Assembly: GCA_028698525.1 (NCBI GenBank)
Contig: JAQVDB010000008.1
Coordinates: forward strand, 1 to 44,578
Length of the DNA stretch: 44,578 nt
Direction of reading: 5' to 3'
From: Clostridia bacterium
Lineage (GTDB): Bacteria > Bacillota > Clostridia > JAQVDB01
Below, in pieces: positions 1 through 44,578 of the stretch (its first letter is position 1; every line of letters begins with the position of its first letter). Under the pieces are notes generated by a model, which saw only the letters and a program-made list of their open reading frames with translations, was not told where the DNA came from and did no database searches. A program made the translations under genes and the position numbers.

Positions 1-1
1 A

Positions 2-118
2 AATTATATATCAGGAGGAAATGCTTTTACGATAAATGAAAACAAAGATTATCTTGTTTACACTGATGGAACATATAAAGGCAATCCAGAAAATATAGGA
101 ATAGCCAATGATTTTTAG
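2..118 (+). pseudogene. 3' end of an unrecognised coding sequence
   Basis: An open frame enters from the left edge and runs 38 codons to a TAG at 116-118. The fragment contains GGNAFTINENKDYLVYTDG and is hydrophilic. I do not recognise the family. The next 250 bases keep protein-like stretches in shifted frames, so this may be part of a decayed gene rather than a true C-terminus. Confidence 0.3.
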
Positions 119-372
119 GGCTAGATGAATTTACGGGCTTGGGGGTTTACCTGAAATAGCAGATACTTGTCAGGCAGCATATATATAGACTTCTGATGCT
201 TGGTAAAAAAGCAAAATTAAAAGACTTTGCTGAACTTAAAGCGGGAGATTTTGATAGCTATAGTTGTGCCGATACCGATACTTTAAAAAAATACAAGGAC
301 CCCTATTCATATCGAACGGGATCCTCTTTATCACTATATTATAACTTCCGCACATTATCCTTCATACCGTAG
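119..372 (+). other. Degenerate protein-like remnants, no intact gene
   Basis: Short plus-strand stretches read as plausible protein in different frames: GLDEFTGLGVYLK around 118-156, GLPEIADTCQAAYI around 142-183, and LGKKAKLKDFAELKAGDFD from about 199. The last runs to a TAG at 370-372, inside the 3' end of the convergent permease gene. Stops and frame changes break them up, as in a gene losing function. I see no terminator, RNA gene or repeat here. Confidence 0.3.
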
Positions 373-1530
373 TGCATCAATTGGTTTTAACTTACTTGCC
401 TTGTTCGCTGGATATAGCCCAAATACAACTCCGATCATCAAAGAAAAACACACTGCCAAAAGTGCCGTACTAGTAGACATCACAAGAGTCATGCCCATTA
501 TTTTAGACAGAATAACCATAAGTGTCCATGCAATTAACAGTCCCAAGCATCCACCCATAAGGCTTATGACTAAAGCTTCTATTAAAAATTGGCTCAATAT
601 ATTCTCCCTTGCTGCTCCTATTGCCTTTCTTATACCTATCTCCCGTGTACGTTCAGATACTGAAACGAGCATTATATTCATTATACCTATGCCACCCACA
701 AGCAAACTAATGGCAGCAATTCCGCCTAACATAAGTGTAAGGGTCTGTGTAGTTTCGCTTAAAGTATCTAGCATCTCTGATTGGCTATACAAACTATATG
801 CATCTGTATCATCGTCAAATACACGGTTGAGATAGCTCTCAAGCGATACCTGGGCCATATCTACCACATCACCTGAAATCGCCGAGGCATAAAATGTTCG
901 GATGCCTTTTTGAAAGAGTATGCGTTCACCTAATGTAAAGGGAATTACTATTTTTGAGTCATTTGATCCTGTCGATGAACTACCCTTTTCCTCAAATACA
1001 CCTATAATTGTAAATACATAACCCTCATAGGATATCTCTTCCCCAACTACATTTCGTGTCCCAAAAAGCTCCTCTGCAACTTCTGTACCTAACACCGCTA
1101 CAAAACTTCTATTGTCTATATCAGGCTGCTTTAAAAACCTGCCCTGTGCTATTGGATAATTTCTAATTTCACTGTATTCTGGTGTTGTTGCCTCAATAGT
1201 GGCTTCATCATAGGTGATATTTCCCGCTTTTAGTGTAGCTGACTGACTTATTAGCGGAGCAATACCGGCGATAAACACATTAGACGTAGCCACCTCATTT
1301 AGATCATCCATAGTGATAGGATTGTTTCCCTCGGTTCTTATATTGGCAGTCAAGAGGTTTGTGCCCATATCTTCAATACTGGACGTCACCTGGGACGTAG
1401 TACCTTGGCCAATGGCGACTAATACTACCACCGCAATTACCCCTATAATTACGCCTAATATAGTTAGAAAAGAACGCATCTTATTTGATGCAATTGATTT
1501 TATAGCCATTTTGAATGATTGTACAATCAT
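355..1530 (-). CDS. MacB-type ABC transporter permease (FtsX family)
   Basis: This is a 391-residue membrane permease that pairs with the ATPase and adaptor encoded just upstream, probably to export a peptide, antibiotic or lipid-like substrate. It has the MacB layout. One N-terminal membrane helix (about 21-41, LTILGVIIGVIAVVVLVAIG) is followed by a large extracytoplasmic domain and a C-terminal FtsX domain with three helices, whose first is followed by SERTREIGIRKAIGA. The ATG start follows GGGAGGTGG at good spacing, 12 bases after the ATPase stop. The substrate cannot be read from sequence. The YknXYZ-like assignment is by family architecture. Confidence 0.88.
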   Translation of the reverse strand: MIVQSFKMAIKSIASNKMRSFLTILGVIIGVIAVVVLVAIGQGTTSQVTSSIEDMGTNLLTANIRTEGNNPITMDDLNEVATSNVFIAGIAPLISQSATLKAGNITYDEATIEATTPEYSEIRNYPIAQGRFLKQPDIDNRSFVAVLGTEVAEELFGTRNVVGEEISYEGYVFTIIGVFEEKGSSSTGSNDSKIVIPFTLGERILFQKGIRTFYASAISGDVVDMAQVSLESYLNRVFDDDTDAYSLYSQSEMLDTLSETTQTLTLMLGGIAAISLLVGGIGIMNIMLVSVSERTREIGIRKAIGAARENILSQFLIEALVISLMGGCLGLLIAWTLMVILSKIMGMTLVMSTSTALLAVCFSLMIGVVFGLYPANKASKLKPIDALRYEG

Positions 1531-1542
1531 TTTACCACCTCC

Positions 1543-2220
1543 CTAAACCTTCTTTTTTATTCGGCCATCTTCAATATATACTCTACATTCAGCTTCGGCA
1601 GCCACATTACTATCATGGGTAATAAGTACTATTGTATTCCCACTTTTATGTAGTTCATGAAATAAGGTTATTATCTGCTTACCAGTGGAACTATCCAAAT
1701 TACCTGTAGGTTCATCTGCAAGTATGAGCGAAGGCTGGGTCACAAGTGCCCTTGCTATCGCCACTCGCTGTTGCTGTCCGCCAGAAAGTTCAGTCGGCTT
1801 ATGATGGATTCTATCTGAAAGTCCCACCTTTTTAAGTGCTTCAATTGCCCGCATTCTCCGCTCTTTTCCCTTCACTCCCTGATATACAAGTGGCAACTCC
1901 ACATTTTCCAGCGCATCAAGTTTTACTAAGAGGTTGAAGCCTTGAAATATAAAACCTATCTTTCTGCTCCTTATTTGGGCGAGCCCCTTTTCAGAATACT
2001 CAGCAATATTGAGTCCATCCAGCACATAACTCCCCTTGTCAGCAATATCTAAACAACCCATGATATTCATCAATGTTGACTTGCCACTACCTGAAGGGCC
2101 TACTATGGCCACAAATTCTCCCTGCTCTATTTCAAGAGAAACCTCGTTGAGTGCATATACAGTTTCGCCACCCATTTCATATTTCTTTACTATACTATCT
2201 AATTCAATCACTCTAGTCAC
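1543..2220 (-). CDS. MacB/LolD-type ABC transporter ATP-binding protein
   Basis: This 225-residue cytoplasmic ATPase powers the neighbouring permease. Walker A GPSGSGKS is at 41-48, the Q-loop Gln at 93, the signature LSGGQQQ at 145-151, Walker B LILADE at 165-170, followed by PTGNLD, and the H-loop His at 202. That is a complete set with the sequence style of the MacB/LolD/FtsE group. The start is GTG at 2220 and overlaps the adaptor's stop by 8 bases (GTGACTAG), so it is likely translated by coupling. It has the usual full length for a single ABC domain. Confidence 0.93.
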
Positions 2221-3835
2221 GCCCCTGTCCTTGAGGGCCTGCGCCTGATGGTGCTCCGTCAGATGGCGGTCTACCCTGGGGAGTGTTGCCCTCCATCTGG
2301 CGTGGTGTACCCATGTCCATCCCTCCTGGTGCCATCATCCCACCTTGTTGTCTATTAGTGTTAGTAGTTTTAGTACGTACAATAACCACCTTATCGTCGG
2401 TATCGAGTCCATCTGTGATCTCTACATAATTATCATCTGAAAGCCCAGTGCTTACAACAGTCCTTTCGCCAGGATCCTCTCCAGGGTCCTTAGGTAGGGT
2501 TCCTGTATAGAGCCATACATACTGCTCTCCTTGTGTAGACTGTATAGCCTCAAGGGGCAATAGTAATATATCGGTACGTTCTTCGATTATGATCTCAGCT
2601 GTGGCATTCATTCCGATTTTTAGTTTTTCATCACCTTCAACCTTGAGTTTCACATCGTATGTAGTCACGCCACTATTCACTTCACCTACTTGAGATATAC
2701 TTTCCACTGTTGCATCATACGTCTTATCCTCTATAGCATCAATTGTAACCTTTGCACTCTGGCCTTCCTCTATATTTTGAATATCCAACTCATCAATTGA
2801 TACCGTCAAAGTATCTGCACTATCTGTATATATGGATAATATCTCACTATTTTCTGTCACCTGCGTACCATCATTTATTGAAATTTCATTTACTATACCA
2901 TCATATTCGGATACAAGCCCTCCACTTTCACGCATCTTTTGTGCAGCAAGAAGTAAATTTTGCTTTTTCAAACGCCCTTTAATCTGCGTTTCATATTTTT
3001 CTGAAGTTGGCAAATCTTTTAAATATATAAGCGAAGTATTCTTATATACTTTACTATTTTCATTTATATATATTCTTGACACAGTCCCTACATCGGCTAT
3101 TACCTTAACTGGCTGATTTATAGATAGGGATCCTGAACCTAGTTCATCTCCGTCACTATTGTATACAGTTGCTGCTGCATCTACAGCAGTACCGTTATCA
3201 GTAAGCGTAATTATAGCCTTTCCATTTGAAACATCGACAACTGTACCACTATATGTACTACTATCCACATCAACACTTACACTATCTCCCTCTTCTACTT
3301 CGGAAGTTTCAATTGTCACCTTCATCTTTCCATCAGTAGATATTGTAAGAAGTGAACCATGCTCAGAAATAACGGATTTTACATTATCTCCAGACTCTGT
3401 TAATATCTCCTTTACCCTGCCTGATACGGGTGATTTGATTATCTCAGTAGTACTCTCACTCTCTTTCAGCCTTACAATGGCATCATCTATGGATGAGATC
3501 TCATCTTTTAACTGTGATATAACGCTATCAAGCGCATCTGTGTCCAATTTAGCTATTATATCACCTGCTTTGATGCTTTGACCACTCTGTACTTCTACCG
3601 ACAGCACTTTTAAATCAAAGGGAGCAACAACATCTACGCTCTTACTTGGCCAAATTGTACCTGTACCAGTTATAGCTTGGGTCAGATCCCCAGTAGTAAT
3701 TTCCGTAACCTGATAAGTTGTAGATGAGATGGCTTTGGATTTGCCAGCGAAAAACAAAAAATATACTGCTATAACTAGCACAACAACTATAATTGATGCA
3801 ACAATTATTTTTTTAGTATGAATTTTCTTTTCCAT
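2213..3835 (-). CDS. MacA/HlyD-type efflux adaptor subunit
   Basis: This 540-residue membrane-anchored adaptor is the first gene of the efflux operon. One N-terminal membrane segment lies at about residues 8-30. Lipoyl-like half-motifs follow (VQSGQSIKAGDIIAKLDTDA and VSGRVKEILTESGDNV), then a helical hairpin, a second barrel-like segment (YDGIVNEISINDGTQV) and a membrane-proximal domain with the LPLEAIQ motif. The last 50 residues are Gly/Met/Pro/Gln-rich. A longer frame opens with TTG at 3853, but that codon lies in the ribosome binding site (GAGGAGG); ATG at 3835 sits 9 bases after it. It is longer than the typical MacA of about 370-400 residues. Confidence 0.88.
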   Translation of the reverse strand: MEKKIHTKKIIVASIIVVVLVIAVYFLFFAGKSKAISSTTYQVTEITTGDLTQAITGTGTIWPSKSVDVVAPFDLKVLSVEVQSGQSIKAGDIIAKLDTDALDSVISQLKDEISSIDDAIVRLKESESTTEIIKSPVSGRVKEILTESGDNVKSVISEHGSLLTISTDGKMKVTIETSEVEEGDSVSVDVDSSTYSGTVVDVSNGKAIITLTDNGTAVDAAATVYNSDGDELGSGSLSINQPVKVIADVGTVSRIYINENSKVYKNTSLIYLKDLPTSEKYETQIKGRLKKQNLLLAAQKMRESGGLVSEYDGIVNEISINDGTQVTENSEILSIYTDSADTLTVSIDELDIQNIEEGQSAKVTIDAIEDKTYDATVESISQVGEVNSGVTTYDVKLKVEGDEKLKIGMNATAEIIIEERTDILLLPLEAIQSTQGEQYVWLYTGTLPKDPGEDPGERTVVSTGLSDDNYVEITDGLDTDDKVVIVRTKTTNTNRQQGGMMAPGGMDMGTPRQMEGNTPQGRPPSDGAPSGAGPQGQGRD

Positions 3836-3950
3836 ATCATAAAACCTCCTCAAAAAGTATTATGCTAAATGAATATATCTACATACTCAAATTCTTCTAT
3901 TTATTTATCATCACTCCCCTTTTTGACTATAACAAGCATAGCGTATAAAC

Positions 3951-4011
3951 CTTAAAATAGTCTTAAAACACATGAGTTTTTAAGGTTGTTTCAAGATTTC
4001 CATGTTATAAT
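3951..4011. promoter_or_regulatory. Shared control region of efflux operon and two-component system
   Basis: CTTAAAA occurs at 3951-3957 and again at 3962-3968, a direct repeat with 11-base phasing. The inverse TTTTAAG is at 3978-3984. Such helix-turn-phased direct repeats are typical OmpR-family binding sites. A TATAAT at 4006-4011 serves the regulator gene, but its -35 (TTGTTT at 3986-3991) is poorly spaced, as in an activator-dependent promoter. Read on the minus strand, the same TTTTAAG pair lies upstream of the efflux operon. That the neighbouring response regulator binds here is inference. Confidence 0.5.
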
Positions 4012-4036
4012 TAAAATATAAATCGAGGTGAATTGT

Positions 4037-4708
4037 ATGAGGATATTACTTGTAGAAGATGAAAAACAACTCTCCGAGTCATTGACCCAGATATTGAATA
4101 AAAACAATTACATAGTTGATACTGCATATGATGGTGAAGAAGGACTTAACAACGCCCTATCTGATATCTATGATTTAATTATTCTCGATATAATGCTACC
4201 TTGCCTTGACGGACTATCAATGCTCAGCCAAATAAGAAAGGCCAATATAAATACTCCTGTGCTTATGCTCACAGCAAGGAGTGAGGTAAGTGATAAAGTG
4301 AAAGGACTGGATTTAGGAGCTGACGACTATCTAGCAAAGCCTTTTTACTCTGAAGAGCTTCTAGCTAGGATAAGGGCACTTTTACGGCGAAAAGGCGAAT
4401 TTATATCTGATGATATTATCTCGTATGCCGATTTAACATTGGATCTTGCCAATATGGAATTGAGTACAGGCAGGAGTAAAGTACGGCTATCTCTTAAAGA
4501 GTTTGAGCTGATGCGTCATTTTTTGAGCAATCCAAATGCAATTTTACAAAAAGAATTTTTGATAGTAAAAGTTTGGGGATATGACTCTGATGCTGAATAC
4601 AACAATCTTGAAGTATATATATCCTTCTTACGTAAGAAACTTACTCGCATAAAAGCTAATGTCCAAATAGTTACTATAAGAAATGTGGGTTATAAATTGG
4701 AGGCATAA
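4037..4708 (+). CDS. OmpR/PhoB-family response regulator
   Basis: This 223-residue DNA-binding regulator is partner of the histidine kinase that follows 2 bases later. An N-terminal receiver domain carries the acidic pair ED at 7-8, the phospho-acceptor Asp51 (LIILDIMLP) and the Lys of LAKPF near 101. A C-terminal winged-helix Trans_reg_C domain ends in RNVGYKL. The longer frame starts at GTG 4028, which is part of the ribosome binding site CGAGGTGA, so ATG at 4037 is chosen. Its divergence from the efflux operon suggests it controls that operon. Confidence 0.92.
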   Translation: MRILLVEDEKQLSESLTQILNKNNYIVDTAYDGEEGLNNALSDIYDLIILDIMLPCLDGLSMLSQIRKANINTPVLMLTARSEVSDKVKGLDLGADDYLAKPFYSEELLARIRALLRRKGEFISDDIISYADLTLDLANMELSTGRSKVRLSLKEFELMRHFLSNPNAILQKEFLIVKVWGYDSDAEYNNLEVYISFLRKKLTRIKANVQIVTIRNVGYKLEA

Positions 4709-4710
4709 AA

Positions 4711-5913
4711 TTGTTCGATAAACTACGAAATAGATTCCTATGGTTTACCATGGGTATATTGACATTGATATTTCTAATCATATTTACTATAGTCTTTATT
4801 TCAACTGCTGCCAAGGCACAGCAACAACTTAATATGACCCTAAATGACGTCATGCATATACCGAATCATAAAATATCCATACATAGCCCCCTTCATGCAA
4901 GCAGTATATCTGTTGAGATTAATCACGAAGGGGACATATTAGATATTTTATCCCTAGTTAAAATAAATACGCAAACACTTACCGAGACATTAGAAAAAAT
5001 AGTGTGTAGTAATGATTATGAAGGTACAGTAAATATGGGTGGCAATCGTTTTGCATATCTGAAAAAGGACATGCCATTTGGCTTTAAAATAGTCCTTGTA
5101 AGTCGTGCAATGTATGATGACACCATAAAAAACCTACTAATTACCCTCATCTTTGTAGGTTTTTTTAGTCTGGGCATACTATTTCTTATCTCTTGGTTTT
5201 TCGCAAACAAAGCAATCAAGCCTGTGAAAATGGCCTTTGAACAGCAAAAACAATTCGTTGCCGATGCCTCTCACGAACTAAAAACTCCCCTCACTATAAT
5301 AAACACTAATCTAGATTTAATCTCGTCAAATAGCAATGAAACTGTAGATGAGCAGCATAAGTGGATAGGATATATCTATGAACAGATTGATAGAATGTCA
5401 AAGCTTATTAATGATATGTTAATACTTGCACGTGTGGATGAACATGAAATAATTTCTTCAAGAGTAAACTTTTCTGATATATTAAATAATGCTTTACTAT
5501 ATTTTGAGGTTGCCCTATATGAGCAAGATATAAATCTTAAGCAGGATGTCTGTGAAAATATATATGTATCAGGAGATCCCATATCTCTAGAAAAGCTTGT
5601 ATATATATTGCTTGAAAATGCCCTTAAATACTCACCAAGGGGAGAGGAGGTTTCTGTTGAGCTTACATATGAAAAATCAAAACTTTTATTGAAAGTCAAA
5701 AACACTGGAGTAGGTATATCTAGGGAGCATATTGACAAGATATTTGACCGTTTCTATCGAGTAAATAGCGCAAGGACACAGAGAAGTGGGGGATATGGCC
5801 TTGGACTTGCAATTGCAAAAGCTATAGTCAATCAGCATAATGGATATATATGGGCAAAGAGCACATATAAAAGCTATACTGAATTTATAATTGAATTACC
5901 AATCATCGGGTAG
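4711..5913 (+). CDS. Membrane sensor histidine kinase
   Basis: This 400-residue kinase has two membrane helices (about 11-32 and 142-164) around an extracytoplasmic sensor of roughly 110 residues. The dimerisation/phospho-acceptor domain has His188 in DASHELKTPL. The catalytic domain has an N-box (ENALKYS), a DxG-like G1 box (NTGVGIS), the F-box (IFDRFYR) and GGYGLGLAIAK. The start is TTG at 4711, after GGAGG at 4699-4703 inside the regulator's 3' end. The two genes form an operon. The ligand is unknown. The linkage to the MacAB-like pump suggests envelope stress or antimicrobial sensing, as in similar arrangements. Confidence 0.92.
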   Translation: MFDKLRNRFLWFTMGILTLIFLIIFTIVFISTAAKAQQQLNMTLNDVMHIPNHKISIHSPLHASSISVEINHEGDILDILSLVKINTQTLTETLEKIVCSNDYEGTVNMGGNRFAYLKKDMPFGFKIVLVSRAMYDDTIKNLLITLIFVGFFSLGILFLISWFFANKAIKPVKMAFEQQKQFVADASHELKTPLTIINTNLDLISSNSNETVDEQHKWIGYIYEQIDRMSKLINDMLILARVDEHEIISSRVNFSDILNNALLYFEVALYEQDINLKQDVCENIYVSGDPISLEKLVYILLENALKYSPRGEEVSVELTYEKSKLLLKVKNTGVGISREHIDKIFDRFYRVNSARTQRSGGYGLGLAIAKAIVNQHNGYIWAKSTYKSYTEFIIELPIIG

Positions 5914-5956
5914 ATAGTTTTGTAATTAGTAGATAAATAGGAGCCAGTCTAAAATA

Positions 5957-6133
5957 TTAGCCTTTAATCGCTGTAGTTGCAATACCTCTCACCAAATAAT
6001 CTTGGAATTCAAAAAACCGCACTAAAGCTGGAATAATTGAGATAATATACATAGCTAATAATCCTCTCCAGTCAGTGGTAGCAGTTAAATCATTAAAAAT
6101 TTTAAGAGCAAGAGACTTTGATGCAATTTTCCA
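5957..6133 (-). pseudogene. 3' remnant of an ABC sugar transporter permease
   Basis: On the minus strand an open stretch of about 58 codons ends at a stop at 5957-5959. It reads TDWRGLLAMYIISIIPALVR, followed by a segment ending FQDYLVRGIATTAIKG. This is the characteristic last helix and cytoplasmic tail of MalG/AraQ-type binding-protein-dependent sugar permeases, whose C-termini end in a GxxxGAxKG-like motif. The upstream 200-plus residues are missing and the sequence runs into an insertion-sequence-like end. No ABC partners are nearby. It is a dead fragment left by a rearrangement. Confidence 0.6.
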
Positions 6134-6215
6134 TAAAATCTTGTATAATGTTCATGAGAGACACCCTTTCTATGTTTGGTTTAGTCACTTAGCATATTAT
6201 CAAAAGGGCATCTCT
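6134..6215 (-). mobile_element. Probable left-end remnant of an insertion sequence
   Basis: The imperfect inverted repeat AGAGATGCCCTTT / AAAGGGTGTCTCT (minus strand, arms 6203-6215 and 6157-6169) lies directly upstream of an ATG at 6155 opening MNIIQDFMENCI, which stops after 17 codons. A hairpin just before a transposase start is typical of several clostridial insertion sequences, and this resembles ISLre2-like ends as I remember them. The body is gone and is replaced by the sugar-permease remnant. Alternatively, on the plus strand, the hairpin plus the T-rich 6211-6232 could terminate the kinase transcript. Confidence 0.35.
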
Positions 6216-6252
6216 TTTTATATTTTTTAATTTAAAATATCCTACAGTAATT

Positions 6253-6861
6253 TTACACTACCCCCATAAAATATAATAATAATGCTTGAAATATTCCTAT
6301 TACTCCTCCGATAATACCACCTAGTATCTCTATATATTTTAACTCATTGCTCGCTATATCAATTATTATTCTCTCTAAATTTTCTAGTTCAAACTCATTA
6401 ATCTTTGTTTCGATAATATTTGATATATCTATTGAATCTATTGCATTATTTTTTATCTCATTCACCGAGCTATCTAGAAAGTCCTCTAACTCTGTACTTA
6501 CTATCTTGTCCACATAATTGACAATCAGCCCTTTTAAAGGTCCGGGAATAAGTCCTGGGATATTTTTATAAACTACTATCGATATCTTGTCCTTTATTTT
6601 GGCTGATAAATTCCGCTTATTATCCTGGTCCCATATTTCATCAATGATATCCTGTATAGACAACAATTCACTCTCTACTGTATATCCTATGCTTCTTGCT
6701 ATTTCATTTCTCCTTTTAGGAATCACTCCTTGTATGGTAAATCCAATAAAAGGTATTGTTACAGCATTTAAAGGGCGAAATATTAATTTTATTGCAAGCA
6801 AATTGGTAAACCAACCTATCAATGCGCCTATGACCGGTAATATTACAAACTCAATATTCAC
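6253..6861 (-). CDS. DUF445 family membrane protein
   Basis: This 202-residue protein of unknown function belongs to the DUF445/YheB group. The N-terminus holds the family signature (PVIGALIGWFTNLLAIKLIF) within a membrane helix, followed by RPLNAV and VIPKRRNEIARSIG. The middle is amphipathic helix. The C-terminal GGIIGGVIGIFQALLLYF is a second membrane segment. It starts at GTG 6861 after AGGAGGAAGAG. It is shorter than the roughly 370-residue YheB of Bacillus but similar to short clostridial members. It stands alone between a junk island and the ytxC terminator, and a role is not inferable. Confidence 0.85.
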   Translation of the reverse strand: MNIEFVILPVIGALIGWFTNLLAIKLIFRPLNAVTIPFIGFTIQGVIPKRRNEIARSIGYTVESELLSIQDIIDEIWDQDNKRNLSAKIKDKISIVVYKNIPGLIPGPLKGLIVNYVDKIVSTELEDFLDSSVNEIKNNAIDSIDISNIIETKINEFELENLERIIIDIASNELKYIEILGGIIGGVIGIFQALLLYFMGVV

Positions 6862-6902
6862 TGCTCTTCCTCCTGTGTTTTAGTATAATATATATTATAC
6901 TA

Positions 6903-6927
6903 AAAATAGCACCTAAGGTGCTATTTT
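6903..6927 (-). terminator. Rho-independent terminator after the ytxC-like gene
   Basis: A perfect 11-base stem (AAAATAGCACC / GGTGCTATTTT) with a 3-base loop is flanked by U-rich sequence on both strands. The stop codon of the upstream gene (6921-6923) lies inside the stem, so translation termination and the terminator physically overlap. Confidence 0.85.
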
Positions 6928-7793
6928 TTCTTTTCCGTCAATGAGCATAAGTAGTTATTACCCTCATTGTCATCTATATCAACTTTTCCATAAAAAACAT
7001 TTTTTATTGTATTTAGAACCTCTTTGTTACCATTTTTTTTATCACTATGGATAGTGATCTTATTAGGTGCTATCGTAATCAATGAACTTATCAAAAGATC
7101 ATCACCGCTAATTTCATTGTTTGATATCTCTTTAGCCAAATCCTTCAATAAATCATTATTTATTGCTTTCATATCCGAATCCAGCAGCACATAATTGCTG
7201 TTAGAATCCAGGATTACGTGAACTTCATCTATTTTAGGTTCTTGTATCTCTACAAAATATCTTAAAAGTTTTATAAACTCATTATATTCTTTTTCAATAA
7301 TAAAATCATCTGCTGCTTTTTCAACAGAGTCCTCTATCTGGTCTATTATCTCCTTAAGTCTAAATCTGATAAATCCATCTAATATCAATTTATCATTCTT
7401 GCCCATATATTCATGTAACCTATTGTAAATATACTCTTTTCTTTTTTTCCTTATATCGATGCTGCTATTTGGTTGTTGTTCCCCGTTGAATATATTTTTA
7501 GCATCCGAGGCTATTCTTTTCTTCTCTTTTTCGGTAAAATAAAAACAATTTAGATTTACTGTTTTTATTAACATAGCTGACTCTATTATTTCTAATAAGG
7601 TGTCAGCTAAAATTCTAACAAATTTTTTATATAATGAACTATCATTAAAACAAAAAACAACTCTAGACGTATTATCATAAAAAAACCAATTACAATCAAA
7701 TCTTTCGGCGTAATTGCCAGCACTGATTCTATCTTTAAGGATGTGTAAAAAACCATCCTTATCGTCGGTTATCTCTAAACAATATGATTGCAT
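6921..7793 (-). CDS. ytxC: YtxC-like sporulation protein
   Basis: This 290-residue cytoplasmic protein resembles the YtxC family (putative sporulation protein, function unknown). It has an N-terminal CLEITDDKDGFLHIL, the central segment KKRKEYIYNRLHEYM and then a helical region including DGFIRFRLKEIIDQIEDSVEKA (as consecutive motifs FIRFRLKEI and DSVEKA), which is what I recognise. The frame extends upstream to 7832, but ATG at 7793 follows AAAGGAGTGAT at 7 bases and is preferred. The gene before it encodes a DUF6873 protein. No catalytic motif is visible. The assignment is by overall pattern and the length agrees with the family. Confidence 0.7.
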   Translation of the reverse strand: MQSYCLEITDDKDGFLHILKDRISAGNYAERFDCNWFFYDNTSRVVFCFNDSSLYKKFVRILADTLLEIIESAMLIKTVNLNCFYFTEKEKKRIASDAKNIFNGEQQPNSSIDIRKKRKEYIYNRLHEYMGKNDKLILDGFIRFRLKEIIDQIEDSVEKAADDFIIEKEYNEFIKLLRYFVEIQEPKIDEVHVILDSNSNYVLLDSDMKAINNDLLKDLAKEISNNEISGDDLLISSLITIAPNKITIHSDKKNGNKEVLNTIKNVFYGKVDIDDNEGNNYLCSLTEKKK

Positions 7794-7854
7794 TTTTTTA
7801 ATCACTCCTTTCGATAGTAGTATATGTCGCAATAATATTACGTATACTTTACAA

Positions 7855-8637
7855 TTATTTCTTTGATTTATTCTGCGTCAACGGAATTATGCTCCCATAA
7901 TCATACAATTTTTTATTTCTGATAAAAATATCTCTTTTTTTATGTTTATTCAAAAATTTAGTTATCTGTTCATAATTAGGATGTTTTTCTATACCGCCTG
8001 AGAAAAAAATTTTATCTTTTGCCACCAAACCAGTTGCACCGCCTATAAATCCATAATCCATTCCCTCTATTTCGATGAAACCTGGATCGATCAACAAAAC
8101 ATCAATATTTTTCTGTGTTAATTTTGCTGCTATTCCCCTGTCTGAAGTAATCAATGCCTTTTCGTTGATTATACAAACAGAACACTTAGCATATCCCTGC
8201 TTTACATCTATAAACTCCACTCCCATTTCAAGTAAAATGGTTTTCAAAACCGGGTCAGTATATTTTGTATTATGTATAGCCAAATTACCAAGTCTTGCTA
8301 CATTATATGCAATATTATCCGGATAGTTTCTTTTAAGCTCTTTTTTGCCTTTTATGATTTTAAAACCTTTTCGTTTGAGCTTATAAATCGTTTCTTCATC
8401 GGCATTAGGAGCAACCACTATATTATCTTTGTAAATCGGATGAAACATTATATCAGGATGAGAACAGACAGCTTGATACAATTGTTGGCATCTGCCTACT
8501 GTGATACATTCAATTCCCCAATCTGTTAAAAATTTTATAGTTTGGGCATCCATTCTCTCGTCCACTAAAGCACAAGTTACATCTCCATCAGGTATAAAAG
8601 GAGTATCTAAAAACATGATCAAACACTGCCTTTCCAT
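7855..8637 (-). CDS. DUF6873-like protein of the guanidino-modifying-enzyme fold
   Basis: This 260-residue protein is a good match in pattern to the clostridial DUF6873 family, which adopts the fold of arginine deiminases and amidinotransferases. Repeating strand-turn units are visible: NIVVAPNADEETIYKLKRKG, NLAIHNTKYTDPVLKTILLE, KALITSDRGIAAKL and KIFFSGGIEKHPNY. Enzymes of this fold use a C-terminal Cys nucleophile. Here the last Cys pair is in YAKCSVCI near residue 150, and the final third has none, so catalysis by the usual mechanism is doubtful. The start is uncertain: ATG 8637, or TTG/ATG codons up to 8 residues later, nearer to AAAGG. Confidence 0.65.
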   Translation of the reverse strand: MERQCLIMFLDTPFIPDGDVTCALVDERMDAQTIKFLTDWGIECITVGRCQQLYQAVCSHPDIMFHPIYKDNIVVAPNADEETIYKLKRKGFKIIKGKKELKRNYPDNIAYNVARLGNLAIHNTKYTDPVLKTILLEMGVEFIDVKQGYAKCSVCIINEKALITSDRGIAAKLTQKNIDVLLIDPGFIEIEGMDYGFIGGATGLVAKDKIFFSGGIEKHPNYEQITKFLNKHKKRDIFIRNKKLYDYGSIIPLTQNKSKK

Positions 8638-8814
8638 ATATATAATTATTAAAGATACTGATCCAAATCCTTATATTTTTTCGATCAGTTTATTTCCTGA
8701 TACTATTCTATAGTCATTATTCTAACACCATTTCTTTTTTTAAGTATAAATATTTCTACAAACTCCCCTAATCAATATCAAAATTCAGGACAAATATATT
8801 TCCATTAAAAAATA

Positions 8815-8854
8815 ATAACCATAAGAGATTTTAAACAACTGTTCTTATGGTTAT
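8815..8854. terminator. Bidirectional-looking hairpin terminator
   Basis: A perfect 12-base stem (ATAACCATAAGA / TCTTATGGTTAT) has A-rich sequence on one side and moderately T-rich sequence on the other. It lies between ddh and the DUF6873 gene and would end transcripts from ddh, or from upstream. Confidence 0.7.
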
Positions 8855-8869
8855 CGATTTTACTACAAC

Positions 8870-8903
8870 TAAAAAATCTTCGGTTTGACAGACAAAAAAC
8901 CGG
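8870..8903 (-). terminator. Possible terminator directly after ddh
   Basis: On the minus strand CGGTTT and AAACCG pair around a 10-base loop (8881-8902) and are followed by GATTTTTTAG. The stem is short, so it is a weaker candidate than the hairpin further on. Confidence 0.45.
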
Positions 8904-8921
8904 AATATAAATACAATCCCA

Positions 8922-9914
8922 CTATAACAATCTTCTCCTCAGCTTTTCAGGGGATTCAACGGATAAATAAGCAGGAGGTATATCAAAAACTGTAACCGCA
9001 CCTATACGCCCTTGCTGACTCATCCTGTATACAGCTCGTGCATAGGCTACCAATACACTTCCGGTAAATTCAGGATTGCTATCCAATTTCAAAGAAAACT
9101 CCATATTATGATTATGCTCATTTTCCTTCCCTGTACGACCGCTTCTGATTACAACTCCTCCATGGGGCATGCCTGAATGTTGTTCATTTAGCTCTTGTTG
9201 ACTTATAAAGGTCACGCGTGTTTGATAATCAGCAAAATAATTAGGCATGTTTTGAATTTGTTCTTTTATCTTCTCTTTATCTGCTCCTTGTTCAGTGACA
9301 ACATAGCAATCCCGCATATGTCTGTCACCAACACTTAACCGGGGCTGTTCACCTTTTCGAACCTTTGCCATAGCGTCTTCTATAGGCACAGTGTACTGAA
9401 CAGCATCTTTTACTCCTGAAACACGGCGTATAGCATCCGAATGTCCCTGACTTACCCCTCTTCCCCAAAAAGTATATGTACTCCCATCTGGCAATATCGC
9501 TTCTGTTATCAGACGATTTATAGAAAACAAACCTGGATCCCATCCTGCTGAAATAAGACTTAAACGCTTACCTTGCTTTGCTGCAATATCCACATCATCA
9601 AAATGCTCCGGAATTTTCGCATGGGTATCAAAACTATTCACAGTGTTGAATATCCTTGAAAAGTAAGGAGTCTGTTCAGGAAGGTCTGTCATAGATCCCC
9701 CACACAATATCATCACGTCAATTTTCTCTCTGTATTCCTGTGCCTGTTTAATATTTAGCACTTGTGCAGATTGAACAGGCTTAATAACCCCTTTTAAATC
9801 TCGCCTGCTAAAAATTGCCACCAGTTCCATGTCCGGATTTTTATCAATAGCCAGCTCTACTCCTCTTCCCAGATTACCATATCCAACTATTCCTACTCTA
9901 ATATATTTGCTCAT
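8922..9914 (-). CDS. ddh: meso-Diaminopimelate D-dehydrogenase
   Basis: This 330-residue NADPH-dependent enzyme makes meso-diaminopimelate in one step from tetrahydrodipicolinate and ammonia, for lysine and peptidoglycan. The dinucleotide-binding loop GYGNLGRG is at 11-18. The family's substrate-domain motifs follow: SAGWDPGLFS, FWGRGVSQGHSDAIR, and MPHGGVVIRSG near the C-terminus. The length is typical (about 326). The ATG start follows GAGGAGGGCG. It is probably a single-gene unit, with terminators downstream. Confidence is high because these motifs are specific to Ddh. Confidence 0.95.
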   Translation of the reverse strand: MSKYIRVGIVGYGNLGRGVELAIDKNPDMELVAIFSRRDLKGVIKPVQSAQVLNIKQAQEYREKIDVMILCGGSMTDLPEQTPYFSRIFNTVNSFDTHAKIPEHFDDVDIAAKQGKRLSLISAGWDPGLFSINRLITEAILPDGSTYTFWGRGVSQGHSDAIRRVSGVKDAVQYTVPIEDAMAKVRKGEQPRLSVGDRHMRDCYVVTEQGADKEKIKEQIQNMPNYFADYQTRVTFISQQELNEQHSGMPHGGVVIRSGRTGKENEHNHNMEFSLKLDSNPEFTGSVLVAYARAVYRMSQQGRIGAVTVFDIPPAYLSVESPEKLRRRLL

Positions 9915-9992
9915 GTATTACGCCCTCCTCATCAAGCGTTTTTATGTTATTGTCTTGTACTAATCTATTAAAAAGGCAAAAGCATTAAACTT

Positions 9993-10636
9993 TTAATACT
10001 CTTCTTTAGCATCTTTTATCAGTTGCTGAATAACTTTGTTAACTATATCATAATTAAATCCTTTGTAAACCAAATGTCTAGCCAATTTTTGATACATCTT
10101 GTTCCGCTCTTCATGTTTTATTAATTCTAATTTTTTTTGACCATGATACAATGCATTCTCATATTCTTGGCCATCAGTTATATACAGTGATAACATTTCG
10201 TCTACAATCTCCGAATCTATCCCCTTTTTATAAAGATCCTGTTTTATGCGGTTTTTACCATACCTGTTTAGATTGATCTTATCTTTGATCATCATCCTTG
10301 CCAGTTCCTTATCATCTATCATATTATATCTTTTGAGTAGATCAATGACTCTATCTATTATCCGCTGCTGGTATCCCTTTCTATCCAACTTCATCCTCAG
10401 CATATGTTCGCTTTGCATGCTGCGGCCCGATATGTTGAATGCGGTAGTCTTAGCCTGAATATATTCTTCTTCCTCTACCACTTGTCTCAACTGGTCCTGG
10501 TTTATTTGAATTCCTTTGTCCAGTTTAAGTTTATATATAGTCTCCTTAGACACTCCTAAAACAAATTCCCCGTCTATATATATATTGACTCTATCTTTAT
10601 TTTTCTTCTGACCTTGTATGTCGGTGATTACCCCAT
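9993..10636 (-). CDS. recX: RecX recombination regulator, apparent 1-base frameshift at start
   Basis: RecX modulates RecA filaments. The open part (from GTG 10553) gives 186 residues with three-helix RecX repeats, e.g. SEHMLRMKLDRKGYQQRII and NRYGKNRIKQDLYKKGID. Upstream the same frame continues as VITDIQGQKKNKDRVNIYID and GEFVLG, the normal RecX N-terminus, but it has no start codon and runs into TAG. The expected ATG exists at 10636-10634 with AGAGGCGG before it, one base out of frame: ATG-GGG-TAA instead of ATG-GGG-GTA. A single G is missing from the run at 10631-10634. It is either a sequencing/assembly slip or a true mutation. Full length would be about 214 residues. Confidence 0.8.
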
Positions 10637-10789
10637 TCTATCATCCGCCTCTTTAAATCCAATCAAATAAAAAACATATCCTACTTTTAAAATTGTAATA
10701 TATTTTAATACCGCTGACAAGATCAATGCCCTTAACCACGGCAAAAAGGGTTTAAGATCAAAATAACAATAATCTTCCAACACTTTTTG

Positions 10790-11470
10790 TCACAGTCTGA
10801 CTTCTACAAAGTCTCTTGCACTTATAGCGTCAATAGTAACATCACAATCAAGGGCAACGATCTTTACCCCATAACTCTTGGCTTCTTTTAAAGCCTCTCC
10901 AAATTCCCAATGAGTTTTATAATTGGGGGCAAAATAAAGCACATCTTTCATCTGTATAATAAATGCTATATATGCCTCATAACCCTCTTGAACACTTTGA
11001 CAAAGCTCCCTTATATGCTTAACACCCCGTTGAGTGGGAGCATCAGGAAAAAGAGCCACACCCCTTTGTTCTAATGTAACACCTTTTACTTCTATAAATA
11101 TTTTTCTTGAAGAGCTTTGTACATAAAAATCAAAGCGAGAATTCCGGTAATTACATTCGGGTTTAATCGAGTGTACATCTTTAAAAATATCATTCTGGTT
11201 AAGCCATTCAAAAAATACCTTGTTAGGTGCCTGGCTATCTATATTGATAATCTTATTACCTTTGCAAACTCCAATCAAATCATATTTTGTCTTGCGGTGC
11301 TTTCCTTCAACTCGTTGCACAAAAACTCGCACCCCGGGAATTAAAAGTTCCTTACACCTGCCAGTATTTTTCACGTGACAAACTTCCTCTTTCCCTTGTA
11401 TATCTATATAGGCGATAAATCTGTTGGGCCGAGACAGAAATTTTGCCTTTCTTATATTTTGATATTTCAT
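10790..11470 (-). CDS. sfsA: SfsA family protein (sugar fermentation stimulation)
   Basis: This 226-residue SfsA-family protein has a predicted nucleic-acid-binding/nuclease-like fold and an unsettled physiological role. Motifs are FLSRPNRFIAYI, NTGRCKELLIPG, the restriction-enzyme-like EVKGVTLEQRGVALFPDAPT with Glu and Lys of the core, and TQRGVKHIRELC. The open frame extends to 11533, but family alignment points to ATG 11470 (MKYQNIRKAKF). AAGGAGGT at 11487-11494 lies 16 bases away, which is long, and an out-of-frame three-codon ORF (ATG at 11484, stop 11473) sits between. The start is therefore slightly uncertain. Confidence 0.9.
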   Translation of the reverse strand: MKYQNIRKAKFLSRPNRFIAYIDIQGKEEVCHVKNTGRCKELLIPGVRVFVQRVEGKHRKTKYDLIGVCKGNKIINIDSQAPNKVFFEWLNQNDIFKDVHSIKPECNYRNSRFDFYVQSSSRKIFIEVKGVTLEQRGVALFPDAPTQRGVKHIRELCQSVQEGYEAYIAFIIQMKDVLYFAPNYKTHWEFGEALKEAKSYGVKIVALDCDVTIDAISARDFVEVRL

Positions 11471-11580
11471 AGCTATATTAACATATACCTCCTTAAATCT
11501 TGTAGTACACATTATAAACCCAAATAAACCCAAAGCTAGGATTGAATTATTCTTATTCTATCATGTTTTGAAGGAACGTA

Positions 11581-11615
11581 AAAAAGGGTTTCACAATTTT
11601 TGTGAAACCCTTTTT
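11581..11615 (-). terminator. Terminator of the tRNA operon
   Basis: A perfect 15-base stem (AAAAAGGGTTTCACA / TGTGAAACCCTTTTT) has a 5-base loop and lies 1 base after the CCA end of tRNA-Leu. The T-run on either strand allows bidirectional function. Confidence 0.93.
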
Positions 11616-11616
11616 A

Positions 11617-11706
11617 TGGTGCCGGAGACCGGAATCGAACCGGTACAGTCTTATTGGGACCGCAGGATTTTAAGTCCTGTGCGTCTGCCAATTCCGCCAC
11701 TCCGGC
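11617..11706 (-). tRNA. tRNA-Leu (UAA)
   Basis: This 90-base gene has a long variable arm, as expected of a class II tRNA. The acceptor stem is GCCGGAG/CTCCGGC, the anticodon TAA lies in GGACTTAAAATCC, the T-arm is GGTTCGATTCC, and the 3' CCA is encoded. It is last in the six-tRNA operon. Confidence 0.96.
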
Positions 11707-11712
11707 ATATAT

Positions 11713-11787
<75 letters not shown>

Positions 11788-11800
11788 ATTTAGATAAAAT

Positions 11801-11875
11801 TGGAGCGGAAGACGGGATTCGAACCCGCGACATTCGCCTTGGCAAGGCGACGCTCTACCACTGAGCCACTCCCGC
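11801..11875 (-). tRNA. tRNA-Gly (GCC)
   Basis: This 75-base gene has acceptor stem GCGGGAG/CTTCCGC (with wobble), anticodon GCC in CCTTGCCAAGG, T-loop GGTTCGAATCC and an encoded CCA. Confidence 0.96.
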
Positions 11876-11882
11876 TCTTTGT

Positions 11883-11958
11883 TGGTGCTTCGGGGCGGAA
11901 TCGAACCACCGACACGAGGATTTTCAATCCACTGCTCTACCGACTGAGCTACCGAAGC
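11883..11958 (-). tRNA. tRNA-Phe (GAA)
   Basis: This 76-base gene has acceptor stem GCTTCGG/CCGAAGC, anticodon GAA in GGATTGAAAATCC, T-loop GGTTCGATTCC, discriminator A and an encoded CCA. Confidence 0.96.
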
Positions 11959-11967
11959 ATGAAATAA

Positions 11968-12044
11968 TGGCGACCCGGAAGGGACTCGAACCCTCGACCT
12001 CCAGCGTGACAGGCTGGCATTCTAACCAACTGAACTACCGGGCC
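11968..12044 (-). tRNA. tRNA-Asp (GUC)
   Basis: This 77-base gene has acceptor stem GGCCCGG/CCGGGTC with one G-U pair, anticodon GTC in GCCTGTCACGC, discriminator G as in tRNA-Asp, and an encoded CCA. Confidence 0.96.
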
Positions 12045-12052
12045 ACTATGTG

Positions 12053-12128
12053 TGGTGGGCGCAATAGGGCTTGAACCTATGACCCCCTGCTTGTAAGGCA
12101 GATGCTCTCCCAGCTGAGCTATGCGCCC
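12053..12128 (-). tRNA. tRNA-Val (UAC)
   Basis: This 76-base gene has acceptor stem GGGCGCA/TGCGCCC, anticodon TAC in GCCTTACAAGC, discriminator A and an encoded CCA. It is first in the operon, about 17 bases after the predicted transcription start. Confidence 0.96.
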
Positions 12129-12151
12129 TCTCGTCAACAGCGACAAGTAAT

Positions 12152-12180
12152 AGTATAAAACAGAAAAGTAACAAAGTCAA
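12152..12180 (-). promoter_or_regulatory. Promoter of the tRNA operon
   Basis: On the minus strand TTGACT (12175-12180) and TATACT (12152-12157) are separated by exactly 17 bases, a strong vegetative promoter. Transcription would start near 12145, just before tRNA-Val. It lies between hisIE and the tRNAs, where I see no his terminator, so some his read-through is possible. Confidence 0.8.
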
Positions 12181-12266
12181 AATTCCATATCCGCTAATTA
12201 TGCCATTTATTTAAATATTTCTTGTGTTTGCTTAACTATTCTCATTATCGCTATACGTTGTATTAT

Positions 12267-12914
12267 TTATCTTCTTCTTTCCAATTCGCAATAAATATCC
12301 TCCCATTTTACTTTTCTTTCCACCATAACAACCATCAAATGATATAATAAATCTGAAACTTCATATATCAACTCATTAACATCAGGATTCTTGGCAGCTA
12401 TTATAACTTCTGCTGATTCTTCTCCCACTTTTTTAAGCATCTTGTCTATTCCTTTGTCAAACAAATAATTAGTATATGAACCTTCTTTAGGATTGTTTAT
12501 CCTGTCTATAATTATATTATACACATTTTGTAGCGTTTGTTCATCAAAACCCTTTTTTCCCTTAAATTTTTCAAATTGCTGCTTACTAGTAAATGACTGA
12601 GTATAAAAACAACTTCTATTTCCTGTATGACAAGCAACACCTTTTTGATAAACGGAAACCAACAATGCATCTTTATCACAATCATAAGATATATTAGATA
12701 CATATTGATAATTGCCGGATGTCTCCCCTTTTTCCCAAAGACACTTTCTGCTCCTGCTCCAAAAGCAGGTTTTACCTGTCTGTATGGTTTTGGTTAAGGA
12801 TTCCATATTCATATAAGCTAACATCAACACCTCTTTAGTTTGACAGTCTTGTACTATCGCAGGAATTAATCCCTTCTCATCAAAATTCAACTGTTTTATC
12901 CAATCCAACTCCAT
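12267..12914 (-). CDS. hisIE: Bifunctional phosphoribosyl-AMP cyclohydrolase / phosphoribosyl-ATP pyrophosphatase
   Basis: This 215-residue fusion catalyses steps 2 and 3 of histidine synthesis. The N-terminal HisI domain has the zinc/metal motifs [13 protein letters not shown] and [12 protein letters not shown]. The C-terminal HisE domain has [20 protein letters not shown] and EVIIAAKN with the Mg-binding acidic residues. A TTG 18 bases upstream extends the frame, but ATG 12914 follows GAAGGGAGA by 7 bases. It is the last gene of the his operon, close behind hisF. Confidence 0.95.
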
Positions 12915-12932
12915 TTTTAGTTCTCCCTTCAA

Positions 12933-13691
12933 CTACAATTTAATTTCTATTCCCTTGTCATTTAAGTATTCCTTCAACTCCGATATATTAAGCTCATTAA
13001 AATGAAATAAAGACGCAGCTAATGCAGCATCAGCTCCGGCTTTTACAAAAACATCATAAAAATGCTCTTTGTTGCCTGCACCTCCTGATGCAATCACCGG
13101 TATATTTACAGAATCACATATGAGTTTAGTAAGTTCTAAATCATACCCGTTTTTGGTTCCATCTGTATCCATGCTGGTCACCAACAATTCTCCGGCGCCA
13201 AGCTTTTCTATTTCCTTTGCCCATTTGACAGCATCCAATCCGGTATCCAATCTTCCTCCATTAATAAAGACGTTCCATCTATCCATCCCGCATTTTTTGG
13301 CATCAATAGCTACTACTACGCATTGGCTTCCGTATTTCTTTGCGGCATCAGTTATGAGTGATGGATTTTTGACTGCCGCAGTACTTATGGAAATCTTGTC
13401 TGCCCCTAATTTTAATATTTCTCTAAAATCATCGGTATCCCGTATTCCTCCGCCCACTGTAAAAGGTATGGAAACTTTTTCAGCAGTTCTCCTGACAACA
13501 TCTTTTATGATATTTCTATTGTCAGAAGTAGCAGTAATATCTAAAAAAACCAGCTCATCTGCCCCTGCTCTATCATAAGCAGATGCAATTTCTACTGGAT
13601 CCCCTGCATCTTTTAAATTAACAAAATTTACACCTTTTACTACCCTGCCGTTATGCACATCAAGACAAGGGATTATTTTTTTATTTGACAT
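12933..13691 (-). CDS. hisF: Imidazole glycerol phosphate synthase, cyclase subunit
   Basis: This 252-residue TIM barrel joins PRFAR with ammonia to give IGP and AICAR. The N-terminal catalytic Asp11 is in [13 protein letters not shown] and the second Asp in [11 protein letters not shown]. The phosphate loops GGGIRD and ASGGAGN are present. HisF normally receives ammonia from the glutaminase HisH, whose gene is not in this operon. The ATG start follows GGAGG. It lies 8 bases after hisA and shares its fold. Confidence 0.96.
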
Positions 13692-13699
13692 ATATATGT

Positions 13700-14413
13700 T
13701 TAAACCTCCAATTTTAACAATTCTTCAAGATTAAGCACGCCAGAGTATAAGGCCTTGCCAACTATCACTCCTGCTGCTCCTGTCTCCTTTATTCTCCTTA
13801 CATCTTCTATGCTGGCCACTCCCCCAGAGGATATAATATTGGCATCATATTTATCAACAAGGGCTTTTAGAGTATCTATATTAGGTCCTGTAAGGGTTCC
13901 ATCTTTTGATATATCCGTGTATATAATATTTTTTACTCCTTTTCTGTACATCTTGTCAGCCAGTTGATAAACGCTCACATCCCCTACCTCAGTCCATGCA
14001 TCTGTGGCAACAAATCCATTTTTAGCATCTATCCCCACCACGACTTTTTCCCCATACATGTTCAAAGCTTGATCCAGTATTTCGGGGTTTTTAATGGCAG
14101 CTGTCCCCATTATTACCCTGTTCACACCGGCATCCAAATATCTATCAATGTCTTGTATGCTCCTTATTCCGCCTCCCACCTGTATTGGAATATTAACGCT
14201 ATTGAGTATCTTTTTAATAGCATTAAAATTTTGGGAAAGCCCTTTATATGCGCCATCCAAATCTACAACATGAATAAACTTTGCACCCTTTTGTTCCCAT
14301 TCAGCAGCAATCTGTTCAGGGTGATGGGAATATACCGTCTGTTTATCAAAGTTTCCCTGCACCAACCTCACGCATCTTCCCTGCCGCAAATCAATCGCTG
14401 GATAAATTCTCAT
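13700..14413 (-). CDS. hisA: ProFAR isomerase
   Basis: This 237-residue (beta/alpha)8 isomerase opens the ribose of ProFAR. The catalytic Asp8 is in [14 protein letters not shown] and the second Asp in [16 protein letters not shown]. The phosphate-binding GGGIRS and SSGGVAS loops distinguish both half-barrels. The HisA-specific TDISKDG separates it from HisF and from TrpF. The ATG start follows TAGGGAGTTG. A 73-base gap separates it from hisB, where hisH would be expected. Confidence 0.96.
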
Positions 14414-14486
14414 TATATCAACTCCCTAAAGTTCTCTACCAATCACAATCAGGCACCACTATTCTTTGCTAGTAAAATTAGCTCAG
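14414..14486. other. hisB-hisA gap where hisH would be expected
   Basis: These 73 bases lie between the hisB stop and the hisA start and encode no HisH-like peptide in any frame I translated; stops occur every few codons. The only clear element is the hisA ribosome binding site. This is a clean absence rather than a visible pseudogene. Confidence 0.6.
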
Positions 14487-15071
14487 TTATAAAATTCCTT
14501 TTGTAGAGGGAATTCCAATTATCCTGCCGTCCGTTTTCGCTGCTTGTCGTATAGCCCTCCCAAATCCTTTAAAAATTGCTTCTGCTTTGTGATGATCATT
14601 TGACCCATATATCAGCCTAATATGTAAAGTTATCTGTGCATTCATCACTAATGCTCTGAAAAACTCTTCAACTAATTGTGTGTCCATCTCACCCAGCCTA
14701 TCGGATTTAAAGCTGACATCATACTTTAGATAAGGTCTTCCACTTATATCTATGCTTATATTGGCTAGTGATTCATCCATAGGCAGAAAAAATGTAGCAT
14801 ATCTACTGATTGCCCTTCTATCGCCTAATGCCTTGTTAATCGCTTGACCCAATGCTATGCCCACATCCTCAACGCTGTGGTGTGCATCCACAAAAACATC
14901 ACCAGCACAGGTTACCTTTAAATCAAACAATGCATGTGCAGCCAAAAGATCAAGCATATGATCAAAAAAACCTATTCCAGTATTGATATCTCGTTTTCCT
15001 GTTCCGTCTATATTCAATTCCAAGTTGATATCAGTCTCATTGGTTTTCCTGGAAATAGATGCACATCTCAT
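14487..15071 (-). CDS. hisB: Imidazoleglycerol-phosphate dehydratase
   Basis: This 194-residue monofunctional IGP dehydratase is without the HisN phosphatase domain found in enterobacteria. The two metal-binding His clusters of the internally repeated fold are visible: DAHHSVEDVGIALGQA and NDHHKAEAIFKGFGRA, with GFFDHMLD and SRYATFFLPMDE. The ATG start follows GAAAGGTGG. It lies 17 bases after hisC. The missing histidinol-phosphatase is presumably elsewhere, as is usual in Firmicutes. Confidence 0.96.
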   Translation of the reverse strand: MRCASISRKTNETDINLELNIDGTGKRDINTGIGFFDHMLDLLAAHALFDLKVTCAGDVFVDAHHSVEDVGIALGQAINKALGDRRAISRYATFFLPMDESLANISIDISGRPYLKYDVSFKSDRLGEMDTQLVEEFFRALVMNAQITLHIRLIYGSNDHHKAEAIFKGFGRAIRQAAKTDGRIIGIPSTKGIL

Positions 15072-15088
15072 TGAAATACCACCTTTCT

Positions 15089-16168
15089 CTATATAATATC
15101 CTTTATTACTTGCAAAAACTCTTGGTTTTGATCTTTAGTACCTACAGTCACTCTATAGCAATTATCTAAAAGAGCTGAACCTTTAAAGCTCCTTACCAAT
15201 ATCCCTTTATGCTGGAGAAAACCATCCAATTCAATCTCTTTATCCGTTTTAAACAATATAAAATTGGCCTTACTTTCAAATACTTTAATACCTTTTAGTT
15301 TTTTTAATTCATTGTAAAGATATTCTCTCTGCTCAAGGATGTTTTTTATTTTTTCTTTATTAGCTTGCTCCTCATCCAATATCAGACTCGCTACTATTTG
15401 AGCTAAAGAACTCAAATTATAAGGCGGTTTAGCCTTGTTGAGCACCTCAATTATGCTTTTATGCCCGATACAATAACCGATCCTTAAGCCTGCCAGACCA
15501 TAAGCCTTTGAAAATGTCCTTAAGACAACAAGATTATCAAAATCATTTACCTTATCAGCAATAGTTTCACCGAAATACTCATAATAAGCCTCATCCACCG
15601 CTATTATAGTATCTTTACACTCTTGTAGGATTGTAATCAGATCTTTTCTTTCTATTACAGTGCCGGTAGGATTGTTGGGATTACATATGAATGCCACCTT
15701 AGGCGAATATTTCTTTATCGAACTGATAAAGAAATCTAAATCATATCTATACTCTTTATCCAAGCTTACTTCCACCGGCTGTCCACCATAAACCAAAGTA
15801 TCTAGTTTATACATTGAAAAAGAAGGTATAGGCATTACTACTCTTTCTCCCTTATCAACAAAGGCCTTTATTATTAACTCTATTATCTGATCCGAACCTG
15901 CGCCCACTAATATATTCTCTGGGTTGGCATTGGATTTTATAGCAAGCTTTTTTCTCAATATATCAGAATCGCTGTCAGGGTATAAATTTAATTTACCATC
16001 CGATAGAAGATATTCAGATACTTTCTTTCTTACACCTTCCGATAAACTAAAAGGACTTTCATTTGCATCCAATTTTATTTTATAATTTTGTTTGTTTGCT
16101 TTATAAGGAACAATCTGCCTTATGGCATCTCTCTGCAATTGCTTGGCAATATGCCCTGAATTATTCAT
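15089..16168 (-). CDS. hisC: Histidinol-phosphate aminotransferase
   Basis: This 359-residue PLP-dependent class I/II aminotransferase is placed by context in histidine synthesis. The cofactor Lys221 is in RTFSKAYGLAGLRIGY. NPNNPTGT (163-170), DEAYYEY (192-198) and the N-terminal KLDANESPF substrate motif fit HisC. The ATG overlaps the hisD stop by 8 bases (ATGAATAA), so translation is probably coupled. Confidence 0.95.
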   Translation of the reverse strand: MNNSGHIAKQLQRDAIRQIVPYKANKQNYKIKLDANESPFSLSEGVRKKVSEYLLSDGKLNLYPDSDSDILRKKLAIKSNANPENILVGAGSDQIIELIIKAFVDKGERVVMPIPSFSMYKLDTLVYGGQPVEVSLDKEYRYDLDFFISSIKKYSPKVAFICNPNNPTGTVIERKDLITILQECKDTIIAVDEAYYEYFGETIADKVNDFDNLVVLRTFSKAYGLAGLRIGYCIGHKSIIEVLNKAKPPYNLSSLAQIVASLILDEEQANKEKIKNILEQREYLYNELKKLKGIKVFESKANFILFKTDKEIELDGFLQHKGILVRSFKGSALLDNCYRVTVGTKDQNQEFLQVIKDII

Positions 16169-17456
16169 CTTCTGTAAGCCTCACTTTTATAGAATTTTCG
16201 TGTGCTGTAAGCCCTTCAGACCGAGCAAAAATCATTATATCTCGACTCGCTTGATTTAAAGCCTGCTGTGAATAATATATTATACTTGACTTCTTTATGA
16301 AATCATCCACTCCTAAAGGAGAAAAAAACCTTGCAGTACCCCCTGTAGGTAACACGTGATTAGGCCCTGCAAAATAGTCTCCTACCGGTTCAGCGCTATA
16401 ATTGCCCAAGAATATTGCACCGGCATTATCTATCCTGGTCATCATCTCAAAGGGATTTTCCACACATATTTCTAAATGCTCAGGAGCAATATTATTTGCA
16501 AGGTCTACAGCTTGAGCAAGATTATCTACACATATTATAGCACTATAATTTTGTAGGGATTTTTCTATTATATCCTTTTTCTCCAGTTTTCGAGCCTGCT
16601 GATTTATGCTTTGTTTAACTTTCTGGGCTACTGTTTCGCTATCTGTGATCATTATACATGCAGCGAGAGGATCATGCTCTGCTTGGGAAAGAAGATCTGC
16701 AGCTACAAATTCCGGAACACATGTTCGGTCGGCTATAACCAATATCTCACTTGGCCCTGCAATCATATCTATATCTACAGTTCCATACACACACCTTTTA
16801 GCTAGTGCTACATATATATTGCCAGGTCCGGTTATCTTATCCACCTTGGTAATAGTTTGTGTCCCATATGCCAACGCAGCTATTGCCTGGGCCCCCCCTA
16901 TCTTAAAAATTTCATCCACACCTGCTTCCTTGGCTGCTACCAAGGTATTATGATAAATTGTCCCATCAGGTTGTGGCGGAGTCACCATAATAATTTTTTT
17001 AACCCCCGCAACTTTAGCAGGCATCACATTCATCAATACCGACGATGGATAAGCAGCTTTACCTCCGGGAACATATACACCTGCCTTTGCTATACTTGTG
17101 ATTTTCTGTCCCAGCATTATCCCCTCATCATCAGTTTTAAACCAGGACTGCCTTTTTTGCATTTGATGAAATTTAAAAATATTATCTCTAGCTTTACGGA
17201 TACTTTCAAGCAAATCATCATCTATTTTTCTATAGGCTTCTTCCATTTCATCCTGGGTGACTTTCAGCTGCTCTACATCCATTTTTACTCCATCAAATTC
17301 TTGAGTATATGCCAGTAAAGCACTGTCCCCTTTCTGTTTTACATCCTGTATTATTTTTTCAACTGCTTGCATATACTCTGAAGAAACAATATCATCCCTG
17401 TCTATTAACTTTTGTATCATTCCATCTTTCTGATTAAAATCTATCACCCTGATCAT
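16161..17456 (-). CDS. hisD: Histidinol dehydrogenase
   Basis: This 431-residue zinc enzyme carries out the last two oxidations, from L-histidinol to histidine. Signature stretches are GPGNIYVALAKR, IDMIAGPSEILVIAD, LLSQAEHDPLAACIMIT (zinc Gln/His), ENPFEMMTRIDNAGAIFLG and NHVLPTGGTARFFSPL, with GVDDF following. The length is typical. The ATG immediately abuts the hisG stop, with GGAGGTGG inside the end of hisG as ribosome binding site. Confidence 0.97.
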   Translation of the reverse strand: MIRVIDFNQKDGMIQKLIDRDDIVSSEYMQAVEKIIQDVKQKGDSALLAYTQEFDGVKMDVEQLKVTQDEMEEAYRKIDDDLLESIRKARDNIFKFHQMQKRQSWFKTDDEGIMLGQKITSIAKAGVYVPGGKAAYPSSVLMNVMPAKVAGVKKIIMVTPPQPDGTIYHNTLVAAKEAGVDEIFKIGGAQAIAALAYGTQTITKVDKITGPGNIYVALAKRCVYGTVDIDMIAGPSEILVIADRTCVPEFVAADLLSQAEHDPLAACIMITDSETVAQKVKQSINQQARKLEKKDIIEKSLQNYSAIICVDNLAQAVDLANNIAPEHLEICVENPFEMMTRIDNAGAIFLGNYSAEPVGDYFAGPNHVLPTGGTARFFSPLGVDDFIKKSSIIYYSQQALNQASRDIMIFARSEGLTAHENSIKVRLTEDE

Positions 17457-18095
17457 TTATTCCACCTCCATAGCTCTTCTGATCTGTGATATGAACATTT
17501 TAATATCCTCACTTTTAGTTTTTAAACTAGCCCGATTAACCACTAGTCTGGCACTTACATCACATATATCCTCCAAAACAACCAATCCATTCTCTTTCAA
17601 GGTTCTACCGCTTTCCACGATATCCACTATTACCTCTGCAAGCCCTAATATAGGCGCTAATTCTACTGATCCATTCAATTTTATTACTTCTACAGTCTCA
17701 TCTTTACTTTTATAGTATTTGGATGCAACATTAGGATATTTGGTAGCAACTCTTTTGTTGGATATTACTATATTTCTGTTTTTTAGCTCCGGCATTCCTG
17801 CGACTGCCAACTTACATTTGCCAAAATCCAAGTCCAAAATCTCGTAAAGATCCCTCTCCTCTTCCATGAGAGTATCCTTACCGCATATTCCTACATCGGC
17901 AGCCCCATATTCAACATAAGTAGGTACATCGGTAGGCTTTACAAGGACGAACCTATATTTATCTTTGTTGGTATTAAAAATCAATTTTCTGGTATTCCCT
18001 TTAAGTTTGGCACAGTCAACACCTGCTTTTTCCATCAAATCTATTGATAGATCAGCTAATCTCCCTTTAGCAAGAGCAATTGTAATCATACCCAT
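17457..18095 (-). CDS. hisG: ATP phosphoribosyltransferase, short form (catalytic subunit)
   Basis: This 212-residue short HisG starts the pathway by joining ATP and PRPP. Motifs are [20 protein letters not shown], the specificity loop [19 protein letters not shown] and the PRPP-binding [18 protein letters not shown]. It lacks the C-terminal regulatory domain of long HisG, which matches the presence of HisZ upstream. Its start lies inside hisZ (29-base overlap). ATG 18095 or 18089 are both possible after GGAGAGGAAG. Confidence 0.95.
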
Positions 18096-19347
18096 GGCAC
18101 TTCTTCCTCTCCAAGTTATTTATAAAAGAATCGGTTTTATATGTTTCCCACTTATCTTCACAAAATTTATAAATCTCAATATCCTTATCACCTATCATCT
18201 TTATGATATTCTTTATCCCTTCGGATTTAACCATCCCTTCATCGTACAGAGCCATATCAACAATATATCCCCGTTCTCGCATTCTAGTGCATAATTTGAA
18301 TGCACAAGCTCTGTTTTGATCATCAAATATCAATCTATAGTCTATTGCAGGGGCCTTATTCAGCATCCCCTGTTTCTCCAAAGCTATAAGTAACCTTTTT
18401 ATCCCTATAGCAAAACCGGTAGCAGGCATATCTTGCCCAAAATTGCCGATCAGATTATCATATCTGCCTCCTCCGCAGAGTGTATAACCTATTCCCTTAG
18501 CAAAGCCCTTGAAAATTATCCCCGTGTAATACTCAAGACCCTGAACCATCCCTAAATCCAAGGATATATATTCTTCAAGCCCAAAATCTTTTAATATCTG
18601 GCACACATTTTTTATCTCATCCAATGCCTTAAGACTTTTATAATTATCGCTCAAATAGCTGGCGTTATTGATAACTTGATCAGGCTCTCCGTAAAGAGTG
18701 GGCAGTTTCATTATAATGTCCTTTATTTCAGCATCCATATCTTTACTCTCAATAAATTCTTTTATTTCAATATAATTCTTCTTATCAATTAAACGTCTCA
18801 ATTTCTCTATATCTTGCGTGCTTAATCCGCTGTCCTGCATTATCCCTTTGAAAAACTCTACTTGACCTAAATCTATTTTAAAGTCTTTTAATCCCAAATG
18901 CTTTAAAGATAAAATAGCTGTAGAAATTACCTCTGCATCTGCTTTTGGTCCTTTGGCTCCTATCAGCTCTAACCCTGCCTGGGTAAATTCTCTTTGCCTA
19001 CCTGATTGAGGCTGCTCATATCTGAAAACATTCCCCACATAAAATATCTTAAGGGGCAGTGACTGATTCAACTTAGTTGCAGCAACCCGTGCTATAGGGG
19101 TAGTGATATCCGGCCTCATCACCAGTATCCTTCCTTCTCTATCTATGAACTTGAGCATATTCTGTTGTTCTATAGTTTCTATCCCTCTGAATACATCGTA
19201 ATATTCAATGGTGGGAGTCTGTATTTGACTATAACCACACTTTAAGAAATATTCTTTCAAATTGTTTTCCACAACATTCTTGTTGTAGCATTCATCAACC
19301 AGATAATCTTGAACTCCTTCCGGAATATGCAAATTCCAGTTTTCCAT
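18067..19347 (-). CDS. hisZ: ATP phosphoribosyltransferase regulatory subunit
   Basis: This 426-residue paralogue of histidyl-tRNA synthetase binds short HisG and confers activity and histidine feedback. The class II core is recognisable: motif 2-like [17 protein letters not shown] and [15 protein letters not shown], and motif 3-like [19 protein letters not shown]. It is the first gene of the operon and partner to the short HisG, and it opens with [14 protein letters not shown] as HisZ proteins do. These points favour HisZ over HisS. The ATG start follows AAGGAGAGG. Confidence 0.94.
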
Positions 19348-19404
19348 AATACCTCTCCTTTTATACTTTAATGCTGTGAAGTTGTAAATCGATACATTAA
19401 TGGT

Positions 19405-19433
19405 AGTATATAATAATTAATTATCATTGTCAA
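19405..19433 (-). promoter_or_regulatory. Promoter of the histidine operon
   Basis: On the minus strand consensus TTGACA (19428-19433) and TATACT (19405-19410) have a 17-base spacer. The predicted start near 19398 leaves a leader of only about 50 bases, too short for a T-box, so regulation by histidine is not visible at RNA level. The rest of the divergent intergenic region (19434-19697) is very A+T-rich. It must hold the rqcH promoter, but no convincing -35/-10 pair stands out there. Confidence 0.85.
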
Positions 19434-19697
19434 TAAGTTTTATAAAACTGTAGCCAATATTTTTATTCCATCAACATCTTTCCCCACAAGATTCTTTTTT
19501 CATACCCATTTTTAGTATAATTTGTGTAAAAAACATAAATAATAGCATATTAAACTCTTCGAATTATAACTTGTATATAATGAAAACGAACAGCTTAAGT
19601 AAAATTAGGTGGTTGATCTATAAAAAAGCCCATTTAACTTTATTAAAATATTATATAATGTTATACTATGTTAAAAACTAAATTCGGAGGAAACAAT

Positions 19698-21455
19698 ATG
19701 GCCTATGATGGAATAGTTTTGCATAATGTATTGTTTGAACTGAACAATAAAATAATTGGCGGCAGAATAGAGAAAATTTATCAGCCTGAAAAAGATGAAA
19801 TAAGGCTTCATATAATAAAAAACGGTGAAAAATATCAGCTTTTATTATCATCTAATCCTTCACAGCCAAGGATACACTTGTCCCGCTCAAAAAAGAAAAA
19901 TCCCCCTCAGCCTTCTATGTTTTGTATGCTTTTAAGAAAATATCTCACATCAGGGAAAATTATAAGATTAAGCCAGCCCGGCTTTGAAAGAATTTTGGAT
20001 ATATCCATACAGGCAAAAAATGAGCTAGGGGACAATGTGATATATAGATTGATTATAGAAATAATGGGGAAACATAGCAATGTAATATTTATAAATGAAA
20101 ATAACAAAATCCTGGACAGCATAAAACGTGTATCCAGTGATATGAGCAGAATAAGACAGGTAATGCCAGGACTGTGTTATGTATATCCACCCTCCCATAA
20201 TAAAAAAAATCCTCTTGTGCTCAATCGGGAACAGATCCTAGACCTGTTATTAAATTATCCTAGCAATGATAGGATGTTATATAAGGCCATAACCAACATC
20301 TTTTCAGGAATATCCTATCCGGTATCAAGGGAAATTATATTCCGTGCAGGGTTTGATGTGGATATACCCTATTCACAGATGAGTGATGAAGGATTTTGTA
20401 AAATCGCCGATTGCGCATATGATATTTTCAATCAAGTAAAAAAATGCGATTTTTGCCCAACTATGTGGATATATCACGACAATCCTGTGGATTTTTCTTC
20501 GCTAAACTTAAATATAAATCAACCTATGGAAAAGTTTTGCGATGATTCTATAAGCCATATACTTGATAAATATTATTCAACGAAAGAACTGATACAGAAG
20601 TTAAATCAGAAAATTTCCAATGTAAAAAAAATAATAGACAAAAATTTAGAAAGATGTTATAAGAAGCTTGGGATACAACTGGACACCCTGAACAGAGTCA
20701 AAAATCGCGATCAACTTAAAAAGAAAGGTGAATTGCTGACGGCTAATATATACAGAATTAATAAAGGCCTTAAACAGATAGAACTTGCTGATTATTATAA
20801 TAACAATCAACCTATTATAATAAAATTAAAAGAAAATCTTACACCTGCACAAAATGCCCAAAAATATTTTAAGGCTTACGCTAAAGCAAAGAACTCCTAT
20901 AAAATAGTGTCACAGCAGCTAAAAATAAACAAAGTAGAGATAAATTATCTGGAAAGCCAGCTGGATAATCTTGATAAGTGTTCATCAACAGACGATGTAG
21001 AAGAAATCATATATGAACTAAAAAAAGAACGATATATAAAAGATAAACAAAACAAAGCAAAAAGACCTATTGTAAGATCCCAGCCTATGCATTTTGTATC
21101 GTCTGATAAAATCGATATCTATGTAGGTAAAAATAATGCACAAAACGACTATCTTACATTAAAATTCGCAGGTAATGATGACCTGTGGCTTCATGTTAAA
21201 GATGTGCCGGGCTCCCATGTAATAATAAGATGCAAGGGTAAGGATATACCTGATAATACATTGATAGAAGCCGCCCACCTGGCTGCTTATTACAGTAGGG
21301 CTAAAAATTCTTCCAATATAGCAGTAGATTATACTTTAAAGAAAAACGTGAAAAAACCCAAGGGAGCAAAGCCCGGCATGGTAATATATGAAAATTATAG
21401 AACCGTCTTTGTAACACCAGACAAAGAAATAATAGATGGGTTAGATATTGTCTAG
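19698..21455 (+). CDS. rqcH: RqcH (NFACT/FbpA family ribosome quality control factor)
   Basis: This 585-residue NFACT protein binds obstructed 50S subunits and recruits tRNA-Ala to add alanine tails to stalled peptides. It was formerly annotated as fibronectin-binding protein. The N-terminal NFACT-N domain has RIEKIYQPEKDEIRLHI and QPRIHLS. A long coiled coil (about 290-440) follows, and the C-terminal NFACT-R domain has DDLWLHVKDVPGSHVII and AAYYSRAKNSSNIAVDYT. A frame opens 10 codons earlier, but ATG 19698 follows TCGGAGGAAA. Its stop overlaps that of the convergent pyrE. Confidence 0.94.
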   Translation: MAYDGIVLHNVLFELNNKIIGGRIEKIYQPEKDEIRLHIIKNGEKYQLLLSSNPSQPRIHLSRSKKKNPPQPSMFCMLLRKYLTSGKIIRLSQPGFERILDISIQAKNELGDNVIYRLIIEIMGKHSNVIFINENNKILDSIKRVSSDMSRIRQVMPGLCYVYPPSHNKKNPLVLNREQILDLLLNYPSNDRMLYKAITNIFSGISYPVSREIIFRAGFDVDIPYSQMSDEGFCKIADCAYDIFNQVKKCDFCPTMWIYHDNPVDFSSLNLNINQPMEKFCDDSISHILDKYYSTKELIQKLNQKISNVKKIIDKNLERCYKKLGIQLDTLNRVKNRDQLKKKGELLTANIYRINKGLKQIELADYYNNNQPIIIKLKENLTPAQNAQKYFKAYAKAKNSYKIVSQQLKINKVEINYLESQLDNLDKCSSTDDVEEIIYELKKERYIKDKQNKAKRPIVRSQPMHFVSSDKIDIYVGKNNAQNDYLTLKFAGNDDLWLHVKDVPGSHVIIRCKGKDIPDNTLIEAAHLAAYYSRAKNSSNIAVDYTLKKNVKKPKGAKPGMVIYENYRTVFVTPDKEIIDGLDIV

Positions 21456-22030
21456 CTCCCTATAGACGAACCGCTTCCAGGTCTAACCAAGCTAACACCC
21501 TGCTTACAGATAGGACACTCATCTTGAGGGTAGGAAATCACATCCATTTGAGCTACTGAATAAAAATCTGTACCGAAATCTACCCTACCTTTACTTCTAT
21601 CCACAACCACACCTACACCTACTACCTGTCCCTTGCACTCTTTAACCAGTTCAATCACTCGTTTTACAGACCCACCTGTAGTAACGACATCCTCTACCAC
21701 CAACACCTTTTGACCGGGGGTTATTTTAAAGCCCCGCCTCAACATCATCTTTCCATCCTGCTTTTCTGCGAATATATTTTTCTTATCTAGAACCCTCGCT
21801 ACCTCATACGATAACAAAATCCCGCCTACTGCAGGACCGATTACAAGGTCAACATCTTTATCCTTAAAATAGTCCGCTATTCTTTTGCTCACAAATTCAG
21901 AGTGCCGATGATATTCAAACAGCCTTGCACATTGTAGATATGTGTCGCTATGTTTGCCTGAACTCAACAAGAAATGTCCTTTCTGCAAAACACCTGCATC
22001 CTCAAAAACTTCCATAACTTTTTGATCCAT
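21452..22030 (-). CDS. pyrE: Orotate phosphoribosyltransferase
   Basis: This 192-residue enzyme converts orotate and PRPP to OMP. The PRPP-binding motif VLVVEDVVTTGGS is at 109-121. GHFLLSSGKHSDTYLQCARL at the N-terminus and GPAVGGILLSYEVAR fit the thermophile/clostridial PyrE subgroup. It is the last gene of the pyr operon, 21 bases after pyrD. The stop codon overlaps the convergent rqcH stop by 4 bases, with no visible terminator between. Confidence 0.95.
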   Translation of the reverse strand: MDQKVMEVFEDAGVLQKGHFLLSSGKHSDTYLQCARLFEYHRHSEFVSKRIADYFKDKDVDLVIGPAVGGILLSYEVARVLDKKNIFAEKQDGKMMLRRGFKITPGQKVLVVEDVVTTGGSVKRVIELVKECKGQVVGVGVVVDRSKGRVDFGTDFYSVAQMDVISYPQDECPICKQGVSLVRPGSGSSIGS

Positions 22031-22051
22031 AAAAAAACACCTTCCTCATAG

Positions 22052-22966
22052 TCAATATTTTAAAGTGCCTATCAAACTGCTCACACATGATATATTGTTC
22101 TCTCTGCAAAAATCCTTTAATTGCAAGGATATATTCTCACATGCATAAGGATGGACCAAATTCGCCGTCCCGACTCCGACAGCAGTGGCCCCTGCTATCA
22201 TAAACTCTGCAGCATCTTGTCCGTCCATCACTCCCCCCATCCCTATCAAAGGAATTTCGACCCTTCTGCTTACTTCCCAAACCATCCTCAATGCTACAGG
22301 CTTTATAGCAGGACCGGATAATCCTCCAACAATATTTCCTAATATAGGCCTTCTGGTCTTGGCATCTATCGCCATACCCTTTAATGTATTGATTAGACAA
22401 ATTGCATCCGCTCCGGCTTGTTCACAAGATATAGCCATTTCACATATGTCTGTTACATTAGGAGATAATTTTACAATTAACGGTATATCAGTTGCCTTCC
22501 TTACTGTTTTTACTAGATTATATATGCTTTGACTGCTGGTGCCAAACTCAATGCCTCCCTTATCCACATTAGGGCATGATATGTTCAGCTCTATAGCAAA
22601 TATAGGTTGATTCTCAAGTTTTCTCACGATTTGGCAATATTCCTGTACAGATTCTCCTGATATGTTAATAATTACGGGAACTGAATACTGGGATAACCTA
22701 GGCAATATATTATCAATGAAATAATCTATACCAGGATTTTGCAATCCTATGCTGTTTAAAACTCCGGATGGAGTCTCTGTAATCCTAGGCGGTGGATTCC
22801 CGATTTTCTCATCTACGGTAATCCCTTTCACAGTTAGCGCTCCTAACTGCTCGATATCCATAAATTCTGAATGCTCCATCCCAAATGAAAATGTCCCTGA
22901 CGCTGCTACGATTGGATTTACTAGCTTTCTCCCTAAAAAATCAACGCTCATATCTATACTATTCAT
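22052..22966 (-). CDS. pyrD: Dihydroorotate dehydrogenase, class 1B catalytic subunit
   Basis: This 304-residue FMN barrel oxidises dihydroorotate and passes electrons to PyrK and NAD. Cys131 in ELNISCPNVDKGG is the class 1 catalytic base. Flavin/substrate motifs are AASGTFSFGMEH, NSIGLQNPGI and IPLIGMGGVMDGQDA, with the phosphate site ATAVGVGTANL. The ATG overlaps the pyrK stop by 8 bases (ATGAATAG), a usual coupled arrangement for the PyrD-PyrK heterotetramer. Confidence 0.96.
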   Translation of the reverse strand: MNSIDMSVDFLGRKLVNPIVAASGTFSFGMEHSEFMDIEQLGALTVKGITVDEKIGNPPPRITETPSGVLNSIGLQNPGIDYFIDNILPRLSQYSVPVIINISGESVQEYCQIVRKLENQPIFAIELNISCPNVDKGGIEFGTSSQSIYNLVKTVRKATDIPLIVKLSPNVTDICEMAISCEQAGADAICLINTLKGMAIDAKTRRPILGNIVGGLSGPAIKPVALRMVWEVSRRVEIPLIGMGGVMDGQDAAEFMIAGATAVGVGTANLVHPYACENISLQLKDFCRENNISCVSSLIGTLKY

Positions 22967-23741
22967 CGAATATCACCTCATCAGCATAAAACACAGGGCC
23001 ATCTTTGCATACCCTTTTATACGTATATCCCCCATCTGTCTTTATTTTGCATGCGCACCCCATGCATGCACCTATTCCACAACCCATGTTCTGCTCCAGT
23101 GACACCTGACATAAAATATCATTTTGTTGACAAATATCTTTTACAGTTTTGAGCATAGGATACGGGCCACATCCCAAAACACAATCGTATTTACCACTTC
23201 TTAATATGTCAATCAAAACATCCGTTATTTTACCACCATAACCCACACTGGCATCATCTGTGGAGATCAACACTTGCTTGGAAAACTTCTCAAACTCATA
23301 TACAGAAAAAACCTGACCGCCATCTCTATATCCTAATAATGATGTAATATTTCTATCTTTGAAATGCTGTGCAGCTAACAATAAAGGGGCTATACCTATT
23401 CCGCCTCCTATTAAAATTATATCTTTTATATCTTCTGATACATTAAAATAACTGCCACACGGACCAATCATATCCATATAATCACCTTTTACGCTGCTGC
23501 ATAGTATTTCAGTCCCCTGACCCTTAATCTGTATATAGATGGTAAACGACTGCCTGTTTAAGTCTACAGATGCAATGCTGATGGGTCTCCTCAACAACAA
23601 ACCGCTGTGCTGGCACAGTTTAATGTGTGCAAATTGACCAGGGCGTGCTTCAGTAGATATATAGTCGCTCCGAAATACCATTTTATATATATTTTTTTCA
23701 ATTTGCTCATTTGAAATCACTTTACATTTGATTGCCTTCAT
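22959..23741 (-). CDS. pyrK: Dihydroorotate dehydrogenase electron-transfer subunit
   Basis: This 260-residue ferredoxin-reductase-like subunit channels electrons from PyrD to NAD. The FAD-binding LLRRPISIASVD, the NAD-binding IILIGGGIGIAPLLLAA, and a C-terminal [2Fe-2S] cluster with Cys221, Cys226, Cys229 and Cys245 (CGIGACMGC and later VCKDG) are all present. Six bases separate it from pyrF. Together with class 1B PyrD it implies NAD-linked pyrimidine synthesis, as expected in an anaerobe. Confidence 0.95.
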   Translation of the reverse strand: MKAIKCKVISNEQIEKNIYKMVFRSDYISTEARPGQFAHIKLCQHSGLLLRRPISIASVDLNRQSFTIYIQIKGQGTEILCSSVKGDYMDMIGPCGSYFNVSEDIKDIILIGGGIGIAPLLLAAQHFKDRNITSLLGYRDGGQVFSVYEFEKFSKQVLISTDDASVGYGGKITDVLIDILRSGKYDCVLGCGPYPMLKTVKDICQQNDILCQVSLEQNMGCGIGACMGCACKIKTDGGYTYKRVCKDGPVFYADEVIFDE

Positions 23742-23747
23742 ATATCA

Positions 23748-24695
23748 TCACCATGCAAGTTTTTTGGCTTTAGCCAAGGTTTCATTTATATTCTTTGTCA
23801 TTTTAATAACTGCCTTTCTGGCTGCCTGCTGGTACTCCTTTTCCGGATAACCTTCTAGCATATAAGAAAATATAACAGCCCTGGATGAATTGATGATGGC
23901 ACCCAGCCCATCATGGTTAAATGCACACGCTATCTTTTCAGCATCCGCCCCTTGAAATCCAAAACCGGGAACTAAGAAAATGCTATTTTTAATCAGCTTT
24001 CTTATAGATTGTGCTTGTTGAGGGAAGGTTGCTCCGACTACTGCCCCTACGCTGCTGTACCCATGCCTGCCCATCGTTTCTTTTCCCCATTCATTTACAT
24101 GTTCAGCTACTATCTCATAAATATATCTACCGTCTTGGTTTCTCAAATGTTGAATTTCAATGCTGGATTTGTTTGAAGTGCTAACCAATATAAAAATTCC
24201 TCTATCGTATTTATTACAGTCGTTAACAAAGGGCTCAATTCCATCTGTTCCCAGATACGGATTTACAGTTATTGCATCAATTTCATAAGGTCTGTAAAAG
24301 TCATCTAAATCAAGATCCATCATACCTAGATATGCTTTTGAATACTGTTCAGCTGTGCTCCCTATATCATTTCTTTTTACATCCCCTATCACAACCAGCT
24401 GTTTTTGCTTTGCATATCGAGAAGTCCTTTGAAAAACTTCAATCCCTTCTCTTCCGAACACCTCATAATATGCTGATTGTAACTTTACCGCAGGTACTAA
24501 ATCAAAAACGCTGTCTATTATTGATTTATTAAATTGGTACACCGCCTCGACTGCTCCACGCAAATTATGACCATATTTTGCAAAGTTTTCTTGCTTTATA
24601 AACTGTGGAATGCATTCAAAATTAGGATCTAACCCAACAACACAATAACTCTTTTTCTCAATGATCGATTCAATAACAGCATCAGCAAAATTCAT
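23748..24695 (-). CDS. pyrF: Orotidine 5'-phosphate decarboxylase, type 2
   Basis: This 315-residue enzyme decarboxylates OMP to UMP. The long type 2 family is indicated by size, by VVGLDPNFECIPQF and by the catalytic array VIGDVKRNDIGSTAEQYSKA (Asp105, Lys107, Asp110). GATFPQQAQSIRKL and LVPGFGFQGAD complete the phosphate site. The ATG overlaps the pyrC stop by one base (TGATG). Confidence 0.96.
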   Translation of the reverse strand: MNFADAVIESIIEKKSYCVVGLDPNFECIPQFIKQENFAKYGHNLRGAVEAVYQFNKSIIDSVFDLVPAVKLQSAYYEVFGREGIEVFQRTSRYAKQKQLVVIGDVKRNDIGSTAEQYSKAYLGMMDLDLDDFYRPYEIDAITVNPYLGTDGIEPFVNDCNKYDRGIFILVSTSNKSSIEIQHLRNQDGRYIYEIVAEHVNEWGKETMGRHGYSSVGAVVGATFPQQAQSIRKLIKNSIFLVPGFGFQGADAEKIACAFNHDGLGAIINSSRAVIFSYMLEGYPEKEYQQAARKAVIKMTKNINETLAKAKKLAW

Positions 24696-25984
24696 CAGAT
24701 AACCTCCCTATCCAATTCCCCATCTCTAACAATTATCCTTCCTTTATTTATCGTGTACAATATCCTACCTTTTGCTTTATAACCCTGATATGGCGAGTTC
24801 TTAGATTTTGATACAAACTCTTCTGTTTTTATTTCATATCGATACTCAGGATCAATTATAATAATATCTGCAACCGCCTGAGTGCTTATTCCGTCACATT
24901 TAAGGTTGAGAATTTTACAAGGATTGCAATAAAACTTGTTCAAAATATCTGTCCAATCAAGCATGTTTTTATGCAAAAGTTCTGTCAAAGCAACCGGTAC
25001 AGCTGTTTCAAACCCCACCATCCCTGGCTTTGCTAATTGAAATTCTATGTTCTTTTCGTCTTCACTGTGGGGAGCATGATCTGTAGCTATTACATCAATA
25101 ACTCCCTCTCTTAAACCTTTTTTTATGGCATCTATATCTGACTTTTCTCTTAAAGGTGGATTCACTTTTGCATCTGTATTAAAATCTCTAGCATAGGAAC
25201 TATCCAATGAAAAATAATGTGGTGCTGTTTCACATGTTACATGTACTCCTCTTTGTTTTGCCCTTCTTATTATGTCCACACTCCCTTCTGTACTGACATG
25301 GGCTATATGAACACTTGCACCTGTATTTTCTGCCAAAATCACATCCCTTGCTACCATTATTTCCTCAGCTGCCTTGGATATGCCCATCATTCCAAAAAAA
25401 GTAGAATCTCTTCCTAAATTTATCAATCCTTCTGATGTTAGCTGTGTATCTTCGCAGTGAGAAATAACGGGAAGACCAAATGTCTTGGCATACAATAATG
25501 CGTTCTGCATTATCATAGAATTACTGACCGAAAAGCCATCATCAGATACCGCAACTGCACCGTGCTCTTTTAGCTCCCCCATATCTGTCAATCGTTTGCC
25601 TTCCAGTCTCCTTGTTATAGCTCCTATCGGCAGTACATCTATCACTCCATCAGTTCTACTTTTGGCTTTAATATATTCTATCATTGCTTTGCTATCTATT
25701 ACAGGATCAGTATTGGGCATACATGCAACTATAGTAAAACCTCCTTTTGCAGCACTCCTTGTACCTGTATATATATCTTCTTTATATTCATATCCCGGAT
25801 CACGCAGGTGGCAGTGCATATCGACAAAACCGGGGAGGACCATTTTTCCACTGGCATCGATGATCTCGCACTCTTGATCATCTATCTTATCTGCAATCAT
25901 TTTTATTCTTTGACCCTCAACTAATATATCTCTTTTAAATACTCCTTCATCAGTCACAATACAACCATTCTTAATTAATAACAT
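24695..25984 (-). CDS. pyrC: Dihydroorotase, class I
   Basis: This 429-residue zinc amidohydrolase cyclises carbamoyl-aspartate. The metal motif VDMHCHLRDPG has His57 and His59. The active-site Asp loop follows ATDHAPHSEDEK, and VSHCEDTQL, HIAHVSTEGS and CETAPHYFSL supply the other metal ligands. The start (ATG 25984) overlaps the end of pyrB by 14 bases after GGGGAG. Confidence 0.97.
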   Translation of the reverse strand: MLLIKNGCIVTDEGVFKRDILVEGQRIKMIADKIDDQECEIIDASGKMVLPGFVDMHCHLRDPGYEYKEDIYTGTRSAAKGGFTIVACMPNTDPVIDSKAMIEYIKAKSRTDGVIDVLPIGAITRRLEGKRLTDMGELKEHGAVAVSDDGFSVSNSMIMQNALLYAKTFGLPVISHCEDTQLTSEGLINLGRDSTFFGMMGISKAAEEIMVARDVILAENTGASVHIAHVSTEGSVDIIRRAKQRGVHVTCETAPHYFSLDSSYARDFNTDAKVNPPLREKSDIDAIKKGLREGVIDVIATDHAPHSEDEKNIEFQLAKPGMVGFETAVPVALTELLHKNMLDWTDILNKFYCNPCKILNLKCDGISTQAVADIIIIDPEYRYEIKTEEFVSKSKNSPYQGYKAKGRILYTINKGRIIVRDGELDREVI

Positions 25985-26912
25985 CTTTTCTACTCCCCTT
26001 TCTGGTAAGTAGATATAACAAGGCCATCCTAACTGCCACCCCGTTAGTTACCTGTTGATCCACCATTGAATTTTCAGAACTCAAAACTTTTGAATCTATT
26101 TCTACAGCTCTATTGACCGGACCCGGATGCATTACCAGCGCATCTTTTTTACAAAGCTTTAATCTATCCTGGTTTATGCCGTAATAGCGATAGTATTCAT
26201 ATGCAGAGCCTATAAATCCCTCTTTCTGCCTTTCTCTTTGAATCCTCAAACCCATCACTACGTCCACATCTTTTATCGCTGAATCGGTATCGTAATATAC
26301 AGATACTCCCATATCTTCAATATCAGGAGGCAAAAATGTAGCAGGGGCAGCAACTCTGACTTGTGCACCCATTTTTGTAAGTCCCCATATATTACTCCTA
26401 GCCACCCTGCTATGCAATATATCACCTACTACAGCCACTTTAATTCCGTTTAGCGTTCCTTTTTCTTCTTTGATAGTAAACATATCAAGCAGTGCTTGGG
26501 TAGGATGCTCATTTACCCCGTCCCCTGCGTTTATGACAGAAGCCTCTACATTCTTTGCCATTATATGAGGCGCACCTGAAAATGGATGGCGTATTATCAC
26601 CACATCTGCTGCCATTGCATCAACAGTCTTTCCGGTATCTATAAGGGTTTCTCCTTTATTCACACTGCTGGATGAAACGCTGATACTACAGCTAGTCGCA
26701 CTCAGGTATTTAGCGGCAAGATCGAAGGATAGCTTGGTTCTAGTGCTGTTTTCATAAAAGATACTTACAATGGATTTTCCATTAAGGTGAGGTGTCTTCT
26801 TTACATCTTGAAGCAGTATATATTTCATCAACTCTGCAGTTGATAATATATAATCTATCTCTTCAAATGTCAGTTCCCTTAACCCAAGCAAATCTTTTCT
26901 CATATACTTCAT
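25971..26912 (-). CDS. pyrB: Aspartate carbamoyltransferase catalytic subunit
   Basis: This 313-residue transferase joins carbamoyl phosphate and aspartate. The carbamoyl-phosphate loop STRTKLSFDLAAKYL begins at residue 56, with GDGVNEHPTQALLDMFT and VMHPGPVNRAVEI further on. No pyrI is present, as is usual in Firmicutes. A 70-base gap containing a large hairpin separates it from uraA. It feeds directly into PyrC. The source of carbamoyl phosphate is not in the window. Confidence 0.96.
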   Translation of the reverse strand: MKYMRKDLLGLRELTFEEIDYILSTAELMKYILLQDVKKTPHLNGKSIVSIFYENSTRTKLSFDLAAKYLSATSCSISVSSSSVNKGETLIDTGKTVDAMAADVVIIRHPFSGAPHIMAKNVEASVINAGDGVNEHPTQALLDMFTIKEEKGTLNGIKVAVVGDILHSRVARSNIWGLTKMGAQVRVAAPATFLPPDIEDMGVSVYYDTDSAIKDVDVVMGLRIQRERQKEGFIGSAYEYYRYYGINQDRLKLCKKDALVMHPGPVNRAVEIDSKVLSSENSMVDQQVTNGVAVRMALLYLLTRKGSRKDVIN

Positions 26913-26941
26913 TTGTCTACACCACCTTAAATGTTATTAGT

Positions 26942-26976
26942 AAAATAGCAGCAAGATTATATCTCACTGCTATTTT
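26942..26976 (-). other. Long intergenic hairpin between uraA and pyrB
   Basis: AAAATAGCAG and CTGCTATTTT pair perfectly, and the inner GAGAT/ATCTT continue the stem past one mismatch around a 3-base loop. There is no T-run immediately after, and no PyrR-type GTCC-GAGAGGCT motif. It looks like a processing or stability element, or a weak terminator that lowers expression of the genes after uraA. Confidence 0.55.
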
Positions 26977-26982
26977 CTTATA

Positions 26983-28221
26983 TCATATGTTTTCAGGCAA
27001 TAACTTATTTAATACTACACCTACAAGCGCTGCAAGGCTAATGCCCGCCAGCTTAAGATTCCCTATTGGAAGTATTACTCCACTCAATCCCATAACAAGT
27101 ATCAAAGACACGATGATCAAATTTCTGCTACATGTAAAATCCAAATTTGCCTCCGATATCGTCCTCATCCCTATACTTGCTATCATACCGAACAATATCA
27201 AGCTTACTCCTCCCATGACAGGAGTGGGTATAGTCTGCAATGCTCCTCCCAATTTGCCAAAAAGGCTCATCGCTATAGCAAACACTGCTGCCAGCTCTAA
27301 TATTTTAGGATCATATACCTTTGTCACCGCTAAAACACCTGTGTTTTCACTATATGTGGTATTTGCAGGTCCTCCTAACATACCGGCAAAAACTGTTGCT
27401 AACCCGTCACCTAAAAGTGTTCTGTTTAAACCCGGATCTGTAAGAAAATCTTTCTTTACAACAGCTCCGTTAGTTGTGATGTCTCCAATATGCTCCATGA
27501 AAGTTACCAGTGCTACCGGGGCAATCAACGCAATTGCCTCCCATGAAAATTTGGGGAACATAAACTGGGGTAATCCAAACCATTTTGACTGAGCCATTAT
27601 TTCTTGTGAATGGGCATTGAATATCAAAGGATTAGCACCTGATAGACCAGTAATATCAAACACCATCGATATCAGATAACCAACCCCTATCCCTATAAGA
27701 ATAGGAACCAACTTAAAGAATCCTTTAGCAAATATCGATACAGCTATAACGACAGCCAATACTATGAGTGCTACCGCCCAATTGTTCTGTGCCATATCAA
27801 CCGCTGTAGGACTTAAAACTAACCCTATAACCATTATCATAGGTCCTGTTACAACCGGAGGAAAGAAGCTCTTTACCTTTTCCACTCCGAATATCGTAAC
27901 TATTAAGGATAATAACAAATACATAACACCCGCTATTACTATTCCTCCAAGGGCGTAAGGCAGTCTTGAAGGATCTAGAGGTTTCCCATTATCACCCATA
28001 GGGCTTACTGCTAGTATAACCGGGATAAAAGCAAAACTCGACCCTAAAAAAACAGGTACCTTTCTATTGGTTACAAGATGGAATATTAAAGTTCCTACTC
28101 CAGCTGTAAAAAGCGCTACTGATGTACTAAGCCCCGTCAAAAGTGGTACAAGGACAGTTGCTCCAAACATTGCAAAAACGTGTTGAATGGCTAAAAGTAT
28201 GTTCTTAGTTGTCTTTGACAT
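26983..28221 (-). CDS. uraA: Uracil permease (NCS2 family)
   Basis: This 412-residue membrane transporter has about 14 helical segments and is a uracil:proton symporter of the nucleobase-cation-symporter-2 family. QHVFAMFGATVLVPLLTGLS at the N-terminus, FLGSSFAFIPV, and PANTTYSENTGVLAVTKVYD with the conserved Glu of the substrate site are diagnostic. The position after pyrR behind a PyrR attenuator supports uracil rather than xanthine. The ATG start follows AGGGGGAA. Confidence 0.95.
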   Translation of the reverse strand: MSKTTKNILLAIQHVFAMFGATVLVPLLTGLSTSVALFTAGVGTLIFHLVTNRKVPVFLGSSFAFIPVILAVSPMGDNGKPLDPSRLPYALGGIVIAGVMYLLLSLIVTIFGVEKVKSFFPPVVTGPMIMVIGLVLSPTAVDMAQNNWAVALIVLAVVIAVSIFAKGFFKLVPILIGIGVGYLISMVFDITGLSGANPLIFNAHSQEIMAQSKWFGLPQFMFPKFSWEAIALIAPVALVTFMEHIGDITTNGAVVKKDFLTDPGLNRTLLGDGLATVFAGMLGGPANTTYSENTGVLAVTKVYDPKILELAAVFAIAMSLFGKLGGALQTIPTPVMGGVSLILFGMIASIGMRTISEANLDFTCSRNLIIVSLILVMGLSGVILPIGNLKLAGISLAALVGVVLNKLLPENI

Positions 28222-28256
28222 TATAATTCCCCCTAATTTTAAAATTTTTTATAAAA

Positions 28257-28349
28257 TAAAAAACCTTATCAACGCTGATAAGGTTTTTGACTCACAAAAA
28301 TATAGTGATTCCAAAATACCTTTACCAGCCTCTCTGGACTGATTTAAAA
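28257..28349 (-). promoter_or_regulatory. PyrR-responsive attenuator before uraA
   Basis: The minus strand reads CAGTCCAGAGAGGCTGG (within 28325-28345), an exact PyrR-binding loop. It is followed by a terminator hairpin AACCTTATCA / TGATAAGGTT and TTTTTTATTTT (28258-28287). By the established mechanism, UMP-bound PyrR stabilises the anti-antiterminator and lets the terminator form, shutting off the downstream uraA-pyrBCFKDE genes. Confidence 0.9.
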
Positions 28350-28362
28350 GGTGAAATTGAAA

Positions 28363-29019
<657 letters not shown>

Positions 29020-29025
29020 GAAAAA

Positions 29026-29054
29026 AGTATATCATAAATTTTTCATCATGTCTA
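29026..29054 (-). promoter_or_regulatory. Promoter of the pyrimidine operon
   Basis: TAGACA (29049-29054) and TATACT (29026-29031) are 17 bases apart on the minus strand. Transcription near 29019 would start just before the PyrR-binding leader. The -35 overlaps the last codons of rluD. Confidence 0.75.
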
Positions 29055-29984
29055 CTGCTTTTTTGTCACTTTTTGTTGTAAGAATAAAATAATTTCTTTG
29101 AAATACTCTGGTAATTCAACAGTAAATTCCACATATTCTCCGGTAATAGGATGATAAAATCCTAGCAGTTTAGCATGTAATAGCTGGCCTGTTAAATTAA
29201 ACTCATTTTTTTTAGGCCCGTAAACCGGATCTCCTACAACAGGATGACCGATATGAGACATATGCACTCTTATCTGATGAGTCCTGCCTGTCTCCAACCT
29301 GGCCTCTATCAAAGTATAATTGCCATACCTTTGTTCAACCTTGAAATGGGTTACCGCACATCTTCCTCCTTCAGTAGCTATCGCCATCTTTTTCCTGTTT
29401 TTTGGATTTCTTGCTATCGGAAGATCTATTGTTCCCTTTTCTTCTTTTATATTGCCATAAACTAATGCTGTATATTTTCTCAATGCTTTTCGAGATTTTA
29501 TCTGCTTTGCAAGCTCTATATGTACCTGATCGGTTTTGGCAACTACCAGCACTCCTGACGTGTCCTTGTCCAACCTATGTACTATCCCTGGTCTTATCTT
29601 ACCGCTTATGCTCGATAAGTTCTTACAATAACCCAAAAGTGAATTTACTAAGGTGCCTGAATAATTTCCCGGAGCGGGATGTACCACCATTCCCTGGTGT
29701 TTGTTTATTACCATCAAATAATCATCCTCATACACGATATCAATTGGAACTTTCTCCGCTGATATCTTCGGCTCTTGCAATTGTTCAGGTGCTATTGTTA
29801 TTATATCTCCCTGTTTTATTTTATAGTTAGGCTTTACATTGTTTGTTCCTTTAACCTCTACTCGATTTTTATTTATTAAGTTTTTTATATACGACCTGGA
29901 TAAATCCTGATTTTTATCTGAAAGATAAACATCTATTCTCTTACCTTGATCTGCTCCATCAACAACAAATTTTCTATCCTCCAA
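29052..29984 (-). CDS. rluD: RluD-family 23S rRNA pseudouridine synthase
   Basis: This 310-residue RluA/RluD-family enzyme has an N-terminal S4 RNA-binding domain (RIDVYLSDKNQDLSRSYIKN) and the catalytic domain with VHRLDKDTSGVLVVAK, whose Asp is the nucleophile. GRTHQIRVHMSHIGHPVVGD is the other signature. It is the equivalent of Bacillus YlyB and, as there, directly follows lspA. RluA-type paralogues cannot be fully excluded. Confidence 0.92.
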   Translation of the reverse strand: MEDRKFVVDGADQGKRIDVYLSDKNQDLSRSYIKNLINKNRVEVKGTNNVKPNYKIKQGDIITIAPEQLQEPKISAEKVPIDIVYEDDYLMVINKHQGMVVHPAPGNYSGTLVNSLLGYCKNLSSISGKIRPGIVHRLDKDTSGVLVVAKTDQVHIELAKQIKSRKALRKYTALVYGNIKEEKGTIDLPIARNPKNRKKMAIATEGGRCAVTHFKVEQRYGNYTLIEARLETGRTHQIRVHMSHIGHPVVGDPVYGPKKNEFNLTGQLLHAKLLGFYHPITGEYVEFTVELPEYFKEIILFLQQKVTKKQ

Positions 29985-30002
29985 ACTGAATCACCCTTTG
30001 CT

Positions 30003-30452
30003 TCAAGCGGTCTTAAAATTCTTCCCGAACAGTATGATTAGAGCTAATAATATAGTCCCTGTTACCACTGCAGTATCAGCAATATTAAACACAGGATAAT
30101 TTATCAATCTAAAGTCCAGAAAATCCACAACAAACCCTAGCCTTATCCTATCTATCAAATTTCCAATCGCTCCCCCTAATATCAACGAAAGGCTTATTTT
30201 CAACAGTACCTTTTCTTTAGGAAGGGTAAACAAATAATACACAATTATCCCACTCACTATCAGAGTAGTTACAATAAAAAACCACCTTTTATTTTGCAAT
30301 ACTCCAAATGCTGCACCTCTATTTTCCACATATGTTAGATGAAATACATCTTTTACAATAGGTATGGTATTACACTTTTTCAAATCAGTTAATACATAGT
30401 ACTTAGAGACTTGATCAGCTATTATTATTAAAAATATAATTAAGAATAACAC
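30003..30452 (-). CDS. lspA: Lipoprotein signal peptidase (signal peptidase II)
   Basis: This 149-residue polytopic membrane aspartyl protease cleaves prolipoprotein signal peptides. It has four membrane helices. The conserved blocks are DQVSKYYV, YVENRGAAFG (41-50), GGAIGNLIDR (93-102), VVDFLDF and FNIADTAVV, the last two holding the catalytic Asp pair. The start is GTG at 30452 after AGGGGGA. An ATG two bases earlier is out of frame. Confidence 0.96.
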   Translation of the reverse strand: MLFLIIFLIIIADQVSKYYVLTDLKKCNTIPIVKDVFHLTYVENRGAAFGVLQNKRWFFIVTTLIVSGIIVYYLFTLPKEKVLLKISLSLILGGAIGNLIDRIRLGFVVDFLDFRLINYPVFNIADTAVVTGTILLALIILFGKNFKTA

Positions 30453-30678
30453 ATTTTTTCCCCCTATAAATTATAGTTTCTATAAAATTATACCACATAG
30501 ATGACCCACACTGAAGATAATAATTGACAAACAGGAACTTATATCATAGAAAGAGTGCACTATATGTGTTTCATACATAGTTGCTATTATACTATGATTT
30601 CAGCAATCCGGGAGGATATAATACCGTATGTAGCTTGCTGTCACACTTATAAATACAGCTGCATCGTTGTGCTAAAAA
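30453..30678. other. Intergenic stretch without a recognised element
   Basis: These 226 bases lie between the yteA-like stop and the lspA start. A minus-strand TATAAT near 30490 could be a -10 for lspA, but no matching -35 is evident. I see no tRNA, riboswitch or terminator. Confidence 0.4.
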
Positions 30679-31305
30679 CTACTTATCTCTATCGCTTCGG
30701 TATTTTTCTACCTTTTCCACTATACCTACATCTTCCTCACTATCAATATAAGTCTCATCATAACCTTCTTCTCCTGATAAATCTTGAGGTCCACTTGAGC
30801 TGCCGTATCTCTGAAGCTCCTGCCAAGCATCCTCTCCATCAAATCCTGTTTCTTGTGTATTATCCCTAAAACTTCTGCCGAATGGGTGTGCTATTACCTC
30901 CTCTTCCACAGGCCTGACCTGTTTCTTCAAGCTCGGGTTATCCTGCCTATCATGCTCACATTGTAAACATAGCCTGGTTTCCGGTATTTCCTTCAGTCTT
31001 TCAAAGAATATCTCTCCTCCACATATTTCACATATACCGTAATTACCTTTTTCTAACTTCAATAATGCATCATTAATTTCTTTTATCTGTCTTTTTTCAC
31101 TATCCTTTAAAGCATGATTTTCTTCCACCACTGTAGTTTCTGATGCTAAGTCGGCAGGATGATTATCATAGCTTGATAATTCTCCAAACTCCTCTTTTAA
31201 AGATGTTTTAGGAAAATTCTTTTCCATGGACGAAACTAGCCTTTCTTTGTTTTCCAGCTCTTCTTCAAGTATTCCTTTTAAATAATTTAATCTCTTTTGG
31301 TCCAT
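30679..31305 (-). CDS. yteA: YteA-like sporulation protein with DksA/TraR zinc finger
   Basis: This 208-residue protein has the DksA/TraR C4 zinc finger: Cys92, Cys95, Cys113 and Cys116 in YGICEICGGE and RLCLQCEHD. A helical N-terminus contains the NHPADLASE motif typical of YteA-type proteins, and the C-terminus is acidic. These proteins are linked to sporulation. Whether they touch RNA polymerase like DksA is not known to me. The ATG start follows AGGAGGAATGTA. It sits between lspA and the DUF5665 gene. Confidence 0.88.
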   Translation of the reverse strand: MDQKRLNYLKGILEEELENKERLVSSMEKNFPKTSLKEEFGELSSYDNHPADLASETTVVEENHALKDSEKRQIKEINDALLKLEKGNYGICEICGGEIFFERLKEIPETRLCLQCEHDRQDNPSLKKQVRPVEEEVIAHPFGRSFRDNTQETGFDGEDAWQELQRYGSSSGPQDLSGEEGYDETYIDSEEDVGIVEKVEKYRSDRDK

Positions 31306-31322
31306 TACATTCCTCCTAATAT

Positions 31323-31640
31323 CTAATATAGTGAATCCTGTACAATCTTTACTATTTCTGCAATAAAGTCCCCTATTATAGGTAAGTTCAGCAATGCCAA
31401 TCTGCTCAACGAATACAATACTACTGCGCCCAGCACTGTAAATCCTATCGCCATACCGATGCCTCTTGCCAATCCTGCTACAAAATTTATATATAGCAGT
31501 CTTTTCATATCGTTAAGTATTTCTACATATTCTGCGATCTTCATCTTTTCAATATCTTGAGATAATTCATCCATTCTTCGCTCAATCACTTCTAACAATT
31601 CTTTTTTTTTTCGTCCAAATATATCATCCTCATATATCAT
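31323..31640 (-). CDS. DUF5665 family small membrane protein
   Basis: This 105-residue protein has a basic N-terminus (GRKKKELLEVIERRMDELSQ), the stretch YVEILNDMKRLLYINFVAG and one hydrophobic hairpin or helix (GIGMAIGFTVLGAVVLYSLS), then LPIIGDFIAEIVKIVQ. This fits DUF5665, of unknown function, common beside ileS in Clostridia. The start is uncertain, since AAGG directly touches ATG 31640 with too little spacing. Confidence 0.8.
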   Translation of the reverse strand: MIYEDDIFGRKKKELLEVIERRMDELSQDIEKMKIAEYVEILNDMKRLLYINFVAGLARGIGMAIGFTVLGAVVLYSLSRLALLNLPIIGDFIAEIVKIVQDSLY

Positions 31641-31683
31641 CCTTAGATTAATTCTTCCTTTAAAATAATTAATTATACAAAAA

Positions 31684-31724
31684 AAGAGGATATATGCTCA
31701 TATATTTGAACATAATATCCTCTT
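31684..31724 (-). terminator. Terminator after ileS
   Basis: The stem AAGAGGATAT / ATATCCTCTT, with a loop that has some extra pairing, is followed on the minus strand by TTTTTTTG. It separates ileS from the DUF5665 gene. Confidence 0.85.
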
Positions 31725-31756
31725 ATTAGTCTAGTCTATTTAATTTTCAGTCCTCT

Positions 31757-34546
31757 TTATTTTATGTTCTGTATACACCTTTCGCAGATATCAGGATATT
31801 GATCGTCCTTCCCTACGGATCCGTCAAAATTCCAGCACCTTTCACATTTCTTACCTGTAGCCTGACTTACTCCCACCTCGAAGTTTTTAATCTCATCGCT
31901 GACAAACAATCCATCCCGGTCAACTTGTGCATACTGGTGTAAATCTACTTCCGATACTATGAATATAGTATTTAAATGGTCTTTTATCTTTCCTAAAAAC
32001 TCATAAACTTCTCCATCTGCGTATATATCCACCTTAGCATTCAGAGAGTGCCCAATAACTTTTTGGTTTCTAGCCTTTTCAAGAGCCTTGGATACTTCAT
32101 CTCTCACTTTGATAATATTGTCCCATTTCTTTTCAAGCTCTGAGTCTATATATTTGTCTTGGGATTTTGGCCAATCTGCAAGCTGAACACTTATATCGCT
32201 TTGGTCTTTGCTCTTGGGCATATGCTGCCATATTTCTTCGCTGGTAAAAGTAAGCACAGGTGCAATTAATTTTACCAGTGAAACAAGGATATCATACATG
32301 GCAGTCTGAGCCGCTCTTCTCTCCTTGGATAAAGATTTAAATGTATATAATCTATCTTTAATTATGTCCAGATAAAAGTTGCTCATATCTACCACACAGA
32401 AATTATGAATAGAGTGATATAAAACATGATATTCATAATTGTCATATGCATCAGTTACTCTATCTATCAAACTGTTCAATTTCATCAATGCCCATTTATC
32501 TATCTCAAGCATTTCATCATATTCTACTCTGTCCTTGTCAGGATCAAAATCATTCAAATTTCCAAGCAAAAATCTGCAAGTATTTCTGATCTTTCTATAT
32601 ACCTCTGACAATTGCTTCAATATCTGCTGAGAAACACGCATATCAGACCTATAATCCGCTGAAACCACCCATAATCTTAAAATATCAGCACCATATTTTT
32701 CAATGACATCTAATGGGTCTATACCATTGCCTAATGATTTGGACATTTTTTTCCCTTGCCCGTCTACGACAAATCCATGGGTCAATACAATCTTATACGG
32801 CGCTACCCCTCTGGTAGCAACAGATGTCAATAGCGAAGACTGGAACCAACCTCTGTACTGATCATTACCTTCAAGATACATATCCGCCGGCCATCTCTGA
32901 CCTGGTGTAGTCTCAAGAACAGCAGTGTGAGTAGAGCCTGAGTCAAACCATACATCCATGGTGTCAGTCTCTTTCTCAAATTGATCGCAGCCACATTCAC
33001 ATTTTATATCATCAGGCAGAATATCCTCAGCAGAATAAATAAACCATGCATCCGAACCTTCCCTTCCGAAAAGTTCAGATACAGCTTTTATAGTTTGGTC
33101 ATTGATTAGTTCTTTCCCACATTTTTTGCAATAAAAGATAGGTATCGGAACTCCCCAAATTCTCTGTCTAGAGATACACCAGTCATATCTATCCTTTACC
33201 ATGTTGGTTATTCTCTCCTGGCCCCATGCAGGCACCCATTTCACACTATCTATTGCTTGAATAGCTTTATCCCTGAATCCATCTATAGATGCAAACCACT
33301 GTTCAGTAGCCCTGAAAATAACCGGATCCTTGCATCTCCAACAATGGGGATATGAGTGGGTCAAGGATGTTATTGCAAGCAGCGCTCCAGACTTTTTAAG
33401 TTGGTCAAGTATCACACCGTTTGACTCTTCATAATAAAGTCCTTGCAGACTGCCGGCCTTTTCAGTCATATAACCTCTATCATCTACAGGGTTAAGAACT
33501 TCCAATCCATACTTCATACCTATCTCAAAGTCTTCTTGTCCATGACCAGGAGCAGTATGAACACAGCCTGTTCCTTGTTCCAATGTTACATGATTTCCTA
33601 ATATTATAGGTGAAAATCTATCAATAAAAGGATGCTTTGTTTTTATTCCTTCCAACTGCCCACCGTCAAATTTCTTCAAAACTTTCCATTCTTCCAACCC
33701 GGCTACTTTTGCAACATGCTCTATCAATTCAGTAGCCAACAAATACACTTCTCCACCAGTTTCTATCAAACTATACTCAAAGCTAGGTCCTAAACATATA
33801 GCAAGATTTGCCGGCAATGTCCAAGTAGTGGTAGTCCATATAATAACATATACATTATCTAATGAACTTACAACATCACTGAACAGCCCCTTGTCATCTT
33901 CTACCTTAAATTTAACATAAATAGAATCAGTCTCATGATCATCGTATTCTATCTCTGCCTCTGCAAGTGCTGTCTCACACTTGGGACACCAATATACCGG
34001 CTTTAAGCCTTTGTATATATACCCTTTTTTGGCCATTTCTCCAAAGACTTCAATTTGTTTAGCTTCAAACTCGGGTTTTAAAGTCAAATAAGGGTTATCC
34101 CAATCCCCTCTCACACCCAATCTTTTGAACTGCTCTCTTTGATTGTCCATATATTTGAGCGCATAATCTTTACACTTTTTCCTGAACTCTACCGGGCTTA
34201 TTTCTTTCCTGTCGATATCTAAGTTTTTTATCGCCTGCAATTCAATAGGTAAGCCATGTGTATCCCACCCAGGGATATATGGTGAATCATATCCAGTCAT
34301 GGTCTTGTATTTGATGATTATGTCCTTTAATATTTTATTCAATGTATGCCCTAGATGTATATCACCATTAGCATACGGTGGACCATCATGTAAAATAAAC
34401 TTCTCTTTCCCCTCATTTTTTTGGACAGATTTGCCATATATATCGTTCTTATCCCAGAATTCAACAAATTCTGGTTCTCTTTTCGGTAAATTCGCCCTCA
34501 TAGGAAACTTTGTTTTAGGCAGATTCAATGTTTTGCCATAATCCAT
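31757..34546 (-). CDS. ileS: Isoleucyl-tRNA synthetase
   Basis: This 929-residue class I synthetase has the HIGH motif as HLGH in PPYANGDIHLGHTLNKI, KMSKS in GKKMSKSLGNG, and the editing domain with TTTTWTLPANLAI and GTGCVHTAPGHGQEDF. The C-terminal zinc knuckle is CERCWNFDG with CERC at the end. This is the bacterial (IleS1) type. The ATG follows GGAGG by 9 bases. Expression is controlled by the upstream T-box leader, and a terminator follows. Confidence 0.97.
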   Translation of the reverse strand: MDYGKTLNLPKTKFPMRANLPKREPEFVEFWDKNDIYGKSVQKNEGKEKFILHDGPPYANGDIHLGHTLNKILKDIIIKYKTMTGYDSPYIPGWDTHGLPIELQAIKNLDIDRKEISPVEFRKKCKDYALKYMDNQREQFKRLGVRGDWDNPYLTLKPEFEAKQIEVFGEMAKKGYIYKGLKPVYWCPKCETALAEAEIEYDDHETDSIYVKFKVEDDKGLFSDVVSSLDNVYVIIWTTTTWTLPANLAICLGPSFEYSLIETGGEVYLLATELIEHVAKVAGLEEWKVLKKFDGGQLEGIKTKHPFIDRFSPIILGNHVTLEQGTGCVHTAPGHGQEDFEIGMKYGLEVLNPVDDRGYMTEKAGSLQGLYYEESNGVILDQLKKSGALLAITSLTHSYPHCWRCKDPVIFRATEQWFASIDGFRDKAIQAIDSVKWVPAWGQERITNMVKDRYDWCISRQRIWGVPIPIFYCKKCGKELINDQTIKAVSELFGREGSDAWFIYSAEDILPDDIKCECGCDQFEKETDTMDVWFDSGSTHTAVLETTPGQRWPADMYLEGNDQYRGWFQSSLLTSVATRGVAPYKIVLTHGFVVDGQGKKMSKSLGNGIDPLDVIEKYGADILRLWVVSADYRSDMRVSQQILKQLSEVYRKIRNTCRFLLGNLNDFDPDKDRVEYDEMLEIDKWALMKLNSLIDRVTDAYDNYEYHVLYHSIHNFCVVDMSNFYLDIIKDRLYTFKSLSKERRAAQTAMYDILVSLVKLIAPVLTFTSEEIWQHMPKSKDQSDISVQLADWPKSQDKYIDSELEKKWDNIIKVRDEVSKALEKARNQKVIGHSLNAKVDIYADGEVYEFLGKIKDHLNTIFIVSEVDLHQYAQVDRDGLFVSDEIKNFEVGVSQATGKKCERCWNFDGSVGKDDQYPDICERCIQNIK

Positions 34547-34576
34547 TTATTAAAACCTCCATATCTAATTAAAATT

Positions 34577-34834
34577 AAAAAGCTCCCGTCCTATCAAAGA
34601 AGGGACGGGAGCAACATATACTTCCCGCGGTACCACCCTGTTTCCAGAAAAATTGGCACTCACAATTATATAACGGTTGACCGGAAATTCCTACTTATAA
34701 TAAAATATTTTCAGAACACGGCTCAAGGGTGATCTTCAACAAAAATTAAACATTGACATTTCACCAACTGTCAACTCTCTGTAGTTTAACAATTGTTTAC
34801 TCTCCCTCTCACTGCCTTTTAGTATATTTAATTG
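34577..34834 (-). promoter_or_regulatory. Isoleucine T-box riboswitch of ileS
   Basis: The minus strand carries the T-box AGGGTGGTACCGCGG at 34625-34639. A terminator GCTCCCGTCC / GGACGGGAGC (34582-34612) with TTTTTAATTTT follows. The specifier loop GAAGATCACC has the Ile codon ATC at 34731-34733. Uncharged tRNA-Ile would pair with the specifier and the T-box bulge to form the antiterminator and turn on ileS, by the established mechanism. Confidence 0.95.
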
Positions 34835-34840
34835 GAGATT

Positions 34841-34869
34841 ATTATATACTATATTTTTTACATCGTCAA
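34841..34869 (-). promoter_or_regulatory. Promoter of the ileS T-box leader
   Basis: TTGACG (34864-34869) and TATAAT (34841-34846) are separated by 17 bases on the minus strand. The -35 overlaps the divIVA stop. Transcription near 34834 would begin right before stem I of the T-box. Confidence 0.82.
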
Positions 34870-35366
34870 GATTCTTGTGCTTCTATCACAGGCGAAGCAT
34901 CATATTCATCATACTCAAAAAGATTTTCTTCGTCATCTATCATTTCTAGCTGAGTTTCCAACAAAGATTTGAAACGAGACTTAAATATTTTAAACTGTTT
35001 TCTGTTTCTCTCAAACTCTTTCTTTATTTCAATAACCTCTTTGTTTGCTTCCTCTATGATCTGTTTTGCTTTCTGTTCCGCTTCACTAATAATCAGCTCG
35101 GATTTTTGATGAGCATTATTTGTTACCTCATCAGCGGTTTTTTGAGCAGTAATCAGAGTTTCTTTTAATGCACTCTCCATCTTTTTGTAACTTTTAATCT
35201 GATCATCAATCAATGCTAATTTATCTTTTATTTCCATATTTTCCTTGTACATCTTTTCGTAATCTGCTACAACTTTATCCAAAAACTCATCTACTTCATC
35301 ATCATTATAGCCTCTAAAGCTTCTACTAAATTCTTTATTATGTATCTCCATAGGTGTTATAGTCAT
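34866..35366 (-). CDS. divIVA: DivIVA-domain cell-division/polarity protein
   Basis: This 166-residue coiled-coil protein binds negatively curved membrane at poles and septa. The N-terminal DivIVA motif is TPMEIHNKEFSRSFRGYNDD with DEVDEFLDKV. A long heptad-rich coil runs from about 30 to 145, and the C-terminus is acidic. A frame opens at 35381, but there the ATG lies in the AGGAGGAG ribosome binding site; ATG 35366 is chosen. It lies next to ylmH as in Bacillus. Confidence 0.93.
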   Translation of the reverse strand: MTITPMEIHNKEFSRSFRGYNDDEVDEFLDKVVADYEKMYKENMEIKDKLALIDDQIKSYKKMESALKETLITAQKTADEVTNNAHQKSELIISEAEQKAKQIIEEANKEVIEIKKEFERNRKQFKIFKSRFKSLLETQLEMIDDEENLFEYDEYDASPVIEAQES

Positions 35367-35384
35367 AAAACTCCTCCTCATTAT

Positions 35385-36170
35385 TTACAACATCTTTTTG
35401 AATTCAACCTTTAATCTCTTCTTTTTAGTATACCCCGTAACCTGGTTCAGGATAACCCTTCCATATTTCTTTAAAGAAATAATATCTCCTTCTTGAACCT
35501 GTTTTGAAACATCATCAACTATTTGCCAATTAATTTTTGCTGATCGATTAGTTATATACTCTGCAGACATTTTCCTCGAAAGCCTGTATGCCGCACTAAT
35601 TACAGCATCTAGCCTTAAGGATGAAACAATTGCATCAAATTTTTTGTACTCCTTTTCGGGAATATCAATGCTACTTATATCCACTTTTTCAACACTTACT
35701 TTTGAATTACCTATTTTCTGCAGATTAAAATTTAAATAATCCACCATATCAGAACATACAAAACAAAAACATCTGTTTTTACCGTCTAATACAATATCTC
35801 CCACTTTTTCCCTCGTTATTCCCATGCCTAATATACCGCCTAAAAAATCTTTGTGCTTGAGCTCACAGCTTTTACTATTTCCTATTATCCTTAAACAACT
35901 TATAAATTCTGGTAATTCATCAATTTGATAATAAAAGGGCTTTAAAATTAAAAGCTTTCTTTCAGCGTAAGGATATCCCCCTTTAAATATTCCTTGTACA
36001 CCTTGAAATTGATTTAGAATTGAATCAATAACTTTCTGCTGATAAGGGTCTAAAAAGGAAGTGCTTGAAATACTGTGAATCCTTTCAACTCTCTTAATTT
36101 TATCGATAACTCGAGAAAAAAATAATCTTTCACTCTGTTCCAACCCATCAACAATATTTAATATATCCAA
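35385..36170 (-). CDS. ylmH: YlmH-type S4-domain RNA-binding protein
   Basis: This 261-residue YlmH homologue has an N-terminal domain with SFLDPYQQKVIDSI, GGYPYAERKLLIL and HKDFLGGILGMGITREKVGD, and a C-terminal S4 RNA-binding domain (SRKMSAEYITNRSAKINWQ and EGDIISLKKYGRVIL). The family is tied to division-gene clusters and to binding of ribosomal subunits. The start is TTG at 36170 after AAAGGTGG. Confidence 0.92.
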   Translation of the reverse strand: MDILNIVDGLEQSERLFFSRVIDKIKRVERIHSISSTSFLDPYQQKVIDSILNQFQGVQGIFKGGYPYAERKLLILKPFYYQIDELPEFISCLRIIGNSKSCELKHKDFLGGILGMGITREKVGDIVLDGKNRCFCFVCSDMVDYLNFNLQKIGNSKVSVEKVDISSIDIPEKEYKKFDAIVSSLRLDAVISAAYRLSRKMSAEYITNRSAKINWQIVDDVSKQVQEGDIISLKKYGRVILNQVTGYTKKKRLKVEFKKML

Positions 36171-36215
36171 AATACCACCTTTCTCGATACGTTCTGGTTT
36201 GTTTCTATATAATTT

Positions 36216-36491
36216 TTAAATAAGTGATCTCAATAAAGCAATAATTAAGTTTAAAAATATTATAGCGAGCAAAGGCGATATATCTATGGGTAGTCCACCT
36301 GTATTTATCTTATTTGCGATATTCCTAAATGGTGCCAAAATCGGTTCAATAAATTGTTGTATCCAACTCATTAATGGATGCGACCTGTCAATAACCCATG
36401 ATAACAACGCATTTATGACTATTAACCACGAAAAAATTTCCAAAAATATTATAATACCTTGTACGATTGCTGTGCCTATTTGTCCACCCAT
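36216..36491 (-). CDS. YggT family membrane protein
   Basis: This 91-residue protein has two membrane helices (about 8-28 and 68-88). It carries the family's WLIVINALLSWVIDRSHPLM and PILAPFRNIANK. It is equivalent to Bacillus YlmG, encoded between sepF and ylmH. Homologues are linked to envelope or division-plane organisation. The ATG start follows GAAGGGAGGG. Confidence 0.92.
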   Translation of the reverse strand: MGGQIGTAIVQGIIIFLEIFSWLIVINALLSWVIDRSHPLMSWIQQFIEPILAPFRNIANKINTGGLPIDISPLLAIIFLNLIIALLRSLI

Positions 36492-36504
36492 TATTGCCCT
36501 CCCT

Positions 36505-36954
36505 TCAATCCTTTGGAGCCCAAGGCATTTCTAGATCTTCATCACCCATTCCATATACTACATCCCCCGAAACATCTACATTGCTAGGCGAGATTACTAA
36601 AATATCTTTGGTCACTTTCTGTACATTGCCCTCAAGAGAATAAGCAGCACCGCTTATAAAATCAACTATCCTTTGTGCCACTTCTACATCCAAAGTTTCT
36701 AAATTAACTATTGTGGGTTTTCTGTTTTTTAGATTATCTACAATCTGTCTGCTGTCCTCATAGCAATCCGGCCTACAAACGATCATTTTTATTTGAGAAG
36801 CTGTATGTATATTTACCACCTTACCTTTTCTACCTATTTTTGTTTGATAATCAGCTACATCTTCATCTTCTCTAAACTGCTCTTCCTGGTCCTCTATCAA
36901 TTCGTCCTCTAGTCCTATGTAATATAAAACCTTGTTCAAAAATCCAGAACCCAT
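36505..36954 (-). CDS. sepF: Cell-division protein SepF
   Basis: This 149-residue FtsZ-binding protein aligns Z-ring filaments on the membrane. An amphipathic N-terminal membrane anchor (GFLNKVLYYIGLEDE) is followed by an acidic linker and the SepF core with CRPDCYEDSRQIVDNLKNRK, NLETLDVEVAQRIVDFISG and ILVISPSNVDVSG. A TTG 9 bases upstream extends the frame, but ATG 36954 has ideal spacing from GGAGG. Confidence 0.95.
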   Translation of the reverse strand: MGSGFLNKVLYYIGLEDELIEDQEEQFREDEDVADYQTKIGRKGKVVNIHTASQIKMIVCRPDCYEDSRQIVDNLKNRKPTIVNLETLDVEVAQRIVDFISGAAYSLEGNVQKVTKDILVISPSNVDVSGDVVYGMGDEDLEMPWAPKD

Positions 36955-36969
36955 CTCCAACACCTCCGC

Positions 36970-37662
36970 TTAATATTCTCTTTGTCCAAATATTCCAGTC
37001 CCTACTCTAATCATATTTGAGCCTTCTTGTATTGCAATATCATAATCATTAGTCATACCCATAGATAAGTACCGCATGTCCACATAATCTAATTCCATAC
37101 CCCTTATATTGTCAAATAATTGTTTTGCCTTCTCAAATATAGGTCTCACTTTTTCACTATCCTCATAAAATGGAGCAATAGTCATCAAACCTTTAATTCT
37201 AACATTTTTATAATTTTTGGCACTATGGATCAGCTCCATAAGCTCATGTTGGTCAACCCCAAACTTACTCTCTTCACCGGATATATTAACCTGTATCAAT
37301 ATATCCATCGTTTTATTTTGCCTTTTACATCTTTTATTTATTTCTTTTATAAGCTTTAAACTGTCTACCGAATGAATCAAATCCACTTTATCCAATATAT
37401 ACTTCACTTTATTGGTTTGAAGATGACCAATCATATGCCACCGTGCTTGCTGTCCTATTAATTTGTATTTTTCACATAATTCTTGGGCTCTATTTTCGCC
37501 AAGTATATTTAATCCGCAATCAATAGCTTGTCTTATCTCATCGATACTGCGAGTCTTGGAAACAGCTATAATAGAAATCTCATCAGGATCCCTTCCTGTG
37601 CTTTTAGCAGCATCCGCTATTTTTTGTCGTACCTTGTCTAAGTTTTCCTTTATGCCAATCAT
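36970..37662 (-). CDS. YggS/YlmE-family PLP homeostasis protein
   Basis: This 230-residue single-barrel PLP-binding protein (PLPBP family) has the cofactor Lys in IIAVSKTRSIDEIRQAI. GENRAQEL, WHMIGHLQTNKVKYI and LSMGMTNDYDIAIQEGSNM are diagnostic. It maintains PLP and amino-acid balance rather than racemising substrates. It sits upstream of sepF as ylmE does in Bacillus. Confidence 0.95.
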   Translation of the reverse strand: MIGIKENLDKVRQKIADAAKSTGRDPDEISIIAVSKTRSIDEIRQAIDCGLNILGENRAQELCEKYKLIGQQARWHMIGHLQTNKVKYILDKVDLIHSVDSLKLIKEINKRCKRQNKTMDILIQVNISGEESKFGVDQHELMELIHSAKNYKNVRIKGLMTIAPFYEDSEKVRPIFEKAKQLFDNIRGMELDYVDMRYLSMGMTNDYDIAIQEGSNMIRVGTGIFGQREY

Positions 37663-37693
37663 AATTTATTTTTCACCAACCCGTTTATTGCTT

Positions 37694-38917
37694 TTATCGT
37701 ATTTCATTTGCATCCGTTATGTATTCCGTAAATAATTTTAAGTTATCATCCTTACCTTCAATTATAGCATAATTTTCGTCATTTCCTAGTATTTCGACAG
37801 GAACAAATTGGGGAAAATTATTTTTTAATATATATATGCCTGTTGTACCTTTATTTGTTTTTATAGACTCTAATGGAACTTTATAGCCTTTTTCATCCTG
37901 TAACTTAACATCAAAATCTAAAACCCTAGATTGCCATAACAGCGGTATATCATATTTTAGCTCAAGATTTAATATGCTCTTTTCTGAACTATCATTTATA
38001 CCCAATATCTTTGTTTCTAAAAATTGGTCTTTTATCTTTATTTCAATAAAGCTTTTATCCTGCAATAGTTTTGAATAATCCCTATCAATAGGGATCGTTA
38101 TATAGCATTTAAAATTATCAATTATTTTATACAAGGGCTGTCCCACACTTGCGTTGATTTCTTGCTCCATATCCGGATGGTTTTCAGTTTTGGTCATTAT
38201 ATTATTTACTGTTTGCCATGTATAATCCCCAATAGCATCAGGAGTTAAAACTTTTTCAAACCCATCGATCAGATAGCTTACAATACCCGCCTCCGGTGAA
38301 TATATATTTTTTACAAATTCTTGTCTCTTTTCCATAAGCTGATTCTTCTCTTCATATAGTGATTGTAAATATTCATTTTCCGAACTCTGAGCGATCATAT
38401 CTGATCGTTTTCCCAACAACCCTTCAAGCTGTTTGCTTTTTTGTTCTACTAACTGCATATCTTGTTGTTTAGTAGCTGTTTGTATCTCCCGTTGAACAGA
38501 ATTAATTTTATCCTGGATTTTTTCAATATCTGCTTTAATAATTTTATCCACTACATTTCTTTGATAATATTCATTGATTTCCTCATCTATTTTTGCTAAT
38601 CTCTCATCCACCTCGTTGGCCTGTTCAGATTTCACTATGGATAAAATTTTACTGCCCTTTGAAATCTTATCGCCTTCCTGACTGTACAAAATCACTTGTC
38701 CATATGCAGGAGATTCATATAGTTTCTCATCCCTGGTAATAATTCCGCTATACCGTTCAATCTTTTCAATCTTCCCTTGCTGTAAAATATCCGTTTTGTA
38801 GTCCATCTTGTTGTAATAATGTTTGTATATAAATAATAAAATAAAAAAAATTATAATAATAGATACAACCAATCTTATAAATTTCTTTTTTCTCTTTGTA
38901 CGATAAGCCTTTTCCAT
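37694..38917 (-). CDS. HlyD-like membrane-anchored adaptor protein
   Basis: This 407-residue protein has a basic N-terminus, one membrane helix (about 13-30) and an extracytoplasmic part. That part holds a lipoyl-like half (YGQVILYSQEGDKISKGSKI), a long coiled coil (about 105-200), a second half (SPEAGIVSYLIDGFEKVL) and a beta-rich tail. This is HlyD/MFP adaptor architecture, but no ABC or RND transporter is near. It leads the ylmE-sepF-yggT-ylmH-divIVA cluster, which suggests a cell-envelope or division role. Function is unknown. ATG follows AGAAGGTGA. Confidence 0.75.
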   Translation of the reverse strand: MEKAYRTKRKKKFIRLVVSIIIIFFILLFIYKHYYNKMDYKTDILQQGKIEKIERYSGIITRDEKLYESPAYGQVILYSQEGDKISKGSKILSIVKSEQANEVDERLAKIDEEINEYYQRNVVDKIIKADIEKIQDKINSVQREIQTATKQQDMQLVEQKSKQLEGLLGKRSDMIAQSSENEYLQSLYEEKNQLMEKRQEFVKNIYSPEAGIVSYLIDGFEKVLTPDAIGDYTWQTVNNIMTKTENHPDMEQEINASVGQPLYKIIDNFKCYITIPIDRDYSKLLQDKSFIEIKIKDQFLETKILGINDSSEKSILNLELKYDIPLLWQSRVLDFDVKLQDEKGYKVPLESIKTNKGTTGIYILKNNFPQFVPVEILGNDENYAIIEGKDDNLKLFTEYITDANEIR

Positions 38918-39075
38918 ATAGTCACCTTCTAATGTAGTGCATAATAAAATATTATCCTAAATATCCATAAAGTAATATAGGTCTCCAGCAGTAAAATAGT
39001 CTCAAATTGCTTCATTAAAAATATTATTCTTCACAAAAATAAAATTTCCTTCATTAAATGGTAAAAAGATAATAA

Positions 39076-39109
39076 AATAAGCTGCTCCGTCTTTTTAGAA
39101 CAGCTTATT
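39076..39109 (-). terminator. Terminator after alr
   Basis: AATAAGCTG and CAGCTTATT form a 9-base stem with a loop of about 16 bases, followed on the minus strand by TTATT. It lies 6 bases past the alr stop. Confidence 0.75.
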
Positions 39110-39115
39110 AATTAC

Positions 39116-40228
39116 CTATTCTTCTAATTTCCTTGGAATGTTCTCTTTTATGTAGATAGGATTGATCATTGCTCTGACAAAATCACCTTCTTGAGCATCT
39201 GTATCTGTTAAATCAATACAAGTTAATTGCATACTCACTTGACCAACAATTTTGATGGGCTTGTCCTTAAAATAAACTAAAGGCGTAGGTTTGATGAAAT
39301 CCCTCATTGCACCATATATAGTTTTTGCAAAATTGATAAAAATAGTCGGATCTTTCTTTCTTACTGTAGAAAATCCATCGTAATATCCTAAATCTAAAAT
39401 CCCTAGCTTCATATCCCTCTTAGCCTTAAACGTATGCCCATATCCTACATATGATCCCGAAGGGATATCCCTCACCCTGATAATTTTAACCATGAAATCC
39501 CAGGTCTTTTCCAAGGATATATCGGCTTTGAATATTTTTTCACCATAAATGATATTACCTAATCTGACCAAATTAAATCGACTTTCCGGGAAATCCATAG
39601 CTGCTAAACTATTAGCCGCTGTAACTATTGGAAACTCTATTCCATTTTGCCTGAACTTTTCTATACAGGCATTAAACAGGTCCAATTGTCTTCCGGTGAA
39701 TTTCTTATCTGCAGCAGACGAAAGGTGTGTACTTGCTCCAATATATGATATCCAATTTGTACTTTTTATGACTTGTATCAAATCATCTATTTGATTCTCA
39801 ATAAAACCGTATCTTCCCATTCCTGTATCTATTGCTATAAATGCATTCTTTTGCTGTTCTCGTTCTGATAACAATTCCTCTAGCATTTTAACATCTTCAA
39901 AATATGAAAGTGTAGGGGTAATATCATAGTTTAGTAAGTCTTCAAATCTTTGCATAGGGTCTGCAAGTAATAATATTGGCATGTCAATCCCTATTTCTCT
40001 AAGAGCTATTCCTTCATCTACAGTTGATACTCCAAACCAAGACACCCCACTATCTTGCAAAACAGGGGATATAAGTTTTAAATCATGACCATATGCATTT
40101 GATTTAACCACTGCCATCACAGGAGTATCTATATATTTTTTTGCCTTATGTATATTATTTATAATTTTCTGTTTGTATATCTTTACATATTTTGTAGTTG
40201 TCCTATCAACGGATTCCAACTCAATCAC
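39116..40228 (-). CDS. alr: Alanine racemase (PLP-dependent)
   Basis: This 370-residue racemase supplies D-alanine, or a related D-amino acid, for peptidoglycan. PLP Lys42 is in MAVVKSNAYGHD, the second catalytic Tyr is in YVGYGHTFKA, and GMGRYGF, THLSSAADK, NLVRLGNIIYG and GQVSMQLTCIDL align with Alr. VSMQ replaces the common VSMD. The start is uncertain: GTG 40228, or TTG 9 bases in, which follows GGGGTGA better. It lies just downstream of a FemAB-type transferase. Confidence 0.9.
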   Translation of the reverse strand: MIELESVDRTTTKYVKIYKQKIINNIHKAKKYIDTPVMAVVKSNAYGHDLKLISPVLQDSGVSWFGVSTVDEGIALREIGIDMPILLLADPMQRFEDLLNYDITPTLSYFEDVKMLEELLSEREQQKNAFIAIDTGMGRYGFIENQIDDLIQVIKSTNWISYIGASTHLSSAADKKFTGRQLDLFNACIEKFRQNGIEFPIVTAANSLAAMDFPESRFNLVRLGNIIYGEKIFKADISLEKTWDFMVKIIRVRDIPSGSYVGYGHTFKAKRDMKLGILDLGYYDGFSTVRKKDPTIFINFAKTIYGAMRDFIKPTPLVYFKDKPIKIVGQVSMQLTCIDLTDTDAQEGDFVRAMINPIYIKENIPRKLEE

Positions 40229-40233
40229 CCCGA

Positions 40234-41277
40234 CTACTTTTTGAGATGCATTATCTTTTTACGAACTTTTAGACCTGCGTCTATCATCTTATACAAGGCA
40301 TTATTTGAAATCAGATCATATTCACCTAAGAACTCAGTAAAATCACCATTAAATCCCTTCTTAAATCTATATAATCCATATAAAGGATTGGAAGGGTCTA
40401 GGTCACCGGATACCCCTCTAAAATCGTATATTTCACAGCCCTCTGAATGAGCCCATTTTATCATTTCCCATTGTAACAGATAATTGGGCATTTTATTTCT
40501 ATGTTTATTAGCGCTTGCACCGTAGAGATACCAGCACTTATTTCCAAACTTTAAACATATTGTTCCCGCTATATCCTCTCCACCATAACTTGCCATAAAC
40601 AGTTTCATAAATCCTTTAGGAACAAATAAATCATACATACTTTCAAAGTATTCAATAGGTCTTATGACAAAGTCATCTCTTTCGCCGGTAGTTTTCATTA
40701 AATTGTAAAAACTACTTATATCTTCCCTGCCGCCTTCTCTGATCTGTACACCTCTTCTTTTGGCTAAACGAATATTGTATCTGGTCTTTGAATGAAACGA
40801 ATTCAATAATTCTTCTGTCGTCTTATCTTTGATATTTAATCTAAAAACAAATTTTGGTTGTATGCTCTCAAAATTTAAGTTTTTAGGTTTTATATAAAAT
40901 CCAAGTTTTTTTAAGTTTTGGTGAACTGTTTCATCTTTAACAGAAATATCTGGATCCAATCTGAGATACACAGCTTTATGAGTTTTGATAAATTTCTTAA
41001 GCTGTTGGATCAGTTGGCTCAACAATTCATAATTTTGCAAATCAATGACAGGACCTCTAGGTGAATAAAGGATATTCCTGTTAATCCCAGGTACTTTCCT
41101 TTCAAGTATTAACATGCCACCTATAAAATCCTGATCCTCTTTAAATAATAAATAATAAGGCTTCCAATAATCACTTTTAAGCTGACCCCATTCATATGTT
41201 TGTAATATATGGCTTTTGGGATGGCTTTTAATCACTCCGTTATATTTCTCTCCATCATCTGTAATAATAATCTGCAT
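40234..41277 (-). CDS. FemAB-family aminoacyl transferase (peptidoglycan bridge)
   Basis: This 347-residue member of the FemAB/FemX family attaches amino acids from aminoacyl-tRNA to the peptidoglycan stem. Twin GNAT-like halves are visible: HILQTYEWGQLKSDYWKPY and GGMLILERKVPG at the start, FHSKTRYNIRLAKRRGVQI in the middle, then NYLLQWEMIKWAHSEGCEIY and DFRGVSGDLD. This C-terminal YDFRG pattern is typical of FemX/VanK. The frame extends to 41307, but ATG 41277 follows GAAGGAG. It is probably cotranscribed with alr. Confidence 0.88.
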   Translation of the reverse strand: MQIIITDDGEKYNGVIKSHPKSHILQTYEWGQLKSDYWKPYYLLFKEDQDFIGGMLILERKVPGINRNILYSPRGPVIDLQNYELLSQLIQQLKKFIKTHKAVYLRLDPDISVKDETVHQNLKKLGFYIKPKNLNFESIQPKFVFRLNIKDKTTEELLNSFHSKTRYNIRLAKRRGVQIREGGREDISSFYNLMKTTGERDDFVIRPIEYFESMYDLFVPKGFMKLFMASYGGEDIAGTICLKFGNKCWYLYGASANKHRNKMPNYLLQWEMIKWAHSEGCEIYDFRGVSGDLDPSNPLYGLYRFKKGFNGDFTEFLGEYDLISNNALYKMIDAGLKVRKKIMHLKK

Positions 41278-41352
41278 TGTTACAACTCCTTCAGAAGTTA
41301 TTGTCAATATCTAATATAACATAAAATACAAAACCTGTATATCTCGATATTT

Positions 41353-41619
41353 TTACTTGCTTTTACCGGATTTGTATGCCTGTGCAATATCATAAAATCC
41401 TGCGTCCTTCAAGACATTCACTACAATATCATGTATCATAGAAGATTTAATCGGATCTGTTTTACGCAATTTAATCCTTTTAATTATTTCTTTACTCAAC
41501 TTGTCAATATCTGAACCGGGAAAAGGTTGTTCTGTTTCATCAGACACTCTTTCCAAAGTCAATTTTATTTTATCCAGATTAAATTCTACAATCCTTCCAT
41601 CTCTTTTTATAACTTTCAC
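41353..41619 (-). CDS. Stand-alone ATP-cone domain protein
   Basis: This 88-residue protein consists only of an ATP-cone: KVIKRDGRIVEFNLDKIKLT at the N-terminus, as in NrdR and the regulatory end of ribonucleotide reductases, then helices ending FYDIAQAYKSGKSK. There is no zinc ribbon (no Cys at all), so it is not NrdR, and no reductase follows. It starts at GTG 41619 after GAGGTGATG. The role is unknown; a nucleotide-sensing function is inferred from the domain alone. Confidence 0.8.
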   Translation of the reverse strand: MKVIKRDGRIVEFNLDKIKLTLERVSDETEQPFPGSDIDKLSKEIIKRIKLRKTDPIKSSMIHDIVVNVLKDAGFYDIAQAYKSGKSK

Positions 41620-41787
41620 TTTAGCATCACCTCGTTTTATTATATCTTACTACTAGTATAAATTACCTTCAAGCAAAATTAAAATAGTAATAACTGCTCT
41701 AACTGGTTTTCATGATTCTTTTTTGCTCCATAACCCAATATAATTACATAAAAAAGATAGAAGATTTATTATTTAATCATATATTAA

Positions 41788-41820
41788 GAAGAGTGAACTG
41801 TGCTCATGTCCACTCTTCAT
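41788..41820 (-). terminator. Probable terminator after the citrate synthase-like gene
   Basis: The 8-base stem GAAGAGTG / CACTCTTC encloses 15 bases and is followed on the minus strand by TTAATAT. It is modest in T content, so only a likely terminator. Confidence 0.55.
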
Positions 41821-41857
41821 GTTGTTAAATATGGGTGTATATCATATCTGGATAGCT

Positions 41858-43243
41858 TTATTTTATTCTGCTCTGTCTGATGGAAAAAAGTTCAGGGAAA
41901 TATTGGCTTGCTAAAATCTCCATCTCTGAATCCCCTATAACTGTAACCCTTCCACTATCATATTCAGAATCTATCCATTCCTTTATCTTTGCAACTCTTG
42001 GGTCCCTCTTATCTATTGCATCCTCCCCTTTTAATGAAAAATAGCTATTCAACCATGCAGCAATCCCTGCCAAGCCTGAGTGTGCATCTACTACTACAAC
42101 AGGTGGTCTTCCTAATATTTTAGTGGTATCAAATATATTGTATATCTCTTCATCCTTGAGCAAACCGTCTGCATGTATACCTGCTCTAGTAGCATTAAAA
42201 GCTCTGCCTACAAAAGGCGTTCTGGGAGGTATTTCGTAATTTAAATGATTCTCAAAATATTCAGCTATCTCAGTGATAACCCTCAAATCCATCCCACCAT
42301 CATTACCACGCAATTGAACATATTCCATTGCCATTGCCTCTAAAGGAGTATTTCCAGTCCTTTCCCCTATGCCAAGAAGAGAAGTATTTACAGCAGATGC
42401 CCCGTAAAGCCATGCAGTTGTAGAATTAGATACAGCTTGATAAAAATCATTATGACCATGCCATTCTAGCCATTCTGACGGAACCTCACCATAATTTACA
42501 AGTCCATACATTATCTGTGGAACACTCCTAGGCAATGCAACTCCAGGTATGGATACACCTAACCCCATTGTATCACATGCTCTGATTTTCACAGGTATAT
42601 TTGATTGTCTAGAAAGCTCCATCAATTTATTGACAAAAGGCAATACAAAACCATAAAAATCAGCCCTTGTTATATCCTCAAAATGACACCTAGGTATAAT
42701 GCCCTCTTCCAGTGCATCTGAAACAATTCTAATATAGCTTTCCATAGCTTGTTTTCTATTCATATTTAATTTGTTAAATATATGATGATCGGAACAGGAT
42801 ACTAGTATGCCTGTCTCTTCTATCCCTAATTCTTTTACTATTTGAAAATCTTCTTTTCTAGCTCGTATCCATGCAGTAACTTTTGGATATTCATACCCTT
42901 TTTCCATACACTTGATCAGTGCCTCTTTATCTTTTTTAGAGTATACGAAAAACTCACTCTGCCTTATTATCCCGCTATCATTATCCAATTTATGCAACAA
43001 ATCAAACAAGTCACTGATCTCATCAACTTTGTATGGAGATCTGGACTGCTGACCATCTCTAAAGGTAGTGTCAGTTATATAGAACTGTTCAGGTATATTC
43101 ATGGGTACTATCCTATGATTGAACACTATTCTAGGAACTTGATTATACGGATAAATATTTCTAAACAGGTTGGCCTCCTTTACATCTCTAAACTGATACT
43201 CTATCTCCATAATTCTAGTTTTTTCATTGTACTTTACATTCAT
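41858..43243 (-). CDS. Re-citrate synthase-like / 2-isopropylmalate synthase family enzyme
   Basis: This 461-residue Claisen-condensing barrel enzyme has a metal/acyl-CoA motif ITDTTFRDGQQSRSPY (about 56-71). GIIRQSEFFVYSKKD, TGILVSCSDHHIF, RCHFEDITRADFYGFV, EWLEWHGHNDFYQAV and LLGIGERTGNTPLEAMA follow. This pattern fits the Re-citrate synthase group of anaerobes (acetyl-CoA plus oxaloacetate to citrate, as known in Clostridium kluyveri) better than LeuA, which is longer. Homocitrate or citramalate synthase remain possible. The ATG follows GGAGGAG. A c-di-AMP riboswitch lies about 280 bases upstream. Confidence 0.82.
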   Translation of the reverse strand: MNVKYNEKTRIMEIEYQFRDVKEANLFRNIYPYNQVPRIVFNHRIVPMNIPEQFYITDTTFRDGQQSRSPYKVDEISDLFDLLHKLDNDSGIIRQSEFFVYSKKDKEALIKCMEKGYEYPKVTAWIRARKEDFQIVKELGIEETGILVSCSDHHIFNKLNMNRKQAMESYIRIVSDALEEGIIPRCHFEDITRADFYGFVLPFVNKLMELSRQSNIPVKIRACDTMGLGVSIPGVALPRSVPQIMYGLVNYGEVPSEWLEWHGHNDFYQAVSNSTTAWLYGASAVNTSLLGIGERTGNTPLEAMAMEYVQLRGNDGGMDLRVITEIAEYFENHLNYEIPPRTPFVGRAFNATRAGIHADGLLKDEEIYNIFDTTKILGRPPVVVVDAHSGLAGIAAWLNSYFSLKGEDAIDKRDPRVAKIKEWIDSEYDSGRVTVIGDSEMEILASQYFPELFSIRQSRIK

Positions 43244-43521
43244 ACTTATACTCCTCCAATCTACTTTTTAAATTAATAACTAAAACCCTCTCCCCATATT
43301 CAGCTAAATTTTATCTAGTATATTAAGCCCGCTTAAAATACGCAACTATTCCGTTTAATATTTATAATGCCTGCATTAAAAACAGGTAAGTAACTAAAAA
43401 CCATACCTCCTTTTTTAAAATATATACGCTCTGGAAACGCTAACATATTTATTTGATAATATCCCCAGAAAACTCATGATAAGATATTCCATATATATTT
43501 TATGAAATATTGTTGGTTAAC
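43244..43521. other. Leader-like stretch between riboswitch terminator and citrate synthase-like gene
   Basis: There are 278 bases without a convincing gene. Two tiny minus-strand frames exist: 20 codons starting MSFLGILSNK near 43476, and 23 codons starting MVFSYLPV near 43404. The latter's GGAGG touches its ATG. Neither resembles a known peptide. I do not see a consensus promoter, so the downstream enzyme may be read through from the riboswitch. Confidence 0.35.
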
Positions 43522-43567
43522 AAAAAAAGCGATATCACCTAACCCATAGGCAAAAACCGCTTTAAAG
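43522..43567 (-). terminator. Expression-platform terminator of the c-di-AMP riboswitch
   Basis: On the minus strand AAAGCG pairs with CGCTTT across a nested CCTA/TAGG stem and is followed by TTTTTTTG. It begins 7 bases after the aptamer, as expected for transcriptional control. Confidence 0.8.
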
Positions 43568-43573
43568 ACATAG

Positions 43574-43709
43574 ATACCCTTCCTTAAAGCTTCCGAGGTT
43601 AGCTGACGGATTCGGGTAGAAAGGAAACTAACCCTACCGGATAAAATCCGGATTCACCCCATTATATTGGTTCCCCCGTATCCTGCTTGTACAAAAGCAA
43701 GAATTCAGC
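43574..43709 (-). promoter_or_regulatory. Cyclic-di-AMP riboswitch (ydaO/yuaA type)
   Basis: Read on the minus strand, the conserved blocks appear in order: GATACGGGGGAACC, TGGGGTGAATCC, a variable stem CCGGATTTTATCCGG, GTAGGG, CCTTTCTACCCGAATCCGTC, AGCTAACCTCGGAAGC and TTAAGGAAGGG. This is the ydaO aptamer pattern. In known cases c-di-AMP binding promotes termination. The nearest downstream gene on this strand is the Re-citrate synthase-like enzyme. Confidence 0.93.
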
Positions 43710-43757
43710 ATTTATTTATTTAATTTTTACAATCAATATTTTAACTGTTTTTTCTAT

Positions 43758-43786
43758 ATTATAATCTTATTGTAAGTAAACTTCAA
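43758..43786 (-). promoter_or_regulatory. Promoter of the c-di-AMP riboswitch
   Basis: TTGAAG (43781-43786) and TATAAT (43758-43763) are separated by 17 bases on the minus strand. The start near 43751 lies about 40 bases before the aptamer. It is independent of the tetR gene that ends just upstream. Confidence 0.75.
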
Positions 43787-43805
43787 GAATTTTTTAATTA
43801 TAATA

Positions 43806-44372
43806 TCAAGCTGCAATTTTTTTTATTATGCAATAAAGATATTCCAAGTTCTTCTCTTTTTCCGACGGAAACAATACTATCAAACGATGAGTTGTGGTTA
43901 CCACCATATCAATAAGCCTTTCAATGATTTCAGGGGTTAAATGTTGTTTGTGCCCAAAAGATGAATCTATAAAAATTCGCCTTATATTTGATAATAATAC
44001 ATCTTTAAGCAGCAAAAGCTTTTCTTTGTTTTTTGAATTGATCATATTAGCTCTCAATAATTCAAAGCCTAAACATTTTCTATCCTCCATGTCTTCGTAC
44101 AAAACATAAAGAGTTTCCTTTAATTTTTCATCCCAAGGCATAGAGCTACAGTTTATATTTTCTAGTTTATTGCAGGTTTCCTGCCACTCACTCTCTAAAA
44201 TATACATAAATAGACCATTCTTGCTTCTATAATAGTTGTATAATGTACCCACCGCCAAACCCGCTTTTTCAGCTATCATTTTCATTTCAGTATCTTGGTA
44301 TCCCTTTAAACTAAAAAGCTCCATTGCAGATTTAAAAATATTTTCTTCAACATCTTCAATTATCTTTGGCAT
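43806..44372 (-). CDS. TetR/AcrR-family transcriptional regulator
   Basis: This 188-residue repressor has an N-terminal helix-turn-helix (about 10-55) with NIFKSAMELFSLKGYQDTEM and MIAEKAGLAVGTLYNYYRSK, NGLF, the TetR signature. The C-terminal ligand domain is not assignable. It is divergent from the gene that leaves the window, and an 18-base palindrome lies in the shared promoter region, so it likely represses both. The ATG start follows AGGATGG. Confidence 0.92.
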   Translation of the reverse strand: MPKIIEDVEENIFKSAMELFSLKGYQDTEMKMIAEKAGLAVGTLYNYYRSKNGLFMYILESEWQETCNKLENINCSSMPWDEKLKETLYVLYEDMEDRKCLGFELLRANMINSKNKEKLLLLKDVLLSNIRRIFIDSSFGHKQHLTPEIIERLIDMVVTTTHRLIVLFPSEKEKNLEYLYCIIKKIAA

Positions 44373-44389
44373 TATTTATCCATCCTGTA

Positions 44390-44448
44390 TTGACTTTATG
44401 AATTGTAATTCATATAATATATTATAGTTTATATAATTATTTTGTCAA
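44390..44448. promoter_or_regulatory. Divergent promoters and TetR operator
   Basis: The plus-strand promoter is TTGACT (44390-44395), 17 bases, TATAAT (44413-44418). The minus-strand promoter is TTGACA (44443-44448), 16 bases, TATAAT (44421-44426). The palindrome TATGAATT-GT-AATTCATA (44397-44414) fills the spacer of the plus promoter and lies at the start site of the minus one, an ideal position for TetR repression and autoregulation. Confidence 0.8.
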
Positions 44449-44478
44449 TATTGCCATTCTTTAATAAGGGAGTTTAAA

Positions 44479-44578
44479 ATGAAAATAATTGACCAGTTTT
44501 TGCATAAATATCAAAAGAACCTCCGTTATTACGCTCTATTAGCGGACTACTGTCAAGCAGAATGCCAACGATTGTTAA
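44479..44578 (+). CDS. 5' end of an unrecognised gene, cut by the window
   Basis: ATG 44479 follows AAGGGAG at 7 bases and is open to the window end (33 codons, MKIIDQFLHKYQKNLRYYAL and on). The strong divergent promoter with TetR operator supports a real gene. The helical start faintly recalls RelA/SpoT-type small (p)ppGpp synthetases, but 33 residues are not enough to say so. Confidence 0.55.
   Translation, partial: MKIIDQFLHKYQKNLRYYALLADYCQAECQRLL

Follow-up and report, generated by a model that had tools for sequence, protein, structure and literature searches.

The window, the whole stretch of 44,578 nucleotides that was analysed, is a complete contig (C8) of a 2.18-Mb genome of a Clostridia bacterium, assembled in 136 contigs and 97% complete. 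Near one end of it, a TetR gene (44372-43806, minus strand) is followed on the same strand by a promoter-like site, a c-di-AMP riboswitch and, after a long leader, a gene for a citrate synthase-type enzyme. The features of this region are as follows.

43786-43758, minus strand: promoter-like sequence TTGAAG-17-TATAAT, matching the consensus in 10 of 12 positions, with a predicted start near 43751; a consensus match only, which by itself does not speak for use
43720-43573, minus strand: c-di-AMP (ydaO/yuaA) riboswitch aptamer, RF00379, full length
43590-43559, minus strand: antiterminator hairpin GCUUUAAGGA...UCUUUAAAGC, obtained by folding
43563-43522, minus strand: intrinsic terminator, with the hairpin AAAGCGGU...AUAUCGCUUU at 43563-43526 and a seven-T tract at 43528-43522; -14.8 kcal/mol
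43521-43244, minus strand: untranslated leader of 278 nt from the terminator to the synthase gene, examined with the ORF list, promoter scans and tblastn
43243-41858, minus strand: Re-citrate-synthase-type DRE-TIM enzyme of 461 amino acids, the next ORF on the strand, with DTTFRDGQQ and HGHND motifs and a PF00682 match of 113 bits
41818-41788, minus strand: terminator-like inverted repeat GAAGAGTG...CACTCTTC with a weak T tail 3' of the synthase gene, read from the sequence

Architecture of the riboswitch and its leader

The preliminary description of this DNA had recognized a ydaO aptamer with its own promoter and terminator. In agreement with this, an Rfam covariance search matched RF00379 at 43720-43573 of the minus strand with 102.3 bits (E 2.4e-23) over model positions 1-134 of 134, well above the gathering score of 38, and both a promoter-like site and a terminator were found, the latter having escaped the automated terminator scan because its hairpin (43563-43526) exceeds the limits of that scan. 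The 3' strand of the aptamer closing stem P1 ends in GGAAGC, and the 5' arm of the antiterminator starts on its last two bases (GC), the 3' arm of the antiterminator having AAAGC in common with the terminator. When the leader was folded without constraint, the antiterminator helix formed with a probability of about 0.99 and the terminator with one of about 0.006; when P1 was forced, the core of the terminator helix reached 0.8-1.0. Since the two hairpins are mutually exclusive and the balance between them shifts with P1 in silico, folding predicts that the riboswitch at 43720-43522 is an OFF switch. The fold of the window leader is moderately stable when compared with shuffled sequences (z -2.1). 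This expression platform, which couples P1 to the terminator, has a layout that is conserved in the relatives described below, most of which present an antiterminator-equivalent hairpin by folding, and the stems are built from other sequences, e.g. GCGGUUGCACCGUCCGGUGUGAUCGC (L117) and GCGAUUUUCACGUACACAGCGUGGCGAUCGC (L110).

As previously described, the last T of the terminator tract lies 278 nt from the ATG of the synthase gene, which is preceded by the Shine-Dalgarno sequence GGAGGAG at 43257-43251. The remark that the gene lacks an obvious promoter also held, because no minus-strand sigma-70-like match with a 17-nt spacing and up to 3 mismatches was found within 43244-43600, and a consensus scan of the 278-nt gap at spacings of 16-18 nt did not reveal a promoter-like site on that strand either. 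The gap contains a 23-codon ORF (43404-43333), one base from whose ATG lies a poorly spaced Shine-Dalgarno-like GGAGG (43410-43406), and this ORF may be a vestige, a leader peptide or a product of chance. Downstream of the synthase gene, the inverted repeat at 41818-41788 suggests a monocistronic unit.

The window also carries two ordinary regulatory RNAs, a T-box leader (34821-34598) before a 929-amino-acid ORF and a PyrR-binding element (28355-28255). A second c-di-AMP riboswitch of the genome (G000:C61 372-2121, L060) has a Si-citrate synthase gene on one side and, on the other, the gene that it precedes, which encodes an SH3/NlpC-P60 hydrolase, a target of the classic type.

Linkage of riboswitch, synthase and eam in relatives

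Relatives were gathered from searches of related genomes and from one GTDB genome scan, and the resulting loci were analysed with Rfam. The proteins of the synthase clade are 73-85% identical to that of the window, and RF00379 is present upstream on the same strand in all 15 Bacillota clade loci having upstream sequence; these loci share descent, and they are to be counted as one conserved linkage in three layouts rather than as 15 independent events. The switch directly precedes the synthase gene in nine of them (the window, L093, L109, L110, L111, L115, L117, L118 and L120), including the closest relative (L109, 85% identical), and in L120 eam lies just after the synthase gene. The gene eam encodes glutamate 2,3-aminomutase, which synthesizes beta-glutamate, an osmoprotectant and compatible solute. 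The remaining six loci (L112, L114, L116, L119, L123 and L124) have eam between the switch and the synthase gene, arranged with the latter as one operon; L112 belongs to Thermoclostridium caenicola DSM 19027, and a sixteenth locus (G357), split over two contigs, fits the same switch-eam-synthase layout. In seven of the direct relatives the synthase ATG is found 70-98 nt past the aptamer with the terminator between them, so that no other gene fits there. The 278-nt gap of the window showed no convincing similarity to the corresponding stretches of the nearest relatives L109 and L116. Further variation was seen: in G097 the synthase gene and eam are each preceded by a switch of their own; G012 holds two synthases, a 73% identical copy behind switch and eam and a 62% identical copy elsewhere; and in L115 an isocitrate dehydrogenase gene and an eam gene (683 bits) follow the switch and synthase gene, with an ABC ATPase gene between.

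A phylogenetic tree placed the switch-linked synthases and those of three switch-less Actinomycetota members in one group (SH-aLRT 99). The latter, from metagenome-assembled genomes (L121, L122 and L125), are 75-76% identical to the window protein and may have been acquired by horizontal transfer, and a c-di-AMP riboswitch was not detected at their loci. No linked riboswitch was observed among the matches listed for more distant homologues (57-68% identical), and an aptamer-core pattern scan of 83 outgroup loci gave no match, the same pattern missing 2 of 13 true aptamers.

The preliminary description had proposed a link from c-di-AMP to a citrate-forming enzyme, had suggested that the order of switch and synthase be compared in related genomes, and had held that another gene between them in relatives would speak against the link. 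The upstream position of the switch is indeed conserved throughout and the direct order in part. Another gene does intervene in six relatives, but this gene is eam, which shares the operon and is itself a recurrent target of the switch, and its presence therefore adds to the regulon and leaves the link intact. By these comparisons of gene order, the riboswitch-synthase link is well supported.

The same data bear on the possibility, already raised in the preliminary description, that the window riboswitch is an orphan that has lost its own target gene from the 278-nt gap. In this reading the missing gene would be eam, and the synthase gene would now have a start of its own or receive incidental read-through only. 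This would be in line with the switch-eam-synthase order of the sister locus in the tree (L116) and of five other relatives, and with a long gap that contains an apparently unused GGAGG. Nevertheless, tblastn with E values up to 100 recovered no eam remnant in the gap, and the absence of a promoter-like site mentioned above does not favor a separate start. Moreover, eight relatives have the direct linkage, which is therefore a normal state, and even if eam had been lost, read-through would reach a synthase gene that already belongs to the regulon. Loss of eam from the gap is possible, and the variable gene order within the clade does not allow its gain and loss at this locus to be told apart. 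Given a linkage present in every Bacillota clade locus with upstream sequence and the lack of room for a further gene in seven of them, we consider an orphan riboswitch unlikely.

The products of the riboswitch-linked eam genes matched TIGR04368 (glutamate 2,3-aminomutase) by far the best, and far better than lysine 2,3-aminomutase, with 613-641 bits; these scores are just under the cut-off of 650, and the proteins are therefore called Eam-like. When they were aligned to 2a5h, Lys and Asn were found in place of two Asp residues that we take to be the substrate lysine-binding residues of lysine 2,3-aminomutase. A survey of the class revealed a c-di-AMP switch upstream of at least 16 of 22 eam homologues at 65% identity or more (loci L092, L063, L102, L103, L201 and L202 are among those surveyed), and by these matches c-di-AMP riboswitches of this bacterial class repeatedly have eam-like genes as targets. 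One eam locus, L199 (G260:C36), presents a Na+ riboswitch (RF03071, 1006-1060) in tandem with a c-di-AMP riboswitch (1129-1326), with eam starting at about 1485. The window genome has its own eam on another contig (C48), whose product scored 684 bits and is thus above the TIGR04368 cut-off, and neither a c-di-AMP nor a Na+ riboswitch was found before it. Here, then, only the synthase, and with it citrate formation, would be under the switch.

The synthase and its likely product

The window protein has a DRE-TIM/HMGL-like (PF00682) fold, and its catalytic and metal motifs, TTFRDGQQ and HGHND, are invariant across the synthase clade. The window protein is related to homocitrate and isopropylmalate synthases but falls far under all equivalog cut-offs, including those of the citramalate models, with 156 bits against a cut-off of 463 for NifV and 139 against 485 for LEU1_arch; by these curated-model scores it is distinct from the NifV, LeuA and CimA equivalogs. 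Annotation of Re-citrate synthases as synthases of the homocitrate or isopropylmalate type is a known error (PMC12016533). Homologues 57-85% identical to the window protein were found, and in G024, G058, G027 and G260 the genes of homologues that are 60-64% identical are followed immediately by that for aconitase. Isocitrate dehydrogenase also adjoins many homologues; one or the other neighbor accompanies many that are 57-66% identical, an isocitrate dehydrogenase gene is more loosely associated with L115, L117 and L118, and neither gene is present at the window locus. In Clostridium acetobutylicum, CAC0970-0972 form a putative citrate synthase operon, and an aconitase mutant requires glutamate (PMC4383383). 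The label of a Re-citrate synthase-like enzyme, given in the preliminary description, is a fair one, backed by synteny.

The window genome encodes aconitase, diadenylate cyclase, eam and an ordinary Si-citrate synthase. Among the eight clade genomes tested, aconitase and diadenylate cyclase were present in all, and a Si-citrate synthase was additionally present in seven, the window genome included, so that the window-type enzyme is probably an additional citrate synthase that has a particular task. The Si-citrate synthase also leaves room for a different substrate of the switch-linked enzyme, and the switch could then control the formation of homocitrate, citramalate, isopropylmalate or a new Claisen product, as might be read from the fact that the best curated models are homocitrate and isopropylmalate synthases and that most clade genomes already own a Si-citrate synthase. 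However, the scores against these models are far too low, the 60-64% identical homologues reproduce, immediately upstream of aconitase and in some cases with isocitrate dehydrogenase, the layout of the C. acetobutylicum operon, and in L115 a gene for isocitrate dehydrogenase follows downstream. A product other than citrate thus seems improbable.

Proposed role in osmolyte synthesis

Taken together, these results make it likely, in our judgment, that a second, Re-type citrate synthase serves osmolyte synthesis and is transcribed under the control of a c-di-AMP OFF riboswitch. We infer the following sequence of events. At high c-di-AMP, in K+-replete cells free of osmotic stress, the aptamer would close P1 and thereby occupy the 5' arm of the antiterminator, the terminator at 43563-43522 would form, and the synthase gene would not be transcribed. 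Low c-di-AMP is a sign of osmotic or K+ need. When c-di-AMP falls, the antiterminator would form and RNA polymerase would read across the 278-nt leader into the synthase gene, and the citrate produced would pass via aconitase and isocitrate dehydrogenase into 2-oxoglutarate and then into glutamate, the counter-ion of K+, which organisms with eam could turn into the compatible solute beta-glutamate. Several observations count against this reading, namely a window gap that is longer than that of most direct relatives, the eam gene at C48 without a detected c-di-AMP switch, the three Actinomycetota members without one, the scores of the linked Eam proteins just under the cut-off, the room that another citrate synthase leaves for a different substrate, and the shared descent of the 15 loci.

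The preliminary description had placed the link within central metabolism, by analogy with the control of pyruvate carboxylase and citrate accumulation in Listeria. Although c-di-AMP inhibits pyruvate carboxylase in Listeria and Lactococcus (PMC8822347), a general brake on citrate of this kind is doubtful here, because most clade genomes have a Si-citrate synthase besides, the gene that recurrently shares the switch is eam, isocitrate dehydrogenase lies nearby in one sub-clade, and the same report ties pyruvate carboxylase control to glutamate demand; these features argue instead for a role in the supply of glutamate or beta-glutamate as osmolytes.

The usual targets of c-di-AMP riboswitches belong to the transport of K+ and of amino acids, the remodelling of the cell wall and the osmotic response (PMC7266159). 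The window element resembles other ydaO/yuaA riboswitches in its aptamer, its two exclusive hairpins and its use of transcription termination, but its target, an enzyme of the citrate synthase type, is neither a transporter nor a wall enzyme. A closer precedent is the ablA gene (beta-lysine) of Dehalobacter, which is preceded by a Na+/c-di-AMP tandem riboswitch with c-di-AMP acting as an OFF signal in vitro, and eam is listed as a Na+ riboswitch target in the same work (PMC9337991). Both systems would place the synthesis of a beta-amino-acid osmolyte under c-di-AMP OFF control, as predicted for the window; nonetheless, the window locus lacks a Na+ aptamer and the controlled step is the entry of carbon as citrate, not the aminomutase. 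The two-input arrangement at L199 resembles that of ablA, but on eam.

Comparison with the Re-citrate synthases of C. acetobutylicum (CAC0970-0972), C. kluyveri and Heliomicrobium (HM1_2993) indicates the same enzyme superfamily, and the 60-64% identical homologues keep the aconitase and isocitrate dehydrogenase neighborhood, whereas in the window clade it has given way to a c-di-AMP switch upstream and often to eam as a partner, usually in genomes that also have a Si-citrate synthase. In other Firmicutes, c-di-AMP governs pyruvate carboxylase and thereby the supply of glutamate (PMC8822347), and in both cases the messenger would steer carbon toward oxaloacetate, citrate and glutamate, there at the protein level and here through a transcription-terminating RNA on a citrate synthase. 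No open-access paper joining a c-di-AMP riboswitch with a citrate synthase was found, and an earlier listing in the primary ydaO surveys (Nelson 2013, Block 2010), which lay outside the search, is possible. The riboswitch class is a known and ordinary one, and its target is unusual and conserved and appears to be unreported in the open-access literature searched.

With somewhat less assurance, leaning only slightly in its favor, we propose that a c-di-AMP riboswitch regulon dedicated to beta-glutamate exists in Clostridia, in which a second, Re-type citrate synthase and eam, together or behind switches of their own, would allow the messenger to gate at the RNA level both the entry of carbon and the step that commits it to an anionic osmolyte. 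The switch-eam-synthase operon of T. caenicola DSM 19027, a named strain, makes the idea directly testable. If the idea holds, c-di-AMP riboswitches would act not only on transport and wall remodelling but also on the provision of carbon for an osmolyte, a clade that curated models match best to homocitrate or isopropylmalate synthase would acquire a function, and the presence of two unrelated citrate synthases in some anaerobes would be explained.
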